Positions 1 through 64,000 of a stretch of DNA of 64,000 nt are shown piece by piece (the first letter of the stretch is position 1; each line of letters starts with the position of its first letter). A program made the translations under genes and the position numbers. The stretch lies in contig JAFANH010000088.1 in NCBI GenBank assembly GCA_019232795.1, positions 1 through 64,000 of the forward strand, in the 5' to 3' direction. Source of the DNA: Burkholderiaceae bacterium (GTDB lineage Bacteria; Pseudomonadota; Gammaproteobacteria; Burkholderiales; Burkholderiaceae_D). The notes under the pieces were generated by a model, which saw only the letters and a program-made list of their open reading frames with translations, was not told the origin of the DNA and made no database searches.

Positions 1-2349
1 CCGGACAGGCTTGGCCGCTTTGCCGGCAACAGCAGTCTTGCCGGAGCCGCCCTTCTTGGCGGCCCGCGCCTGCTGTTCGGCTTCGGCGCGGCGCGCCTCG
101 TTTTTCAGGACCGTGCGGATCGCCGGTTCATTCACCAGGCGCAAATCGATCTTGCGAGCGTCGAGATCGACCCGGCTCACTTGCACCTTGACGCGATCGG
201 TCAATTGATAGCGGATGCCGGTGCGCTCACCGCGCAATTCGTGGCGCGCCTCGTCGAACTGGAAGTAATCCGCGCCCAGCTCGGTCACGTGCACCAGGCC
301 TTCGATGAACAAGGCGTCGAGCTGCACGAAGAAGCCGAAGGTGGCGACACCCGAAATGGTACCGGTAAATTCTTCGCCCAGCTTGTCGCGGATGAAATAG
401 CACTTGAGCCATGCTTCGACGTCGCGCGAAGCTTCGTCGGCGCGGCGCTCGTTGGCTGAGCAATGAATGCCGAGCGCTTCCCAGATCGCGGCATTGCCCT
501 CCGGCCTTTTCTTGCCTTCCGCCCTGTCCTGCGCCTGCTTCTTGCGCGCGGCCGGCGACAGCATGGTGTTGAGGACGCCGGTCTCGATACCCTTGGGCTC
601 GTAACGCTTGCCCTGCAAAATGGCCTTGATGGCGCGGTGGGTCAGCAAGTCGGGGTAGCGGCGAATCGGGCTGGTGAAGTGCGCATAGGCTTCGTACGAC
701 AAGCCGAAATGGCCGATGTTTTCCGGGCTGTACACAGCTTGCTGCATGGAACGCAGCAGCATGGTTTGCAGCAAGCTGGCATCGGGGCGCGTCTTGACCT
801 TGGTCATCAGCTCGGCGTAGTCGGAGGCGGTCGGTGTGTCGCCGCCGCCCAGAGTCAGGCCCACTTGTTTGAGGAAGGTGCGGACCTGGCCCAGTTTTTC
901 CTTGCTGGGCGGCGCATGCACCCGGTAGATGCCGGGGTGCTTGTGGCGTTCCAGCAAGTCGGCAGCACAGACGTTGGCGGCCAGCATGCATTCCTCGATC
1001 ACCTTGTGGGCGTCGTTGCGCGTGCGCGGCACAATCTGCTCGATCTTGCCTGCGGCGTTGCAAACGATGTAAGTTTCCGTCGTTTCGAAGTCGATGGCGC
1101 CGCGCGCGTGGCGCGCCTGCAGCAAGGCCTTGTAGACGTCGTACAGGTTCAGCAGGTGCGGCACCAGCAGCGGGCGGCGCGCCGCTTCCATGCCCTTGGT
1201 ATTCGTCAGGATGGCTGCCACTTCGGTATAAGTGAGGCGCGCCGCCGAATGAATCACCGCAGGATAGAACTGGTAAGCCTTGAGCCCGCCCTTGGCGTCG
1301 ATCACCGCATCGCACACCAGCGTGAGCCGGTCGACATCGGGATTGAGCGAACACAGTCCGTTGGAGAGTTTTTCCGGCAGCATGGGAATTACGCGGCGCG
1401 GGAAGTACACCGAGGTGCTGCGTTCGAGCGCGTCGGCGTCGAGGGCGTCATTAGGCTTGACGTAATGGCTGACGTCCGCAATCGCGACGATCAGGCGGAA
1501 ACCATTGCTGCGGCCGATCTTGACCGGTTCGCAGTAGACGGCATCGTCGAAGTCGCGCGCATCTTCGCCATCGATCGTCACCATGGGAATATCGCGCAGG
1601 TCGACGCGCTCGTCGAGATCGACTGCGCGCACTTCATTGGGCAGCTTAGCGGCCAGCTTTTTCGCCGCTTCGGAAAACTCGTGCGGTACGCCATACTTGC
1701 GTACGGCGATTTCGATTTCCATGCCGGGGTCGTCGATATCACCCAGCACTTCGACGATCTTGCCCACCGGCTGGGTATAGCGCGAGGGCTGTTCGGTCAA
1801 CTCAACGCTGACCACCTGCCCGGTCTTGGCCTTGCCCGGCGAGCCGGCCAGCAGAATATCCTGGCCGATGCGATTGTCTTCCGGCGCCACGATCCAGACG
1901 CCGTTTTCATTGAGCAGGCGGCCGATCACATGCGTATTGGCGCGCTCCACCACCTCGACAATGGCGCCCTCGGGGCGGCCGCGCCGGTCGGTGCCGATGA
2001 TGCGGGCCTGCACACGGTCGCCATGCAAGACCTTTTGCATTTCCTTTTCGGGCAAAAAGATGTCGTCGCCGCCATCGTCGGGAATCAGAAAACCGTAGCC
2101 GTCACGGTGGCTGTTGACGCGGCCTTCAATGAAATTGCCGAGATTTGCCAATTGCAGATTTCCGTTGCGGTCGAGTTTGATCTGCCCGTCACGCTCCATG
2201 GCATTGAGGCGCCGGTTCAGCCCTTCCTGCTCATCCTGTTTGACGCCCAAGGCTTTGGCGAGTGTTGCCGTGTTTTGCAGTCCGGTTGCGGTGCGCAAGA
2301 TGCCGAGGATTTCCTCGCGGCTCGGAATCGAATAGGGGTATTGGCTCAA
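1..2349 (-). CDS. rnr: Ribonuclease R, 3' end beyond the window
   Basis: A 3'-5' exoribonuclease that degrades structured RNA. The minus-strand frame is open from position 2349 to the window edge (783 codons, no stop seen), so the C-terminus is cut. In order it shows an N-terminal winged-helix part (SREEILGILR), cold-shock domains, the RNB catalytic core with its Asp cluster (GEDARDFDDAVY, then IADVSHYV), the segment HFTSPIRRYPDLLTHR, and an S1 domain (GTISGVATFGFFVQLD) before a basic Ala/Lys tail. I chose the TTG at 2349, which gives LSQYPYSIPSREEIL; a stop lies a few codons upstream and no ATG fits. RNase R is usually near 800 aa, so little is missing. The tRNA-Leu promoter lies just upstream on the other strand. 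Confidence 0.95.
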   Translation of the reverse strand, partial: MSQYPYSIPSREEILGILRTATGLQNTATLAKALGVKQDEQEGLNRRLNAMERDGQIKLDRNGNLQLANLGNFIEGRVNSHRDGYGFLIPDDGGDDIFLPEKEMQKVLHGDRVQARIIGTDRRGRPEGAIVEVVERANTHVIGRLLNENGVWIVAPEDNRIGQDILLAGSPGKAKTGQVVSVELTEQPSRYTQPVGKIVEVLGDIDDPGMEIEIAVRKYGVPHEFSEAAKKLAAKLPNEVRAVDLDERVDLRDIPMVTIDGEDARDFDDAVYCEPVKIGRSNGFRLIVAIADVSHYVKPNDALDADALERSTSVYFPRRVIPMLPEKLSNGLCSLNPDVDRLTLVCDAVIDAKGGLKAYQFYPAVIHSAARLTYTEVAAILTNTKGMEAARRPLLVPHLLNLYDVYKALLQARHARGAIDFETTETYIVCNAAGKIEQIVPRTRNDAHKVIEECMLAANVCAADLLERHKHPGIYRVHAPPSKEKLGQVRTFLKQVGLTLGGGDTPTASDYAELMTKVKTRPDASLLQTMLLRSMQQAVYSPENIGHFGLSYEAYAHFTSPIRRYPDLLTHRAIKAILQGKRYEPKGIETGVLNTMLSPAARKKQAQDRAEGKKRPEGNAAIWEALGIHCSANERRADEASRDVEAWLKCYFIRDKLGEEFTGTISGVATFGFFVQLDALFIEGLVHVTELGADYFQFDEARHELRGERTGIRYQLTDRVKVQVSRVDLDARKIDLRLVNEPAIRTVLKNEARRAEAEQQARAAKKGGSGKTAVAGKAAKPVR

Positions 2350-2472
2350 AAGTCTATTGATCGTTTGTTATTGAAATGGGCGACAAGACGCTGCGTGTGC
2401 AGGTTTGACGCATGGCGCAGTGTACCGCGCTGCAAACAATTTTACCTAATTCATCAAATTGTCGATTGCCAT

Positions 2473-2500
2473 TTGACATTACTGATTTTTGCGCTATAAT
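2473..2500 (+). promoter_or_regulatory. Consensus sigma-70 promoter for tRNA-Leu
   Basis: TTGACA (2473-2478), 16 bp, then TATAAT (2495-2500), both perfect matches. Transcription should begin near 2507, about 40 bp before the tRNA. This suits a stable-RNA gene. Confidence 0.85.
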
Positions 2501-2546
2501 TTCGGTCTTTCGCGATCTCGATCGTGAAATGCGTTGTAAGTGCAGT

Positions 2547-2631
2547 GCCCACGTGGCGGAATTGGTAGACGCGCATGGTTCAGGTCCATGTGCCGCGAGG
2601 TGTGGGGGTTCGAGTCCCTCCGTGGGCACCA
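2547..2631 (+). tRNA. tRNA-Leu(CAG)
   Basis: An 85-nt class II tRNA. The acceptor stem pairs GCCCACG with CGTGGGC, followed by discriminator A and an encoded CCA (2629-2631). The anticodon arm is CATGG-TTCAGGT-CCATG, giving anticodon CAG, which reads CTG codons. The T-arm GGTTCGAGTCC is intact, and the variable arm is the long one expected of leucine tRNAs. The 3' end is the integration target of the element that follows, and integration has left the gene complete. Confidence 0.97.
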
Positions 2632-2639
2632 GAAGTTAG
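2612..2639 (+). repeat. attL-like end (tRNA 3' end)
   Basis: The intact T-arm and acceptor end of tRNA-Leu. It shares TCCCTCCGTG and then ACCAG-n-AGTT-n-G with the right end at 5383-5407. Because the tRNA is complete here, the element presumably supplied this half of the gene. Confidence 0.65.
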
Positions 2640-2663
2640 TTTCAGACAGTATCAAATCATCTC

Positions 2664-2700
2664 AAAACCCGCATGCCGACTGGCTTTTGCGGGTTTTTTG
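2664..2700 (+). terminator. Intrinsic terminator after tRNA-Leu
   Basis: The stem AACCCGCA / TGCGGGTT (2666-2673 and 2688-2695) is followed by a T run. A similar terminator stands after attR at 5432-5466, so one of the two came with the element. Confidence 0.8.
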
Positions 2701-2731
2701 TTGTCTCACGCCATTTCAAGGACTACCATGA

Positions 2732-2807
2732 GATACCAACACTTTGATGGTATCTGCGTTGGTATTTCATCAGACGCCAAAAGCAGATACCAACACGCGA
2801 GGTATCC
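2732..2807. promoter_or_regulatory. Repeated GATACCAAC sites upstream of int
   Basis: GATACCAACAC occurs exactly at 2732-2742 and 2786-2796. The inverted form GTTGGTAT lies between them at 2758-2765, and GGTATC occurs at 2749-2754 and 2801-2806. CGTTGGTATTT at 2757-2767 recurs at the far end of the element. The arrangement suggests arm-type integrase (or excisionase) binding sites, which would also let the integrase regulate its own promoter. This is inference from the repeats. Confidence 0.5.
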
Positions 2808-2809
2808 GA

Positions 2810-4033
2810 ATGGCGCTCACCGACACCTTTATCCGGCAGGTCAAGCACAGCGGCGCGTCCGCCGGTGACAAACATACAGACGGCCAGGGGCTGTGTCTGC
2901 ACGTCACGGCCGTTGGCAAATACTGGCGGATGAATTACCGATACGCCGGAAAGCAGAAGACACTTGCCATTGGCGTTTACCCCGCTGTTACCCTTGCCAA
3001 AGCTCGCCGGCGGCGCGATGAGGCGCGCGAACTTCTGGCGGACGGCATCGACCCATCCAAGGCCAAGCGCGACGAGAAGCGGGCAAAGGCCGCAAACGCG
3101 GCCCACACCTTTGAACTCGTTTCGAGGGACTGGCTCGTCAAGACCAAGGGGAACCGTGCCGCAACCACGCAAGACCGGGTAAAGGGCTGGCTAGAAAGCA
3201 AGGTGTTCCCGTATATCGGCAAAACACCGATTGCCGAAATCGGCCCACGCGACGTTTTGGCCGTTGCGCGAAAACTTGAAGCACTCGGACACAACGAATC
3301 CGCCCACAGAGTGATGCAAATCTGCGGACAGGTCTTCCGTTTCGCGGTAGCAAGCGGCATTGTGGATCGGGACGTAACCGCCGATCTGAAAGGCGCGCTC
3401 ACATCGGTAAGCGTCACGAGCTACGCGGCGATAACCGATCCCAAACGGGCCGGGGAGCTATTGCGTGCCATCCACGGCTATAGAGGTCACCCCTACACAG
3501 CGGCGGCACTCAAGCTCTCCCCTCTCGTCTTCGTCCGCCCAGGCGAATTGCGGGCCGCTGAATGGTCTGAAATCGACTTCGATACTGCTGAATGGCGCAT
3601 TCCTGCCGAAAAAATGAAAATGAAGAACGATCATATCGTTCCCTTATCCACGCCAGCATTGGAAATCCTGAAGGATTTGCATCCGCTGACTGGGCATGGC
3701 AAGTATATTTTTCCGAGCGTGCGAGGCGAAGGGCGTTGCATGAGTGAAAACACGGTCAACGCCGCTTTGCGCATCCTGGGATACGGAGGCGACGTGATGA
3801 CGGCCCACGGCTTCCGCGCAATGGCGCGCACTATCCTTGACGAGGTGTTGGGCGAGCGTGTTGACCTCATCGAGCATCAACTAGCCCATGCGGTGAAAGA
3901 CCCCAACGGGCGCGCGTATAACCGCACGTCGCACCTTCCAGCGCGAAGGGGAATGATGCAGCGGTGGGCGGATTACCTGGACAAGTTGCGCAACGGCGCG
4001 AATGTAATCCCATTGCATGGGAAAAATGCCTAA
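2810..4033 (+). CDS. P4-type tyrosine integrase
   Basis: Site-specific recombinase, 407 aa from ATG 2810 (MALTDTFIRQVK, the usual start of this family, with GAGG upstream). An in-frame TTG at 2744 would add 22 residues inside the repeat region and is less likely. The N-terminal DUF4102 arm-binding domain (about residues 1-90) is followed by a SAM-like core-binding domain (about 100-200) and the catalytic domain. Catalytic residues seen: Arg243 (RPGELR), His333-x-x-Arg336 (HGFR), His360 and the Tyr370 nucleophile (GRAYNRTSH). All are present, so the enzyme may still be active. Its position beside the tRNA fits its role in integrating at the tRNA 3' end. Confidence 0.93.
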   Translation: MALTDTFIRQVKHSGASAGDKHTDGQGLCLHVTAVGKYWRMNYRYAGKQKTLAIGVYPAVTLAKARRRRDEARELLADGIDPSKAKRDEKRAKAANAAHTFELVSRDWLVKTKGNRAATTQDRVKGWLESKVFPYIGKTPIAEIGPRDVLAVARKLEALGHNESAHRVMQICGQVFRFAVASGIVDRDVTADLKGALTSVSVTSYAAITDPKRAGELLRAIHGYRGHPYTAAALKLSPLVFVRPGELRAAEWSEIDFDTAEWRIPAEKMKMKNDHIVPLSTPALEILKDLHPLTGHGKYIFPSVRGEGRCMSENTVNAALRILGYGGDVMTAHGFRAMARTILDEVLGERVDLIEHQLAHAVKDPNGRAYNRTSHLPARRGMMQRWADYLDKLRNGANVIPLHGKNA

Positions 4034-4120
4034 AGCTCGCAACAATTGCCGCGAATTGCGGGCGAATGGTGGAAACGTGGCACCGCTCCAGCCCGTGGTG
4101 GCATGATACGAGGGCACATT

Positions 4121-4597
4121 ATGGTCAAGCGAATGTTTTTCGATTTGGAGCAGCAGACGCCTCAGAAAAAAGTTGAGAAGCTGCCCGCTGACGTACATAA
4201 GGAAATGCAGCGCAAGGAACGGGTGTGGCGTGCAGCCCTTAAGGAGAAGCCTTGCGACGAGCTTGTGAAAATCATCATACGGCAAAGGTGGGAGATCGAG
4301 GCGCTGAGGGGCGGAGTTTCGCCGGACCTTGGGGAAGAAATAAGGAACACGGGTTTTTCCCAAGGCAGAGCGCATCAGAAGTCGAGCCAAGGCCGAGCAG
4401 GCGCGCTTGGCAAGTTGGAGCACGACCAAAAGCAAATGGATAAGAAAGACGTCCACATGCATTGGCTGGAGTGGCGGGAAGGCAGTATCGAATTCAAGAG
4501 TGCCGCCACCTTTGCCGCGAAAATGGCGGACGACTACGGCCTAAACCCCAAGACGGTTGAGAAGTGGTGCACGGCGTGGAAAAAGGACCTCAGGTAA
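4121..4597 (+). CDS. Hypothetical protein of the tRNA-Leu element
   Basis: 158 aa, function not recognised. I chose the ATG at 4121 (MVKRMFFDLEQ) because GAGGG stands 6-10 bases before it; the frame is open further upstream to 4046 but lacks a ribosome site there. The protein is charged and rich in Lys, Arg and Glu. The middle (KDELVKIII-like helix, then GGVSPDLGEEIRNTG) looks soluble. The C-terminal 40 residues (FAAKMADDYGLNPKTVEKWCTAWKKDLR region) resemble a helix-turn-helix, so it may bind DNA. It starts 87 bp after the integrase stop on the same strand. Confidence 0.6.
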   Translation: MVKRMFFDLEQQTPQKKVEKLPADVHKEMQRKERVWRAALKEKPCDELVKIIIRQRWEIEALRGGVSPDLGEEIRNTGFSQGRAHQKSSQGRAGALGKLEHDQKQMDKKDVHMHWLEWREGSIEFKSAATFAAKMADDYGLNPKTVEKWCTAWKKDLR

Positions 4598-4851
4598 GGA
4601 GTATGCGCCGTTTGCATTTCTGCAAACCACTGTGCCGGTACGGTGGCCACTGAACCTGCAGCGAGGTAGCGCAATTGCCATTGATGTTTGATAGTGGGGT
4701 ATCACTCACAGCTCGTTAGCGACAATACGTCCGCAATTCAATTTTTCCGCGAAAATGTGCCGGTACCATGGAAGGAGGTATAAGCACTTCGCCCGTCTTT
4801 TGCCCCCCTGGGGGGCGTTTTGTGGCACCTTCCGAAGGAGTTGGGTCAGTG
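4598..4851. other. Non-coding stretch inside the element
   Basis: About 250 bp with no convincing gene. TGTGCCGGTA occurs twice (around 4630 and 4756), and a run of C and G at 4803-4818 (cccccctggggggcg) could form a short hairpin between the convergent ORFs on each side. I see nothing more specific. Confidence 0.4.
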
Positions 4852-5172
4852 TCATCCCTGCCCTAGCGTTTGCGGCCGTACCCGTAAGGCTTCCCGGAGC
4901 GCTTCGTCCTTGCGCGCTTGCAACCACGAACGCGCTGCTTCGATCTTCCCCTTGCCGCGCACGCCGCGATAAAGCTGGGAAATGTAATCCTCAGACCGGC
5001 CATGCTCTCGGGCAAACTGTCGCAAGGTCCACCGCCCTTTCGGCTCTCCCGCTATGTAAAGCACAAACGATCGTTGTAGGGGCGTTAGCTGGGCCAGCGG
5101 TTCCGGCAGGGGCCGTTGCGCGGCAATTTTCGCGAGCACATTGTTCCAAGACAGTCGGGTAGTGACAGGCAT
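4852..5172 (-). CDS. Small HTH-like protein of the element
   Basis: 106 aa from ATG 5172 (MPVTTRLSWNNVLAKIAAQ); an in-frame start at 5223 is also open. The central part (TPLQRSFVLYIAGEPKGRWT then LRQFAREHGRSEDYISQLYR) reads as a helix-turn-helix. The end is basic and Ala/Arg rich. It faces the integrase and ORF 4121-4597 from the opposite strand. A regulator or excisionase-like role would suit its place, but I do not recognise the family and the function is open. Confidence 0.5.
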   Translation of the reverse strand: MPVTTRLSWNNVLAKIAAQRPLPEPLAQLTPLQRSFVLYIAGEPKGRWTLRQFAREHGRSEDYISQLYRGVRGKGKIEAARSWLQARKDEALREALRVRPQTLGQG

Positions 5173-5305
5173 GATTTTCCGTAGCACGGAGAATAGCGGC
5201 AATGTAGTGTCAAGGGCACGCAAACTCAGTATGTGGCGCTGGATGTGTAGCTAGACAAACCCCGCGCCGTTAGTGGGTTATAGCCTAACATGAAGCTTTT
5301 CGAAA

Positions 5306-5326
5306 CGTTGGTATTTTTGTTGGTAC
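5306..5326. promoter_or_regulatory. Right-end copies of the integrase-site repeat
   Basis: CGTTGGTATTT (5306-5316) is identical to 2757-2767, and a near copy TGTTGGTAC follows at 5318-5326. Finding the same 11-mer close to both ends supports arm-type recombinase sites. Confidence 0.5.
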
Positions 5327-5382
5327 ATGTTCAGCATCTAACAGAAAAACCTAATGTTCATGCGGGTTTCAGGGAATTTTGT

Positions 5383-5407
5383 GATTCCCTCCGTGACCAG
5401 TAGTTGG
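5383..5407 (+). repeat. attR-like degenerate tRNA end
   Basis: Matches the tRNA-Leu 3' end at TCCCTCCGTG, then lacks three bases of the acceptor stem and continues ACCAGTAGTTGG. It is followed, as at attL, by a CCCGCATG..GCGGG terminator. It looks like the displaced original 3' end, which has drifted since it no longer serves the tRNA. Confidence 0.6.
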
Positions 5408-5431
5408 CAACACAAAGTAGTAACACAATCA

Positions 5432-5466
5432 AAGCCCGCATGTTTTTGACATGGCGGGTTTTTTGT
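5432..5466 (+). terminator. Intrinsic terminator beside attR
   Basis: CCCGC (5435-5439) pairs with GCGGG (5454-5458) and runs into TTTTTT. It is similar to the terminator at 2664-2700 and is probably the original tRNA-Leu terminator. Confidence 0.7.
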
Positions 5467-5690
5467 TTTTCTGCGCCGGCTTTCTGCTCGGCACTCTCCT
5501 TCCCCCGCTCGGCTTGATTCAAGCCACGCATTGTCCCTTTCCGTTTCGATCAATTCGGGATGCGCATGGGACTCCCCTACACAACTTTCACTCCAACAGA
5601 CTCGAAGGCAGGCCCGCTTATTGCTATCCTGCTATACAAGCCACGTACCTGCAAGGCATGTCGTTCACCATTCGATAGGGAGCTGGCTTT

Positions 5691-7154
5691 ATGGGCAAAG
5701 AGCGCAGCATTGAGCTGGAAGATTTTCCGCAAGCGGGCATTTACGATGAACTGCTCGACGACCAGGCGCAACCGCGGCCGGTTGCGCGTGCATTGTTCGA
5801 TTACTTCGAGCACATCGGTCCGGCCGAGCTGGCTGCACGGCGCGACGCCATCGACGCCGCCATCATGGGCATGGGCATTACTTTCACGGTCTACAGCGAT
5901 GCCGGCAATATCGACCGCACCTGGCCGCTCGACATCGTGCCGCGCATTATTTCCTCCCGCGAGTGGAGCCGCGTTGAAGAAGGCCTCAAGCAGCGCCTGA
6001 CGGCGTTGAACCTGTTCATCAACGATCTTTATAACCAGCAACGCATCATCAAGGATGGTGTATTTCCGCTTGAGGTGTTGGCCGGTTCGAAGAACTTCCG
6101 TCCGCAATGCCGGGGCATGACGCCTCCCTTCGGTGCATGGGCGCACATATGCGGCACCGATTTGGTGCGCGACAAGGATGGCACCTTCTACGTGCTCGAA
6201 GATAACCTGCGTGTGCCGTCCGGTGTCTCATACATGTTAGAAAACAGGCAACTGATCAAGCGCCTGTTCCCTGAACTATTCAAGTCAAACGATATTCTGC
6301 CGGTCGACGACTATCCCGTTCGCTTGTACGACACCCTGGCTGCGCTGTCGCCGCGCCCCGGCGAGCGGCCGGAAATCGTCGTGCTGACGCCCGGCATTTA
6401 CAATTCGGCTTATTTCGAGCATAGCTACCTCGCGCAAAAAATGGGGGCAACGCTGGTCGAGGGTAGTGACCTGATTACCGGTGACGACGATTGTGTCTAC
6501 ATGAAGACGATTTCGGGCCTGAGCCGCGTCGACGTGGTGTACCGTCGGGTCGATGATGATTTTCTCGACCCCGAGGTATTCCGCAAGGATTCGGCACTCG
6601 GCGTTCCCGGCTTGATGCGGGCCTGGCGTGCCGGCAAGGTCGGCATCGCCAACGCGCCCGGAGCCGGCGTGGCCGACGACAAGGTGGTGTATACCTTCGT
6701 GCCTAAGATCATCAAATACTACCTCGGCGAAGACGCCATTTTGCCGAACGTGCCGAGCTGGCTGTGCATGTACGACGATCAGCGCGACCATGTGCTGGCC
6801 AATCTCGACAAGCTGGTGGTCAAGCCCGCCAACGAGTCCGGCGGCTACGGCATGCTGATCGGACCGCGCTCCACGCCCGAGGAACGCACGACTTTTGCGG
6901 AACTGATCCGTGCCAACCCGCGCAACTACATGGCGCAGCCGACGCTGGCGCTGTCGACCGCACCGACCTTGATCGACGACAAGCTGGCGCCGCGCCACCT
7001 CGACCTGCGTCCCTTCGTGCTGCAATCGGACAAGCTGTATGCCACTACGGGAGGATTGACGCGCGTGGCGCTGCGCAAGGGCTCGCTGGTCGTGAATTCC
7101 TCGCAAGGCGGCGGCAGCAAGGATACCTGGATCATTAACGTCGAGGAGGCGTGA
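5691..7154 (+). CDS. Circularly permuted ATP-grasp protein
   Basis: 487 aa, DUF404/DUF407 (CP_ATPgrasp) family. These enzymes are predicted to join an amino acid or peptide to a carboxylate using ATP. The family body runs from about residue 70 to 470, with recognisable segments GSKNFRPQCRGMTPP, HICGTDLVRDKDGTFYVLEDN (acidic and Asn ligands), LVVKPANESGGYGM (nucleotide-binding) and VNSSQGGGSKDTW near the end. The start is ATG 5691 with GGGAG upstream. The stop overlaps the next start by one base, so the two genes are translationally coupled. With the alpha-E, Anbu and transglutaminase genes it forms a conserved cluster of unknown substrate. Confidence 0.92.
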   Translation: MGKERSIELEDFPQAGIYDELLDDQAQPRPVARALFDYFEHIGPAELAARRDAIDAAIMGMGITFTVYSDAGNIDRTWPLDIVPRIISSREWSRVEEGLKQRLTALNLFINDLYNQQRIIKDGVFPLEVLAGSKNFRPQCRGMTPPFGAWAHICGTDLVRDKDGTFYVLEDNLRVPSGVSYMLENRQLIKRLFPELFKSNDILPVDDYPVRLYDTLAALSPRPGERPEIVVLTPGIYNSAYFEHSYLAQKMGATLVEGSDLITGDDDCVYMKTISGLSRVDVVYRRVDDDFLDPEVFRKDSALGVPGLMRAWRAGKVGIANAPGAGVADDKVVYTFVPKIIKYYLGEDAILPNVPSWLCMYDDQRDHVLANLDKLVVKPANESGGYGMLIGPRSTPEERTTFAELIRANPRNYMAQPTLALSTAPTLIDDKLAPRHLDLRPFVLQSDKLYATTGGLTRVALRKGSLVVNSSQGGGSKDTWIINVEEA

Positions 7155-8125
7155 TGCTGTCGCGCGTTGCTGAAAATCTCTACTGGATGGCGCGTTACCT
7201 GGAGCGCGCCGAAAATACCGCGCGCCTGATCAACAGCATGACGCAGGTGTTGCTCGATTTGCCCAAGAGCGCCTATTTCGGCTGGGATCTGCTGCTGCAG
7301 ATCGTCGGGCTGGACTGCGCCAACCGCGAACGCTACCCCCAGGCCGACGAAGACTCGATCATGCACCTGCTGGTGAGCGACACGCACAACCGCAGCTCCA
7401 TTCTGTCATGCGTGCACCTGGCGCGCGAGAACGCGCGCACCGTGCGCGAAGTGCTGCCTATGGAAATCTGGGAGCGCATCAATCAATTGTTTCTGTACGT
7501 CAGGGAAAGCGCGCCGCAAGCGGTGAAAAGCCGTGGACCGCGCTATGAAATGCTCAATGGCGTGATCGAAAGGCGGGAATCGATCATCGGTCTGCTGTCC
7601 GGGTCGATGAGCCGCGACGACGCCCATCATTTCATGCAGTTGGGGCGTTTCGTAGAGCGCGCCGACATGACCACGCGCATCGTCGACATTCACTTTGCCG
7701 TGCACATGCCGGACGATTCGGCACTGGCGACGCTGACACGCGAGCGCAGCTGGATCGGCACACTGACCGCCCTCTCCGCCTACCAGGCATATCGCCGCCA
7801 GGTAGGTGTGCACGTGGAAGCGGCAGCCGTCACGAATTTCATCCTGAAGGACAGGAATTTCCCGCGTTCGGTCTCCTATTGCCTGTCGGAGCTCGATCAG
7901 GCGCTGGCCTCGCTGCCGCATAACGACGAGCCGCTGTGTGCCTTGCAAGACGGCCGCAACCGTCTGGTCGGCACCGACATCGCTGCGCTCGATTGGCAGA
8001 CGATGCATCACTTCCTGGACAAGATGCAAGCCGATCTGGGAAAACTGCACTCCGCCATCGCAGCTCAATACTTCCATCTGCACCATACCAAGGCAGCAGC
8101 GGATGCGGCAGTGCACAACGACTGA
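7154..8125 (+). CDS. Alpha-E domain protein (DUF403)
   Basis: 323 aa from ATG 7154 (MLSRVAENLYWMARYLERAENTARL, the family signature). A GTG at 7151 also reads in frame but sits too close to the AGGAGG. The protein is all-helical with many conserved Arg/Glu pairs (RYLERAENTAR, RFVERADMTTRI). Alpha-E proteins always travel with circularly permuted ATP-grasp and transglutaminase genes and are thought to be partners or scaffolds in the same predicted peptide-ligase system; no reaction is established. The start overlaps the stop of the ATP-grasp gene. Confidence 0.92.
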   Translation: MLSRVAENLYWMARYLERAENTARLINSMTQVLLDLPKSAYFGWDLLLQIVGLDCANRERYPQADEDSIMHLLVSDTHNRSSILSCVHLARENARTVREVLPMEIWERINQLFLYVRESAPQAVKSRGPRYEMLNGVIERRESIIGLLSGSMSRDDAHHFMQLGRFVERADMTTRIVDIHFAVHMPDDSALATLTRERSWIGTLTALSAYQAYRRQVGVHVEAAAVTNFILKDRNFPRSVSYCLSELDQALASLPHNDEPLCALQDGRNRLVGTDIAALDWQTMHHFLDKMQADLGKLHSAIAAQYFHLHHTKAAADAAVHND

Positions 8126-8222
8126 GCGTGCAGACATTCACCTCAATGTGACGACATTGTGCCGGCATCCGGCGGATTGCCTTTACAATGGATGTCCGCA
8201 TTCAGAATAACTTTCTCAGAAT

Positions 8223-8966
8223 ATGACTTATTGTCTTGCCATCAATGTTAACGATGGCCTCGTTTTCTGCTCCGACTCGCGCACCAATGCCGGCACGGAC
8301 AACATCAGCGTCTATTCGAAGATGCATACTTTCGAATGCCCGGAAGAGCGCTTTTTCGTGCTGCTGTCGGCCGGCAATCTGGCTACCACCCAGGCCGTGA
8401 TCAAGAAACTGCAAAGTGATCCGGTGGCGGGTCTGGTGCCGAACCTGCATACCGTACAGACGCTGCAGGAAGCTGCGGATTACGTCGGCATCGTCAGTTC
8501 CATGGTGCAGCGCCAGCAGGCCGAGCGCGATACGGCTCAAACAAATTTCGAAGCCACTTTCATTCTTGGCGGCCAGATCGGTGACACGCCGCCCGAGGTT
8601 TTCATGATTTACCCTCAGGGTAATTACATCCACGAGTCGCGCGAGCATCCTTTCCTGCAGATCGGCGAGACCAAATACGGCAAGCCCATCCTGGACCGCG
8701 TCATCCACGACCAGCTCGGTCTGGAAGCGGCGGCGCGCTGTGCCCTGGTATCGATGAATTCGACTGTACGCAGCAACGTCACCGTGGGGCCGCCGGTCGA
8801 GCTACTGATCTATAGGCGCAACAGCCTGCGTGAAGGCAAGCGCCTTTACCTGACCGAAGATCATCCGCTTTCGCGCGCCATCAGCAAACAATGGAATGCC
8901 GGCCTGTTGCAGGCGCTCGACAATCTGCCGCACTTCGACTGGGAAGAGGAACGCGGCGCCAAGTAG
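8223..8966 (+). CDS. Proteasome-type protease Anbu
   Basis: 247 aa, Ntn-hydrolase of the Anbu (ancestral beta subunit, bacterial proteasome homologue) family. The chain begins MTYCLAINVNDGLVFCSDSR; removal of Met would expose Thr2 as nucleophile, and the GLVFCSDSRT strand-loop matches beta-type subunits. Further family features are SAGNLATTQ, GGQIGDTPPEVFMIYPQGNYI and GETKYGKPILDR. It is intracellular and should form a multimeric ring or helical assembly. It lies 97 bp after the alpha-E gene, in the cluster with the ATP-grasp and transglutaminase genes, and may process the peptide that system makes (inference). Confidence 0.92.
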   Translation: MTYCLAINVNDGLVFCSDSRTNAGTDNISVYSKMHTFECPEERFFVLLSAGNLATTQAVIKKLQSDPVAGLVPNLHTVQTLQEAADYVGIVSSMVQRQQAERDTAQTNFEATFILGGQIGDTPPEVFMIYPQGNYIHESREHPFLQIGETKYGKPILDRVIHDQLGLEAAARCALVSMNSTVRSNVTVGPPVELLIYRRNSLREGKRLYLTEDHPLSRAISKQWNAGLLQALDNLPHFDWEEERGAK

Positions 8967-8992
8967 TACCTGCCATTTATTGGACCGAAAGT

Positions 8993-9010
8993 CCGCCTCC
9001 ATGGAGGCGG
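8993..9010. repeat. Perfect 18-bp palindrome
   Basis: CCGCCTCCATGGAGGCGG reads identically on both strands. It lies in the 149-bp gap between the Anbu and transglutaminase genes. There is no T run on either side, so it is not an ordinary terminator; it could be an operator or a transcript hairpin. Confidence 0.5.
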
Positions 9011-9115
9011 GCCAAGGAAGGCGGAGCCCAAAGGCGAACTGCATGAGGGGTGATCGCGCCCAGGCACAGCACTTGCATGGCTAGCGAGCATATTCACTAC
9101 GTCAGGGGCTGATGC

Positions 9116-12100
9116 ATGTCCATACACGTCGCAATCCGCCATACGACGCGTTATCGTTTCGACCGCCCCGTCATGCTGGGGCCGCATGTCGTCCGCCTGA
9201 GGCCGGCCCCACACAGCCGCACGCCCATCGTCGCCTACAGCTTGAACGTCAGTCCCGACAAGCACTTCATCAACTGGCAGCAAGATCCTTTCGGCAACTA
9301 TCTCGCGCGCCTGGTTTTTCCGGACAAGACGCGTGAATTGCTGGTCGACGTCGAAGTGATCGCTGACATGACGGTGATCAATCCCTTCGACTTTTTCGTC
9401 GAGGATACGGCGGCGCACTACCCTTTCCGCTACGGCGACGCGCTGGCCGGCGATCTCGCACCCTACCTGGAACGCGAAGAGCCCGGCCCGCTGCTGACGG
9501 CCTATCTTGCCGGGGTCCCACGCGAAAAGCGCGCCATCGTCGATTTCCTGGTCGACCTGAACCAGAACCTGCAACAGGCCGTGCGCTACACGGTACGCAT
9601 GGAACCCGGTGTGCAAAGCTGCGAACAGACGCTGGATCTCGCACTCGGCTCTTGCCGCGATAGCGCCTGGCTTCTGGTGCAGATCCTGCGCCACATGGGC
9701 TTGGCAGCGCGTTTCGTCTCCGGCTACCTGGTGCAACTGCAATCGGATGAAAAATCGCTCGATGGTCCTTCCGGGCCGGTGCATGACTTTACCGACCTGC
9801 ATGCTTGGGCCGAAGTCTACCTGCCTGGCGCCGGCTGGGTCGGGCTCGACCCGACGTCGGGCCTGTTCGCAGGCGAAGGCCATATCCCGCTGGCCTGCAC
9901 GCCGCACCCATCCAGCGCCGCACCGATCGACGGCTTCACCGACGAATGCGAAGTGGAATTCAGCTTCAGCAACAGCGTCACACGCTTCAAGGAAGATCCG
10001 CGCGTGACCAAGCCCTACACCGAGGAACAATGGGGGCACATCCGCGCACTGGGTGGTCTGGTCGACCGGAAGCTGGAAGCCATGGACGTGCGCCTGACTC
10101 AGGGCGGCGAGCCGACCTTCGTTTCGGTCGACGACATGGAAGCGCCGGAATGGACCACCGAAGCGCTCGGCACGCACAAGCGAGAACGTGCCGACGTGCT
10201 GGCGCGCCGGCTCAAGAACCGTTTCGCGCCAGGCGCCATGCTACACACGGCTCAAGGTAAATGGTATCCGGGTGAGCCGTTGCCGCGCTGGGCGCTGGGT
10301 ATCTTCTGGCGCAAGGACGGCACACCGGTGTGGCATGACGAGCGCTGGCTGGCCGAACCGACACGCGACTATGGTTACAAGGCCGAATCCGCGCAGCGTT
10401 TCATGCTCGCGCTATCTGTTCGCCTCGGTCTCGCGCAGCGCTACATCGTGCCGGCCTTCGAAGATCCCTTGCCGCATCTGTTGCAGGAAGCGATGCTGCC
10501 GGCGCAGCTCGATCCGGCCAAGGCCGGGCTCGACGACGCCATGGACCGGCGCCGCCTGGCCAAGGTGCTGTCGCAAGGCTTGAGCAAGGTGATAGGCTAC
10601 GTGCTGCCGCTGGCCTGGAATTGGCAAGCGGGCTGCTGGTATTCGGCGCCGTGGGAATTCCGGCGCGAGCGGCTGTATTTGACACCGGGCGATTCGCCGC
10701 TCGGCCTGCGCCTGCCGCTCGCTTCGCTTCCGGGCGCGACCGAGGATGAAATCGAATGGGTAGGCGAAATTGACCCGTTCGCGCCGGTCGAACCTTTGGC
10801 CGATTTTCGCCAAGCGGTAGCGGCCCGGGCTTCCTCGACCGTGTGCGAAACGCAGCAACAGCGGGCGCAGCAGCGGCAGCCCCAGCACCCGCAGGATTCA
10901 GAACGGCGCGGCCGCACCAGCGTGGCAGTGCCGCGCACCGCAATCTGCGTCGAAGCGCGCGAAGGCCGCCTGCATGTATTCCTGCCGCCCATGGAACGAT
11001 TAGAGCAGGCGCTCGACATTATTGCCGCCGTCGAAGCGACGGCGGCGACGCTGGCCATGCCGGTCATCCTCGAAGGTTATGCTCCGCCTTCCGATCAACG
11101 TCTGGAAAAGCTGCTGGTCACGCCCGACCCCGGCGTGATTGAAGTCAACATTCATCCGGCCCGCAACTGGGAAACGCTGGAAGCCAACACCGTAGCGCTG
11201 TACGAGGAGGCCCGCCAGTCGCGGCTGGCGGCGGAAAAATTCATGCTCGACGGCCGTCACACGGGCACCGGCGGCGGCAACCATGCAACGCTGGGCGGCA
11301 TCACGCCGGCCGACAGCCCTTTCCTGCGCCGGCCCGACCTGTTGCGCAGCATCGTTACCTATTGGCAGCACCATCCCAGCCTGTCCTACCTGTTCGCCGG
11401 CATGTTCATCGGCCCGACCAGCCAGGCGCCGCGCGTCGACGAAAGCCGGCCGGAACGGCTATACGAACTGGAAATCGCTTTCAGCCGCATCGCCGCCGGC
11501 GAAACGACGCAACCGTGGCTGGTTGACCGGCTGTTCCGCCATCTGCTCACCGACATCACCGGCAACACGCATCGTTCGGAATTCTGCATCGACAAACTGT
11601 ACTCGCCGGACAGCGCCTCGGGCCGCCAGGGCCTGCTCGAATTCCGCGGCTACGAAATGCCGCCGCATGCGCGCATGAGTCTGGCGCAGATGCTGCTGTT
11701 GCGCGCGCTGGTGGCGCGCTTCTGGGCACAGCCCTACGCCAAGCCGCTGGTGCGCTGGGGCACCGAATTGCATGACCGCTGGATGCTGCCGCACTATCTG
11801 TGGGCGGATCTCGCCGGGGTGTTGGAGGAGCTGTGCGATGCCGGTTTCCCGTTTCAAAGGGAGTGGTACGAGCCTTTTCTCGAATTCCGTTTTCCCCGCC
11901 ACGGCAGCGTGCAAATCGGCGACATCGAACTCGAACTGCGCGCGGCAATCGAACCATGGCACGTGCTCGGCGAAGAGGCGACCGGCGCCGGCACGGCACG
12001 TTTTGTCGATTCCTCGCTCGAGCGCGTGCAGGTGAAGTTGAGCGGCTTGACCGACGGCCGCTACGCGCTGGCCTGCAATGGCCGCCGCGTGCCGCTGCGC

Positions 12101-12499
12101 AATACCGGGCGCGTCGGCGAATACGTAGCCGGAGTACGCTTCCGCGCCTGGCAACCGCCTTCGGCACTGCACCCGACCATAGGTGTCCATTCACCCCTGG
12201 TGTTCGACCTGATCGATCTATGGAATGAGCACGCGATCGGCGGTTGCCGCTACCACGTCATGCATCCCGGCGGGCGCAATTTCAAGCAGTACCCGGTCAA
12301 TGCCAACGAAGCGGAAGCGAGAAGGCAGTCGCGTTTCGAAGGCTTCGGCCACACTCCCGGCAGCTTCACGCCGCCACCGCAGTTCGGTGCGCACACGCTA
12401 TTCCTGCCGGAAGGCAGCCGCCTGGGGCCGATGGCTGCGCCGGACGAGCAGCCGAATGCCGAATTTCCTTATACGCTCGACCTGAGGAGAAACAGCTGA
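9116..12499 (+). CDS. Transglutaminase-like / DUF2126 protein
   Basis: 1127 aa. The N-terminal bacterial transglutaminase-like domain (about 1-85) leads to a transglutaminase core with the triad Cys180 (GSCRDSAW), His229 (LHAWAEV) and Asp245 (GLDPTSG). From about residue 290 the long DUF2126 region follows (RLTQGGEPTF, then many conserved Trp/His motifs such as EFRGYEMPPHARMSL and CRYHVMHPGGRN). The length is normal for this fusion. The ATG at 9116 has AGGGG at a good distance. Such proteins accompany the ATP-grasp/alpha-E pair and probably act as a peptidase or amide-bond enzyme on their product. No signal peptide is seen, so it is likely cytoplasmic. Confidence 0.92.
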   Translation: MSIHVAIRHTTRYRFDRPVMLGPHVVRLRPAPHSRTPIVAYSLNVSPDKHFINWQQDPFGNYLARLVFPDKTRELLVDVEVIADMTVINPFDFFVEDTAAHYPFRYGDALAGDLAPYLEREEPGPLLTAYLAGVPREKRAIVDFLVDLNQNLQQAVRYTVRMEPGVQSCEQTLDLALGSCRDSAWLLVQILRHMGLAARFVSGYLVQLQSDEKSLDGPSGPVHDFTDLHAWAEVYLPGAGWVGLDPTSGLFAGEGHIPLACTPHPSSAAPIDGFTDECEVEFSFSNSVTRFKEDPRVTKPYTEEQWGHIRALGGLVDRKLEAMDVRLTQGGEPTFVSVDDMEAPEWTTEALGTHKRERADVLARRLKNRFAPGAMLHTAQGKWYPGEPLPRWALGIFWRKDGTPVWHDERWLAEPTRDYGYKAESAQRFMLALSVRLGLAQRYIVPAFEDPLPHLLQEAMLPAQLDPAKAGLDDAMDRRRLAKVLSQGLSKVIGYVLPLAWNWQAGCWYSAPWEFRRERLYLTPGDSPLGLRLPLASLPGATEDEIEWVGEIDPFAPVEPLADFRQAVAARASSTVCETQQQRAQQRQPQHPQDSERRGRTSVAVPRTAICVEAREGRLHVFLPPMERLEQALDIIAAVEATAATLAMPVILEGYAPPSDQRLEKLLVTPDPGVIEVNIHPARNWETLEANTVALYEEARQSRLAAEKFMLDGRHTGTGGGNHATLGGITPADSPFLRRPDLLRSIVTYWQHHPSLSYLFAGMFIGPTSQAPRVDESRPERLYELEIAFSRIAAGETTQPWLVDRLFRHLLTDITGNTHRSEFCIDKLYSPDSASGRQGLLEFRGYEMPPHARMSLAQMLLLRALVARFWAQPYAKPLVRWGTELHDRWMLPHYLWADLAGVLEELCDAGFPFQREWYEPFLEFRFPRHGSVQIGDIELELRAAIEPWHVLGEEATGAGTARFVDSSLERVQVKLSGLTDGRYALACNGRRVPLRNTGRVGEYVAGVRFRAWQPPSALHPTIGVHSPLVFDLIDLWNEHAIGGCRYHVMHPGGRNFKQYPVNANEAEARRQSRFEGFGHTPGSFTPPPQFGAHTLFLPEGSRLGPMAAPDEQPNAEFPYTLDLRRNS

Positions 12500-12547
12500 G
12501 CCGGTGAATGGCGTGACACCCGGGGGGCCTGCCTCGCTGCGCAAAAA

Positions 12548-12586
12548 ATTGCATTGCGATTGCATTGCGATTGCATTGCGATTGCA
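12548..12586 (+). repeat. Tandem 11-bp repeat
   Basis: ATTGCATTGCG is repeated three times exactly (12548-12580) and followed by ATTGCA. It directly precedes a possible -10 (TACACT near 12593) and the small membrane-protein ORF, so its copy number could alter promoter spacing. There are no spacers, so it is not a CRISPR. Confidence 0.8.
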
Positions 12587-12610
12587 GCCTGCTACACTGG
12601 AAGTGTCATC

Positions 12611-12796
12611 ATGACAGGAGGCAGCCGCCCAAAAAGCGGCCGAGCGCTTATGGTTCTCCTATTTATTATGGCGCTGCAAATCGTCGTTTGCGCATTGGTG
12701 ATCTATGGCCTGTTGATGGACTTGCACATTCATGAAATCCATCCTCTGCAACCGTTGCGCAAATTCATCGAAAGGCACCATCATCCGAAGCCCTAG
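12611..12796 (+). CDS. Possible small single-pass membrane protein
   Basis: 61 aa from ATG 12611; a shorter start at 12650 would give MVLLFIMALQIVV. The middle is one strong hydrophobic segment (LMVLLFIMALQIVVCALVIY), and the tail is His-rich (RHHHPKP). I do not recognise a family. It stands alone between the transglutaminase gene and the convergent phosphoribosyltransferase gene. The clear membrane segment supports it; the lack of a good ribosome site weakens it. Confidence 0.4.
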   Translation: MTGGSRPKSGRALMVLLFIMALQIVVCALVIYGLLMDLHIHEIHPLQPLRKFIERHHHPKP

Positions 12797-12871
12797 CGCC
12801 GACCCAACGATCTGCTGATCGGCGCATAGCGTGACCCTCACCCCGTGACCGGGGCGTGTGGCTTTTGTTTC

Positions 12872-13402
12872 TCAGCCCTTCTTGATCCAAGCCGCCAACT
12901 GGTGCGGACGCAGGCCGTCGTATTCTTCGAAAGGCTGATGAATCCAGGGATTGGTTTCGAGGTATTGCAGGTAGAAGTCGGGGCGAACCACGGAACAGGC
13001 CTTGCACCAGATGACTGCCGATTTGACTTCGGTCACGGCGGGATAGTGCTCTCTTAGATGCTGCTGCACTTTCTCCAGGGTAACACCAGAATCGACGAGA
13101 TCGTCGACCAACAGCACCTTGCCCGACAGCGTACCCTTGGTGATGGTGATGTACTTGGCGATGTCGAGTTCGCCTTGCACGGTACCGGCTTCCGCCCGAT
13201 AGGAGCTGGTCGAGAGAATGCCGAGCGGCACATCGAAAATGCGCGACATGATGTCACCCGGACGCAAGCCGCCACGCGCCAGGCACAGCACCTGATCGAA
13301 TTTCCAGCCAGACTCGTACACCATCAGCGCAAGTTTTTCGACGCTGCGGTGGTAATCGTCCCACGATACCCACAGATGTTTCTCATTCGATACCGGCGTC
13401 AT
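12872..13402 (-). CDS. Phosphoribosyltransferase (purine salvage type)
   Basis: 176 aa, PRTase type I family. The PRPP loop VLLVDDLVDSGVTL (about residues 95-108) is complete, and FDQVLCLARGGLRPGD forms the earlier conserved strand-loop. It is similar in size to bacterial xanthine/hypoxanthine phosphoribosyltransferases and would return free purine bases to nucleotides. It begins 41 bp after the purA stop on the same strand, so the two purine genes are probably cotranscribed. The exact base preference cannot be told from the sequence. Confidence 0.85.
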   Translation of the reverse strand: MTPVSNEKHLWVSWDDYHRSVEKLALMVYESGWKFDQVLCLARGGLRPGDIMSRIFDVPLGILSTSSYRAEAGTVQGELDIAKYITITKGTLSGKVLLVDDLVDSGVTLEKVQQHLREHYPAVTEVKSAVIWCKACSVVRPDFYLQYLETNPWIHQPFEEYDGLRPHQLAAWIKKG

Positions 13403-13443
13403 GCCTTCCCCCTTGATACCCTGCTTTTTGTCGGCTTTTTCGA

Positions 13444-15968
<2,525 letters not shown>

Positions 15969-16000
15969 AGCGGACAATCAAGACTTTGCAAGGCTAGTGA

Positions 16001-16167
16001 TCTGCTTCGCAATTAGTCGAACACAAAAGCGCGTATTTCCGCGCCAGGCTGTGTTGCAAATGCTCGCGATAGCGTAGGCTATCGCTGTGCTTTGCGCGGG
16101 GCGGCCATTCGCCTTGCCTGACACGGAAATCCATCGCTTTTGTTTGTTCGACCAATTACAAAGCAGA
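16001..16167. repeat. Fold-back repeat between hflC and hisZ
   Basis: The ends TCTGCTTCGCAATTAGTCGA (16001-16020) and its inverse at 16148-16167 agree at 17 of 20 positions. Inside, the arms go on pairing with small gaps (CAAAAGCG, ATTTCCG), and the centre is GCGATAGC (16066-16073) against GCTATCGC (16078-16085). The whole 167 bp can fold as one long hairpin. It looks like a MITE-type or REP-type element inserted in an operon gap that is otherwise empty. Confidence 0.7.
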
Positions 16168-16229
16168 CCACTCAATGACTATCGGCGCGGACATCCGCGC
16201 CGATCGGAAAGCTTCCGGTTCAAAAAATA

Positions 16230-17114
16230 CTACTTTTTCGCCCCTCCGGCATCCGAACTCTTCATGTATTTGAAGAATTCGGAATTGGGGTCAACCACCA
16301 GCAGGTCGCTGCGGGTCTTGAAACTGGCGCGGTAAGCTTCCAGGCTGCGATAGAACTTGTAGAACTCGGGATTCTGGCTAAAGGCCTTGGCATAAATCTG
16401 TGAAGCCTTGGCGTCACCCTCGCCGCGGATGTTCTCCGCATCGCGATAGGCTTCGGCCAGCAACACGGTGCGCTGGCGGTCGGCATCGGCCCGGATCTTC
16501 TCCGATTCGGCGAAACCCTGTGAGCGCAGATCGTTGGCGACGCGCAGGCGTTCCGACTTCATGCGGTCGTACACCGAAGCATTGATCTGTTCGACGTAAT
16601 CGACGCGCTTGAGGCGCACGTCGATGATCTCGACACCGATCTGCTTGGCTTCGTCGGCCACTTTCTGGCGGATCGAATCCATGATGCGGCCGCGTTCGCC
16701 GGAAATGACTTCACGCACGGTGCGCTTGGTGATCTCGTCGTTGAGCGCAGCCTTGACGATTTGCGACATGCGGTCGCGCGCCCGATGCTCGTCGCCGCCG
16801 AAGCTGACGAAATACAGTTTCGGCTCGCTGATGCGCCATTTGACGAAAGCGTCGACCAGAATGTTCATTTTCTCGGCCGTGATGAAGCGGTCGGTTTCCG
16901 GCGTATCGAGCGTGAGGATCTGCTTGTCGAGGAACAATACGTTCTGGAAAGGCGGCGGCAGCTTGACGTGCAAGCCCGGTTCGCTGATGACTTCCTTGAC
17001 TTCACCCAGTGCGAACACGATCGCATATTGCCGCTGGTCGACCACGAACAGGGTCGAAGACAGCACCAGCAGGACGATGACCGTCGCGATCAGATAGGAA
17101 ATGGCGCGGCTCAT
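16230..17114 (-). CDS. hflC: HflC, FtsH protease modulator
   Basis: 294 aa SPFH/band-7 protein. The N-terminal membrane anchor (ISYLIATVIVLLVLSSTLFVV) is followed by VDQRQYAIVFALGEV and the PHB domain, then a long Ala/Glu-rich coiled coil (SEKIRADADRQRTVLLAEAYRDAE). With HflK it forms the large periplasmic-side cage around FtsH that tunes membrane-protein turnover. Its ATG overlaps the hflK stop by one base (ATGA), the usual coupling. The end AGGAKK lies 60 bp from the fold-back repeat. Confidence 0.96.
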   Translation of the reverse strand: MSRAISYLIATVIVLLVLSSTLFVVDQRQYAIVFALGEVKEVISEPGLHVKLPPPFQNVLFLDKQILTLDTPETDRFITAEKMNILVDAFVKWRISEPKLYFVSFGGDEHRARDRMSQIVKAALNDEITKRTVREVISGERGRIMDSIRQKVADEAKQIGVEIIDVRLKRVDYVEQINASVYDRMKSERLRVANDLRSQGFAESEKIRADADRQRTVLLAEAYRDAENIRGEGDAKASQIYAKAFSQNPEFYKFYRSLEAYRASFKTRSDLLVVDPNSEFFKYMKSSDAGGAKK

Positions 17115-18391
17115 CAGCGTGTCTCCCGGTCGCGGCTGTCACGGCTATCGCGGCTGCGCGGATCGCGGAAGCGCTGCGAGTCGAGCGATTGCAGCGGATC
17201 CGGCGCCGGATTGACGTCGGTCGGTGCGGGCGCCGGCGTCGGCACCTGCGCGTTGGCCCTGGGCGCGTCGCCGGCGGCGGCTTGCGCGACCAGCTTATCG
17301 AGCGGCAGGTAGATCAGGTTGTTGCCGTTCTTGGAATCGACCATGACCTTGGTGGTGTTGCTGAAAATCTGCTGCATGGTCTCCAGGTACATGCGGTCGC
17401 GCGTGACGGCCGGCGCCTTCTGGTATTCGGTCAGCACCTGCTTGAAGCGCGCGGCATCGCCTTCGGCATTGGCAACCACGCGGGCGCGGTAGGCCTCCGA
17501 CTCCTGCATCAGGCGCGAAGCGGTGCCCGCGGCCTTGGGCACGATATCGTTGGCGTAGGCCTGGCCCTCGTTCTTTTGCCGCTCCTTGTCCTGCCCTGCC
17601 TTGACCGCGTCATCGAATGCCGCCTGCACCTGCTCGGGCGGTTGCACGCCTTGCATGGTCACGTTGGTGACTTGCACACCCATCTTGTAACGGTCGAGAA
17701 TCTGCTGCATCAATTGGCCGACGTCGACCGCGACTTTTTCGCGTCCCTCGTAAAGCACGAAATCCATCTTGCTCTTGCCGACCACTTCGCGGATCGCTGT
17801 TTCCGCCACCTGTTTGACGGTATCTTCCTGATCGCGGTTGTTGAACACCCATTCGACCGCATCCTTGAGCCGGTATTGCACGGCAAACTGGATGTCGATG
17901 ATGTTTTCATCGTCGGTCAGCATCAAGGCTTCGCTCGGCAGCTTGTTCTTGACGCTGGAGCGATAACCGACCTCCACCGTACGCACTTGCGAGACGTTGA
18001 CGATCTCGTGGCTCTGGATGGGATAAGGCCAGCGCCAGTTGAAACCGGCCGGAGTGGTATGGCTGAACTTGCCGAAGGTCATGACTACGGCAGTTTGGCC
18101 TTCCTGCACGATGAAATAGCCGCTGGCCACCCACAGCAAGGCCAGGATAGCGACGATGACGGCAGCACCGACGCCGGCGCCGCGCATATCAGGCTTGAAA
18201 CCGTCGCCGCCATTGGCGCCGTTGCCGCCACTCCCCTTGTCCTTGCCGCCGAACAGGCGCAACAGGCGCGCGTTGAAGTCGCGCCACAATTGATCAAGGT
18301 CGGGAGGACCGTCGTTGGGCCGTCTGCCGTCCTGGTTTTGCAGGGGATTTTTTTTGCCGCGGCCCCGGCGAAGGTCGTTAAGCGAAAACAT
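17114..18391 (-). CDS. hflK: HflK, FtsH protease modulator
   Basis: 425 aa from ATG 18391 (MFSLNDLRRGRGKKNPLQNQ); the frame is open slightly further. The N-terminus is Gly/Asn-rich and cytoplasmic, followed by a membrane segment (GVGAAVIVAILALLWVASGYFIV), the SPFH domain (QEGQTAVVMTFGKF), coiled coil and a Pro/Arg/Asp-rich tail ending in a repeated RDSRDSRD run. It is the partner of HflC, with the standard order hfq-hflX-hflK-hflC. Confidence 0.96.
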   Translation of the reverse strand: MFSLNDLRRGRGKKNPLQNQDGRRPNDGPPDLDQLWRDFNARLLRLFGGKDKGSGGNGANGGDGFKPDMRGAGVGAAVIVAILALLWVASGYFIVQEGQTAVVMTFGKFSHTTPAGFNWRWPYPIQSHEIVNVSQVRTVEVGYRSSVKNKLPSEALMLTDDENIIDIQFAVQYRLKDAVEWVFNNRDQEDTVKQVAETAIREVVGKSKMDFVLYEGREKVAVDVGQLMQQILDRYKMGVQVTNVTMQGVQPPEQVQAAFDDAVKAGQDKERQKNEGQAYANDIVPKAAGTASRLMQESEAYRARVVANAEGDAARFKQVLTEYQKAPAVTRDRMYLETMQQIFSNTTKVMVDSKNGNNLIYLPLDKLVAQAAAGDAPRANAQVPTPAPAPTDVNPAPDPLQSLDSQRFRDPRSRDSRDSRDRETR

Positions 18392-18435
18392 TGTTCCGAT
18401 TTTTTTTAGTCGTAGCATTCTGGCGCGATTTTGCT

Positions 18436-19590
18436 TCAGGATGTAGGAATGCTGCTTATTAGGTCGTCTTCGTATACTTCGGTCAGGTTTTCGTCGGTCG
18501 GCGCGGCACTATTCCGATGCGCTGCCTCAGCTACCGCCTGGCGCAACAGATCGAGCCCTTCCCCGGTTTGCGCACTGATAAAAACACGGCGGATTTTATC
18601 ATATTCATCACGGTCCAAGCCCGGCGCCAAGTCGGCCGCATCGATCTTGTTCCAGACCAGGATTTGCGGAATATGCTCGGCGTGTATCTCTTTCAGCACC
18701 AGATTGACCTGCTCAATCTGCTCCATGCGCGCCGGATTGGCGGCATCGACCACGTGCAGCAACAGGTCGGCGTGCACCGTTTCCTCCAGCGTGGCGCGGA
18801 AAGAGGCCACCAACTGGTGCGGCAGATCGCGGATAAAACCGACGGTATCGGAAATGACGACCTGCCCGGCATCGCCCAGGTAGATGCGGCGCGAGGTGGT
18901 ATCCAAGGTCGCAAACAACTGGTCGGCGGCATATACGCGCGCCTTGACCAGCGAGTTGAACAGGGTCGACTTGCCGGCATTGGTGTAACCGACCAGCGAC
19001 ACGGAAAAGGCGTTGTTGCGGCCGCGCGAACGGCGCTGTGTGACCCGCTGCTTGTGCAGCTTGTCGAGCTTGGAGCGCAGCATCTTGACGCGCTCGCCCA
19101 GCAGTCGGCGGTCGGTCTCCAACTGGGTTTCGCCCGGGCCGCGCAAGCCGATACCGCCTTTTTGCCGTTCCAAGTGAGTCCAGCCGCGCACCAGCCGGGT
19201 TGCCAAATGTTGCAATTGTGCAAGCTCAACCTGCACCTTGCCCTCGTGGCTTTGCGCTCGTTGGGCGAAGATATCGAGGATCAGGCTGGTACGGTCGACC
19301 ACCCTGACTTTCAGCACGCGTTCGAGGTTGCGCTGCTGCGCCGGCGACAAGGCGTGATTAAAGATGACCACGTCGACCTGCTGTTCGGCCACGGCGTCGG
19401 CAATTTCTTCCGCCTTGCCGGAACCGACGAACAGGGCCGCATCGGGACTGGCACGGCGCGCCAGAATGGTGATGATGGGACGTGCGCCGGCCGATTTGAC
19501 CAGCAGGGACAACTCTTCCAGACTTGCGGTGAAATCGCCTTTGCCGAAATCGACGCCTACCAGTGCCGCGAGCGTTTCAGCTTGCGGCAT
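18436..19590 (-). CDS. hflX: GTPase HflX
   Basis: 384 aa from ATG 19590 (MPQAETLAALVGVDFGKG); a TTG five codons upstream is possible. A ribosome-associated GTPase that splits stalled or hibernating ribosomes. The N-terminal HflX domain contains the Gly-rich GLRGPGETQLETDRR, followed by a coiled coil (ERVKMLRSKLDKL) and the G domain: G1 GYTNAGKS, G3 DTVGFIRDLP, G4 NKID. It lies 33 bp downstream of hfq on the same strand. Confidence 0.95.
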   Translation of the reverse strand: MPQAETLAALVGVDFGKGDFTASLEELSLLVKSAGARPIITILARRASPDAALFVGSGKAEEIADAVAEQQVDVVIFNHALSPAQQRNLERVLKVRVVDRTSLILDIFAQRAQSHEGKVQVELAQLQHLATRLVRGWTHLERQKGGIGLRGPGETQLETDRRLLGERVKMLRSKLDKLHKQRVTQRRSRGRNNAFSVSLVGYTNAGKSTLFNSLVKARVYAADQLFATLDTTSRRIYLGDAGQVVISDTVGFIRDLPHQLVASFRATLEETVHADLLLHVVDAANPARMEQIEQVNLVLKEIHAEHIPQILVWNKIDAADLAPGLDRDEYDKIRRVFISAQTGEGLDLLRQAVAEAAHRNSAAPTDENLTEVYEDDLISSIPTS

Positions 19591-19623
19591 ACGGCCTACA
19601 CGCAATGGTCTGAAGACACTGCA

Positions 19624-19860
19624 TTATTCGGCGTCAGCCTCAATATTCAAGTTGACGGCGCGCGCAGGGACGACCGTGGAGATCGCATGCTTATAGACCA
19701 TTTGCGTGACTGTATTGCGCAGCAATACCACGTACTGGTCGAAAGACTCGATATGTCCCTGCAGTTTGATGCCGTTGACGAGGTAGATCGACACGGACAC
19801 GTGTTCTTTGCGCAAGGCGTTCAAGAACGGGTCTTGTAACAATTGCCCTTTATTGCTCAT
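19624..19860 (-). CDS. hfq: RNA chaperone Hfq
   Basis: 78 aa, the normal short betaproteobacterial form. Sm1 ([25 protein letters not shown]) and Sm2 (VYKHAIST) motifs are intact, and the C-terminal tail ([10 protein letters not shown]) is short. It forms the hexamer that pairs small RNAs with mRNAs. It is first in the hfq-hflX-hflK-hflC group, 143 bp after der. Confidence 0.97.
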
Positions 19861-20003
19861 GGCAGCTCCGGATATGTTGTTGTGATGAGGAGTTGATGGC
19901 GGCTTGTGTATTTTTCAAGCGCCTGACGATGAAACTTAACCTGTAATCAGACTGTAATCTATTTTTGGGTATGTTGCAGGACAACATACATTTTCTTGCA
20001 AAC

Positions 20004-21347
20004 TTACTTGTCCTGCTTATTGAATGGATTTTTGCCCGACCGCATTTCGATACGTAATGGAGTGCCGATCAGCGAAAAAGTTTCACGGAAGTGCTTTTCC
20101 AGGTAGCGCTTGTAGTTATCGTCGATCGCTTCGAGCGCATTGCCGTGAATGACGACGATGGGCGGATTCTGTCCACCCTGGTGCGCGTAACGCATCTTGG
20201 GGCGGATCGAGCCCTTGCGGCGCGGCTGCTGCTTTTCGACTGCCTCGATCAGCGCGCGCGTCAGCTTCGGCGTAGTCAGATTCGCCATGGCCGCCGCGTA
20301 GGCCGAGTCGACCGATTTCATCAAGGGGCCGATGCCGGTCGACTTCAGGGCCGAGATGAAATGGTACTTGGCGAACGACAGGAAGTTGAGCTTGCGCTCG
20401 ATGTCCATCTTGATCTCGTCGCGCCGGTCGCTGGTCAAGCCGTCCCACTTGTTGACGCCGACCACCAGCGCGCGTCCCGATTCCAGGATGAAGCCGGCGA
20501 TATGCGCGTCCTGCTCGGAAATGTCTTGCTGCGCGTCGAGCAGCAGCAGCACGACGTTGGCTTCCGAGATCGACTGCAAGGTCTTGACCACCGAGAATTT
20601 TTCGATCGCCTCGAACACCTTGCCGCGCCGGCGGATGCCGGCCGTGTCGATCAGCGTATAGGACTTGCCGTCGCGCTCGAAATCGATCTCGATCGAATCG
20701 CGCGTCGTGCCCGGCATATCGAAGGCAATCACGCGCTCTTCGCCGAGCAGGGTATTGACCAGGGTCGATTTACCGACGTTAGGGCGGCCGACGATGGCCA
20801 GCTTGATGCTGTGACCCGGCTTATCGACGATTTCTTCATCGGGGATGCGCTGGTTTTGTGCGATGTCGATCGCCTCTTCCACCAGGTCCATCACGCCGTC
20901 GCCGTGCGCGGCCGAAATGACGTAGGGGTCGCCCAGGCCCAGCTCATAGAAATCGGCTGTGACCGAGGTGTATTTCATGCCTTCCGACTTGTTCACCACC
21001 AGCATCACAGAGCGGCCCGACTTGCGCAGGAAATCGGTAATGGTCTTGTCGTGCGGCGTCAAACCCTGGCGGCCGTCGACGATGAAGATCACGACGTCGG
21101 CTTCGGCCACGGCCTGTTTGGTCTGCTTGGCCATCTCGTGCATGATGCCGGCCTTGGCCACCGGCTCGAAACCGCCCGTATCGATCACCAGGAACGGCCG
21201 CTCGCCGACACGGCCTTCGCCGTAGTGGCGGTCGCGTGTCAAACCCGGCAAATCCGCCACCAAGGCATCACGCGAACGCGTGAGCCGGTTGAACAACGTC
21301 GATTTACCGACGTTGGGACGCCCTACCAATGCAATGACCGGCTTCAT
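20004..21347 (-). CDS. der: GTPase Der (EngA)
   Basis: 447 aa with two tandem G domains: [11 protein letters not shown] near residue 8 and [11 protein letters not shown] near residue 187, each with its DTGGF/DTAGI switch and NKS/NKWD base motifs. A KH-like domain (about 350-440, with [14 protein letters not shown]) follows. It is needed for 50S subunit assembly. The ATG at 21347 ([10 protein letters not shown]) is clear. It belongs to the hisS-yfgM-bamB-der series. Confidence 0.96.
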
Positions 21348-21419
21348 CTTTTTCTACCTTCTCGCTCTGCCATTGAAATCATTCGGCCCGATGACGTTAT
21401 TCTGACTTTATTCCGCCGC

Positions 21420-22568
21420 TCATTCGGCTGTGTAGGCGGCCAAGGTTCCTCCGCGCGTCTGGAACACCAGGTCGTCACCTGCCACGACAGGCGCAGCGAC
21501 AATGGCGCTGCCGTCGGTGGCGACACGCGCCAGCATGGCGCCGTCTTCGCGCGACAGGAAATGCACGTAGCCCTGATAGTCGCCAACCGCGACGGCGCGG
21601 CCGAAGGACGCGGGAGCCGACAAGTTGCGGTAACCCAATACCTTGCTGGTCCAGGCATTGGAACCGCTTTCGCGCGCATACGCGCTCAATACGCCGTGTT
21701 CGTCGGCGGCGAATACAAACCTTTCGTCGGCGCCGAGGCCTACCGAGCTGGACAGGTTCTTGGTCCAGAGCGGGTTGCCGCTGCCGCCGTCAAAGCAGCC
21801 GATGCGTCCCTGGAAGGAAACCGCACAGACATCGCCGTTGATCACCGTCGGCGCACCCGACAGGTCGGCAACGCGCTCGAGTTCGGTAGCGCCGCGCGGC
21901 TCGCCCACCGCCAACTCCCAGCGCGCAGCGCCGCTGTTGACGAACAAGGCCAGCAAATGACCGCCCGGCAGACCGACAAATACAGTCTGGCGGTCGATCG
22001 TGATGCCTGGCGTCGTGCGCAGGGTCAATGCCGGCACGGTGCGCACCACCGTCCAGCGCTTGCTGCCGGATTCAGCATCGTAGGCGACGATCTTGTCATC
22101 TGCGCTACGCACCACGACCAGCCCCGAACCGACTGCCGGCGCCGACAGGATTTCGCTCGTCGATTGCGCTTTCCAGCGCAATTTTCCCTCACCGTCGTAG
22201 GCCAGGACGATGCCCTTCTCTCCCGCCACGGCAACGGTACTGCCATCGCTGCCGACGCCGGCAGTCAGCGGCATTTCGGCGCGAATACGCCATTGCAATT
22301 TGCCGCTGCCGGCTGCCAGGCGCACGATCGTGCCGTCTGCTGCCGCCGCGAATACGCTGCCCTCGGCATAGGCAGGAGAAAAGCTGAAGTCGTCCGAACT
22401 GCCGATCGACATCGACCAGGCTTTATGCACCGTCAGCGTCGGCTTGAACTCCGTCAAGGTCGCCGGCGGATTCTTGGGCGGATCCTTGTGGAACATCGAG
22501 CATCCCGCCAGCGCAGCCATGGTTACGACTGCGGCAGCAACATAAGCCAGCTTCACTGCTATACGCAT
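21420..22568 (-). CDS. bamB: Outer-membrane assembly lipoprotein BamB
   Basis: 382 aa from ATG 22568 (MRIAVKLAYVAAAVVTMAALAGC). The signal peptide ends in the lipobox LAGC. The rest is an eight-bladed PQQ-like beta propeller with repeated W and G positions (GKLQWRIRAE, GKLRWKAQS, GSKRWTVV, NPLWTKNL). BamB is the BAM-complex scaffold that helps insert outer-membrane proteins. Upstream yfgM and downstream der are standard neighbours. Confidence 0.95.
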   Translation of the reverse strand: MRIAVKLAYVAAAVVTMAALAGCSMFHKDPPKNPPATLTEFKPTLTVHKAWSMSIGSSDDFSFSPAYAEGSVFAAAADGTIVRLAAGSGKLQWRIRAEMPLTAGVGSDGSTVAVAGEKGIVLAYDGEGKLRWKAQSTSEILSAPAVGSGLVVVRSADDKIVAYDAESGSKRWTVVRTVPALTLRTTPGITIDRQTVFVGLPGGHLLALFVNSGAARWELAVGEPRGATELERVADLSGAPTVINGDVCAVSFQGRIGCFDGGSGNPLWTKNLSSSVGLGADERFVFAADEHGVLSAYARESGSNAWTSKVLGYRNLSAPASFGRAVAVGDYQGYVHFLSREDGAMLARVATDGSAIVAAPVVAGDDLVFQTRGGTLAAYTAE

Positions 22569-22634
22569 TTCTTCCCCTTCGTGTGGTGGCACGGCATCTC
22601 CAGATCGCTGGGATGGCGCCTGTATAGTTTCAGG

Positions 22635-23291
22635 TTAGGCCGCCGCAGCAGCAGTCTTGGCCGGCGCCCCGCCGATCGCATCGAGCTTCATCTGAATCAG
22701 CTGGCGATTGGGGTTCTTCTGATCGATCTTGTCCAGAGCCAGCTGGTAGGCCGCGCGGGCTTCGGCAAGCTTGTTTTGCGCCACCAGGATGTCGCCCTTG
22801 CGGTCGGCCACCATGGCTTCGAACGAAGCCGGGAATTCGCCCGCCAGCAGCTTCAGGCCGTCGTCATACGCTTTTTCGTCCAGCAATACACCGGCTAGGC
22901 GCACCTTGGCCAGCGCCTTGTAATCGTCGCTGCCATGATCGATCACCCACTGCAATTGTGCTTTCGCAGTTTTCGCGTCGGCGGCGTCGTAAGCGAATTT
23001 GGCCGCGCTCATGGCGCCCATTTGCGCAAAGATTGTGTTGCCGAATTTTTCTTCGATATCTGCAGTGGCGCGCTGCACCTTGGCGCTGTCCTTGGCGTCG
23101 ACCGCCTTCTGCAGTTCGTCGAACAACTGACCCGCCTGGCTGGCAGTCTTTTGCTGTTGGTTGTTCCAGAACGTCCAACCCGAAACGCCGGCCAGCACGA
23201 TGATGAGCAGCCAGGTCACCAGGTTGCCGTACTGGTTCCACCATGCCTTGAGGGCTGCAAGTTGTTCCTGTTCTTCGAGATCGTATGCCAT
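22635..23291 (-). CDS. yfgM: YfgM-type TPR membrane protein
   Basis: 218 aa. A short cytoplasmic N-terminus (MAYDLEEQEQLAALKAWWNQYG) precedes one transmembrane segment (LVTWLLIIVLAGVSGWTFW) and a periplasmic TPR-like helical domain. The end is Ala-rich. YfgM associates with the Sec translocon and periplasmic chaperones and is usually encoded between hisS and bamB, as here. Confidence 0.9.
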   Translation of the reverse strand: MAYDLEEQEQLAALKAWWNQYGNLVTWLLIIVLAGVSGWTFWNNQQQKTASQAGQLFDELQKAVDAKDSAKVQRATADIEEKFGNTIFAQMGAMSAAKFAYDAADAKTAKAQLQWVIDHGSDDYKALAKVRLAGVLLDEKAYDDGLKLLAGEFPASFEAMVADRKGDILVAQNKLAEARAAYQLALDKIDQKNPNRQLIQMKLDAIGGAPAKTAAAAA

Positions 23292-23303
23292 GATGAAAAT
23301 GTA

Positions 23304-24644
23304 TTAGTGATAGTGGATGTGTTGGTCGTGATCATCTTCGCCGATGATCTGGTCGACCAGGTAGTCTGCCAATTGCTCGAACGGCACGGAATTTTGATTA
23401 CCCTCGCCTTCGGCTTGCCGCAAGGCCTTGACGGCTGCCAGGCCCGCAGCGACTTCGTCCTCGCCCAAAATGACTGCATAGGCGGCGCCACTGGCATCGG
23501 CGCGCTTCATTTGGGCCTTGAAACTGCCGCCGCCATTGGCCGCGGCACAATGCAGCACGACGTCAAGGCCGGCATCGCGCAGGCGTTCCGCGGCAACGAA
23601 AGCCTGCAGCTGGGCCTGCTCGCCCTGATGCACGACATAGACGTCGCATTGGTTCGGCGCGAATTGCTCGCCGCTGGCCTTCATCAATTCCAACAAGCGT
23701 TCGATACCCATGGCAAAGCCACAGGCCGGAGTCGGCTTGCCACCGATGATTTCGATCAATGCGTCATAGCGGCCGCCTGCACACACGGTGCCCTGCGCGC
23801 CGAGCTGATCGGTGACCCACTCGAACACCGTGCGGTTGTAATAATCGAGACCACGCACCAGGCGCGGATTGATGGTGAAGGGAATGTTGTTGTGGCGCAG
23901 GATCTTTTGCACGCCTTCGAAATGGGCACGCGACTCCTCGCCCAGATAGTCGAGCAGGCTAGGCGCGCCTTTGACCATTTCCTGCATGGCCGGATTCTTG
24001 GTATCGAGAATCCGCAGCGGATTCGTATGCAGGCGGCGCTTCGCCTCGGCGTCGAGCAAGTCTGCATGCTTTTCGAAATAGGAGATCAGATCCACCCGGT
24101 GACGGTTGCGCTCCTCGGCATCGCCGATCGAGTTCAATTCCAGGCGCACGTCCTGCAGGCCCAAATCGTCCCACAGGCGCTGGCACATCATGATCAATTC
24201 GGCATCGACGTCGGGGCCGGCAAAGCCCAGCGCCTCGGCACCGACCTGATGGAACTGGCGGTAGCGGCCGCGCTGCGGCTTTTCGTGGCGAAACATGGGG
24301 CCGACGTACCACAGGCGCTTCGGCCCTTCGTAGGTCAGGTTGTGTTCGATGGCGGCGCGCACTACGCCGGCCGTGCATTCCGGGCGCAGGGTCAGCTTGT
24401 CGCCATTCATCGAATCTTCGAAGGAATACATTTCCTTCTCGACGATGTCGGTCACTTCGCCGATACCGCGCGAGAACAAAGCGGTTTGTTCGACGATGGG
24501 CGTGCGGATCTGCTGAAAGCCGTAGCTCTTCAACACGGTCTGCACGGTATTTTCGAACAGTTCCCACAGTGGCGCATCGGCCGGCAGCATGTCGTTCATG
24601 CCTTTTACGCCGACGATTTTTTCTGCTTTCTTGTTTTCTGACAT
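23304..24644 (-). CDS. hisS: Histidyl-tRNA synthetase
   Basis: 446 aa from ATG 24644 ([21 protein letters not shown]). The frame runs on upstream through the REP repeat, but that part is not protein-like. It charges tRNA-His. Class II motif 1 (near [16 protein letters not shown]), motif 2 ([19 protein letters not shown]), the histidine-binding [15 protein letters not shown] and motif 3 ([14 protein letters not shown]) are complete. It ends 12 bp before yfgM. Confidence 0.97.
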
Positions 24645-24680
24645 TTTTCCCGTTCTACCCTTCGCGTCGCGCCATCTACT

Positions 24681-24786
24681 CCCCTCTCCTGCCTCGCGGG
24701 AGAGGGGTCGGGGGAGAGGGAGCGCCCCAAGAATGTCTTGACAAACGCCCTCTCCCCTACCCCTCTCCCGGCCAGCGGGAGAGGGG
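24681..24786. repeat. Paired REP element, family A
   Basis: Two hairpins in opposite orientation: CCCCTCTCCTGCCTCGCGGG followed by AGAGGGG at the left, and CCCCTCTCCCGG..CGGGAGAGGGG at the right, joined by a spacer containing GTCTTGAC. The same pattern recurs at 42632-42735, and single units occur at 44245-44285, 55365-55404 and 60701-60728. It sits between ispG and hisS inside an otherwise continuous operon. Confidence 0.85.
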
Positions 24787-24792
24787 TCGTTG

Positions 24793-26070
24793 TTATGCGG
24801 TGGCTTCCTCCGTTTGGCGTGCCGGAGCATAGTGCGACTGCACGTAATCAAGCACGATCTGCTGAAACTCTTCGGCGATACGCTCACCGCGCAGCGTGAC
24901 CGTCTTCTGCCCATCGACAAACACCGGTGCCGCCGGCGACTCGCCGGTGCCTGGCAGGCTGATGCCGATGTTGGCATGCTTCGATTCGCCGGGGCCGTTG
25001 ACGATACAGCCCATCACGGCCACATTCATGTTCTCGACGCCAGGGTACTGTTTCTTCCATACCGGCATCTGGTCGCGCAGATAGGTCTGGATGCGGTCGG
25101 CCAATTCCTGGAACACGGTCGACGTCGTGCGTCCGCAACCCGGGCAGGCAATCACCATGGGCGCGAATTTGCGCAAGCCCATGGTTTGCAGGATTTCCTG
25201 CGCCACGACAATTTCCTTGGTGCGGTCACCGCCCGGCTCAGGCGTCAGCGAAATGCGGATGGTGTCGCCTATGCCTTCCTGCAGCAACACCGACAGCGCT
25301 GCCGTCGAAGCGACAATGCCCTTGCTACCCATGCCGGCTTCGGTCAAACCGAGATGCAGAGGGTAATCGCAGCGGCGGGCCAGTTCGCGGTAGACCGCAA
25401 TCAGGTCCTGCACGCCCGACACCTTGCAGGACAAGATGATCTTGTCGCCGCCCAGTCCCACCTCTTCCGCCCGCAAGGCGTTTTCGATAGCCGACGTGAT
25501 CAGGGCTTCATACATGACGGCTTGCGCGCTCCACGGTTCGGCGCGCTGCGCGTTCTCATCCATGATGCGCGCCAGCAGTGCCTGGTCCAGGCTGCCCCAA
25601 TTGACGCCAATGCGCACCGGCTTGTCGTAGCGGCAGGCGATTTCTATCATTTGGGCGAATTGCGTATCACGCTTCGCGCCCTGACCGACATTGCCGGGAT
25701 TGATGCGGTACTTCGACAACGCTTGCGCGCATTCCGGGAAATCGGCCAGCAGCTTGTGTCCGTTGTAATGAAAGTCGCCTATCAGCGGCACGTCGACGCC
25801 CATGCGATCGAGTTGTTCGCGTATGGCAGGCACGGCGGCAGCGGATTCCGGATTATTGACGGTAATACGCACCAGCTCCGAACCGGCCCGCGCCAGATCG
25901 CGAATCTGGATCGCCGTGCCGATGGCGTCGGCCGTGTCGGTATTGGTCATCGACTGCACCACGACTGCGCCGCTGCCGCCGACGGCGACCTCGCGCGCGC
26001 CATAGCGGATGACAGCTTTACGGCTGGGGCGGCGGTCGAGCGGACCGGAGGGAATGCAATTGAGGGACAC
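24793..26070 (-). CDS. ispG: IspG, 4-hydroxy-3-methylbut-2-enyl-diphosphate synthase
   Basis: 425 aa from GTG 26070 ([24 protein letters not shown]). It catalyses the next-to-last step of the MEP isoprenoid pathway. The N-terminal TIM barrel ([11 protein letters not shown]) and the C-terminal [4Fe-4S] domain, with CPGCGR and [10 protein letters not shown] carrying the cluster cysteines and glutamate, are both present. A middle insertion typical of the longer proteobacterial form is visible. It begins 11 bp after rodZ. Confidence 0.95.
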
Positions 26071-26080
26071 TATGCCCGCC

Positions 26081-27085
26081 TTATTTCAAATTCAAATGAG
26101 TGACGTTGCTCTTGGCGTCGGTTTTCACGTCGAGCGGATTGCCACGGAACGTCACATCGACACCAGCCGCATTGCCGATGGTCAGCACCACGGGTTCGGA
26201 TACATCGACCGACTCGGTGGAACCGGATTTGATCAAGTGGGAAAACAAGGTATTGTTGCCGGCCTTGACCTCGACCCACGAATCCTCATTGGCAGTAAAC
26301 ACCAAGGGGTTCTTGCCGGCCGGTTGCCGCTGCGCATCGCCAGCTGAGGCCGCCGGATGGCCCGCCGGCTTGGCGTCGGACACAGCGGCGACTTTCGCGG
26401 CCGCCACCGGTTGTTCATCCGCGGCGGCAGCATTACGCTCCGTTTCTGGAGCCGAAGCAACGGTAAGCGGCAAGGTCGGCGGCGCTTCCGCTGCGGCGTC
26501 ATTCGCACCGCTGGAAGCCGACGCCAGCTCATGCACCTGCGCCGGCAGCGATTGCGAGACCGTGCTCCAGCTGCCCCTCCATCCCAACACCAGAACCAAC
26601 AGCACTACCAGCGCCAAGGCAGCCGCAATGACGACCGCGCCAGGAACAGAGCGTCGGCCGACCGTCACCGGCAGATTTTTCGACAAAGGCATGGCAGCCA
26701 GGCCTTGCTTGGGCTCGAGCTGCACCACCGGTGTCGGCTGCTGTTCACCTATCGTCGCCACCAGCGGATTGGCGTCTATCTTGAGCAATTTTGCATAGGA
26801 ACGCACGAAGCCGCGCACGCTGACCAGGCCAGGCAAGGCGCTATAGTTGTCGGCTTCCAGCGCCTGAATTTGACGCGGGGCAAGATTGAGCTGGCTGGCT
26901 ACGTAACCGACCGTCCATTCCCGCGCTTCGCGCTCGGCTGCCAGGCGTTGGCCGACGCTCTGCTTCGGCGCTTCCTCGGCAACGGCAGCCGCTTCCTCCA
27001 TCACATCTTCAGCAGCTTTTACAGGCAACTCTTCCCCCGACTCAGGCGGCTGATTTTGCGTTTCGTTCACAGCGGGTTCATTCAT
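26081..27085 (-). CDS. rodZ: RodZ-like cell-shape protein
   Basis: 334 aa from ATG 27085 ([14 protein letters not shown]). The N-terminal cytoplasmic HTH_25 domain ([19 protein letters not shown] then [12 protein letters not shown]) is followed by a basic stretch, one transmembrane segment ([19 protein letters not shown]), a low-complexity Ala/Pro region and the C-terminal periplasmic DUF4115 domain ([19 protein letters not shown]). RodZ links MreB filaments to the envelope synthesis machinery. Its start overlaps the pilW stop by 8 bp. Confidence 0.88.
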
Positions 27086-27869
27086 CAAATGCCCCGCGTT
27101 GGTAGGTCGCATATTCGATGGAATTCGGTTGGCTGGTATGCAATTGCGTACCAAGCTTGGCTTCGGCCAGACGGTCTCCCACCTTGTGAGCGACCTTGAT
27201 GCCGAGCCACAGCACACTGGCGTCGGACGAACCGGCTTGTATCACGCGGCCGACATAGAAATTGGCGCGCTCGTAGTCCCGCTTGCCGTAATAAAGCTTG
27301 GCCAGATTGATATTGATCTGAGGATTGCCGGGGTCGAACTGGAAGGCGCGCAGGAAATAGCGTTCAGCGGCAGCGGCATCATTCATCTTCAGGCTGCAGA
27401 TGCCTGCATTGTCCATGGCCTTGCCCGGCGATTCATATTTGCGGCTTTTCAGCGCCGCTTCGAAATAAGAGATCGATTCCTTGGCGCGGCCGTTCTGGCA
27501 CAGGAACCAACCATAGTTGTTGCTGAAATCGGCATTGTCGGGCGCCAAGCGGATCGCGCGCTGAAAATTCTCTTCGGCCAGGCGGTTCTCACCCATGTCC
27601 ATGTAGATCAGGCCGCGCACGCTGTAGGCGTCCGCAAATTCCGAATCGGCGGCGAGCGCCAACTTGACCTTGTCGAGCGCGACTTCCTTTTCGCCACGCT
27701 GGTAATAGCCGACCGCCAGTTCGGTGTTGATGGCGGCACGCTTTTGCGCGCTGGTCTGATCGGAACTGGTCGGCAGCTCATTGCCGCTATGCCCCGAGGA
27801 TGCGCATCCGGCTATCAGCAAGGCCGCAATCAAGGGAAAAGAAAACAGCGTCCGGCCCAATCTGCTCAC
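27078..27869 (-). CDS. pilW: Type IV pilus biogenesis lipoprotein PilW/PilF
   Basis: 263 aa. A lipoprotein signal ([15 protein letters not shown]) is followed by about six TPR repeats ([60 protein letters not shown] and so on). PilW/PilF is the pilotin that brings the PilQ secretin to the outer membrane. Its start overlaps the rlmN stop by 4 bp, and rlmN-pilW-rodZ-ispG is the usual order in this group. Confidence 0.92.
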
Positions 27870-29041
27870 GAAGTCACCTCCACGATACGCCCGAAATCCT
27901 TGCCGAATTTTGCCTGATATTCCGCCATCTTTTGCATGCGCTCCTGCACACGCGTGCGGTCTTGCACTTCACCCGCCAATTGGCCGCAGGCGGCGTCGAT
28001 ATCGTCGCCGCGCGTCTTGCGGATGGTGGTAACGATGCCCGCATCCATCAATATCTGCGCAAAAGCCTTGATGCGCGGGTTATTGGAACGCTTCAAGCCC
28101 GACTCGGGAAAGGGATTGAAAGGAATCAGATTGAACTTGCACGGCACCGCGCTGCCGTTGCTGCCGCCTTGAACCAATGCGATCAGCTCGCGCGCATGCT
28201 CGTCGCTGTCGTTGACGCCATCCAGCATGCAGTATTCGAACGTGATGAAGTCGCGCGGCGCGAATTCCAGATAGCGTTTGCAGGCGGCCATCAATTCCCG
28301 CAGCGGGTATTTCTTGTTGAGCGGCACCAGGCCGTCGCGCAAACCATCATTCGATGCGTGCAGCGAGACCGCCATCGCCACCGGGCATTCCTGCGCCAGG
28401 CGGTCTATCATCGGCACCACGCCCGAGGTGGACAAGGTCACGCGCCGGCGCGACAAACCGTAGGCGTTATCGTCAAGCATCAGCTTGAGTGCTGTGACGG
28501 TCGGTTCGAAGTTCAGCAGCGGCTCACCCATGCCCATCATCACCACGTTGGTGATCTGGCGCTCGCCTTTTGGCCCGGGCTCAACGCCCTTGGTCTTGCG
28601 CAATTCGAACTCGGCCATCCACAACTGCCCGATGATTTCTCCCACCGTCAGATTGCGGTTGAAGCCCTGCTTGCCGGTCGAGCAGAAGCGGCAATTGACC
28701 GCACAACCCGCCTGCGTGGAGATGCACAGCGTGCCGCGGTTTTCCTCGGGGATGTAGACGGTTTCGACGGCATTGCCATTACCGACGTCGACCAGCCACT
28801 TGCGAGTGCCGTCGGCCGAGGTATGGTCACTGATGACGGCCGGGCTGACGATCTGCGCGCGCGTCTTGAGTTTCTCGCGCAGCGACTTGGCCAGATCGGT
28901 CATCGCATCGAAATCGGCCGCGCCGAATTGGTGTATCCAGCGCTGCAATTGCTTGGCGCGAAACGGCTTCTCACCCAGCTCGCCGCAATAGGCGACGAGC
29001 TGCGCGGGATCGAGATCCAGCAAATTGGTGAGGGTCGTCAT
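27866..29041 (-). CDS. rlmN: Dual-specificity RNA methyltransferase RlmN
   Basis: 391 aa radical-SAM enzyme that methylates C2 of A2503 in 23S rRNA and A37 in some tRNAs. The cluster motif CAVNCRFC is intact, with MGMGEPLLN and the SAM site GVNDSDEHA after it. The catalytic cysteine region near the C-terminus ([17 protein letters not shown]) is present. ATG 29041 gives [11 protein letters not shown]. It follows ndk by 45 bp. Confidence 0.96.
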
Positions 29042-29086
29042 CGTTGCCTTGTTACTTAACGTGATGCTTGCTTGCGTACGCGCGGC

Positions 29087-29512
29087 TTAGCGCGAGTAAA
29101 CGTTCAACGCCGGGAAGAAGTAGGCGATTTCGACCTTGGCCGTTTCGGCTGCGTCGGAACCGTGGACGGCGTTGGCGTCGATCGAATCGGCGAAGTCGGC
29201 GCGGATCGTGCCCTTGTCAGCCTTCTTCGGATCGGTGGCACCCATCAATTCGCGGTTCTTGGCAATCGCGTTCTCACCTTCCAGCGCTTGCACCATGACC
29301 GGGCCGGAAACCATGAAATCGACCAAGTCCTTGAAGAAAGGGCGTTCGCGGTGCACGGCGTAGAAACCTTCGGCTTCAGCGCGCGACAAATGCACCATAC
29401 GGGCAGCAACCACCTTCAGGCCGGCGGCTTCGAAACGGGCGTAAATCTGGCCGATTACGTTTTTCGCAACTGCGTCCGGTTTGATAATCGACAGGGTACG
29501 TTCGATAGCCAT
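29087..29512 (-). CDS. ndk: Nucleoside diphosphate kinase
   Basis: 141 aa, full length. It moves the gamma phosphate of ATP to other NDPs through the phospho-histidine in NAVHGSD (about residue 117). The N-terminal [18 protein letters not shown] and [16 protein letters not shown] are family signatures. The gene begins the minus-strand ndk-rlmN-pilW-rodZ-ispG series. The 215 bp upstream up to the MITE at 29728 presumably hold its promoter; I see no strong consensus there. Confidence 0.97.
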
Positions 29513-29727
29513 CTAAAAACTCCAATAAAAAGAAAGGGTTAAGACCAAGAATTGAGAATTCAACTAACCTTTGATTTTACCATGAATCACCCCTATATAG
29601 AGTGACATCAGGCACTGAGCCGGTACGAGACGCAATCCGGACAAGGTATGGGGCCTCGCCTCAGACGCGGGGGAGTCGGCGCCAGACTTGAACTAAGTTG
29701 CCTGAAAGATATCCAACCAGCGTGGCT

Positions 29728-30037
29728 AGGGCCTGTTAACGTTCAATTTGGGAGTGCGAACGAGTCCTATGCGTTGCAGGCCTAGGCGGATGGCCGCCCC
29801 GCTTGCGACGAGTCGTAGTGGTGCTACGGGGAGGATGCGGATGGCCGCCCCCTGCAACACCGGCATGCAACGCATAGGGTTCGTTCCCTCCGGGTTCACT
29901 CCAAAAAGCGCGCTGGCGGCGTTGCACGGCTAGTAAAGGGGAACCACCCTTTGCTACGCCACGCGCCTTGCCACCACGCTTTTTGCCTCGGCGGCCCCGG
30001 TTGAACGCATCTCCCAAATTGAATGTTAACAGGCCCT
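29728..30037. mobile_element. MITE-like element with 27-bp terminal inverted repeats
   Basis: The left end AGGGCCTGTTAACGTTCAAT (then TTGGGAG, to 29754) is repeated inverted at 30011-30037 with one mismatch. Inside, CCTATGCGTTGCA (29766-29778) faces TGCAACGCATAGG (29866-29878), GCGGATGGCCGCCCC is repeated directly (29786-29800, 29837-29851), and CGTAG/CTACG form a small hairpin at 29814-29828. There is no transposase gene. I could not make out a target-site duplication. It fills most of the 575-bp ndk to BI-1 gap. Confidence 0.75.
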
Positions 30038-30087
30038 GGTAACGAACGTGCTATGCTTGTAAAGGTGGTAATCAATTCGGAGGCAGT

Positions 30088-30774
30088 ATGGATCAAATGC
30101 AGCAAATCTACGGTTTCGACGGTGTCAATCAGATCGCACGCCATCGCGTGTTGCGCAATACCTATTGGCTATTGGCTCTCTCGATGATCCCGACCATCAT
30201 CGGCGCCATTGTCGGCGTGCAGACCGGCTTCTTCATCGGCGGCGGCTTGATGGGCTTCGTTATCTTTATGGCCATCGCCTTCGGTTTCTTCTTTGCTATC
30301 GATAAGACCAAGAATTCCGGCCTCGGCGTCGCCTTCCTGCTCGGCTTCACCTTCTTCATGGGTCTCATGCTGTCCGGCATGATAGGCGCGGTTCTGCACA
30401 ATTTCGTGAATGGCGCGGCCCTGATCATGATCGCTTTCGGCGGCACCGCGTCCATCCTGGGCGTAATGGCGACCATCGCCACGGTGTCGAAGCGCGATTT
30501 CACCGGCATGGGCCATTGGCTGTTCGCCGGCCTGCTGATGATAATTGTCGCTTCGGTGCTCAACATCTTCCTGCACCTGCCGGCCCTGTACCTGGTGATC
30601 TCGGTGGTATCCATCGCGATCTTCTCCGCCTACATCCTGTTCGACGTGCAGCAGATCATCAAGGGCGGCGAAACCAACTACATCACCGCCACCTTGCGGA
30701 TTTACCTCGACGTCTACAACATCTTCGTCAACTTGCTGTCGCTGTTGTCGATTGTCGCGGGCGACCGTCGCTAA
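30088..30774 (+). CDS. Bax inhibitor-1/YccA family membrane protein
   Basis: 228 aa, inner membrane, seven predicted hydrophobic segments beginning at about residue 25 (YWLLALSMIPTIIGAIVGV). Family positions near the end (YILFDVQQIIKGGETNYITA, with the Asp pair used as pH/Ca sensor in homologues) are present, and the C-terminus is IYLDVYNIFVNLLSLLS. YccA-type members modulate FtsH; the HflKC partners lie elsewhere in this window. GGAGG stands before the ATG. It is a single gene with its own terminator, next to the MITE. Confidence 0.92.
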   Translation: MDQMQQIYGFDGVNQIARHRVLRNTYWLLALSMIPTIIGAIVGVQTGFFIGGGLMGFVIFMAIAFGFFFAIDKTKNSGLGVAFLLGFTFFMGLMLSGMIGAVLHNFVNGAALIMIAFGGTASILGVMATIATVSKRDFTGMGHWLFAGLLMIIVASVLNIFLHLPALYLVISVVSIAIFSAYILFDVQQIIKGGETNYITATLRIYLDVYNIFVNLLSLLSIVAGDRR

Positions 30775-30810
30775 GCAACAAGCGCCCTGCGCTGCGGGGC
30801 GTGCCAATAA

Positions 30811-30838
30811 AAAAGGAAGGCCTCGGCCTTCCTTTTTT
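30811..30838. terminator. Bidirectional terminator of BI-1 gene and rlmD
   Basis: GGAAGGCC (30815-30822) pairs with GGCCTTCC (30825-30832), flanked by A and T runs, between two convergent genes. Confidence 0.9.
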
Positions 30839-30858
30839 ATTTCCGGCGCTATCTCTTA

Positions 30859-32211
30859 TCAAGCCAAATCAAACACCGCCATCGACTCCACGTGCGAGGT
30901 GTGCGGGAACATATTGACCACGCCCGCCTTGCTCATCACATAACCGGCGTGGTGCACCAGCAGCTCGGCATCGCGCGCCAGCGTAGCCGGGTTGCAGGAA
31001 ACGTAGACGATGCGTTTGGGCTTGTAATCCTGCTGCTCGGGTGTCAGGCCGGCCAGCGCCTGCGCCACCGCGAAAGCGCCTTCGCGCGGCGGATCGATCA
31101 ACAGGCGGTCGAACTTGCCGAGCGCGACCCAGTCGGCAGTGCTCAGCTCGAACAGGTTGCGGCAGGAAAAGCTGGTTTTGCCTTCCAGGCCGTTGGCGCG
31201 CGCATTTTCCAGCGCGCGCTCGGTCAGTGCGGTACTGCCTTCGATGCCGACCACGGCACGCGCCCGCGTCGCCAGCGGCAGCGTAAAGTTGCCGAGACCG
31301 CAAAACAGGTCGGCCACGCGGTCGCTCGCCTGCACGTCGAGCAGGCGCAATGCGCGCTCGACCAGCACGCGGTTGATGTGGTGGTTGACCTGGGTGAAAT
31401 CGGTAGGCTTGAACGGCATCTTGACGCCGAATTCCGGCAACAGGTATTGCAGTTGCGTATCGGCCGGATAGTACTGATAGACCGAATCGGGACCGGCCGG
31501 CTGCAGCCACCATTGCACGTCATGCAGATCGGCAAAAGCCTTGAGTTTGACTTCATCGTCCGCCGTCAGCGGCGCCATGATGCGCAACACCATGGCCGTG
31601 ATGAGGCCATGCTCGCCGTCGCCGACCGCCAGCTCGATCTGCGGCATCTTGTCGATGATGGAGAGCGAACCGATCAGTTCGCGCAAAGGCAGCAGCATGG
31701 CCGACACGTGCGGCGGCAGCACCTCGCAGCTTTTCATGTCGGCGACAAAGGACGATCTGCGTTCGTGAAAGCCGACCAGCACCGTGCCCTTCTTGACCAC
31801 GTGGCGCACCGAAATGCGCGCGCGGTAGCGGTAACCCCAGGTCGGACCATGAATAGGACGCATCATGGTATCGGCATTGACCTTGCCGATATGCTTGAGA
31901 TTGTCTTCCAGCACCCTTTGCTTGGCCGCGACCTGCGCCGACGGCTCCAGGTGCTGCATGGAGCAGCCGCCGCAGACACCGAAGGATGGACAACGCGGCT
32001 TGACGCGCAGCGAGGATTCGCGCAAGACCTCGGTCAGCGTCGCCGCTTCCCACTTGGCTTTTTTGCGAAAGCTCTGAAAACCGACGCGTTCGCCGGGCAA
32101 GGCGCCCTCGACAAACACGACCTTGCCGGGCGTGCCGTCTTCATTTTGCAGATGGCCGACGCCACGCCCCTCCATGTCGAGGGATTCAATCGTGATGATA
32201 TTTTCTTGCAT
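30859..32211 (-). CDS. rlmD: 23S rRNA (uracil-1939-C5)-methyltransferase
   Basis: 450 aa. An N-terminal TRAM domain ([15 protein letters not shown]) is followed by the Fe-S cysteines [15 protein letters not shown], the SAM-binding [14 protein letters not shown] and the catalytic [12 protein letters not shown]. It modifies U1939 of 23S rRNA. Start ATG 32211 ([11 protein letters not shown]). It follows rpoS by 63 bp on the same strand. Confidence 0.95.
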
Positions 32212-32274
32212 AAGGGTACAGATGAAACAAAGGCGGTCGGGTTTTCCGCCAGGGGATAAAACAGTACGGCGATA

Positions 32275-33305
<1,031 letters not shown>

Positions 33306-33309
<4 letters not shown>

Positions 33310-34325
33310 TTTACGGTCGGCAGAAATTTGCTCGGATCGACGGGTTTGCCCTGCTGACGCACTTCGAAGTGCAGCCTGACGGAATCGGCATCGGAATCAC
33401 CCATTTCAGCGATTTCCTGCCCCTTGGCAACCACCTGCCCCTCCTTGACCAGGATAAGCTTGTTGTGGGCATAAGCGGACAGCAAGCTGCTCGAATGCTT
33501 GACGATGACCAGGTTGCCGTAACCGCGCATGGTGCCCGCATACAGCACCTTGCCGGACGCGGCAGCCATCACTTGCTGCCCCATTTTTCCGGGAATATCG
33601 ATACCCTTCTTCGCATCTTCATAGGGCCCGGACGGCTTGCCGTCGGTCGGCCAAGCCCAGACCACGGCATCGTCATCGGCGAGGCCGGACTCGGCGGCCT
33701 TGACCGGGACGGCATTCGGTGCGGCGATGGGAACGGCAGCCGGACTGGCGCTGGCGATGGCTGGGGCACCGGCAGGCGTGGTGACAGAAGCAGCATCGGG
33801 CTTTTGCAATTCGGCCAGAGCCGCTTCGGAATACGGGCGTTTTTCACCGTGCGGCGCGGTCTTGTTCAGCGCAGCCGTCACCGGCGCTGCTGCCGGTGCC
33901 GACGCCACCGCAGCGGCTGCACCGCCCGCCGGCGGCAACGCCACCCTCTCGCCCGACGGCGGCATGGCAACGCCGGTAGCCTGCGAACCGGTTCCGGAAT
34001 CGTCCGGCGGCAGCACGCGCAGCACTTGGTCGACCTTGATGTCGTTCGGGTTGGCGAGATTGTTCCAGGCCACCAGATCGCGATAATTCTGGCCGTAATC
34101 GAGCGCGATGCGCGACAACGTATCGCCTTTTTTCACGGTGTAATAACCGTGCTCTTCCACTGACGGTTTGGGCGCGACGGCAGCAGCTGCCGAAGGAATG
34201 CGCGGCACTTCGACCATCTGCCCTTGGGCATTGCGTTCGACCACGGGCGCGGGCGCGTGCTGCGTGCTGCACGCTGCCAGCAATACCGAAACCAGAGCCA
34301 AACCGAGAATATTTGTTTTTTTCAT
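33306..34325 (-). CDS. nlpD: Lipoprotein NlpD, amidase activator
   Basis: 339 aa from ATG 34325 ([19 protein letters not shown]); the lipobox is LAAC. A LysM domain ([20 protein letters not shown]) at about 70-115 binds peptidoglycan. A long Ala/Pro linker leads to a C-terminal M23/LytM domain ([20 protein letters not shown] and [16 protein letters not shown]). The zinc ligands look incomplete (GIDIPG), as in NlpD, which activates amidases rather than cutting itself. Neighbours surE, pcm and rpoS form the classic block. Confidence 0.93.
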
Positions 34326-34347
34326 GCCTGTTGCAGCTATATTTCTT

Positions 34348-35238
34348 TTAAACGGTGCCGGCACGCAGCGGCACGAAATGACAATCTTCCAGCGTCTGGC
34401 TGGTCCACTCATATTTGCCGACGCGCTCGACCAGTTGCAATACCTGATGGCGCGCGCCGACCGGTGCCACCAGACGGCCGCCTATCGTCATTTGCTCCAA
34501 AAGGGATTGCGGTACTTCCATCCCGGCAGCGGCCAGAATGATGCCGTCGAACGGCGCCGCCTGCGGGAGACCAAGCATACCATCTCCGTAATGCAAGCGT
34601 ATATTGGCGATGCGCAGCGGACGCAGATTGGACTTGGCCAATTCATGCAACGGCTTGATGCGTTCGATCGAATACACTTCGTCCGCCACCTGCGACAGCA
34701 CAGCCGCCTGATAGCCGCAACCGGTACCGATCTCGAGTACGCTCTTCAGCACGCCGCCATTGGCATTTGCACGCATGACCTCGATCATGCGCGCCACGAT
34801 ATACGGCTGTGAAATAGTCTGGTGGAAACCGATAGGCAGCGACGCATCGACATAGGCCTGGCTGGACAAGCCGGGCTCGACAAACAAATGGCGCGGCACC
34901 ACACGCATGGCATGCAACACTTTTTCGTCGCGCACGCCCTGATTTGCCACGCGCGCAACCATGGCATGACGCACGGCGTCGGACACCATGGGCGCCTGCC
35001 GGTCCGGCACCGGCGTGATCTTCAATGCGCCGGCCTGAACTAACTGCTGCCCATTGGCGCCATTTTGCGGACTGTGCCGTGGCGCCAGTCCAGGCTTGCG
35101 CGCCTGCCCTTCGACGTGGCGTGCCGCATTCTGCGTTGCCGTTTGCGGGCGCACCAGGACTTTAGGCTGTTCCTTGCGCGCCGCAGGATCGACCACGGCC
35201 GACAGCGGCAAAGGAAAGCGTTTGCTCTTGTCGCTCAT
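34348..35238 (-). CDS. pcm: Protein-L-isoaspartate O-methyltransferase
   Basis: 296 aa from ATG 35238 ([13 protein letters not shown]), overlapping the surE stop by 4 bp. It repairs isoaspartyl residues using SAM. The catalytic part is standard ([23 protein letters not shown] loop [29 protein letters not shown]). It is about 80-90 residues longer than the usual enzyme because of a basic, Gln/Ala-rich N-terminal extension with no recognisable domain. An internal ATG ([14 protein letters not shown]) would give the classic length. Confidence 0.92.
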
Positions 35239-35972
35239 GCCAGGGCTTCCTTGAGCGTGGCCAATTGGGTGGCATGGGTCAAATCGACCTGTAGAGGCGT
35301 CACCGACACCCAACCCTGGCGGGCGGCGTAAAAATCCGTACCCTCACCGGCATCCTTGGCGGCGCCGGTCGGGCCGACCCAATAGATTTCGCGTCCATGC
35401 GGGTCCTGCGTCTTGATGACCGGTTCCGAGACATGGCGCTTGCCCAGGCGGGTAGCGGCCACCTTGCCCAGTTCCGCGTACGGGCGGTTCGGGATATTGA
35501 CGTTGAACAGGAAAGGCTTGGGCATGCTGTCGAAGCGGCGCTCCACCATGTCGCGCGCGATACGCGCCGCCGCATCAAGATGCGCCCAACCGTGTTCGAC
35601 CTGGGAAAAAGCCATGGCAGGGATGCCGAACAAATAGCCCTCGGTGGCAGCAGCGACCGTGCCCGAGTACAGCGTGTCCTCGCCCATGTTCTGGCCCTGA
35701 TTGATGCCGGACACCACCAGGTCTGGCTTTTCCGCCAGCATGCCGGTCAGCGCAAGATGCACGCAATCGGAAGGCGTACCATTAACGAAATAAAAGCCGT
35801 TGGGCGCCTTGTGCATGGACAGCGGACGGTCCAGCGTCAGGGAATTGGAAGAGCCGGAGCGATTGCTGTCCGGGGCGATGACGGTGATGTCGGCGATTGC
35901 CGCCAAGGCGTCGGCCAATGCGACCAGGCCTGGGGCAAGATAACCGTCGTCGTTACTGATAAGAATGCGCAT
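35235..35972 (-). CDS. surE: 5'/3'-nucleotidase SurE
   Basis: 245 aa. Metal-dependent phosphatase of nucleoside monophosphates, linked to stationary-phase survival. The N-terminal [14 protein letters not shown] carries the metal-binding Asp pair; [22 protein letters not shown] is the second conserved block. It is first of the surE-pcm-nlpD-rpoS series, with 4-bp overlaps at surE/pcm and nlpD/rpoS. Confidence 0.96.
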
Positions 35973-36077
35973 AGTGCGATTTTACCTGATGCCATATCGA
36001 CCAATATCAAATCGTCCGGCCTTATTCAGTGTCTTTGATGGGCAATTCGACAATTTCGCGGCAGCGTCGTAAAATAA

Positions 36078-36087
36078 AACGATCGTT
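36078..36087. promoter_or_regulatory. Palindrome AACGATCGTT before the oxidoreductase gene
   Basis: A perfect 10-bp palindrome in an A/T-rich setting, 28 bp before the start codon. It may be a TetR-type operator. No regulator gene is next to it, so this is only a suggestion. Confidence 0.35.
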
Positions 36088-36114
36088 CTATTTCAAAAAC
36101 TCGCGGAGACAAAA

Positions 36115-37095
36115 ATGAAAGCCATCGTTTGCAAAGCATGGGGATTACCGGACACGCTGGTGGTCGATGAATTGCCCGAAGTCGTCGCCGGGCCGGGACA
36201 AGTCGCCATTGACGTGCAAGCCGCGGGCGTCAACTTTCCCGATGTGTTGATCATCCAGAACAAATACCAGTTCAAGCCCGAGCTGCCGTTCACACCCGGC
36301 AGCGAATTGGCCGGTGTGGTGCGCGCCGTGGGCGAAGGCGTCAGCAACGTCAAAGCCGGCGACAAGGTGATCGCTTTTGCCGGACAAGGTGCGTTTGCGC
36401 AGCAGATCGCCGTGCCGGCAGCGACTGTGATGCCCATACCGCCCGGCATGGATTTCGATACCGCCGCTTCCATCACACTGACTTACGGCACTTCGCACCA
36501 TGCGATCGCCGATCGCGCGCAATTGAAGGCTGGAGAAACCATGCTGGTGCTGGGCGCTGCCGGCGGCGTCGGGCTGGCAGCCATCGAGATCGGCAAGGCG
36601 CTCGGCGCGCGCGTCATTGCAGCGGCCTCTTCCGATGAAAAACTGGCAGTGTGCAAACAGCACGGCGCCGACGTACTCATCAACTACACAACGCAGGATT
36701 TGCGCGAGGCCGTCAAGGCGGCAACCGACGGCAAGGGGCCGGACGTGATCTACGATCCGGTCGGCGGCAGCTATGCCGAACCGGCTTTCCGTTCGATTGC
36801 CTGGCGCGGACGCTACCTGGTGATCGGCTTTGCCAATGGCGAGATTCCGAAACTGCCGCTCAATTTGACCTTGTTGAAAGGCGCGTCGCTGGTTGGCGTA
36901 TTTTGGGGCGAATTCGTGCGGCGCGAGCCGAAGGCCAACCTGGCCGCCATGCGCGAATTGATGGGCTGGCTGGCCGAGGGCAAGATCAAGCCGCACATTT
37001 CCGGCCGCTACAAGCTGGCCGATACGCCGGCCGCGCTCAACGACATGGCGGCGCGCAAGGTGACGGGCAAGATTGTGATTCGGCCGCAGGACTGA
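36115..37095 (+). CDS. Zinc-free NADPH:quinone oxidoreductase family protein
   Basis: 326 aa MDR-superfamily enzyme. GroES-like N-terminal part (GVNFPDVLIIQNKYQFKPEL then PFTPGSELAGVV), a Rossmann domain with the AGGVG loop (LVLGAAGGVGLAAIEIGKALGARVI), and none of the catalytic zinc ligands of alcohol dehydrogenases. It would reduce quinones or enones with NADPH; the true substrate is unknown. CGGAGAC before the ATG gives a ribosome site. It is a single plus-strand gene among minus-strand neighbours. Confidence 0.9.
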   Translation: MKAIVCKAWGLPDTLVVDELPEVVAGPGQVAIDVQAAGVNFPDVLIIQNKYQFKPELPFTPGSELAGVVRAVGEGVSNVKAGDKVIAFAGQGAFAQQIAVPAATVMPIPPGMDFDTAASITLTYGTSHHAIADRAQLKAGETMLVLGAAGGVGLAAIEIGKALGARVIAAASSDEKLAVCKQHGADVLINYTTQDLREAVKAATDGKGPDVIYDPVGGSYAEPAFRSIAWRGRYLVIGFANGEIPKLPLNLTLLKGASLVGVFWGEFVRREPKANLAAMRELMGWLAEGKIKPHISGRYKLADTPAALNDMAARKVTGKIVIRPQD

Positions 37096-37182
37096 AATTG
37101 CACTTCCCGTCCGCGCATGCAAGGTAAGTCCGAGGGTACGTGCGAGCATAACGATCGCCAGCTACATCCACCGCTCTCAAAG

Positions 37183-37270
37183 CCTCGTCGCCCCCGCGTA
37201 GGCGGGGGTCCAGGTTGTAGTTCACTACGTTAAAAGCAACCTGGTTCCCGCCTACGCGAGGACGACGAGG
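37183..37270. repeat. 88-bp palindromic repeat, family B
   Basis: The left arm CCTCGTCGCCCCCGCGTAGG and GCGGG.GTCCAGGTTG is repeated inverted at the right with few differences, and the centre is the small hairpin GTAGT/ACTAC (37217-37228). It lies in the 251-bp gap between the convergent oxidoreductase and helicase genes and could act as a terminator as well as being a dispersed repeat. Confidence 0.75.
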
Positions 37271-37346
37271 GGAAGAAAAGCGCATCGCGTGGGAAGCAAC
37301 CCGCATTCGAGCATCGCGACTAACTATCGCCACCCCAACAAATCGA

Positions 37347-39401
37347 CTAGTCTTGAGCTTCCCCATCCCCCTCCTCCATCGACGTATGAAGTGGGATATC
37401 GGGAAGATTCGCTAATTCCAGAGACTGAAAAAACGCCTTGGCCACATCCAACTCCCGCGTGCGCCTGAACGGCGGCAGGCTTTGCCAGATGCGCCGGCCG
37501 TAAGGCTTGGAAATCAGGCGCGGGTCGCAAATCATCAGCACGCCGCGATCGGTTTCGTCGCGGATCAGGCGGCCGGCGCCCTGCTTGAGGTTGATGATGG
37601 CTTCCGGCAGTTGATGGTGCATGAAACCGTTCAAACCACGCCGTTCCATGGCTTCGATACGCGCCGCCAGCACCGGATCGTCGGGCGGCGCAAACGGCAG
37701 CTTGTCGATGATGACCAGCGAGAGCGCGTCGCCGCGCACGTCCACGCCTTCCCAAAAGCTCTGGCTGCCGATCAGCACGGCGTTGCCGGCGGCGCGGAAA
37801 CGGTCCAGCAATTCGGTACGCCCGGCCTCGCCCTGCACCATCAAGGGATAGCCGAGTCCGCGTGCCGCGAATTCCTCACGCAAACGTTCGGCCGCACGGT
37901 TGACGGCACGCAGCGTGGTGCACAGGAAGAAGCAGCGGCCGCCGGATGCCTCTATCATGGGCAGGGCGGCATCGATCACCGCGTCCGTGTAGTCCGGCGA
38001 ATTAGGCTGCGGCAGGTTTTGCGGGACATACAGCAAGGCTTGCTTGTCGTAGTCGAAGGGGCTGGGCCATGAACAGGTGAGCGCGTCGTTCAAACCCATT
38101 TGCGCCGTGTAGTGCTGGAAGTCGTTCTTCACCGCCAGCGTGGCCGAGGTGAAGATCCAGGCGCGCGCGGCGCCTTCGCGCTGCTTGTTGAAGATGGGTG
38201 CAATCGACAATGGCGTGCGATGCAGTTGCAGCGAAGAGGAAAACGCTTCGACCCACAGCACCTGTCCCTGATCTTCGCTGGCCACGTCGATGGGCGCTTC
38301 GGCAGCGCGCCAGCGTTCCAGCAGCGCCTCCATCTCGATGGCGCGCACACGGCATTGTTCGATTGTTTCGGCGCGTTCGGCCTGCTTCTCCAGCACCGCG
38401 ATCATGTCGCGCAATTTTTCCTTGAGGTTTTCCAGCGCCGGAAAGAAAGGGCTGGATGCGGCGATCTGGTTGATCGCCAGCCGCACCACGTCCTGCGGAA
38501 AAGTCAGGCGCAGGTCGCGTGCCGCGCGGTCGACGCTGCCGGCCACCTTGGCCCAGTCGGCGCCGTCGCGCGCATGGGCCAGGCCTTCGGCCTGGACGTC
38601 GCGGCATAGTTCCAGCACCATCGAAGTGGACACCGTTTCACCGAAGAACAGGGTGGCGGTTTCCGGCAACTGGTGCGCCTCGTCGAAGATGACCGTGTTG
38701 GCCGAGGGCAGCAATTCGGCCACACCAGTATCCTTCAAAGCGACGTCGGCAAAGAACAGGTGATGATTGACCACCACCACGTCGGCCTGCTGCGCTTCCT
38801 TGCGCGCCTTCATGACGAAACAATCCTGATAGTACTGGCATTCGGCGCCCAGGCAGGTATCCCGGGTCGAGGTCACCAGGTTCCATATCAGCGCAGTTTC
38901 AGGGACTTTAGCCAGTTCGGCCTTGTCGCCGGTCGAGGTGGTCTTGATGAAGCGCGCAATCTCGCGCAGGTAACCGACGTCGTCGCGCGAGGTCAGGCGG
39001 CCGTTCTGCTGCGTGCGCTCCAGATGGAAGTGGCAGACGTAGTTAGCCCGTCCTTTCAGCAGCGCCACCGAAACCGGCACATTGAGCGCCTTGCGCACGG
39101 TAGGAATGTCGCGCAGGAACAGCTGGTCTTGCAGATTCTTGGTGCCGGTCGACACAATGACCTTGCCGCCCCATAACAGGGCCGGAACCAGGTAAGCGAA
39201 GGTTTTGCCGGTGCCTGTACCGGCCTCGGCCACCAGCGTTTCCCTGGCATCGATCGCATGGGCAATCGCCTTGGCCATTTCTGTTTGCGATTGGCGCGGA
39301 TTGAAACCGGCAACGGCTTGGCTCAACGAACCGTCGGCGCAAAACAGCTTCGCGACGTCATCTTCATGCCCCGGCGGCGTGGCTGCAAGTTCTTCGGTCA
39401 A
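37347..39401 (-). CDS. DinG/YoaA-type ATP-dependent DNA helicase
   Basis: 684 aa, superfamily 2, XPD-like. Walker A AEAGTGTGKTFAYLVPALLW (about 58), Walker B FDEAHQLPE and C-terminal motif VI (KQGAGRLIRDETDRGVL) are intact. Cysteines around DTCLGAECQYYQDCFV with one upstream (YVCHF) fit the 4Fe-4S domain of this family. It likely unwinds forked DNA during repair. The start is TTG 39401 with an in-frame stop close upstream; no ATG fits. Whether it is the dinG or yoaA orthologue cannot be decided here. Confidence 0.9.
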   Translation of the reverse strand: MTEELAATPPGHEDDVAKLFCADGSLSQAVAGFNPRQSQTEMAKAIAHAIDARETLVAEAGTGTGKTFAYLVPALLWGGKVIVSTGTKNLQDQLFLRDIPTVRKALNVPVSVALLKGRANYVCHFHLERTQQNGRLTSRDDVGYLREIARFIKTTSTGDKAELAKVPETALIWNLVTSTRDTCLGAECQYYQDCFVMKARKEAQQADVVVVNHHLFFADVALKDTGVAELLPSANTVIFDEAHQLPETATLFFGETVSTSMVLELCRDVQAEGLAHARDGADWAKVAGSVDRAARDLRLTFPQDVVRLAINQIAASSPFFPALENLKEKLRDMIAVLEKQAERAETIEQCRVRAIEMEALLERWRAAEAPIDVASEDQGQVLWVEAFSSSLQLHRTPLSIAPIFNKQREGAARAWIFTSATLAVKNDFQHYTAQMGLNDALTCSWPSPFDYDKQALLYVPQNLPQPNSPDYTDAVIDAALPMIEASGGRCFFLCTTLRAVNRAAERLREEFAARGLGYPLMVQGEAGRTELLDRFRAAGNAVLIGSQSFWEGVDVRGDALSLVIIDKLPFAPPDDPVLAARIEAMERRGLNGFMHHQLPEAIINLKQGAGRLIRDETDRGVLMICDPRLISKPYGRRIWQSLPPFRRTRELDVAKAFFQSLELANLPDIPLHTSMEEGDGEAQD

Positions 39402-39476
39402 AATAAAACGGGAAAATCAAATGGCGCAGCGAACAAGGAGACGGAATCGGCCCGACTGCCTCGCGCCGCAGGAATT

Positions 39477-39677
39477 TCAAGCGGGAATATCCGGAACGAG
39501 CTGCATTTTCAGCAGCATGATATGGTCTTTAAGCTGCAACTTGCGTTTCTTGAGGCGCCGCAATTGTAACTCTTCGTGCCGCGAATCGCGCGCCAGGGTA
39601 TCGATAACCGCGTCCAGATCGCGGTGCTCGACTTCCAGTTCGACAATGCGCCGCTTTATTTCTTCGGGGGAATTCAT
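39477..39677 (-). CDS. YdcH family protein (DUF465)
   Basis: 66 aa from ATG 39677 (MNSPEEIKRRIVELEVEHRDLD); the open frame extends upstream without protein character. The family is a short helical hairpin (HRDLDAVIDTLARD, then LKKRKLQLKDHIMLLK). Its function is unknown. It lies 75 bp upstream of the helicase gene. Confidence 0.85.
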   Translation of the reverse strand: MNSPEEIKRRIVELEVEHRDLDAVIDTLARDSRHEELQLRRLKKRKLQLKDHIMLLKMQLVPDIPA

Positions 39678-39887
39678 GTTTGTATTGTGGCATAAGTCCA
39701 AAGCAGTGGACTGAATATATTTGCAACCCAGGCCAGTGTTGCCGGAACAAAACATATGCTTAAAATCTCTTACAATCTACTCGCGTTTAGACGCCGTAAT
39801 CGGCAATAATCCGCGTTAGGTAGCTTTCGGGTTCGCTTACCCGCCCATAGACCCCGTCGTTTCGACCAGTTCATCGTACTCAAACAA

Positions 39888-40682
39888 ATGAGCCAATACA
39901 AGATCGAAGCCGGCACCGGAGCGCACATCGGCGACCGCAGCGAACAACAGGATAGAGCGGCGCTCTTCGTGGCGCCCAAGGCCCCCGGCTACATGATGGC
40001 AGTCCTGTCCGATGGCATGGGCGGGTCCACCCAGGGCACGCTGGCAGCCGAGCAGGTAGTGCGTACCGCGCAGCAAAACTTTGAACGGTTTTCGCCGCTG
40101 ACCGATACCGTGGAGGGGATGCTGGAAACGATAGGCCGTGAAGCGCATACGCTGATCAACCTGAATTCCTTTTCTTCGGACAAGCGGCCGCATAGCACCA
40201 TGGTTGCCCTGGTCATTACGCCGGAAGGCAGCGCAATCTGGGCACATGTGGGCGATTCGCGCCTGTATCGTTTCGACGGCCCCAATTGCGCCGAGCACAG
40301 CAATGACCAAGCCTTTGTCGACAAGCTGGTGCGCGAAGGCAAGCTGTCGCGCGAAGACGTCAAGGCGCAGCGCCTGCCGAACGTGCTGGTCAATATCCTC
40401 GGGCATGCGAGCAACGAACCCTTCGTCATCATCAACCGCCATGACGGCTTGAAAGCAGGCGATGCTTTCCTGCTGTGCTCCGACGGTTTGTGGCTGTATT
40501 TCAGTCCGATGGAGCTGGGTGCGGCACTGGCCATGAATTCACCGCGCATGGCCTCGGAAATGCTGATTACCAAGGCGCGTGAGCGCGCCTTCGGTTCGGT
40601 GGCGGACAACTGCACGCTCGCCATCATCAAGCTGGTGAAGCCGCCCGAAGAAGTCCGGGACTATACGGTCCAGAAAATATAG
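39888..40682 (+). CDS. PP2C-type Ser/Thr protein phosphatase
   Basis: 264 aa. Metal-dependent phosphatase core: GDRSEQQDRAAL (first Asp/Glu), LSDGMGGSTQG, HVGDSRLYRF, CSDGLWLYFSP and VADNCTLAI carry the metal-binding aspartates of the family. It is cytosolic, with no transmembrane part. No partner kinase gene is adjacent, so its target is unknown. ATG 39888 gives MSQYKIEAGTGAHIG. Confidence 0.9.
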   Translation: MSQYKIEAGTGAHIGDRSEQQDRAALFVAPKAPGYMMAVLSDGMGGSTQGTLAAEQVVRTAQQNFERFSPLTDTVEGMLETIGREAHTLINLNSFSSDKRPHSTMVALVITPEGSAIWAHVGDSRLYRFDGPNCAEHSNDQAFVDKLVREGKLSREDVKAQRLPNVLVNILGHASNEPFVIINRHDGLKAGDAFLLCSDGLWLYFSPMELGAALAMNSPRMASEMLITKARERAFGSVADNCTLAIIKLVKPPEEVRDYTVQKI

Positions 40683-40717
40683 CCGGCGGTCTGAACGCCG
40701 GCCGGAACACTAAGGAC

Positions 40718-41452
40718 TCAGGGTTTGGACGCAGGAGCGGCGGCGGATGCGGGCGCAGCCGTTGCGTCTGAAGCCGCAGCCGCTTTCGCCGCCTTGTCCG
40801 CAGCTTCCTTGGCCTTTTCCGCCTTCTTGGCGGCGACATCACGCTGGCGCGCTTCCGCGTCCTGCACCTTCTTCTCGTAGGCCGCCACGTTGTCGGCACG
40901 CTTTTGTGCGTCCTGCTGCTGCTCTGCTTGCTGCTGCTTCAGCTTCGCTTCGTGCTCGGCAACACGGTCGCCCTCGGGATGGGCAACGGGCGCCGCCGGC
41001 GCCCGCCCCGTGTCGGCAATCGGCTTGGGCGGATTGCCGGCATCCTTGGCGCGTCTTTCGGCCAGATGCTGGTCCCTTTCCAATACGCGCGCGCTGCGAT
41101 TGAAGGTATCGGCTTCGACTTCTATCTTGCGGATCTGCGCCAAAGCCAGGCGATGCTTTTCCTTGGCAGCATCGACACAGGAAGTCGCGAAAAACCTGGA
41201 GTAGCATTCGTGCTGCTCCGTGGCAAATTTTTGATCGAGTGCCGACCTCAACTTGTCGACCTCGGCCAAGGCGCGATTCGCGGTGTCGACCGACTGGATC
41301 GAACCGCTGGGATAACGCGCGCTCAGCTCGTCCGGTGTTTTGGCCGCTTCCTGAGCAGCCGAATGCGCCGCCGTCAGCAACAGTGCGGCAATTGCCACTG
41401 CACGCAAGCTATACCGGTTCAATTGCCTTGGGTTCATTCGTTCTCGATTCAT
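40718..41452 (-). CDS. Exported Ala/Lys-rich coiled-coil protein
   Basis: 244 aa from ATG 41452; MNPRQLNRY at 41437 is an alternative. A signal peptide (SLRAVAIAALLLTAAHSAAQ) precedes an ordered part with two cysteines (HECYSRFFATSCVDAAKEKH) that may form a disulfide. From about residue 165 on it is a long charged helix (KLKQQQAEQQQDAQKRADN; AKKAEKAKEAADKAAKAAAA) ending in Ala/Ser/Pro. It is likely periplasmic; the family is not recognised. Its stop is 35 bp from the convergent phosphatase stop. Confidence 0.75.
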   Translation of the reverse strand: MNRERMNPRQLNRYSLRAVAIAALLLTAAHSAAQEAAKTPDELSARYPSGSIQSVDTANRALAEVDKLRSALDQKFATEQHECYSRFFATSCVDAAKEKHRLALAQIRKIEVEADTFNRSARVLERDQHLAERRAKDAGNPPKPIADTGRAPAAPVAHPEGDRVAEHEAKLKQQQAEQQQDAQKRADNVAAYEKKVQDAEARQRDVAAKKAEKAKEAADKAAKAAAASDATAAPASAAAPASKP

Positions 41453-41455
41453 CAG

Positions 41456-42553
41456 TTAAGCAATCGCTTCCGCCACTTCGCGCCGCTCAGACTCCATGTA
41501 TTCGGCCGACTGCATCTCGATGATACGCGAAACCGTGCGATGGAACTCGTTGGCCAGCACGCCTTCGGTATATAACTGATCGGCTTCCACCTCAGCCGAC
41601 ATCAGCAACTTGACCTTGTGATCGTACAACACGTCGATCAGCCAGGTGAAACGGCGCGCCTCGGACGACATCGCCACGGACATGCGCGGCACGTTCGACA
41701 AGATGACGGTATGAAAGCGGCTGGCGATTTCCAGGTAGTCGTTTTGCGAGCGCGGGCCGCCGCACAAGGTGGCGAAATCGAACCAGATCACACCGCCGGC
41801 GCGGCGCAACGCCTTGATTTCGCGCGCTTCGATATGAATGTGCGGGTCTTGATCAGCGGTCTCTGCCACGCTCGCAAAGGCCCGGCGCAAGGCCTCGTCG
41901 GCCTGGGCGCTGAATGGCGTGTGATAGGCCACCACCTGTTGCAGCGTGCGCTTGCGATAGTCGGTGCCGGCATCGACGTTGAGCACGTCGAGCTTTTCCT
42001 TGAGCAAGGCGATGGTCGGCAGCAGGCGGTCGCGATGCAAGCCGTCCGGGTAAAGCGTGTCCGGCTCGTAATTCGAGGTCATGATGAAGGACACCTTGTT
42101 TTCGAACAGTGCCTTCAGCAGGTTGTACAGGATCATGGCATCGGCGACGTCCGAGACGTGGAATTCGTCGAAGCAGATCAAGCGGTATTTCTGCGCCACG
42201 CGGCGCGCCACTTCGTCGAGCGGGTCGGCTACGCCCTTGAGCTCGTCGAGCTGGCGATGCACGCCGCGCATGAATTCGTGGAAATGCAGGCGCGTCTTGC
42301 GCACCACCGGCACCACAGAGTAGAAGCTGTCCATCAGGAAGGACTTGCCGCGCCCTACCCCACCCCACATGTAGACGCCGCGCGGCGGCTCGGGGCGAAT
42401 CACCATGCGGCGCAAGGTGGTCGAACGGCGCGCCTTGTACTCCACCCATTCTTCGTAGCATTGCTGCAGGCGCGTGACGGCAGCGCGCTGGGCGGTGTCG
42501 GAGCTGTAGCCGCGCTGGGTCAGGGCTTGTTGGTAGAATTCTTCGACGTTCAC
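41456..42553 (-). CDS. zapE: Cell-division ATPase ZapE (AFG1-like)
   Basis: 365 aa AAA-type ATPase. Walker A WGGVGRGKSFLMDSF (about 63-77), Walker B RLICFDEFHVSD, and sensor-type FIMTSNYEPDTLYPDG are clear. ZapE acts at the Z ring in proteobacteria. The gene lies downstream of lpdA beyond a REP pair, as it commonly follows the odhB-lpdA genes in Burkholderiales. Its stop abuts the start of the exported protein gene. Confidence 0.93.
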   Translation of the reverse strand: MNVEEFYQQALTQRGYSSDTAQRAAVTRLQQCYEEWVEYKARRSTTLRRMVIRPEPPRGVYMWGGVGRGKSFLMDSFYSVVPVVRKTRLHFHEFMRGVHRQLDELKGVADPLDEVARRVAQKYRLICFDEFHVSDVADAMILYNLLKALFENKVSFIMTSNYEPDTLYPDGLHRDRLLPTIALLKEKLDVLNVDAGTDYRKRTLQQVVAYHTPFSAQADEALRRAFASVAETADQDPHIHIEAREIKALRRAGGVIWFDFATLCGGPRSQNDYLEIASRFHTVILSNVPRMSVAMSSEARRFTWLIDVLYDHKVKLLMSAEVEADQLYTEGVLANEFHRTVSRIIEMQSAEYMESERREVAEAIA

Positions 42554-42631
42554 TGAGCCGGCCGGCTACCGAATGGGTAGCGCATAAATACTGTTATGCC
42601 GGTCAAATCGAAAAGACGCAGATCGATCGCC

Positions 42632-42735
42632 CATCTCCCGCTTGCGGGAGAGGGGAGGGGGAGAAGATGCTTGCCAGGCCGGCTGTCTTGGCGAACACCC
42701 TCTCCCCTGCCCCTCTCCCGCAAGCGGGCGAGGGG
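42632..42735. repeat. Paired REP element, family A
   Basis: TCTCCCGCTTGCGGGAGAGG at the left and CCTCTCCCGCAAGCGGGCGA at the right, inverted, with a spacer holding GTCTTGGCGAACACCCTC. It has the same plan as 24681-24786 and lies in the zapE to lpdA gap (42554-42783). Confidence 0.85.
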
Positions 42736-42783
42736 ATGTGCGGCGGTGGACGGAATACGCTGCGCCTTTCCGTCCCATCATTC

Positions 42784-44211
42784 TTAGAAGTTCAACGAAC
42801 GCTTGTCGACTGCCAGCGCCGCTTCCTTGGTCGCTTCCGACAAGGACGGGTGGGCGTGGCAGATGCGGGCGATGTCTTCGGACGAGGCACGGAACTCCAT
42901 GGCAACCACGGCTTCCGAGATCAATTCCGAAGCGACCGGGCCGACGATGTGGACGCCGAGGATTTCGTCGCTCTTGGCGTCGGCCAGGAATTTCACCATG
43001 CCCGAGGTGTCACCAAGCGCACGGGCGCGGCCGTTGGCCATGAAGGGGAAGGTGCCGGCCTTGTAGGCGATGCCTTCGGCCTTCAATTGCTGCTCGGTCT
43101 TGCCGACCCAGGCGATTTCCGGCGAGGTGTAGATCACCCAGGGAATCGTGTTGAAGTTGACGTGCCCGTGCTGGCCGGCAATGCGTTCGGCCACGGCCAC
43201 ACCTTCTTCTTCGGCCTTGTGCGCCAGCATGGGGCCGCGCACGACGTCGCCCACTGCCCACACGTTCGGCAAGTTGGTCTTGCAGTCGCCGTCGACGGCC
43301 ACGAAGCCGCGCTCGTCGAGCTTGAGGCCGACTGCCTCGCCGTTCAGGCCGATGGTGTTCGGCACGCGGCCGATCGAGACGATCAGGCGGTCGAACGTGC
43401 CCTTCTGTTCAGCGCCCTTGGAGTCGGTGTATTCGACCGTGACGTTGTTCTTGGCGGTTGTGATGGCGCCGATCTTGACGCCCAGATTGATCGCCAGGCC
43501 CTGCTTGGTGAACAGCTTGTGCGCTTCCTTGGCGATCTGCTCGTCGACCGCGCCGAGGAAGGTCGGCAAGGCTTCAAGCACGGTCACTTCGGCACCAAGA
43601 CGGCGCCATACGCTGCCCATTTCCAGACCGATCACGCCGGCGCCGATCACGCCCAACTTCTTCGGCACGGCGCCGATTTCGAGCGCGCCGGCGTTCGACA
43701 GGATCAGCTTCTCGTCGAATTCCGCGCCCGGCAAGGCACGTGCATTGGAGCCCGTGGCGATCACGACGTGCTTGGCGGTAATGCTTTCTTCAGCCGCGCC
43801 GGCCACCTTGATTTCATAGGCGCCGCCTTCGGCTTTTACGAACGAGCCGCGGCCATGGAAGAAGGTTACCTTGTTCTTCTTGAACAGATAAAGAATGCCG
43901 TCGTTGTTCTGCTTGACGATGGTGTCCTTGCGCGCCAGCATCTGCTCGAGCTTCAGGCCCAGGCCCTTGACTTCGATACCATGCTCGGCAAACGCATGGC
44001 CGGCGTGCTCGTAATGCTCGGACGATTGCAGCAAGGCCTTGGACGGGATGCAGCCGACGTTGGTGCAGGTGCCGCCCGGCGCCGGGCCGCCCTTGCCGTT
44101 CTTCCATTCGTCGATACAAGCGGTGGAAAAGCCGAGTTGCGCAGCGCGAATGGCGGCGATATAGCCGCCGGGGCCGCCGCCGATGACGACGACATCAAAA
44201 TTTTTAGACAT
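42784..44211 (-). CDS. lpdA: Dihydrolipoyl dehydrogenase (E3)
   Basis: 475 aa flavoprotein that reoxidises dihydrolipoyl groups of the 2-oxoglutarate dehydrogenase complex. FAD site [21 protein letters not shown], redox-active disulfide [19 protein letters not shown] site [17 protein letters not shown], and the C-terminal His-Glu pair ([16 protein letters not shown]). It is third in the sucA-odhB-lpdA series and is separated from odhB by a REP unit. Confidence 0.96.
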
Positions 44212-44244
44212 GGTTATCCCACTTAATTAATCGCAGACATTTCA

Positions 44245-44285
44245 CCCCTCTCTCCCGCAAGCGGGAGAGAGGCCGGGAGAGAGGG
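44245..44285. repeat. Single REP unit, family A
   Basis: CCCCTCTCTCCCGCAAGCGG and GAGAGAGGC form one hairpin in the 121-bp gap between odhB and lpdA. Confidence 0.8.
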
Positions 44286-44332
44286 TAATCGCGACCCGAC
44301 GACGCCTGAGCGCCCTTCCCCCACACGGAAAA

Positions 44333-45598
44333 TTACAGATCCAGCAGCAGGCGCGCCGGATCTTCCAGCGCTTCCTTCATCGCCACCAGGCCCAGCACGG
44401 CTTCGCGGCCGTCGATGATGCGGTGGTCGTACGACATGGCCAGGTAGTTCATCGGGCGGATCACGATCTCGCCGTTTTCCACCACGGCGCGGTCCTTGGT
44501 GGCGTGCACGCCGAGGATGGCCGATTGCGGCGGGTTGATGATAGGCGTCGACAACATGGAGCCGAAGGTGCCGCCGTTGGAGATCGAGAAGGTGCCGCCG
44601 GTCAGGTCTTCCAGCGTCAGCTTGCCGTCCTTGGCCTTGGCGCCGAATTCACCGATCTTCTTCTCGATGTCGGCGATGCTCATCTGGTCGGCGTTGCGCA
44701 GGATGGGCACCACCAGGCCGCGCGGCGAACCGACAGCGATACCGATGTCGAAGTAGCCGTGATAAACGATGTCGTTGCCGTCGACCGAGGCGTTGATGAT
44801 CGGGTACTTCTTCAGCGCCGCGACGGCAGCCTTGACGAAGAAGGACATGAAGCCGAGCTTGACGCCGTGTTCCTTCTCGAACTTGTCCTTGTACTTGTTG
44901 CGCAGGTCCATGACCGGCTTCATGTTGACTTCGTTGAAGGTGGTCAGGATGGCGTTGGTCGATTGCGACTGCACCAGGCGCTCGGCGATGCGGGCGCGCA
45001 GACGGCTCATCGGCACGCGTTCTTCCGGACGGTCGCCGAGGTCGATTTCGACCGGCGCGTTTACCTGCTGCAATGCCGGTTTGGCGGCTACCGGAGCGGG
45101 TGCAGATACAGGAGCAGCGGCCGGAGCGGCCTTCTTGCCGTCCAGCGCGTTCAGCACGTCGCCCTTGGTTACGCGGCCGTCCTTGCCGGTGCCGGACACG
45201 TCGCCAGCCGACAGGTTGTTGTCGGCCATGATCTTGGCGGCCGCGGGCATGGCAACACCGGCGGCGGACTTGGCAGCCGGAGCAGCGGCAGCGACTGGAG
45301 CAGCAGCGACAGCGGCAGGCGCGGCGGCGGCCGGGGCAGCAGCAACGCCAGCCTTGGCATCCGTGTCGAGCAGAGCGATCACTTCGCCGGCCACGACAGT
45401 GCTGCCGTCGCCCTTGACGATCTGGGTGATGACGCCGGTGTCGGGCGCCGGCAGTTCCAGCACGACCTTGTCGGTTTCGACGTCGATCAGGTTTTCGTCG
45501 CGCGCTACCGCTTCGCCGACTTTCTTGTGCCATTGCAGCAGGGTGGCTTCTGCGACCGATTCCGACAGCTGCGGAACTTTGACTTCAATAATTGCCAT
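44333..45598 (-). CDS. odhB: Dihydrolipoyl succinyltransferase (E2 of 2-oxoglutarate dehydrogenase)
   Basis: 421 aa from ATG 45598 ([20 protein letters not shown]). A lipoyl domain with the target Lys in [12 protein letters not shown] (about residue 43) is followed by an Ala/Pro linker, the peripheral-subunit-binding domain ([20 protein letters not shown]), a second linker and the catalytic domain ending in [16 protein letters not shown] with the active-site His. It passes the succinyl group to CoA. It lies 66 bp downstream of sucA. Confidence 0.96.
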
Positions 45599-45664
45599 GT
45601 AATTCTCCGTATTTGGTGCATCGCGCGCGCACCGCCGCATAAGCGGTGGCGCGCGACTCATTCA

Positions 45665-48520
45665 TTATTTGGTGAGGACAAAACCCTTGATCTTGGAAAA
45701 CGCCGCGTCGATCAATGCCTTCTGCTGCGCATAGTGCTTGTCGTAGTAGCCGACCGCAGGCGAGGCGCTGGCCGGACGGCCGGCGTAGGCGAGCTTGTGG
45801 CCTTCTTCCAGGCTTTCGAAGATGTTGTGCTGGATCTGGAACCAGGCACCCTGGTTTTGCGGTTCGTCCTGGGCCCACACGAGTTCGGCGAAATTCGGGA
45901 ATTTCTTGAGCTCGGCAGTCAGCGCCTTGTGCGGGAACGGATACAGCTGCTCGATACGGACGATGGCCGTATCGGTCTGCGCGCGCTCCTTGCGGGCATT
46001 GACCAGGTCGTAGTACACCTTGCCGGAGCAGGCGATCACGCGCTTGACCTTCTTCGGATCGATCTTCTCGTCCACTTCGCCGATCACGGTCTGGAACTGG
46101 CCCTTGGCGAGATCGGACAGCGGCGAGCCGGCGTCCTTGTTACGCAGCAGCGACTTCGGCGTCATGATGACCAGCGGCTTGCGGAACAGGCGGATCATCT
46201 GGCGGCGCAGCAAGTGGAAAATCTGCGCGGCCGAGGTCGGCTGCACCACTTGCATGTTGTTGTCGGCGCACAGTTGCAGGAAGCGCTCGAGACGGGCCGA
46301 CGAGTGCTCCGGACCCTGGCCTTCATAGCCATGCGGCAGCATCATGACCAGACCCGAGGCGCGGCCCCACTTCACTTCGCCGGAGCTGATGAATTGGTCG
46401 ATCACGACCTGGGCGCCGTTGACGAAGTCGCCGAACTGCGCTTCCCAGATCGTCAGCGCATTCGGTTCGGCGGTCGAGAACCCGTATTCGAAGCCGAGCA
46501 CGGCTTCTTCCGACAGGACCGAGTCGATCACCGTGAACGGCGACTGGCTGTCCGAGACGTTTTGCAGCGGCACATAGGAACCGGCATCCCAACGCTCGCG
46601 GTTCTGGTCGTGCAACACCGCATGGCGGTGCACGAAGGTGCCGCGGCCGGCGTCCTGGCCGGTCAGGCGTACCGCATAGCCGGACGACACCAGCGAGGCG
46701 TAAGCCAGGTGCTCACCCATGCCCCAGTCGAGGTTGGCTTCGCCGCGGCCCATGGCGGCGCGGTCGGCGATCACTTTCTCGACCAGTGCGTGCAGCTTGA
46801 AGTTGTCGGGAATCGTGGTGATGCGCGAAGCCAGGCGCTTCAACTCGGCCAGCGGCACGGCCGTATCGGCAGCATCGGTCCACTTGCGGTTGAGGAAAGG
46901 CACCCAATCCACCGCGTACTTGCTCTTGAAGTTCGAAATGACCGGGTCGTGCGTATGCTTGCCCACATCCATCGCATCGCGGAATTCCTTGACCATGGCG
47001 TCGCCGCCGTCGGCCGGCAGCATGCCTTGGGTGATCAGCTTGTCAGCGTACAGCTTGCGCGTACCCGGGTGCTGGGCGATGCGCTTGTACATCAGCGGCT
47101 GGGTCAGCGACGGCGTGTCCTGTTCATTGTGGCCGAGCTTGCGGTAGCAGATCACGTCGACGACGATGTCCTTCTTGAACTCCATGCGGAAGTCGAGCGC
47201 GATCTGGGTCGCCAGCACCACGGCTTCGGGGTCGTCGCCGTTGACGTGCAGAACCGGTGCTTCGATCATCTTGACCACGTCGGAGCAGTACAGCGTCGAG
47301 CGCGAATCGCGCGGGTCGGACGTGGTGAAGCCGATCTGGTTGTTGATGATGATATGGACCGTGCCGCCCGTGCCGTAGCCGCGCGTCTGCGCCAGGTTCA
47401 GGGTCTCCATGACCACGCCCTGGCCGGCAAACGCGGCGTCGCCGTGCACCAGGATAGGCAGCACTTGCGAACCGTCCTTGTCGCCGCGGCGCTCCATACG
47501 CGCCTTGACCGAACCTTCCACCACCGGGTTGACGATTTCCAGGTGCGAAGGGTTGAACGCGAGCGACAGGTGGACCGGGCCGCCGGGCGTCGTGATGTCG
47601 GACGAAAAGCCCTGATGGTACTTGACGTCGCCGGCCGGCAAGTCGTCGGCATGCTTGCCTTCGAATTCCGAAAACAATTCCTGCGGCGTCTTGCCGAGGA
47701 TATTGACCAGCACGTTCAAACGGCCGCGGTGGGCCATGCCGATGACGATTTCCTGCACACCCTTTTCACCGGCGCGCTGGATGGTTTCATCGAGCGCAGC
47801 GATGAAGCTTTCGCTGCCTTCGAGCGAGAAGCGCTTCTGGCCGACGTACTTGGTATGCAGGTAGCGTTCAAGACCTTCTGCGGCCGTCAGGCGGTCGAGG
47901 ATGTGCTTTTTCTTTTCCACGCCGAAATTCGGCGTCGAGCGGATCGATTCCAGGCGTTCCTGCAGCCAGCGCTTTTGCGCAGGCTCGCTGATGTACATGA
48001 ATTCGGCGCCGATCGAGCGGCAATACGTGTCGCGCAGCGCGTTGAGCAAGTCACGCAGGCTGGCCGTTTCCGTGCCGAAGTAGGTGTTGCTGATGTTGAA
48101 CACGATGTCCATGTCGGCGTCGGTGAAGCCGTACGTGGCGGGATCGAGTTCGGGAATGCTGGGGCGTTCCTGGCGTTGCAGCGGGTCCAGATTGGCCCAG
48201 CGCGTGCCGAGGAAGCGGTAGCCGTAGATCAGTTGGGTCGCGGCGACGCGCTTGCGTCCCATTTCGGCGTCGGCCGAAGCCGAGACGGTGCGGATCGGGC
48301 CTTGCTTGGCGCGCTCCGCAAAGGAAGCGACGACCGGAGCGTGGGCCACGTCGGGACGGGTGGAACCGTCGACCGCAGGCACGTGCTGCATGGCATCGAA
48401 ATACGCGCGCCAGTTATCGGGCGCAGAACCGGGATTTTCCAGATACGCTTCGTACAGTTCTTCAACGTACGGAGCGTTGCCTCCAAACAGATAAGAGTTG
48501 GAGAGGTATTGCCGCATCAT
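45665..48520 (-). CDS. sucA: 2-oxoglutarate dehydrogenase E1
   Basis: 951 aa thiamine-diphosphate enzyme that decarboxylates 2-oxoglutarate and succinylates E2. The N-terminal E2-docking segment (SYLFGGNAPYVEELYEAYL), the active-site MAHRGRLNVLVNILGK, the TPP/Mg stretch VHGDAAFAGQGVVMETLNL and the C-terminal YPFPHKALTAEL are all present. ATG 48520 (MMRQYLSNSYL) is preceded by AGGTGAGC. It begins the sucA-odhB-lpdA operon; the 309 bp upstream hold an inverted repeat. Confidence 0.97.
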   Translation of the reverse strand: MMRQYLSNSYLFGGNAPYVEELYEAYLENPGSAPDNWRAYFDAMQHVPAVDGSTRPDVAHAPVVASFAERAKQGPIRTVSASADAEMGRKRVAATQLIYGYRFLGTRWANLDPLQRQERPSIPELDPATYGFTDADMDIVFNISNTYFGTETASLRDLLNALRDTYCRSIGAEFMYISEPAQKRWLQERLESIRSTPNFGVEKKKHILDRLTAAEGLERYLHTKYVGQKRFSLEGSESFIAALDETIQRAGEKGVQEIVIGMAHRGRLNVLVNILGKTPQELFSEFEGKHADDLPAGDVKYHQGFSSDITTPGGPVHLSLAFNPSHLEIVNPVVEGSVKARMERRGDKDGSQVLPILVHGDAAFAGQGVVMETLNLAQTRGYGTGGTVHIIINNQIGFTTSDPRDSRSTLYCSDVVKMIEAPVLHVNGDDPEAVVLATQIALDFRMEFKKDIVVDVICYRKLGHNEQDTPSLTQPLMYKRIAQHPGTRKLYADKLITQGMLPADGGDAMVKEFRDAMDVGKHTHDPVISNFKSKYAVDWVPFLNRKWTDAADTAVPLAELKRLASRITTIPDNFKLHALVEKVIADRAAMGRGEANLDWGMGEHLAYASLVSSGYAVRLTGQDAGRGTFVHRHAVLHDQNRERWDAGSYVPLQNVSDSQSPFTVIDSVLSEEAVLGFEYGFSTAEPNALTIWEAQFGDFVNGAQVVIDQFISSGEVKWGRASGLVMMLPHGYEGQGPEHSSARLERFLQLCADNNMQVVQPTSAAQIFHLLRRQMIRLFRKPLVIMTPKSLLRNKDAGSPLSDLAKGQFQTVIGEVDEKIDPKKVKRVIACSGKVYYDLVNARKERAQTDTAIVRIEQLYPFPHKALTAELKKFPNFAELVWAQDEPQNQGAWFQIQHNIFESLEEGHKLAYAGRPASASPAVGYYDKHYAQQKALIDAAFSKIKGFVLTK

Positions 48521-48637
48521 TTTTGCTCACCTTTCTTCGCGCTTCGCGAGATTAGCGGGTTGTTCAACCTTCCGCGACACGGCCTGACCGGTTAGCGGAT
48601 TGCACATCAAGTTGTGGGGAAGGGCTTTCTTACATTT

Positions 48638-48702
48638 AGAAGCTCTAACGAAATGTGGCTGGCCAGGCGCTACAACGCCAGGCGCATTTTGTTAGAGCTT
48701 CT
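48638..48702. repeat. Inverted repeat upstream of sucA
   Basis: AGAAGCTCTAAC (48638-48649) and GTTAGAGCTTCT (48691-48702) are perfect inverses, and GAAATG/CATTTT next to them pair partly. The loop has two near copies of GCCAGGCGC. It could be a leader hairpin of the sucA operon or a small mobile palindrome. The rest of the 48521-48829 gap shows no gene and no clear promoter. Confidence 0.65.
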
Positions 48703-48829
48703 TAGCACTACCTGGGACGGGAGCATATCACGTTAGGTGGTATTGCTCAATCTGCGCCAACAGATCGCGAAACATACTACGGCGCAATGCGCGCAGAGTG
48801 TTTTCAAAAAGACAATGAAAGCGCAGCCG

Positions 48830-49831
48830 CTATCGGCCGGGAAGACCGATGGCATCAAACGCAGACTCCAAGGGCACATCGGACCGAAAGGTCTTTCCAA
48901 GACGCAGACGCGCCGGAAAGTCGAACTTGGCTTGCGGAATAGTGTGGCCGCCCTCCTCTATCGTGATCAGCCTTACCCTCGCTTGCGGTTTGTCCGGTCT
49001 ACCCCAATCGCGCCAACGGGCAAGCAAGTCTCTCACTTCCAGCGGCGGGCGCATTTGCTGCAGTTCGTGCAAACCGTAGCGCTCGGCCAACAGCTGCGCG
49101 CTCTGCACCGCCGATAAAACATTGCCGCGGTCATCGGAGCCGAAAATTGTGACATCGCCGCCTTCGTAGGGGTTGATGGGATCCTTGGTGCCATTGATGA
49201 AAACGACCGGCACGGCGCGGCCTTCGGCGAAACGGCAAACGGTGTTTTCCGCGGTCGGAAGATTCGCGGCGATGGCGATCACGCCGGCAACCAGGTCCGG
49301 CGCTTCCATCGCCAGCCGGAACGCCATGTGGGCGCCGTTGGAAAACCCCAGTATGTAGACTCGATCCGGATTGACGTCCGCGCGTTTCACCACGTCGGCA
49401 ACGATGGCGCGGGTAAAGCCGACATCGTCGATGTTTTGCGTGCGGGCGCTGTACGACGCGACTTTGCGGCAATCATTAAAATGCTCTTCATAACCTTCGG
49501 GATAGGCAATCGCAAAGCCACGGTCGCGGGCCAGACGTTCCAGCACGGCGCCGCTTATCTGGCGCATCTCGTCCGCGTTCGACCGCGAAGGATGAAAAGC
49601 AATCAGCAAGGCGGCGCCCGGCTGCAGGCCCGCCGGCACATAGAGCAAATAATTGCGCGCGGACTGGCCAACTTCGACTTTCAATGCTTCCACGCGTTCT
49701 CCCCGCCCTCCCGGCATTTCGGCAGCAGCCACCCGAACACAGCAGAAAGCCAGAAAACAACACTGCAAAGCCGCAAGAATAACGGCCCTCAATCTGCTCG
49801 CATGGGGTGTCTTCGCGCGTCGGGTCGGCAT
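48830..49831 (-). CDS. Secreted esterase, PHB-depolymerase/feruloyl-esterase type
   Basis: 333 aa alpha/beta hydrolase. A signal peptide (VILAALQCCFLAFCCVRVAAA) precedes a core starting NYLLYVPAGLQPGAALLIAF. The nucleophile elbow is GFSNGAHMAF (about residue 168), the acid is probably in NGTKDPINPYEGG, and the His in EEGGHTIPQ. Members cut polyhydroxybutyrate or feruloyl-sugar esters; which one applies cannot be said. It lies in the accessory stretch between sucA and gltA. Confidence 0.82.
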   Translation of the reverse strand: MPTRRAKTPHASRLRAVILAALQCCFLAFCCVRVAAAEMPGGRGERVEALKVEVGQSARNYLLYVPAGLQPGAALLIAFHPSRSNADEMRQISGAVLERLARDRGFAIAYPEGYEEHFNDCRKVASYSARTQNIDDVGFTRAIVADVVKRADVNPDRVYILGFSNGAHMAFRLAMEAPDLVAGVIAIAANLPTAENTVCRFAEGRAVPVVFINGTKDPINPYEGGDVTIFGSDDRGNVLSAVQSAQLLAERYGLHELQQMRPPLEVRDLLARWRDWGRPDKPQARVRLITIEEGGHTIPQAKFDFPARLRLGKTFRSDVPLESAFDAIGLPGR

Positions 49832-49883
49832 GTTGCGGCCAGCATACCACGCCGCTGCAACATGCCAATCCGTCTCTGGGGAT

Positions 49884-50327
49884 TCACTTCAGCTGGAGTT
49901 CCTGCAGCTCCACACTGCCGGCCAGCTTGCGCAGTACCTTGCGCTCGCCCGATTGCGCATCCAACTTATGCGAATCGGCCGCCATCATCTGGTGCACTTT
50001 TTCCTGGAATGCCATGCGATCGGCGTTGGACAAATAGTCCTTGTACTCGATACCCAAAATCAGGTCGGGCTCCCCTTCACGCGCATCGTTGACTGCCCAT
50101 ACGTGATAGGACACCACCACCCCGCTCTTCTTCGCGAATTCCTGGATCTTCTTCCATTGCGTATCGAGGAAATCGAGATAGGCCTCGAACTGGCCTGGCT
50201 CAGTCTTGACGTGTGAAATTTCCCACACTGTTCCCGGCTTGTAATTGCTGTCGTCGGCTTGCGCGAGCGGCGCAAGAGCCAATGCGAAAGCCAACAGGCT
50301 TGATGACAAAACGGCGATTGCTTTCAT
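49884..50327 (-). CDS. Exported protein of unknown function
   Basis: 147 aa from ATG 50327 (MKAIAVLSSSLLAFALALAP), with a clear signal peptide ending in LAQA. The mature part (GTVWEISHVKTEPGQFEAYL; DFLDTQWKKIQEFAKKSGVV) alternates strands and helices like a dimeric alpha/beta barrel of the antibiotic-monooxygenase type, but without firm motifs. Periplasmic. Upstream at 50403-50617 there is about 215 bp with no gene. Function open. Confidence 0.7.
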   Translation of the reverse strand: MKAIAVLSSSLLAFALALAPLAQADDSNYKPGTVWEISHVKTEPGQFEAYLDFLDTQWKKIQEFAKKSGVVVSYHVWAVNDAREGEPDLILGIEYKDYLSNADRMAFQEKVHQMMAADSHKLDAQSGERKVLRKLAGSVELQELQLK

Positions 50328-50617
50328 GCGATTTCTCCCAGTGATCATAGACCGGAACAGATGGCAAAAAACAACCCTGCCGCTGTCCGGTACGGGCGGC
50401 ATGGATTAGCTTGCTGTAGGCTCGATCTGCTCCCCGGTTTCGAGGGAGGCAGTCGAAACGCGCGTTGCGTGTCTCGTCGATTAAACGCTCTTACTTTTGA
50501 CAAATAAACAAGGCGCGTCAAGCACTATAGGCGACGGGATAGGCAACTTCAAGAAAATACAACGCGGGCATTCTCGACGGAGAAAATGTATTGAACGCCG
50601 GAAATGGATTGGCTCAT

Positions 50618-50968
50618 CTACAGGATTTCACGCACCACTTCCACGGTCGGCCGGCACAGGCGCACACCACGCGGCGTCACCACGAACGGGCGATTGATCA
50701 GGATGGGATGCGCCAGCATGGCGTCGAACAAGGCGTCGTCGCTCAAGGCCGGATTATCCAATCCAAGCTCCTTATAGATATCTTCCTTGGCGCGCATCGC
50801 CGCGCGCACGCTCAGGCCGGCTTGGGCTATCAAGCTCTTCAGCGTTGCGCGCGACGGCGGGGTTTTCAGGTACTCGATCACCTGCGGTTCAATGCCGGCT
50901 TCACGAATCAGCGCCAGTGTATTGCGCGAGGCGCTGCACTTGGGGTTGTGGTAGATCGTGACTTCCAT
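50618..50968 (-). CDS. arsC: Arsenate reductase, ArsC glutaredoxin-dependent type
   Basis: 116 aa from ATG 50968 (MEVTIYHNPKCSASRNTLAL); a TTG four codons earlier is possible. Catalytic Cys in NPKCSASRN (residue 11) and the arginines of HPILINRPFVVTPRGVRLCRP match ArsC. It reduces arsenate to arsenite with glutathione/glutaredoxin. No arsB, arsR or acr3 is adjacent, so it is not part of a visible ars operon. It lies 28 bp after the transporter gene on the same strand. Confidence 0.85.
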   Translation of the reverse strand: MEVTIYHNPKCSASRNTLALIREAGIEPQVIEYLKTPPSRATLKSLIAQAGLSVRAAMRAKEDIYKELGLDNPALSDDALFDAMLAHPILINRPFVVTPRGVRLCRPTVEVVREIL

Positions 50969-50996
50969 CTCATTTGCCAATCAAATATTCCAATCT

Positions 50997-51875
50997 TCAA
51001 TGCGCCAGCGCAATCACGCCGGCCGCAATGCATAGTGCGCCAAGCAGGCGCGGGATACGGTCGCCCTCACCCAGCAAATGGCCACCGATCAGGGCGGCAA
51101 ACAGCATAGACACTTCCCGCGCCGGTGCGACATGGCTCAGCGGCGCCACGCGCAAAGCGTACAACACCATGACGTAGGACAAGGGACTGACCGCCGCAAC
51201 AATCAGCGCATACTTCCATTGCTGCCGCCACAGCGCCGCTGCGGCAGCCCGGTCGCGCAGCACCGACGGCAGCAACAACGGAATGCGCGTGACGTTGCCG
51301 CAATAGTCGACCAGGATAGGCGACAGCAGCAGCATTTTGACGGCATAGCCGTCCAGCACAGTATAGGCGGCAATGAACACCCCGGTCAGCACGCCATAGC
51401 GCATGCCCTTGTGCAGGCGTTCGCGCTGCACCGGGTCGTGCGCCACGCGCCAAAAGCCGGTGCCGCCGGCGATCAGAAACACGCCGCCGGCAACGCCCGC
51501 GATGCCGAGCAAGCCGGTGATGGTTGCCCTTTCACCGAAAAAGGCAATGGCCACCAGCGAAGACAGCAAAGGACCCGTGCCGCGTGCCAGCGGATAGACG
51601 ACCGTAAGGTCAGCCTTGCGGTACCCGCGCAGCAGCACAATGAAGTACAGCACGTGTAGCACGCCGCTTACGGCCACCACGGCCCACATCCAGGCGTTCC
51701 AGCCGCCAACCACGTCCCACCCGACGTAAACGCCGATCGGTGCCCAGACAAGGAGTTGCAGCATGCTGCTGAAGCAAGCAAAACGGGCATCCCCGCCTGC
51801 TTTCTTGGCAGCGATGTTCCAGAGCGAATGGATCAAACCAGCGAAAATAACGAGGGCGAATGCGGAGATTGGCAC
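50997..51875 (-). CDS. EamA/DMT-type transporter
   Basis: 292 aa inner-membrane protein with about ten hydrophobic segments in two repeated halves (first FALVIFAGLIHSLWNIAAKK; second GVLTGVFIAAYTVLDGYAVK). The motif YPLARGTGPLLSSLVAIAFF ends the first half, as in EamA proteins. The substrate cannot be predicted. It starts divergently 83 bp from the first borosin precursor, so the two promoters share that gap. Confidence 0.85.
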   Translation of the reverse strand: MPISAFALVIFAGLIHSLWNIAAKKAGGDARFACFSSMLQLLVWAPIGVYVGWDVVGGWNAWMWAVVAVSGVLHVLYFIVLLRGYRKADLTVVYPLARGTGPLLSSLVAIAFFGERATITGLLGIAGVAGGVFLIAGGTGFWRVAHDPVQRERLHKGMRYGVLTGVFIAAYTVLDGYAVKMLLLSPILVDYCGNVTRIPLLLPSVLRDRAAAAALWRQQWKYALIVAAVSPLSYVMVLYALRVAPLSHVAPAREVSMLFAALIGGHLLGEGDRIPRLLGALCIAAGVIALAH

Positions 51876-51958
51876 TATTCATCGAATTTCTTGTGGGCCT
51901 TTTTCCATGGTAGCATTAACTGCTTTTCAAACAGCCACTCTTTAGGGAGAAATAGATC

Positions 51959-52183
51959 ATGTCTGCACTGCTGAACTACCTTAACGCTCAAGACAAAAAT
52001 GCTTTAGCGCGCGCAGCGCACTTGGCTGATCCGGTAAAAAGCATGATCAGTTTCGGCTTGACGGTTGATGAGCAGGATGTTTTGCTGTCAGGCGACAAAT
52101 ATCGACTCGCAGATGCAATGAAAATTCCATCGCATGAGCTTTCTTTAGTGGTTTATGTAGCGCCTATACAACCAATAGAATAA
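51959..52183 (+). CDS. Putative split-borosin precursor peptide 1
   Basis: 74 aa, ATG 51959 with AGGGAG upstream. The first about 58 residues form a small helical recognition domain with PVKSM and FGLTVDEQDVLLSGD, the kind of LigA-like leader found in SonA-type borosin precursors. The last 16 residues (HELSLVVYVAPIQPIE) are hydrophobic and would be the core that receives backbone N-methyl groups. It is paralogous to the second peptide (39 of 72 aligned positions identical). A weak promoter candidate is TTGTGG-17 bp-CATTAA (51891-51919). Assignment rests on size, the repeat of the gene and the methyltransferase downstream. Confidence 0.72.
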   Translation: MSALLNYLNAQDKNALARAAHLADPVKSMISFGLTVDEQDVLLSGDKYRLADAMKIPSHELSLVVYVAPIQPIE

Positions 52184-52434
52184 GGGAATGACTGATTGGA
52201 ATTCGGTTTGTCCCCGTGTAGTTGAATTATTGCGTCTGCACATTATTTACGTCTCAACTATGCAGTTCCAACCACCAAGTATGTCAGACGATACCTGACG
52301 CACGGAAGGCATACCTCTCGGAGTAGCTGTGCGTAAACATGCGTAGACGTCGTCGTAAGGTTGCTCTAGTGCGGCCGTCCAAACAACTTAGCCCCCAAAA
52401 TTTTTTGAATCCTTTTATCTAACCGGCGGACCAC

Positions 52435-52653
52435 ATGTCGAAACTGTTGGATTACATTAATCATCTCGATAAAGATGCAAGCGCGCGCGCTGAACACCAA
52501 ACTGCTCCGGTCAAGAGCATGACCAATTTCGGTTTGACGGTCGACGAACAAGATGCCTTGCTGGTTGGTGATCGGCAGCGAATTGCTGGCGCAATCGGCA
52601 TCCTGACCAAAGATCTTCCTATGATGATCTATATAGCGCCTGGGGTGAAATAA
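52435..52653 (+). CDS. Putative split-borosin precursor peptide 2
   Basis: 72 aa, ATG 52435. The leader matches precursor 1 closely (PVKSM, FGLTVDEQDALLVGD), while the tail differs: KDLPMMIYIAPGVK. Only the Leu, Tyr and Ala-Pro positions are kept in the core. A leader more conserved than the core is what RiPP precursor families show. The 251-bp gap before it has no gene and no obvious terminator. The diguanylate cyclase gene starts 16 bp after its stop, so these two are probably cotranscribed. Confidence 0.72.
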   Translation: MSKLLDYINHLDKDASARAEHQTAPVKSMTNFGLTVDEQDALLVGDRQRIAGAIGILTKDLPMMIYIAPGVK

Positions 52654-52669
52654 GCGAACGACAGTCACA

Positions 52670-54454
52670 ATGTGGACTACGCCCACGTGGGTGATTCATG
52701 TTGTGGCGACACTATGTGTTGCCGCAACGCTTGATGGTTTCCCGTTTATTGCTCAGGCGCAGACTGCCCCTGACACACTGCTCAATCGCGTTTATGAAGA
52801 GTTACCTCGCGGATCAGAATCTGCCAAAGTCACGTTCGATCAAATCGCCAAAATAGAGCCGACGCTTTCGCAAGCACAAAGGTTTCGATATCTGAAGCTA
52901 TTGTCGGTTTTCTACGGCCTCCAAGATATGGCCGCAGAAGAGGTAGCGACCAGTCGGAAAGCACTGCAATATGCCGCCAACGAAAACCAACGCGCAGGCT
53001 TACTGTACTTTCTGGTAGATGGCTATTCTCGCTTGGGCGAATACGAAAACGCTTTGCGAGCGATGAACGAAGGTGTTCTGCTGTTGCCAAAGTTGACTGA
53101 ACTTCAACCCAAAGCCGAGATACTACAATCTGCCATAGCGCTATATGAATCACTGCACGCTTATGATGAAGCTGGAGTGTTTGCACAGCGGATGATCGAC
53201 CTACCTGATGGCGATACCAAGTCAGCATGCATGGGGATGGCCGATCAAATTGAAATCACCTACTTGCAGCACGACGGCTCACGTCTACGAGCGTTGCGAC
53301 AGCAAGCGATAAAAATTTGCAATGATCGTGGCTTCAAAATTATCGCGCTCAATATTCAAGCATTGGACACCATTGACCGCCTCCGTTCCAATGGCGGCAC
53401 CAATGCCTTGAAAGAAAGTCTGCTCCTACTGAACGGACTAACCCAAGCCAGTGCACGTTCGGACTACAACACGCAACTGGCCGAAGCTATCGCCAAGTCC
53501 TATCTTTCTTTCCATCAGCCGGCCCTAGCCGAACCGTATGCGAATCACGCATGGCAATGGGCCAAGGAAGGCAACTCCCTTCAACTACAACAGCAGACCA
53601 GCGAAACCATGGCCGCCGTGCTGCGTGCTCAGGGTAAACTGGCGGAGGCGCTCAACTATCTCGACATCAGCCATACCTTATGGGAGAAATTACTGGAAGA
53701 GCGCTCACGTAAAGACCTGGCCTATGAACGCGTCAAGTTCGAACAGCAAGACCAAGCCGACCAAATCAAGCTGCTGACCCAGATCAATCAACTTCTGACG
53801 AGCGAGCGTGACTTGGAGAAGCGCAACAAGCACAGCCTGTGGCTAGTATTGCTGCTGGCGCTTATGCTGCTGGGCGGCGCCTTGGCCTGGCTGGTACAGA
53901 CGCGGCGCCAGCGGAACCAATACCGCACCTCGGCACAGATAGACAGCTTGACCGAGATCAGCAACCGCAGTCACTTCGTCGATGGCGCGTTGGCGACTTT
54001 CAAGGATACGCGCCGCAGTGTAGCAGTGGTGCTATTCGACATGGATCACTTCAAGCAGATCAACGACAATTACAGCCATGCGATCGGCGACTGGACGCTC
54101 AAGGCAGTGAGCGCAACCATCAAAGAATGCCTGCGCGCGCACGACATGTTCGGTCGCCTGGGCGGCGAGGAATTCGCCATTTGCCTGCCGAACACCGAGG
54201 AACGCGAAGCCCTGGCGTTGGCCGAACGCTGCCGCAGCGCCATCGAAGCCATCGATTCCAGTGACAGTGGCTTGCATTTTGACATTACGGCGAGCTTTGG
54301 CGTAGCCGTACGTCCAGCCCTTGGCTCCGCCTGTTTTGAAGATACGCTGGCCGCCGCCGACCATGCACTTTACCGCGCCAAGCGTCTGGGGCGTAACCGA
54401 GTGGTCGCGCATCAGGAAAGTACTTTAGTAACAAATGAGGAACAAGTAGCATGA
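52670..54454 (+). CDS. TPR-sensor diguanylate cyclase (GGDEF)
   Basis: 594 aa. A signal or anchor sequence (about 7-30) is followed by a periplasmic helical region with TPR-like repeats (about 35-345), a coiled coil, one transmembrane segment (about 388-409) and a cytoplasmic GGDEF domain. The active-site motif is GGEEF at 498-502, the metal site lies in FDMDHFKQIND, and an inhibitory RxxD (RAHD, 489-492) stands five residues before it. It should make cyclic di-GMP under feedback control. Its stop overlaps the methyltransferase start (ATGA), which ties it to the borosin genes; no cyclic di-GMP effector is seen nearby. Confidence 0.93.
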   Translation: MWTTPTWVIHVVATLCVAATLDGFPFIAQAQTAPDTLLNRVYEELPRGSESAKVTFDQIAKIEPTLSQAQRFRYLKLLSVFYGLQDMAAEEVATSRKALQYAANENQRAGLLYFLVDGYSRLGEYENALRAMNEGVLLLPKLTELQPKAEILQSAIALYESLHAYDEAGVFAQRMIDLPDGDTKSACMGMADQIEITYLQHDGSRLRALRQQAIKICNDRGFKIIALNIQALDTIDRLRSNGGTNALKESLLLLNGLTQASARSDYNTQLAEAIAKSYLSFHQPALAEPYANHAWQWAKEGNSLQLQQQTSETMAAVLRAQGKLAEALNYLDISHTLWEKLLEERSRKDLAYERVKFEQQDQADQIKLLTQINQLLTSERDLEKRNKHSLWLVLLLALMLLGGALAWLVQTRRQRNQYRTSAQIDSLTEISNRSHFVDGALATFKDTRRSVAVVLFDMDHFKQINDNYSHAIGDWTLKAVSATIKECLRAHDMFGRLGGEEFAICLPNTEEREALALAERCRSAIEAIDSSDSGLHFDITASFGVAVRPALGSACFEDTLAAADHALYRAKRLGRNRVVAHQESTLVTNEEQVA

Positions 54455-55269
54455 ATGTAAGTAGTCCAAGTATGGAAAAGCGCGGGAGCCTGGTATGCGT
54501 AGGCACTGGCATGCGCCTGGGCGGACAAATCACACCTATTGCGCAGAGCTACATTGAAAATTCGGACGTCGTGCTGGCGGCGGTTTCCAATACGTTAGCA
54601 CGCAAATGGCTGCAAGGCTTGGCGCGCGAATATGTCTGCCTGACTCAACATTACGACTTGACCAAAGAAGAAGGCAAAACCCGGCGCGACACTTACCGCG
54701 CCATGACAGCCGATATCATGGGACAGGTGCGAGCCGGTAAAGCCGTATGTGCTGCGTTTTACGGCCACCCCGGCATCTTCGCCTGCGTTGCCCATCTTGC
54801 GATCGAAGCTGCACGCAAGGAAGGCTATGAGGCGCACATGGAGCCCGGTGTTTCGGCGCTCGATTGTCTGGTCGCTGACCTCGGCATCGACCCTGGTGCG
54901 TATGGCCTGCAGTCGATGGAAACGACGCAGTACATGATCCACCAGCGCCCGCTCGACACAAGTAGTCTGCTGGTATTGTGGCAGCCCGGCGTGGCCGGCG
55001 ACCTGAGCCTGAAGCGTTTCGATACCGTGCCGGCGCGTCTGCAAATCCTGGTCGACAAATTGGCACGGCATTATCCCTTAGATCATGAAGTGATCCTGTA
55101 CGAAGCTGCCACTCGTCCGTTCGAAGCAACCCGTATCGACAGAATGGCGTTGCGTGACTTACCTGCGGCAGAGGTCAAGCCTGCCACAACGCTGGTGATC
55201 TCCCCGGCACAGGAGCCTGTGGGCGACGAAGAAACCATAGGCTTGCTCGACGCACTAGCGCTGGCCTAA
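54451..55269 (+). CDS. Borosin-type peptide alpha-N-methyltransferase
   Basis: 272 aa SAM-dependent enzyme of the tetrapyrrole-methylase fold. SLVCVGTGMRLGGQITPIA (about 13-31) is the SAM strand-loop; RRDTYRAM (78-85), FYGHPGIF (103-110) and EPGVSALDCLVADLGIDPG (131-149) match the OphMA/SonM N-methyltransferase group rather than cobalamin enzymes. It would methylate backbone amides of the precursor cores. It has no fused core peptide at its C-terminus (GLLDALALA), so it fits the split type, with the substrate encoded separately. The start at 54451 overlaps the cyclase stop by 4 bp; GAGG lies just upstream. No cobalamin or siroheme genes are nearby. Confidence 0.85.
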   Translation: MNVSSPSMEKRGSLVCVGTGMRLGGQITPIAQSYIENSDVVLAAVSNTLARKWLQGLAREYVCLTQHYDLTKEEGKTRRDTYRAMTADIMGQVRAGKAVCAAFYGHPGIFACVAHLAIEAARKEGYEAHMEPGVSALDCLVADLGIDPGAYGLQSMETTQYMIHQRPLDTSSLLVLWQPGVAGDLSLKRFDTVPARLQILVDKLARHYPLDHEVILYEAATRPFEATRIDRMALRDLPAAEVKPATTLVISPAQEPVGDEETIGLLDALALA

Positions 55270-55282
55270 CCAAGTTCGCAGA

Positions 55283-55343
55283 CTGGGATGAAATCCCAGC
55301 AATCGGCCTCAACACATGACGGTTTGCTGGGATTTCATCCCAG
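55283..55343. repeat. Palindromic repeat, family C
   Basis: CTGGGATGAAATCCCAGCAA (55283-55302) and its exact inverse (55324-55343). Each arm is itself a hairpin (CTGGGAT-GAA-ATCCCAG). It lies directly after the methyltransferase stop and could fold into a cruciform. Confidence 0.85.
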
Positions 55344-55364
55344 CCTACAGACTATCTTGACGAG

Positions 55365-55404
55365 CACCCTCTCCCCTACCCCTCTCCCGGCCTGCGGGAG
55401 AGGG
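55365..55404. repeat. Single REP unit, family A
   Basis: CACCCTCTCCCCTACCCCTC and TCCCGGCCTGCGGGAGAGGG, preceded by ATCTTGACGAG, which matches the spacer of the paired units at 24681 and 42632. Confidence 0.85.
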
Positions 55405-55420
55405 AACCCCCAGACAAAAA

Positions 55421-55443
55421 AAGCGAGCCGCAGCTCGCTTTTT
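55421..55443. terminator. Bidirectional terminator between methyltransferase and gltA
   Basis: AAGCGAGC (55421-55428) pairs with GCTCGCTT (55433-55440), flanked by an A run and a T run, between convergent genes. Confidence 0.9.
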
Positions 55444-55462
55444 CATTTACAGCCTACGCCTA

Positions 55463-56767
55463 TCAACGCTTGCCGATAGGCAACACGTCGCGTGTCGTCG
55501 CGCCGACGAACAACTGGCGCGGACGGCCGATCTTTTGTTCCGGGTCCGAGATCATTTCGTTCCACTGGGCGATCCAGCCTATGGTGCGCGCCATGGCGAA
55601 GATGCCGGTGAACAGCGAGACCGGGATACCCAGGGCCGATTGCACAATGCCCGAGTAGAAGTCGACGTTCGGGTAGAGCTTGCGGCTGACGAAGTATTCG
55701 TCTTCCAGTGCGACCTTTTCGAGCTGCATGGCGAGCTTGAACAGCGGGTCGTTTTCCAGGCCGAGTTCGTTCAGCACTTCGTAGCAGGTTTCGCGCATGA
55801 GCTTGGCGCGCGGATCGTAGTTCTTGTAGACGCGGTGACCAAAGCCCATCAGCTTGACGCCGCTGTTCTTGTCCTTAACCTGCTTGACGAATTCGCCGAT
55901 CTTGTCCGGCGAACCGATTTCCTTGAGCATGTTCAACGCAGCCTCGTTGGCGCCGCCGTGCGCCGGGCCCCACAGGCAGGCGATACCGGCAGCGATACAG
56001 GCGAACGGGTTGGCGCCGCTCGAGCCGGACAAGCGCACGGTCGAGGTCGAGGCGTTCTGTTCGTGGTCGGCGTGCAGGATCAGGATGCGGTCGAGCGCGC
56101 GCACCAGCACGTCGTTGACCTTGTACTCTTCGCACGGGTTCGAGAACATCATGCGCATGAAGTTGGCGCTGTACGACAGGTCGTTACGCGGGTAGACGAA
56201 AGGCTGGCCGATCGAATACTTGTAGGCCATGGCGACCAGCGTCGGCATCTTGGCGATCAGGCGCACGGCCGAGACTTCGCGGTGATGCGGGTCGTTGATG
56301 TCGAGCGAGTCATGGTAGAACGAAGCCAGCGCGCCGACCGTGCCGACCAGCACCGACATCGGGTGCGCGTCGCGGCGGAAACCGCGGAAGAAGAATTGCA
56401 TCTGCTCGTGCACCATGGTGTGCTCAGTCACGGTGCTGACGAACTTATCCTTCTGCGTCTGGTTCGGCAGTTCGCCGTTCAGCAACAGGTAGCAGGTTTC
56501 GAGGAAGTCGCAATTCACAGCCAATTGCTCGATCGGGTAGCCGCGGTACAGCAGCTCGCCCTTGTCGCCGTCGATGTAGGTGATCGAGGAATTGCACGAC
56601 GCGGTGGACATGAAGCCCGGGTCGTAGGTGAACTTGCCGGTGGTGCCGTACAGCTTGCGGATGTCGATCACGTCCGGGCCGACCGTGCCCTTGTAAATGG
56701 GCAGTTCGAGCGAGGGGCTGCCGTCCGAAAACGATAGCGTGGCTTTGGTGTCAGAAGTGGTGGGCAT
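55463..56767 (-). CDS. gltA: Citrate synthase
   Basis: 434 aa, type II hexameric form typical of proteobacteria. Catalytic His in [16 protein letters not shown], His in [15 protein letters not shown] and Asp in the [21 protein letters not shown] region. It makes citrate from acetyl-CoA and oxaloacetate. ATG 56767 ([13 protein letters not shown]) with GGAAGAG before it. It is downstream of sdhE on the same strand. Confidence 0.97.
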
Positions 56768-56842
56768 GGCTCTTCCTTCTCAAGGAGCGGGTAGATGAAA
56801 TAAAAAGCAAACCAGTCAAATACCGGGGCACTCGCACGGCGC

Positions 56843-57115
56843 TCAGGCCTGGCGCAAACGCTCCAGCAATGCGCGCACGTGCGGCAAGTCGACCTCGCCT
56901 TCCGGCTCACTGCGCGCCAACAGCAAATTCAGCAAATCGTTGTCCGCCAGGTCCATCAGGCGGGTGAAGGCATCCACTTCCTCGTCGGTCAGGCTCAGTT
57001 CATGCGCATCGAGGAAGCGCGTCACGATCAAGTCGTTTTCCAGCAAACCGCGCCTGCTGCGCCAGCGCAGACGGGCGCGTTGGGCGGGATCGGCTTGATG
57101 CGTGACACTGCTCAT
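56843..57115 (-). CDS. sdhE: Succinate dehydrogenase assembly factor SdhE
   Basis: 90 aa from ATG 57115 (MSSVTHQADPAQRARLRWRS); a longer frame upstream is not needed. The RRGLLENDLIVTRFLD stretch is the FAD-assembly motif (RGxxE), and SLTDEEVDAFTRLMDLADNDL closes the five-helix fold. It helps attach FAD to SdhA. It lies between sdhB and gltA. Confidence 0.93.
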   Translation of the reverse strand: MSSVTHQADPAQRARLRWRSRRGLLENDLIVTRFLDAHELSLTDEEVDAFTRLMDLADNDLLNLLLARSEPEGEVDLPHVRALLERLRQA

Positions 57116-57223
57116 TACTGCATATTCCTGCAACGAATTCCTACAATTCAATCAGAAAATCAGTTTGACACAGTTCAAAAATTTCCGTCGAAGCTGGTGA
57201 AACTGTGTACTAAACGATATTTC

Positions 57224-57937
57224 CTAGACTGCGCGGCGAACCATCAATTCCTTGATCTTGCCGATCGCCTTGTTCGGGTTCAGACCCTTCGGGCAGACGT
57301 CGACGCAGTTCATGATTGAGTGGCAGCGGAACAGGCGGTACGGATCTTCCAGGTTGTCCAGACGCGCGCCGGTGGCTTCGTCGCGGCTGTCGGCGATGAA
57401 GCGGTAGGCTTGCAGCAGACCTGCCGGGCCGACGAACTTGTCCGGGTTCCACCAGAACGACGGGCACGAGGTCGAGCAGCAGGCGCACAGGATGCACTCG
57501 TACAGGCCATCCAGCTCTTCGCGCTGGGTCGGGCTCTGCAGGCGCTCCTTTTCTGGCGGAATGCTGTCGTTGACCAGGTAGGGCTTGATCGATTCGTACT
57601 GCTTGAAGAACTGCGTCATGTCCACGATCAGGTCGCGGATCACCGGCAGGCCCGGCAGCGGGCGCAGCACGATGGGTTCGGTCAGTTCGTTCAGGTTGGT
57701 GATGCAAGCCAGGCCGTTCTTGCCGTTGATGTTCATGGCGTCCGAACCGCACACGCCTTCGCGGCAGGAGCGGCGCAGCGCCAGCGAGTCGTCGACGTCG
57801 GCCTTGATGCGCTGCAGAGCATCGAGCAGCATCTTGTCGGTCGGTTGCAGCTCGACCGTCAGGTCTTGCATGTAGGGCTTGGCGTCCTTGTCCGGATCGT
57901 AGCGATAGATTTTGAACTTGAGAGTACGTGTCGTCAT
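57224..57937 (-). CDS. sdhB: Succinate dehydrogenase iron-sulfur subunit
   Basis: 237 aa. [2Fe-2S] ligands in [20 protein letters not shown] and the [4Fe-4S]/[3Fe-4S] cysteines in [17 protein letters not shown] and [17 protein letters not shown] are all present. It carries electrons from SdhA to the quinone. It begins 12 bp after sdhA. Confidence 0.97.
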
Positions 57938-57949
57938 AATCCGGCCTTG

Positions 57950-59728
<1,779 letters not shown>

Positions 59729-59730
59729 GA

Positions 59731-60120
59731 TTAGGCTCTCCAGAGAATCTGCGCCGCCCATCCGGCACAACCGATCAACCACAGGATTGTGGCAATTTGC
59801 AGAGTAAGACGCAGTGCGACCGACTTGACGTAGTCCATCCAGATGTCGCGCACGCCGACCCACACGTGATAAAACAGGGCCATGAAGGTGACGAAGGTGG
59901 CGGTCTTGAACCACTGCATGGCGAACAGGCCAGCCCAGCCTTCGTAGCTGAAGTCCTTGCCGGTCAGGAACAGCGCCAGCAGGATGACGGTGTAAGTGGC
60001 CATCACGATCGCGGTGACGCGCTGGGCCAGCCAGTCGCGCATGCCGTAATGGGCGCCGACCACCAGGCGCTTCGGTCCCACGCCGTGGGCGTCGCCGTAG
60101 GCGATTTCGTTTTCAGTCAT
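59731..60120 (-). CDS. sdhD: Succinate dehydrogenase membrane anchor SdhD
   Basis: 129 aa from ATG 60120 (MTENEIAYGDAHGVGPKRL) with GGAG upstream. Three transmembrane segments (QRVTAIVMATYTVILLALFL; TATFVTFMALFYHVWVGVRD; IATILWLIGCAGWAAQILW); the FYHVWVGVRDIWMDYV helix carries the haem-ligand His. It starts one base after the sdhC stop. Confidence 0.93.
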   Translation of the reverse strand: MTENEIAYGDAHGVGPKRLVVGAHYGMRDWLAQRVTAIVMATYTVILLALFLTGKDFSYEGWAGLFAMQWFKTATFVTFMALFYHVWVGVRDIWMDYVKSVALRLTLQIATILWLIGCAGWAAQILWRA

Positions 60121-60121
60121 T

Positions 60122-60535
60122 TTAGAATGCTCCAAACAATTTCAGGGCGACCAGCGCAGCCAGCGGCAGGCTGACGACGAATACGCCGACGGAAGACTTG
60201 CGCGCGCTATCCTTGTCGAGGCCGATGTGCATATCCATGATCAGGTGGCGGATGCCGGCGCAGAAGTGGTGCAGGTAAGCCCAGGACAGGGCCAGGATGA
60301 TCAGCTTGACGAACACGCCGGAAGTGAAACCCTTCAGATAGGCGAAGGTGTCTTCCGACAGCAGGCTCTGGTCAAGCAGATAGAGCAGGAAAGGCAGCAG
60401 CAGGAAAAGCAGGAAACCGCTGATACGGTGCAAAATCGAGACGATGCTGGCCAGTGGCATCCGGTAATTCGGCAAATCCGCGAACGCATGAATGTTCCGG
60501 AATTCGCGCCGGCTTTTTTTTACGGCGTCAGACAT
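60122..60535 (-). CDS. sdhC: Succinate dehydrogenase cytochrome b subunit SdhC
   Basis: 137 aa from ATG 60535 (MSDAVKKSRREFRNIHAFAD) with GGAGG upstream. Signature RMPLASIVSILHRISGFLLF and haem-ligand His in LHHFCAGIRHLIMDMH; three transmembrane segments. It is first gene of sdhCDAB-sdhE-gltA. The 215 bp to gntR hold a REP unit and presumably the operon promoter. Confidence 0.95.
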   Translation of the reverse strand: MSDAVKKSRREFRNIHAFADLPNYRMPLASIVSILHRISGFLLFLLLPFLLYLLDQSLLSEDTFAYLKGFTSGVFVKLIILALSWAYLHHFCAGIRHLIMDMHIGLDKDSARKSSVGVFVVSLPLAALVALKLFGAF

Positions 60536-60700
60536 GAATAAATCCTCCAAACCTGTTGAACCTGAAAATCCCGCTATTCTCGCCGATTTTTGTGCATCAC
60601 ATCAAATTAGGACCATCGAATGCGGCGGCGTCCGCATCGACACTTGTTTTCACGGTGCTGAAAACCTTCTAAAAATTTCTACGGGCGCGCCGTTCAATCA

Positions 60701-60728
60701 CCCCTCGCCTGCTCGCGGGAGAGGGGGT
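60701..60728. repeat. Single REP unit, family A
   Basis: CCCCTCGCCTGCTCGCGGGA then GAGGGGGT; a shortened member of the same family, between gntR and sdhC. Confidence 0.75.
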
Positions 60729-60750
60729 GCAACTTGAGACGCCCGTATTT

Positions 60751-61542
60751 CTAACTGAGTTCGTTACGGTAGTGATGCCCCTCGGTCAGATACCATCCGC
60801 GCCGCACTTCGACCGGCTTGTCACCATAGGTGAACGACACGCGTTCGACACTCAGCAACGGCGTATCGATGGATACGTTCAATAGCTGCGCTTGCGCCTG
60901 ATCGGCGCTGACCGCCCGCAGCTTTTCCGTGGCACGTATCATGTGCGTGCCGAATTCGGTTTCGAACAAGCCGTACATCGGCCCCTTGTATTCGGCCAGC
61001 CGTTCGGCGGTCAATCCCTTGAAGATCGCGCCCGGCAGCCACAATTCTTCCAGAATGGTCGGCGCGCCTTCGAAAACCTGCACGCGCTTGATGAAAATGA
61101 CGGAATCGCCGGATTTGATGTCGAGCAGGCGCGCTACGTCGGCCGGCGCACGCAAGCGCTTGACTTCGACGATGTGGTTTTCGGGGTTGTGCGGTTCGCC
61201 GACGTCGGGCATCAGCCGCAGGAAGCGGAAATGCGCGCGCTCTTCATGGTGGGTGGCGACGAAAGTACCCTTGCCCTGACGGCGCACGACCAGGTTTTCG
61301 GCGGCCAGTTCGTCGATGGCCTTGCGTACCGTGCCCTGGCTGACCTTGAAGCGCGCAGCCAATTCGATTTCGCTGGGAATCAACTCGCCCGGCTTCCATT
61401 CGCCGGACTGCAGGCCGTGCAGGATCAAGGCCTTGATCTGCTGATATAAGGGGCTGAAAGTTGGCGAACTGGCGCCGGAAAGATTACCCGCCCCGGCGCC
61501 GGAACCGCCAGGACTTGCCAAATGGGACGGGATGGAACTCAT
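60751..61542 (-). CDS. GntR/HutC-family transcriptional regulator
   Basis: 263 aa. After a Ser/Gly-rich head, the winged helix-turn-helix (about 35-100; LIPSEIELAARFKVSQGTVR then KAIDELAAENLVVRRQGKGTF) is followed by a UTRA ligand domain (about 115-255). It sits between sdhC and the divergent mdh gene, and a palindromic site lies just upstream of its start and of mdh. It probably controls TCA-cycle genes in answer to a metabolite (inference from place). Confidence 0.9.
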   Translation of the reverse strand: MSSIPSHLASPGGSGAGAGNLSGASSPTFSPLYQQIKALILHGLQSGEWKPGELIPSEIELAARFKVSQGTVRKAIDELAAENLVVRRQGKGTFVATHHEERAHFRFLRLMPDVGEPHNPENHIVEVKRLRAPADVARLLDIKSGDSVIFIKRVQVFEGAPTILEELWLPGAIFKGLTAERLAEYKGPMYGLFETEFGTHMIRATEKLRAVSADQAQAQLLNVSIDTPLLSVERVSFTYGDKPVEVRRGWYLTEGHHYRNELS

Positions 61543-61653
61543 GCAAAGCTCGTCGCAATGTCGTTACAAAAATCGCCGCAGAAATCGCCGCAAGAAGGAA
61601 GTCTAATTTGACCACAAAACGCCGATTGCCGTCCAGCAAAAAGTAAGATGTAA

Positions 61654-61682
61654 TGTATCTTATATAAGACATAAGATATACA
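61654..61682. promoter_or_regulatory. Palindromic operator, likely of the GntR regulator
   Basis: TGTATCTTA at the left and TAAGATATACA at the right are near-perfect inverses, around the inner palindrome CTTATATAAG (61659-61668). It lies between the divergent gntR and mdh genes and touches the mdh -35 box, so binding would block mdh transcription and probably gntR itself. The rest of the 395-bp gap (61543-61937) holds no gene. Confidence 0.7.
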
Positions 61683-61711
61683 TTGACAACACGGTCCGCG
61701 CGACCTAAACT
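61683..61711 (+). promoter_or_regulatory. Candidate mdh promoter
   Basis: TTGACA (61683-61688), 17 bp, TAAACT (61706-61711). The transcript would have a leader of about 220 nt before the mdh ATG. Confidence 0.65.
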
Positions 61712-61937
61712 CGCTAGCGACGAAGGTTGCATGAAAGGCGGTGCCGCACTGCCGCTGCACACGCATCGCGCTTCTTGGATCGCCGCTGAATACCACTATG
61801 CATACCAGTTGCTCGAACCCGTTCCGCTGACGCGATTGCGCGTTCAACGGTATCATTGTTGGCTCGACCGAATTCCCTGCTCCGGCATCGACTTATTATC
61901 GTACTTCTTTACTTCATCACTTCATTGGAGATTCATC

Positions 61938-62927
61938 ATGGCTAAAGCCCCCATGCGCGTCGCCGTTACCGGCGCCGCCGGCCAGATCGGCTACTCACTG
62001 CTGTTCCGCATCGCCAACGGCGACATGCTCGGCAAGGACCAGCCGGTTATCCTGCAATTGCTGGAAATCCCGGATGAGAAAGCACAAAAGGCGCTCAAGG
62101 GCGTGATGATGGAAATCGACGATTGCGCCTTCCCGTTGCTGGCCGGCATGACTGCGCATAGCGATCCGATGACGGCATTCAAGGATATCGACGTTGCCCT
62201 GCTGGTCGGCGCCCGCCCGCGCGGCCCCGGCATGGAGCGCAAGGACTTGCTCGAAGCCAATGCGCAAATCTTCACGGTGCAAGGCAAGGCCCTGAACGCC
62301 GTCGCTTCGCGCAATGTCAAGGTACTGGTAGTCGGCAACCCGGCCAACACCAATGCCTACATCGCCATGAAGTCGGCTCCGGACCTGCCTGCCAAGAACT
62401 TCACCGCCATGCTGCGCCTGGACCACAACCGCGCGCTGTCGCAAGTCGCCGCCAAGACCGGCAAGCCGGTTGCCGCCATCGAGAAGCTGTGCGTGTGGGG
62501 CAACCACTCGCCGACCATGTACGCCGACTACCGTTTCGCGACAGTCGACGGCCAATCGGTCAAGGCCATGATCAACGACGACGCCTGGAACAAGGACGTG
62601 TTCCTGCCCACAGTCGGCAAGCGCGGCGCCGCCATCATCGAAGCGCGCGGCCTGTCCTCGGCTGCCTCGGCTGCCAACGCCGCCATCGACCACGTGCGCG
62701 ACTGGGTGCTCGGCACCAACGGCAAGTGGACCACGATGGGCATTCCGTCCGACGGTTCCTACGACATTCCCGAAGGCACCATGTTCGGCTTCCCGGTCAC
62801 CACGGAAAACGGCGAATACAAGATCGTCAAGGGCCTGGAAATCGACGCTTTCTCGCGTGAGCGCATCAACGTCACGCTGAAGGAGTTGATGGAAGAGCGC
62901 GAAGGCGTGAAGCATCTGGTCGGCTAA
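61938..62927 (+). CDS. mdh: Malate dehydrogenase
   Basis: 329 aa from ATG 61938 ([20 protein letters not shown]), with GGAG before it; the frame is open far upstream but begins inside the promoter. NAD site [20 protein letters not shown], substrate arginines in [24 protein letters not shown], and the catalytic His in [13 protein letters not shown]. It oxidises malate to oxaloacetate, the substrate of the citrate synthase encoded nearby. It is followed by its own terminator. Confidence 0.97.
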
Positions 62928-62942
62928 TTTCGATCAGTGACG

Positions 62943-62975
62943 AGCGCCGCAACGCCTGACGTTGCGGCGCTTTTA
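62943..62975 (+). terminator. Terminator after mdh
   Basis: GCGCCGCAACG pairs with CGTTGCGGCGC around a short loop and runs into TTTTA. It ends just before the next gene, which may be reached only by readthrough or by its own promoter. Confidence 0.85.
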
Positions 62976-62994
62976 CTCCCCCGCTCTATTGCTC

Positions 62995-63966
62995 ATGCAT
63001 CCATCCGAGGTCTTATTCCAGGGCACCCGCATGCCGGTTTCGATTCCGGCCTGCGACCATTACGCCGGCTCCGAAAAGCTGATGCGCAAATCGCTTGCCC
63101 TGCAACAAGAGCTTGGCCCCGTATTCGACATCACCTTCGATTGCGAAGACGGCGCCAGCGCCGGCAATGAAGAAGCGCACGCACAGCTGATCGGCGCGCT
63201 GATCGCCGGAGAAGACAACCGCTACGAACGTATCGGCGCGCGCGTGCACGATACCGGCAGCAAATTTTTCGAAAGCGACGTCAAGCTGATCTGCGAAGCC
63301 GCCGCCAAGCGTCTGGCATATATCGTCTTGCCGAAAGTGCAGAGCGCGGCCGAAGTGTCGAACGCCATCACGCTGATCAATCAACACGCCAAGAAAGCCA
63401 AGCGCAGCAAGCTGCCTATCCACGTCCTGATCGAAACCCACGGTGCCCTCGAAGACGTGCGCGCCATTGCCGCATTGCCGCAGGTGGAATGCCTGTCCTT
63501 CGGCATCATGGATTTCGTCTCCGCCCATCTGGGCGCCATTCCGGCCACGGCCATGCGCGCGCCCGGACAATTCACACATCCGCTCGTGGTGCGCGCCAAG
63601 CTCGAAATTGCCGCCGCCTGCCACGCACACGGCAAGGTGCCGTCGCATAACGTCACCACCGAGTTCAAGGAACCGGCTGTGGTTGCGCACGACGCCAACC
63701 GCGCCGGAGCCGAATTCGGCTTTACGCGCATGTGGAGCATCCACCCGGACCAGATCAAGCCGATTCTCAAGTCGCTATCGCCGCGCGTTTCGGAAGTGAA
63801 CGAAGCGGCGCAAATCCTGGCGGAAGCCAGGAGCGCCGCCTGGGGCCCGATCGAACATCACGGCCGTTTGCACGACCGCGCCAGTTACCGCTATTACTGG
63901 ACCGTGATCCAGCGTGCCAAGGCCAACGGCCTGCATCTGCCCGAAGGCGCAGACGAACTTTTATGA
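62995..63966 (+). CDS. HpcH/HpaI aldolase, citrate-lyase beta-like protein
   Basis: 323 aa from ATG 62995 (MHPSEVLFQGTRMPVSIPAC). TIM-barrel lyase of the CitE-like group: DITFDCEDGASAGNEEAHAQ carries metal-binding acids, VLPKVQSAAEV and LIETHGALEDVRAIAALP follow, and GFTRMWSIHPDQIKPI is the C-terminal signature. It may cleave malyl- or citramalyl-CoA-type substrates. The usual citD and citF partners are not next to it. The ribosome site is weak, and a terminator stands 20 bp upstream. Confidence 0.85.
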   Translation: MHPSEVLFQGTRMPVSIPACDHYAGSEKLMRKSLALQQELGPVFDITFDCEDGASAGNEEAHAQLIGALIAGEDNRYERIGARVHDTGSKFFESDVKLICEAAAKRLAYIVLPKVQSAAEVSNAITLINQHAKKAKRSKLPIHVLIETHGALEDVRAIAALPQVECLSFGIMDFVSAHLGAIPATAMRAPGQFTHPLVVRAKLEIAAACHAHGKVPSHNVTTEFKEPAVVAHDANRAGAEFGFTRMWSIHPDQIKPILKSLSPRVSEVNEAAQILAEARSAAWGPIEHHGRLHDRASYRYYWTVIQRAKANGLHLPEGADELL

Positions 63967-64000
63967 ATTGGACTATTGCAATGAAACTTTCCCTGTCCGC
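63963..64000 (+). CDS. Start of a further gene, cut by the window end
   Basis: An ATG at 63963 overlaps the preceding stop by 4 bp (ATGA), and a second ATG at 63981 opens MKLSLS, which looks like the beginning of a signal peptide. Only about 12 codons are visible, so the product cannot be named. Confidence 0.3.
   Translation, partial: MNWTIAMKLSLS

Follow-up and report, generated by a model that had tools for sequence, protein, structure and literature searches.

The 64,000-nucleotide stretch of Burkholderiaceae DNA analyzed here (the window; GenBank assembly GCA_019232795.1, contig JAFANH010000088.1) very probably contains a type IV split borosin operon, in which two precursor peptides, A1 and A2, would have their tails N-methylated by one enzyme to give two products. 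The assignment draws on sequence and on structural models. The genes are arranged precursor-precursor-sensor-enzyme, all on the forward strand, and the precursor and methyltransferase genes lie in one cluster, as in type IV split borosins. The start of the enzyme gene and the stop of the sensor gene overlap (ATGA). A1 has a good ribosome-binding site (AGGGAG) and that of A2 is weaker; a scan for promoters and terminators gave about as many matches as chance expects. The source genome, which belongs to the same family as Undibacterium, is incomplete (86.6 % complete, 107 contigs). A single methyltransferase copy was found in it, and the sequence makes it likely that, as originally predicted, one enzyme makes two products.

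Table 1. Features of the operon and its upstream neighbor, in window positions.
Feature	Position	Strand	Length	Remarks
EamA-type transporter, divergent	50997..51875	-		Taken as the operon's upstream boundary
Precursor peptide A1	51959..52183	+	74 aa	Predicted BBD-like leader about 1-60, then hydrophobic tail LSLVVYVAPIQPIE
A1-A2 gap	52184..52434	none	251 bp	
Precursor peptide A2	52435..52653	+	72 aa	Predicted five-helix leader about 1-54, then disordered hydrophobic tail LPMMIYIAPGVK
TPR-GGDEF membrane protein, putative receptor	52670..54454	+	594 aa	Assigned by Pfam, hydropathy and model
Alpha-N-methyltransferase, SonM relative	54451..55269	+	272 aa	Tetrapyrrole-methylase family

Enzyme and precursors resemble SonM and SonA

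The best solved relatives of the methyltransferase in the PDB are SonM chains (E 7.5e-74), with the borosin enzymes of fungi coming next (E 2e-38 to 3e-43). Four SonM residues that have been probed by mutation, Y58, R67, Y71 and Y93 (PMC8429565), correspond to Y68, R78, Y82 and Y104 of the window enzyme. All four are present, and none of them varies among the nine rows of an alignment containing the window sequence.

Both peptides had been predicted to be RiPP precursors with a recognition leader, and the evidence for a borosin binding domain (BBD) bears this out. A profile of 29 precursor sequences, the window pair included, matched SonA chains without a gap over positions 1-60 (E 3.8e-11). 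A direct phmmer search of the PDB with A1 alone returned no match, and neither peptide scored above the cut-off of any NCBIfam or Pfam family. An AlphaFold2 model of A2, calculated on the 29-sequence profile alignment, has five helices (residues 3-13, 15-23, 25-32, 36-44 and 47-54) and a low-confidence tail, with a mean pLDDT of 82.6; SonA likewise consists of a five-helix BBD followed by a core (PMC8429565). When this model was searched with Foldseek, ranks 1-30 were all SonA chains (probability 0.98-1.00, rmsd mostly about 1 Å), followed by the dbOphMA/OphMA clasp (ranks 31 and 34) and LigAB-type proteins. No match reached an E-value of 0.001, the best being 0.046, as is expected for so short a protein. 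As judged from sequence and model, the window shows those traits of type IV split borosins that sequence can address.

SonA is methylated at L63 and I65 (PMC8429565). Ungapped extrapolation of the register past position 60 places these sites on L63 and V65 of A1 and on M63 and I65 of A2, all of them hydrophobic. These residues bear on a different reading, that the BBD proteins act unmodified, for instance by regulating the enzyme as its subunits or by capping another enzyme as LigA does, with the tail being a disordered end. The BBD does also have the LigA fold (Pfam LigA for A1, E 0.25, under the family cut-off; 1bou, Foldseek rank 35), and the tails diverge no more than the C-terminus of the methyltransferase. 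We nonetheless consider this reading very improbable: the enzyme retains the probed catalytic residues, the tail of SonA is a known methylation substrate of SonM (PMC8429565), and hydrophobic residues occupy the SonA-methylated register in both window tails.

Conservation of the precursors among relatives

At E 1e-20, the enzyme was found in 28 genomes out of 392 in the family (counting the own genome; six are distant, at 36-38 % identity), in 10 out of 369 sampled from the class (again counting the own genome), and in 70 out of 295 belonging to another order of that class, probably that of Rheinheimera and Shewanella. Two further genomes of the source genus gave no enzyme match at E 1e-20, one of them being only 68 % complete. 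From a scan of named genomes, the best 80 of at least 548 relatives were kept; those of loci L039-L069 with an enzyme sequence identical to that of a named locus were merged, leaving 101 non-redundant loci, 12 of which had no precursor by profile. A second sample comprised 40 of the 107 matched places in the other order, hand-chosen (20 from family f227 and 20 others), and the profile detected a precursor in 36 of these. Two gene orders recur: precursor-sensor-enzyme, with the precursor upstream (Undibacterium type), and enzyme-precursor-sensor, with the precursor downstream (Rheinheimera, Dyella and Rhodanobacter type).

Tails in the Rheinheimera/Rhodanobacter group have cores that contain Cys (VVCG, LCCM) and, behind these, long acidic stretches (e.g., L089:7441-7728 and L106:3863-4258), unlike those of the window. 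A GNAT acetyltransferase-like gene lies near the enzyme in 30 of the 101 loci, many of them Rheinheimera-type (e.g., L100:6788-7327), and might provide a second modification. At nine loci (L039, L041, L045, L047, L048, L070, L072, L077 and L086), a small ORF (128-165 aa) that seems to carry a secretion signal is found downstream of the enzyme; the one tested had no Pfam match.

A1 and A2 are identical at exactly the 39 of 72 ungapped positions originally reported, and these divide into 35 of 60 in the leader and 4 of 12 in the tail. The identical leader runs PVKSM and FGLTVDEQD are both there as claimed, and the tails do share little beyond Tyr and Ala-Pro (common positions L61, Y66, A68 and P69). 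Among 4908 small ORFs searched with phmmer, A1 retrieved A2 at E 7.3e-21 and A2 retrieved A1 at E 5.3e-21, a likeness far above chance. The two are mutually nearest in the precursor tree, with support of 63/0 in what is an unresolved tree of 60 columns. Homologues at E ≤0.0002 were found by phmmer upstream of the enzyme in all 20 loci of the Undibacterium/Solimicrobium group (L039-L058), that of L047 being a 39-aa fragment only.

The direct A1-A2 tandem was absent from the Undibacterium-type loci examined; there, a second precursor copy either sits between the sensor and enzyme genes or comes with its own sensor gene. Precursors in tandem do occur in the Rheinheimera/Dyella/Rhodanobacter type (e.g., L112 and L113). 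The missing parallel in Undibacterium-type loci would suit an A1 that is a redundant or decaying copy, leaving one product only, as would its weaker profile E-value (4.5e-18 versus 6e-21) and its end 487 bp before the sensor gene. We regard such decay as unlikely, because its 74 codons have stayed open at a leader dS of about 2.4 from A2 (saturated; dN 0.30) and because the better ribosome-binding site belongs to A1, both of which point to a long-kept function of the two. The same leader distances argue that A1 and A2 have both been kept for long.

Searches of the A1-A2 gap with tblastn and blastn gave no credible trace of a lost sensor gene: the best of the tblastn matches listed was ten residues long on the minus strand (E 0.037), and the sole blastn match was the window itself. 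Of seven second-precursor loci examined, only L081 bears the scar of a lost sensor (E 1.3e-5). At this locus, from Solimicrobium silvestre (L081:5638-5967), the end of the second precursor ORF is a short leftover of a GGDEF C-terminus, which would fit the deletion of a second sensor gene.

We aligned 33 precursors of the Undibacterium-type group, leaving out the broken second precursor of L070. Mean column identity was 0.525 over the 60 leader columns and 0.191 over the 12 tail columns, and none of 20,000 column shuffles gave a difference as extreme. The per-position comparison of homologues suggested by the original prediction hence bears out a tail less conserved than the leader across these relatives. 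The accompanying claim, that a kept leader and a changing tail mark a RiPP precursor, holds as a pattern and fails as a diagnostic, since the methyltransferase C-terminus diverges equally. Over the last 12 residues of seven near pairs, 54 of 84 positions are identical in the precursor (rest of the protein, 383 of 435) and 56 of 84 in the methyltransferase (rest, 1647 of 1836); for the sensor, six near pairs gave 60 of 72 (rest, 2736 of 3430), so that its C-terminus does not share this divergence. The tail pattern fits a core peptide and is no proof of selection for new products.

Two observations had been named in advance as counting against the precursor interpretation. The first, a tail as conserved as the leader, was absent over the whole set, but two of the seven near pairs keep 11 and 10 of their 12 tail residues. 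The second, a disrupted second ORF, was encountered once: in Undibacterium hunanense (L070:5591-6010) the frame of the second precursor copy is disturbed, and this copy lies between sensor and enzyme, unlike the window's. Among near pairs, nonsynonymous distances were frequently but not uniformly larger in the tail. They were higher in the tail than in the leader for L078/L076 (0.13 versus 0.03) and L079/L080 (0.77 versus 0.11), and not higher for the second copies of L039/L048 (0.00 versus 0.02) or for L041/L048 (0.24 versus 0.30). The tail offers about nine synonymous sites per pair, many of them saturated, so that no ratio was obtainable. The suggestion that a kept Y-x-A-P marks the end of the methylated stretch finds no support, as the motif occurs in two of 110 first-set precursors, both from the window, and in none of 36 in the second set.

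A TPR sensor gene accompanies the precursors

The protein encoded between A2 and the enzyme comprises an N-terminal signal or anchor (residues 9-27), a TPR region (about 31-385), a transmembrane helix (391-409) and a GGDEF domain (422-577). The latter carries GGEEF and RxxD motifs and looks like an intact diguanylate cyclase. The TPR domain is likely periplasmic, a topology predicted by hydropathy only. A model of the sensor part shows a helical TPR superhelix ending in a long helix (mean pLDDT 91.3); its PDB matches were headed by eukaryotic LGN and also included the peptide-pheromone receptors Rap and NprR (Foldseek 8rsv, 5dbk and 4gyo). This likeness to peptide-binding TPR domains is suggestive and is general for the fold.

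In the first set, the 101 non-redundant loci, 92 of 110 precursors had a same-strand member of the sensor cluster starting less than 1.2 kb behind them; in 87 cases the distance was no more than 120 bp. GGEEF was present in 88 of these 92, nearly always near residue 500 and behind a hydrophobic segment near residues 390-410. At L062 and L063, a TPR-hybrid histidine kinase takes the place of the GGDEF protein. The 18 precursor ORFs without a sensor behind them comprise seven second copies between sensor and enzyme (L039, L041, L048, L070, L075, L081 and L086), three extra copies before the enzyme (L089, L110 and L118), four with a GGDEF gene that tblastn detected beneath a longer false ORF (L061, L091, L101 and L147), three no more than 1.6 kb from where a contig ends (L095, L126 and L137), and L085. 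In the second sample, all 40 loci had a TPR sensor gene on the strand of the enzyme, recognized by the sensor profile in 38 and by Pfam TPR in two (L216 and L217). Its output was a GGDEF domain in 35, a histidine kinase in four (L216, L217, L221 and L222), and none in one (L219). At the last of these (L219:7889-11410), enzyme and precursor are followed by three stand-alone TPR proteins that match the sensor profile and lack an output domain. At L203, sensor and GGDEF are encoded in two separate ORFs, reflecting either a real break or a sequencing error.

The pairing has a boundary. A class-wide search yielded nine further loci, with the sensor in three (L061-L063) and not in six (L064-L069), and no ORF above 150 aa matched the sensor profile at E 0.1 at L085 or at the loci with distant methyltransferases (L060 and L064-L069). 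As far as the sequences go, a linked, co-occurring TPR sensor with predicted periplasmic topology is limited to the SonM-like clade. One of the distant loci (L064:6730-8815) has a 70-aa ORF before the methyltransferase, a transporter-like ORF (by eye) behind it and no sensor; it is perhaps an exported borosin type.

We then compared genomes with and without the enzyme. In the own family, the sensor profile matched all 16 genomes that have the enzyme and one of 20 that lack it, that one match being weak and partial; in the other order, it matched 13 of 15 and 0 of 18, respectively. The pooled counts are 29 of 31 and 1 of 38 (Fisher p 6e-16). This value overstates independence, since the genomes share ancestry and those with the enzyme belong for the most part to other genera or families than those without. 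Kinship is thus a partial confounder of the co-occurrence, and the profile was built from linked copies. Both misses (G810 and G835) have TPR kinases at the loci fetched (L221 and L217, respectively), and in G812 the only sensor match is on another contig than the enzyme. The own genome encodes 41 GGDEF domains in 2.95 Mb, which puts chance adjacency at about 1-2 % per gene. The TPR-GGDEF gene beside the precursors is no accident of the window.

Precursor distances correlate with those of the sensor (0.91) and of the enzyme (0.86). Over 86 couplets of precursor and sensor, the partial correlation was 0.64 for the sensor given the enzyme and 0.37 for the enzyme given the sensor; over 74 single-couplet loci, the values were 0.62 and 0.39. 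Precursor-sensor couplets have multiplied beside the locus's one enzyme at L074, L130, L141, L143 and L145, and L114 has two couplets and two enzymes. Sensors of duplicated couplets showed no extra divergence compared with between-locus pairs of equal GGDEF identity: five of six pairs gave an ordinary value, and L145 was lowest, at 1 of 15.

A possible ligand and receptor pair

It is possible, we infer, that the N-methylated peptide is the ligand of the neighboring TPR receptor. The BBD of each precursor would dock on the SonM-like methyltransferase, and the loose hydrophobic tail would enter the active site and receive backbone N-methyl groups stepwise, the likeliest sites being, by the SonA register, the residues at positions 63 and 65 given above. 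The methylated tail would then be trimmed and pass, as a membrane-friendly peptide, to the periplasm. N-methylation generally favors membrane passage. There, the TPR domain of the adjoining membrane protein would bind the peptide, and c-di-GMP would be made. Counting against passage to a periplasmic sensor, inspection by eye showed no signal peptide on the precursors, and the 30 largest neighbor clusters included no recognized exporter.

In 14 of 25 Undibacterium-type loci (e.g., L048:3212-4921), a same-strand gene for an M14 zinc carboxypeptidase stands ahead of the first precursor, with a gap of 89-105 bp in nine of them. It may be a candidate trimming enzyme or a mere neighbor. As the leader peptidase of the window it was rejected: none was found near the window operon or in the own genome, and the carboxypeptidase is present in 15 of 16 methyltransferase-bearing genomes and in 7 of 20 that lack the methyltransferase.

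The TPR-GGDEF protein could equally be imagined as a plain regulator that serves the cluster, or the life-style in which its product helps (e.g., biofilm), and that answers to some other cue, with the borosin being antimicrobial or metal-binding and no ligand, a possibility that we take seriously without holding it probable. Regulators often adjoin natural-product genes. No exporter was recognized among the 30 largest neighbor clusters, and as of 2021 no type IV pathway was described as tied to a final product (PMC8429565). A plain regulator sits less easily with a TPR module that is kept while its output varies (GGDEF, histidine kinase or none), with couplets multiplied beside one enzyme, and with precursor distances that track the sensor over the enzyme. 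Our tentative proposal is that split borosins of the SonM-like clade are signals, not weapons, with the receptor encoded directly behind the precursor, an exchangeable output, and couplets acting as channels. A bacterial borosin product has reportedly been described in a later paper.

Known systems place these proposals in context. The window shares with SonA/SonM of Shewanella oneidensis (PMC8429565; PDB 7ltc) a separate precursor of about 70-75 aa, composed of a five-helix BBD and a loose C-terminal core, and a homologous alpha-N-methyltransferase with identical active-site residues; it has two precursors, whereas SonA/SonM has one. The precursor of a sampled SonA-like locus (L195) equals SonA at 52 of the first 60 residues (by eye) and has a TPR-GGDEF gene right behind it. 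The order at that locus is enzyme-precursor-sensor, in contrast to the window's, and the tails are unlike. Fungal fused borosins (OphMA, dbOphMA) have a homologous methyltransferase and the same clasp/BBD fold, but join enzyme and core in one chain, whereas these are separate chains in the window. The founding fungal borosins are macrocycles (PMC7878506). No cyclizing enzyme was seen in the window operon. The sensor has the TPR superhelix and a similar length in common with the RRNPP receptors Rap and NprR, a likeness of fold only, with no claim to sequence-family membership. Rap and NprR bind unmodified peptides in the cytoplasm of Gram-positives, whereas the TPR domain of the window is predicted to be periplasmic, is joined to GGDEF (to a kinase in relatives), and would bind an N-methylated ligand.

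A "GGDEF-sequence-containing domain" is named among borosin architectures in the legend to Fig. 1 of PMC11395268. Neither the sensor-first pattern nor the ligand-receptor reading appeared in the borosin literature searched, which did not extend to the principal genome-mining studies (Imani 2022; Cho 2022), and the novelty of the receptor reading cannot be certain.

In its biosynthetic part, the window adds a new member to the type IV split borosins, one with two precursors per enzyme. The kept pairing with a TPR protein, together with its exchanged output, suggests a testable function for these peptides, namely as ligands of a c-di-GMP or two-component receptor. If this is true, the window would encode two ligands, one enzyme and one receptor gene, and the SonM-like clade would be engaged in multi-channel peptide signaling.
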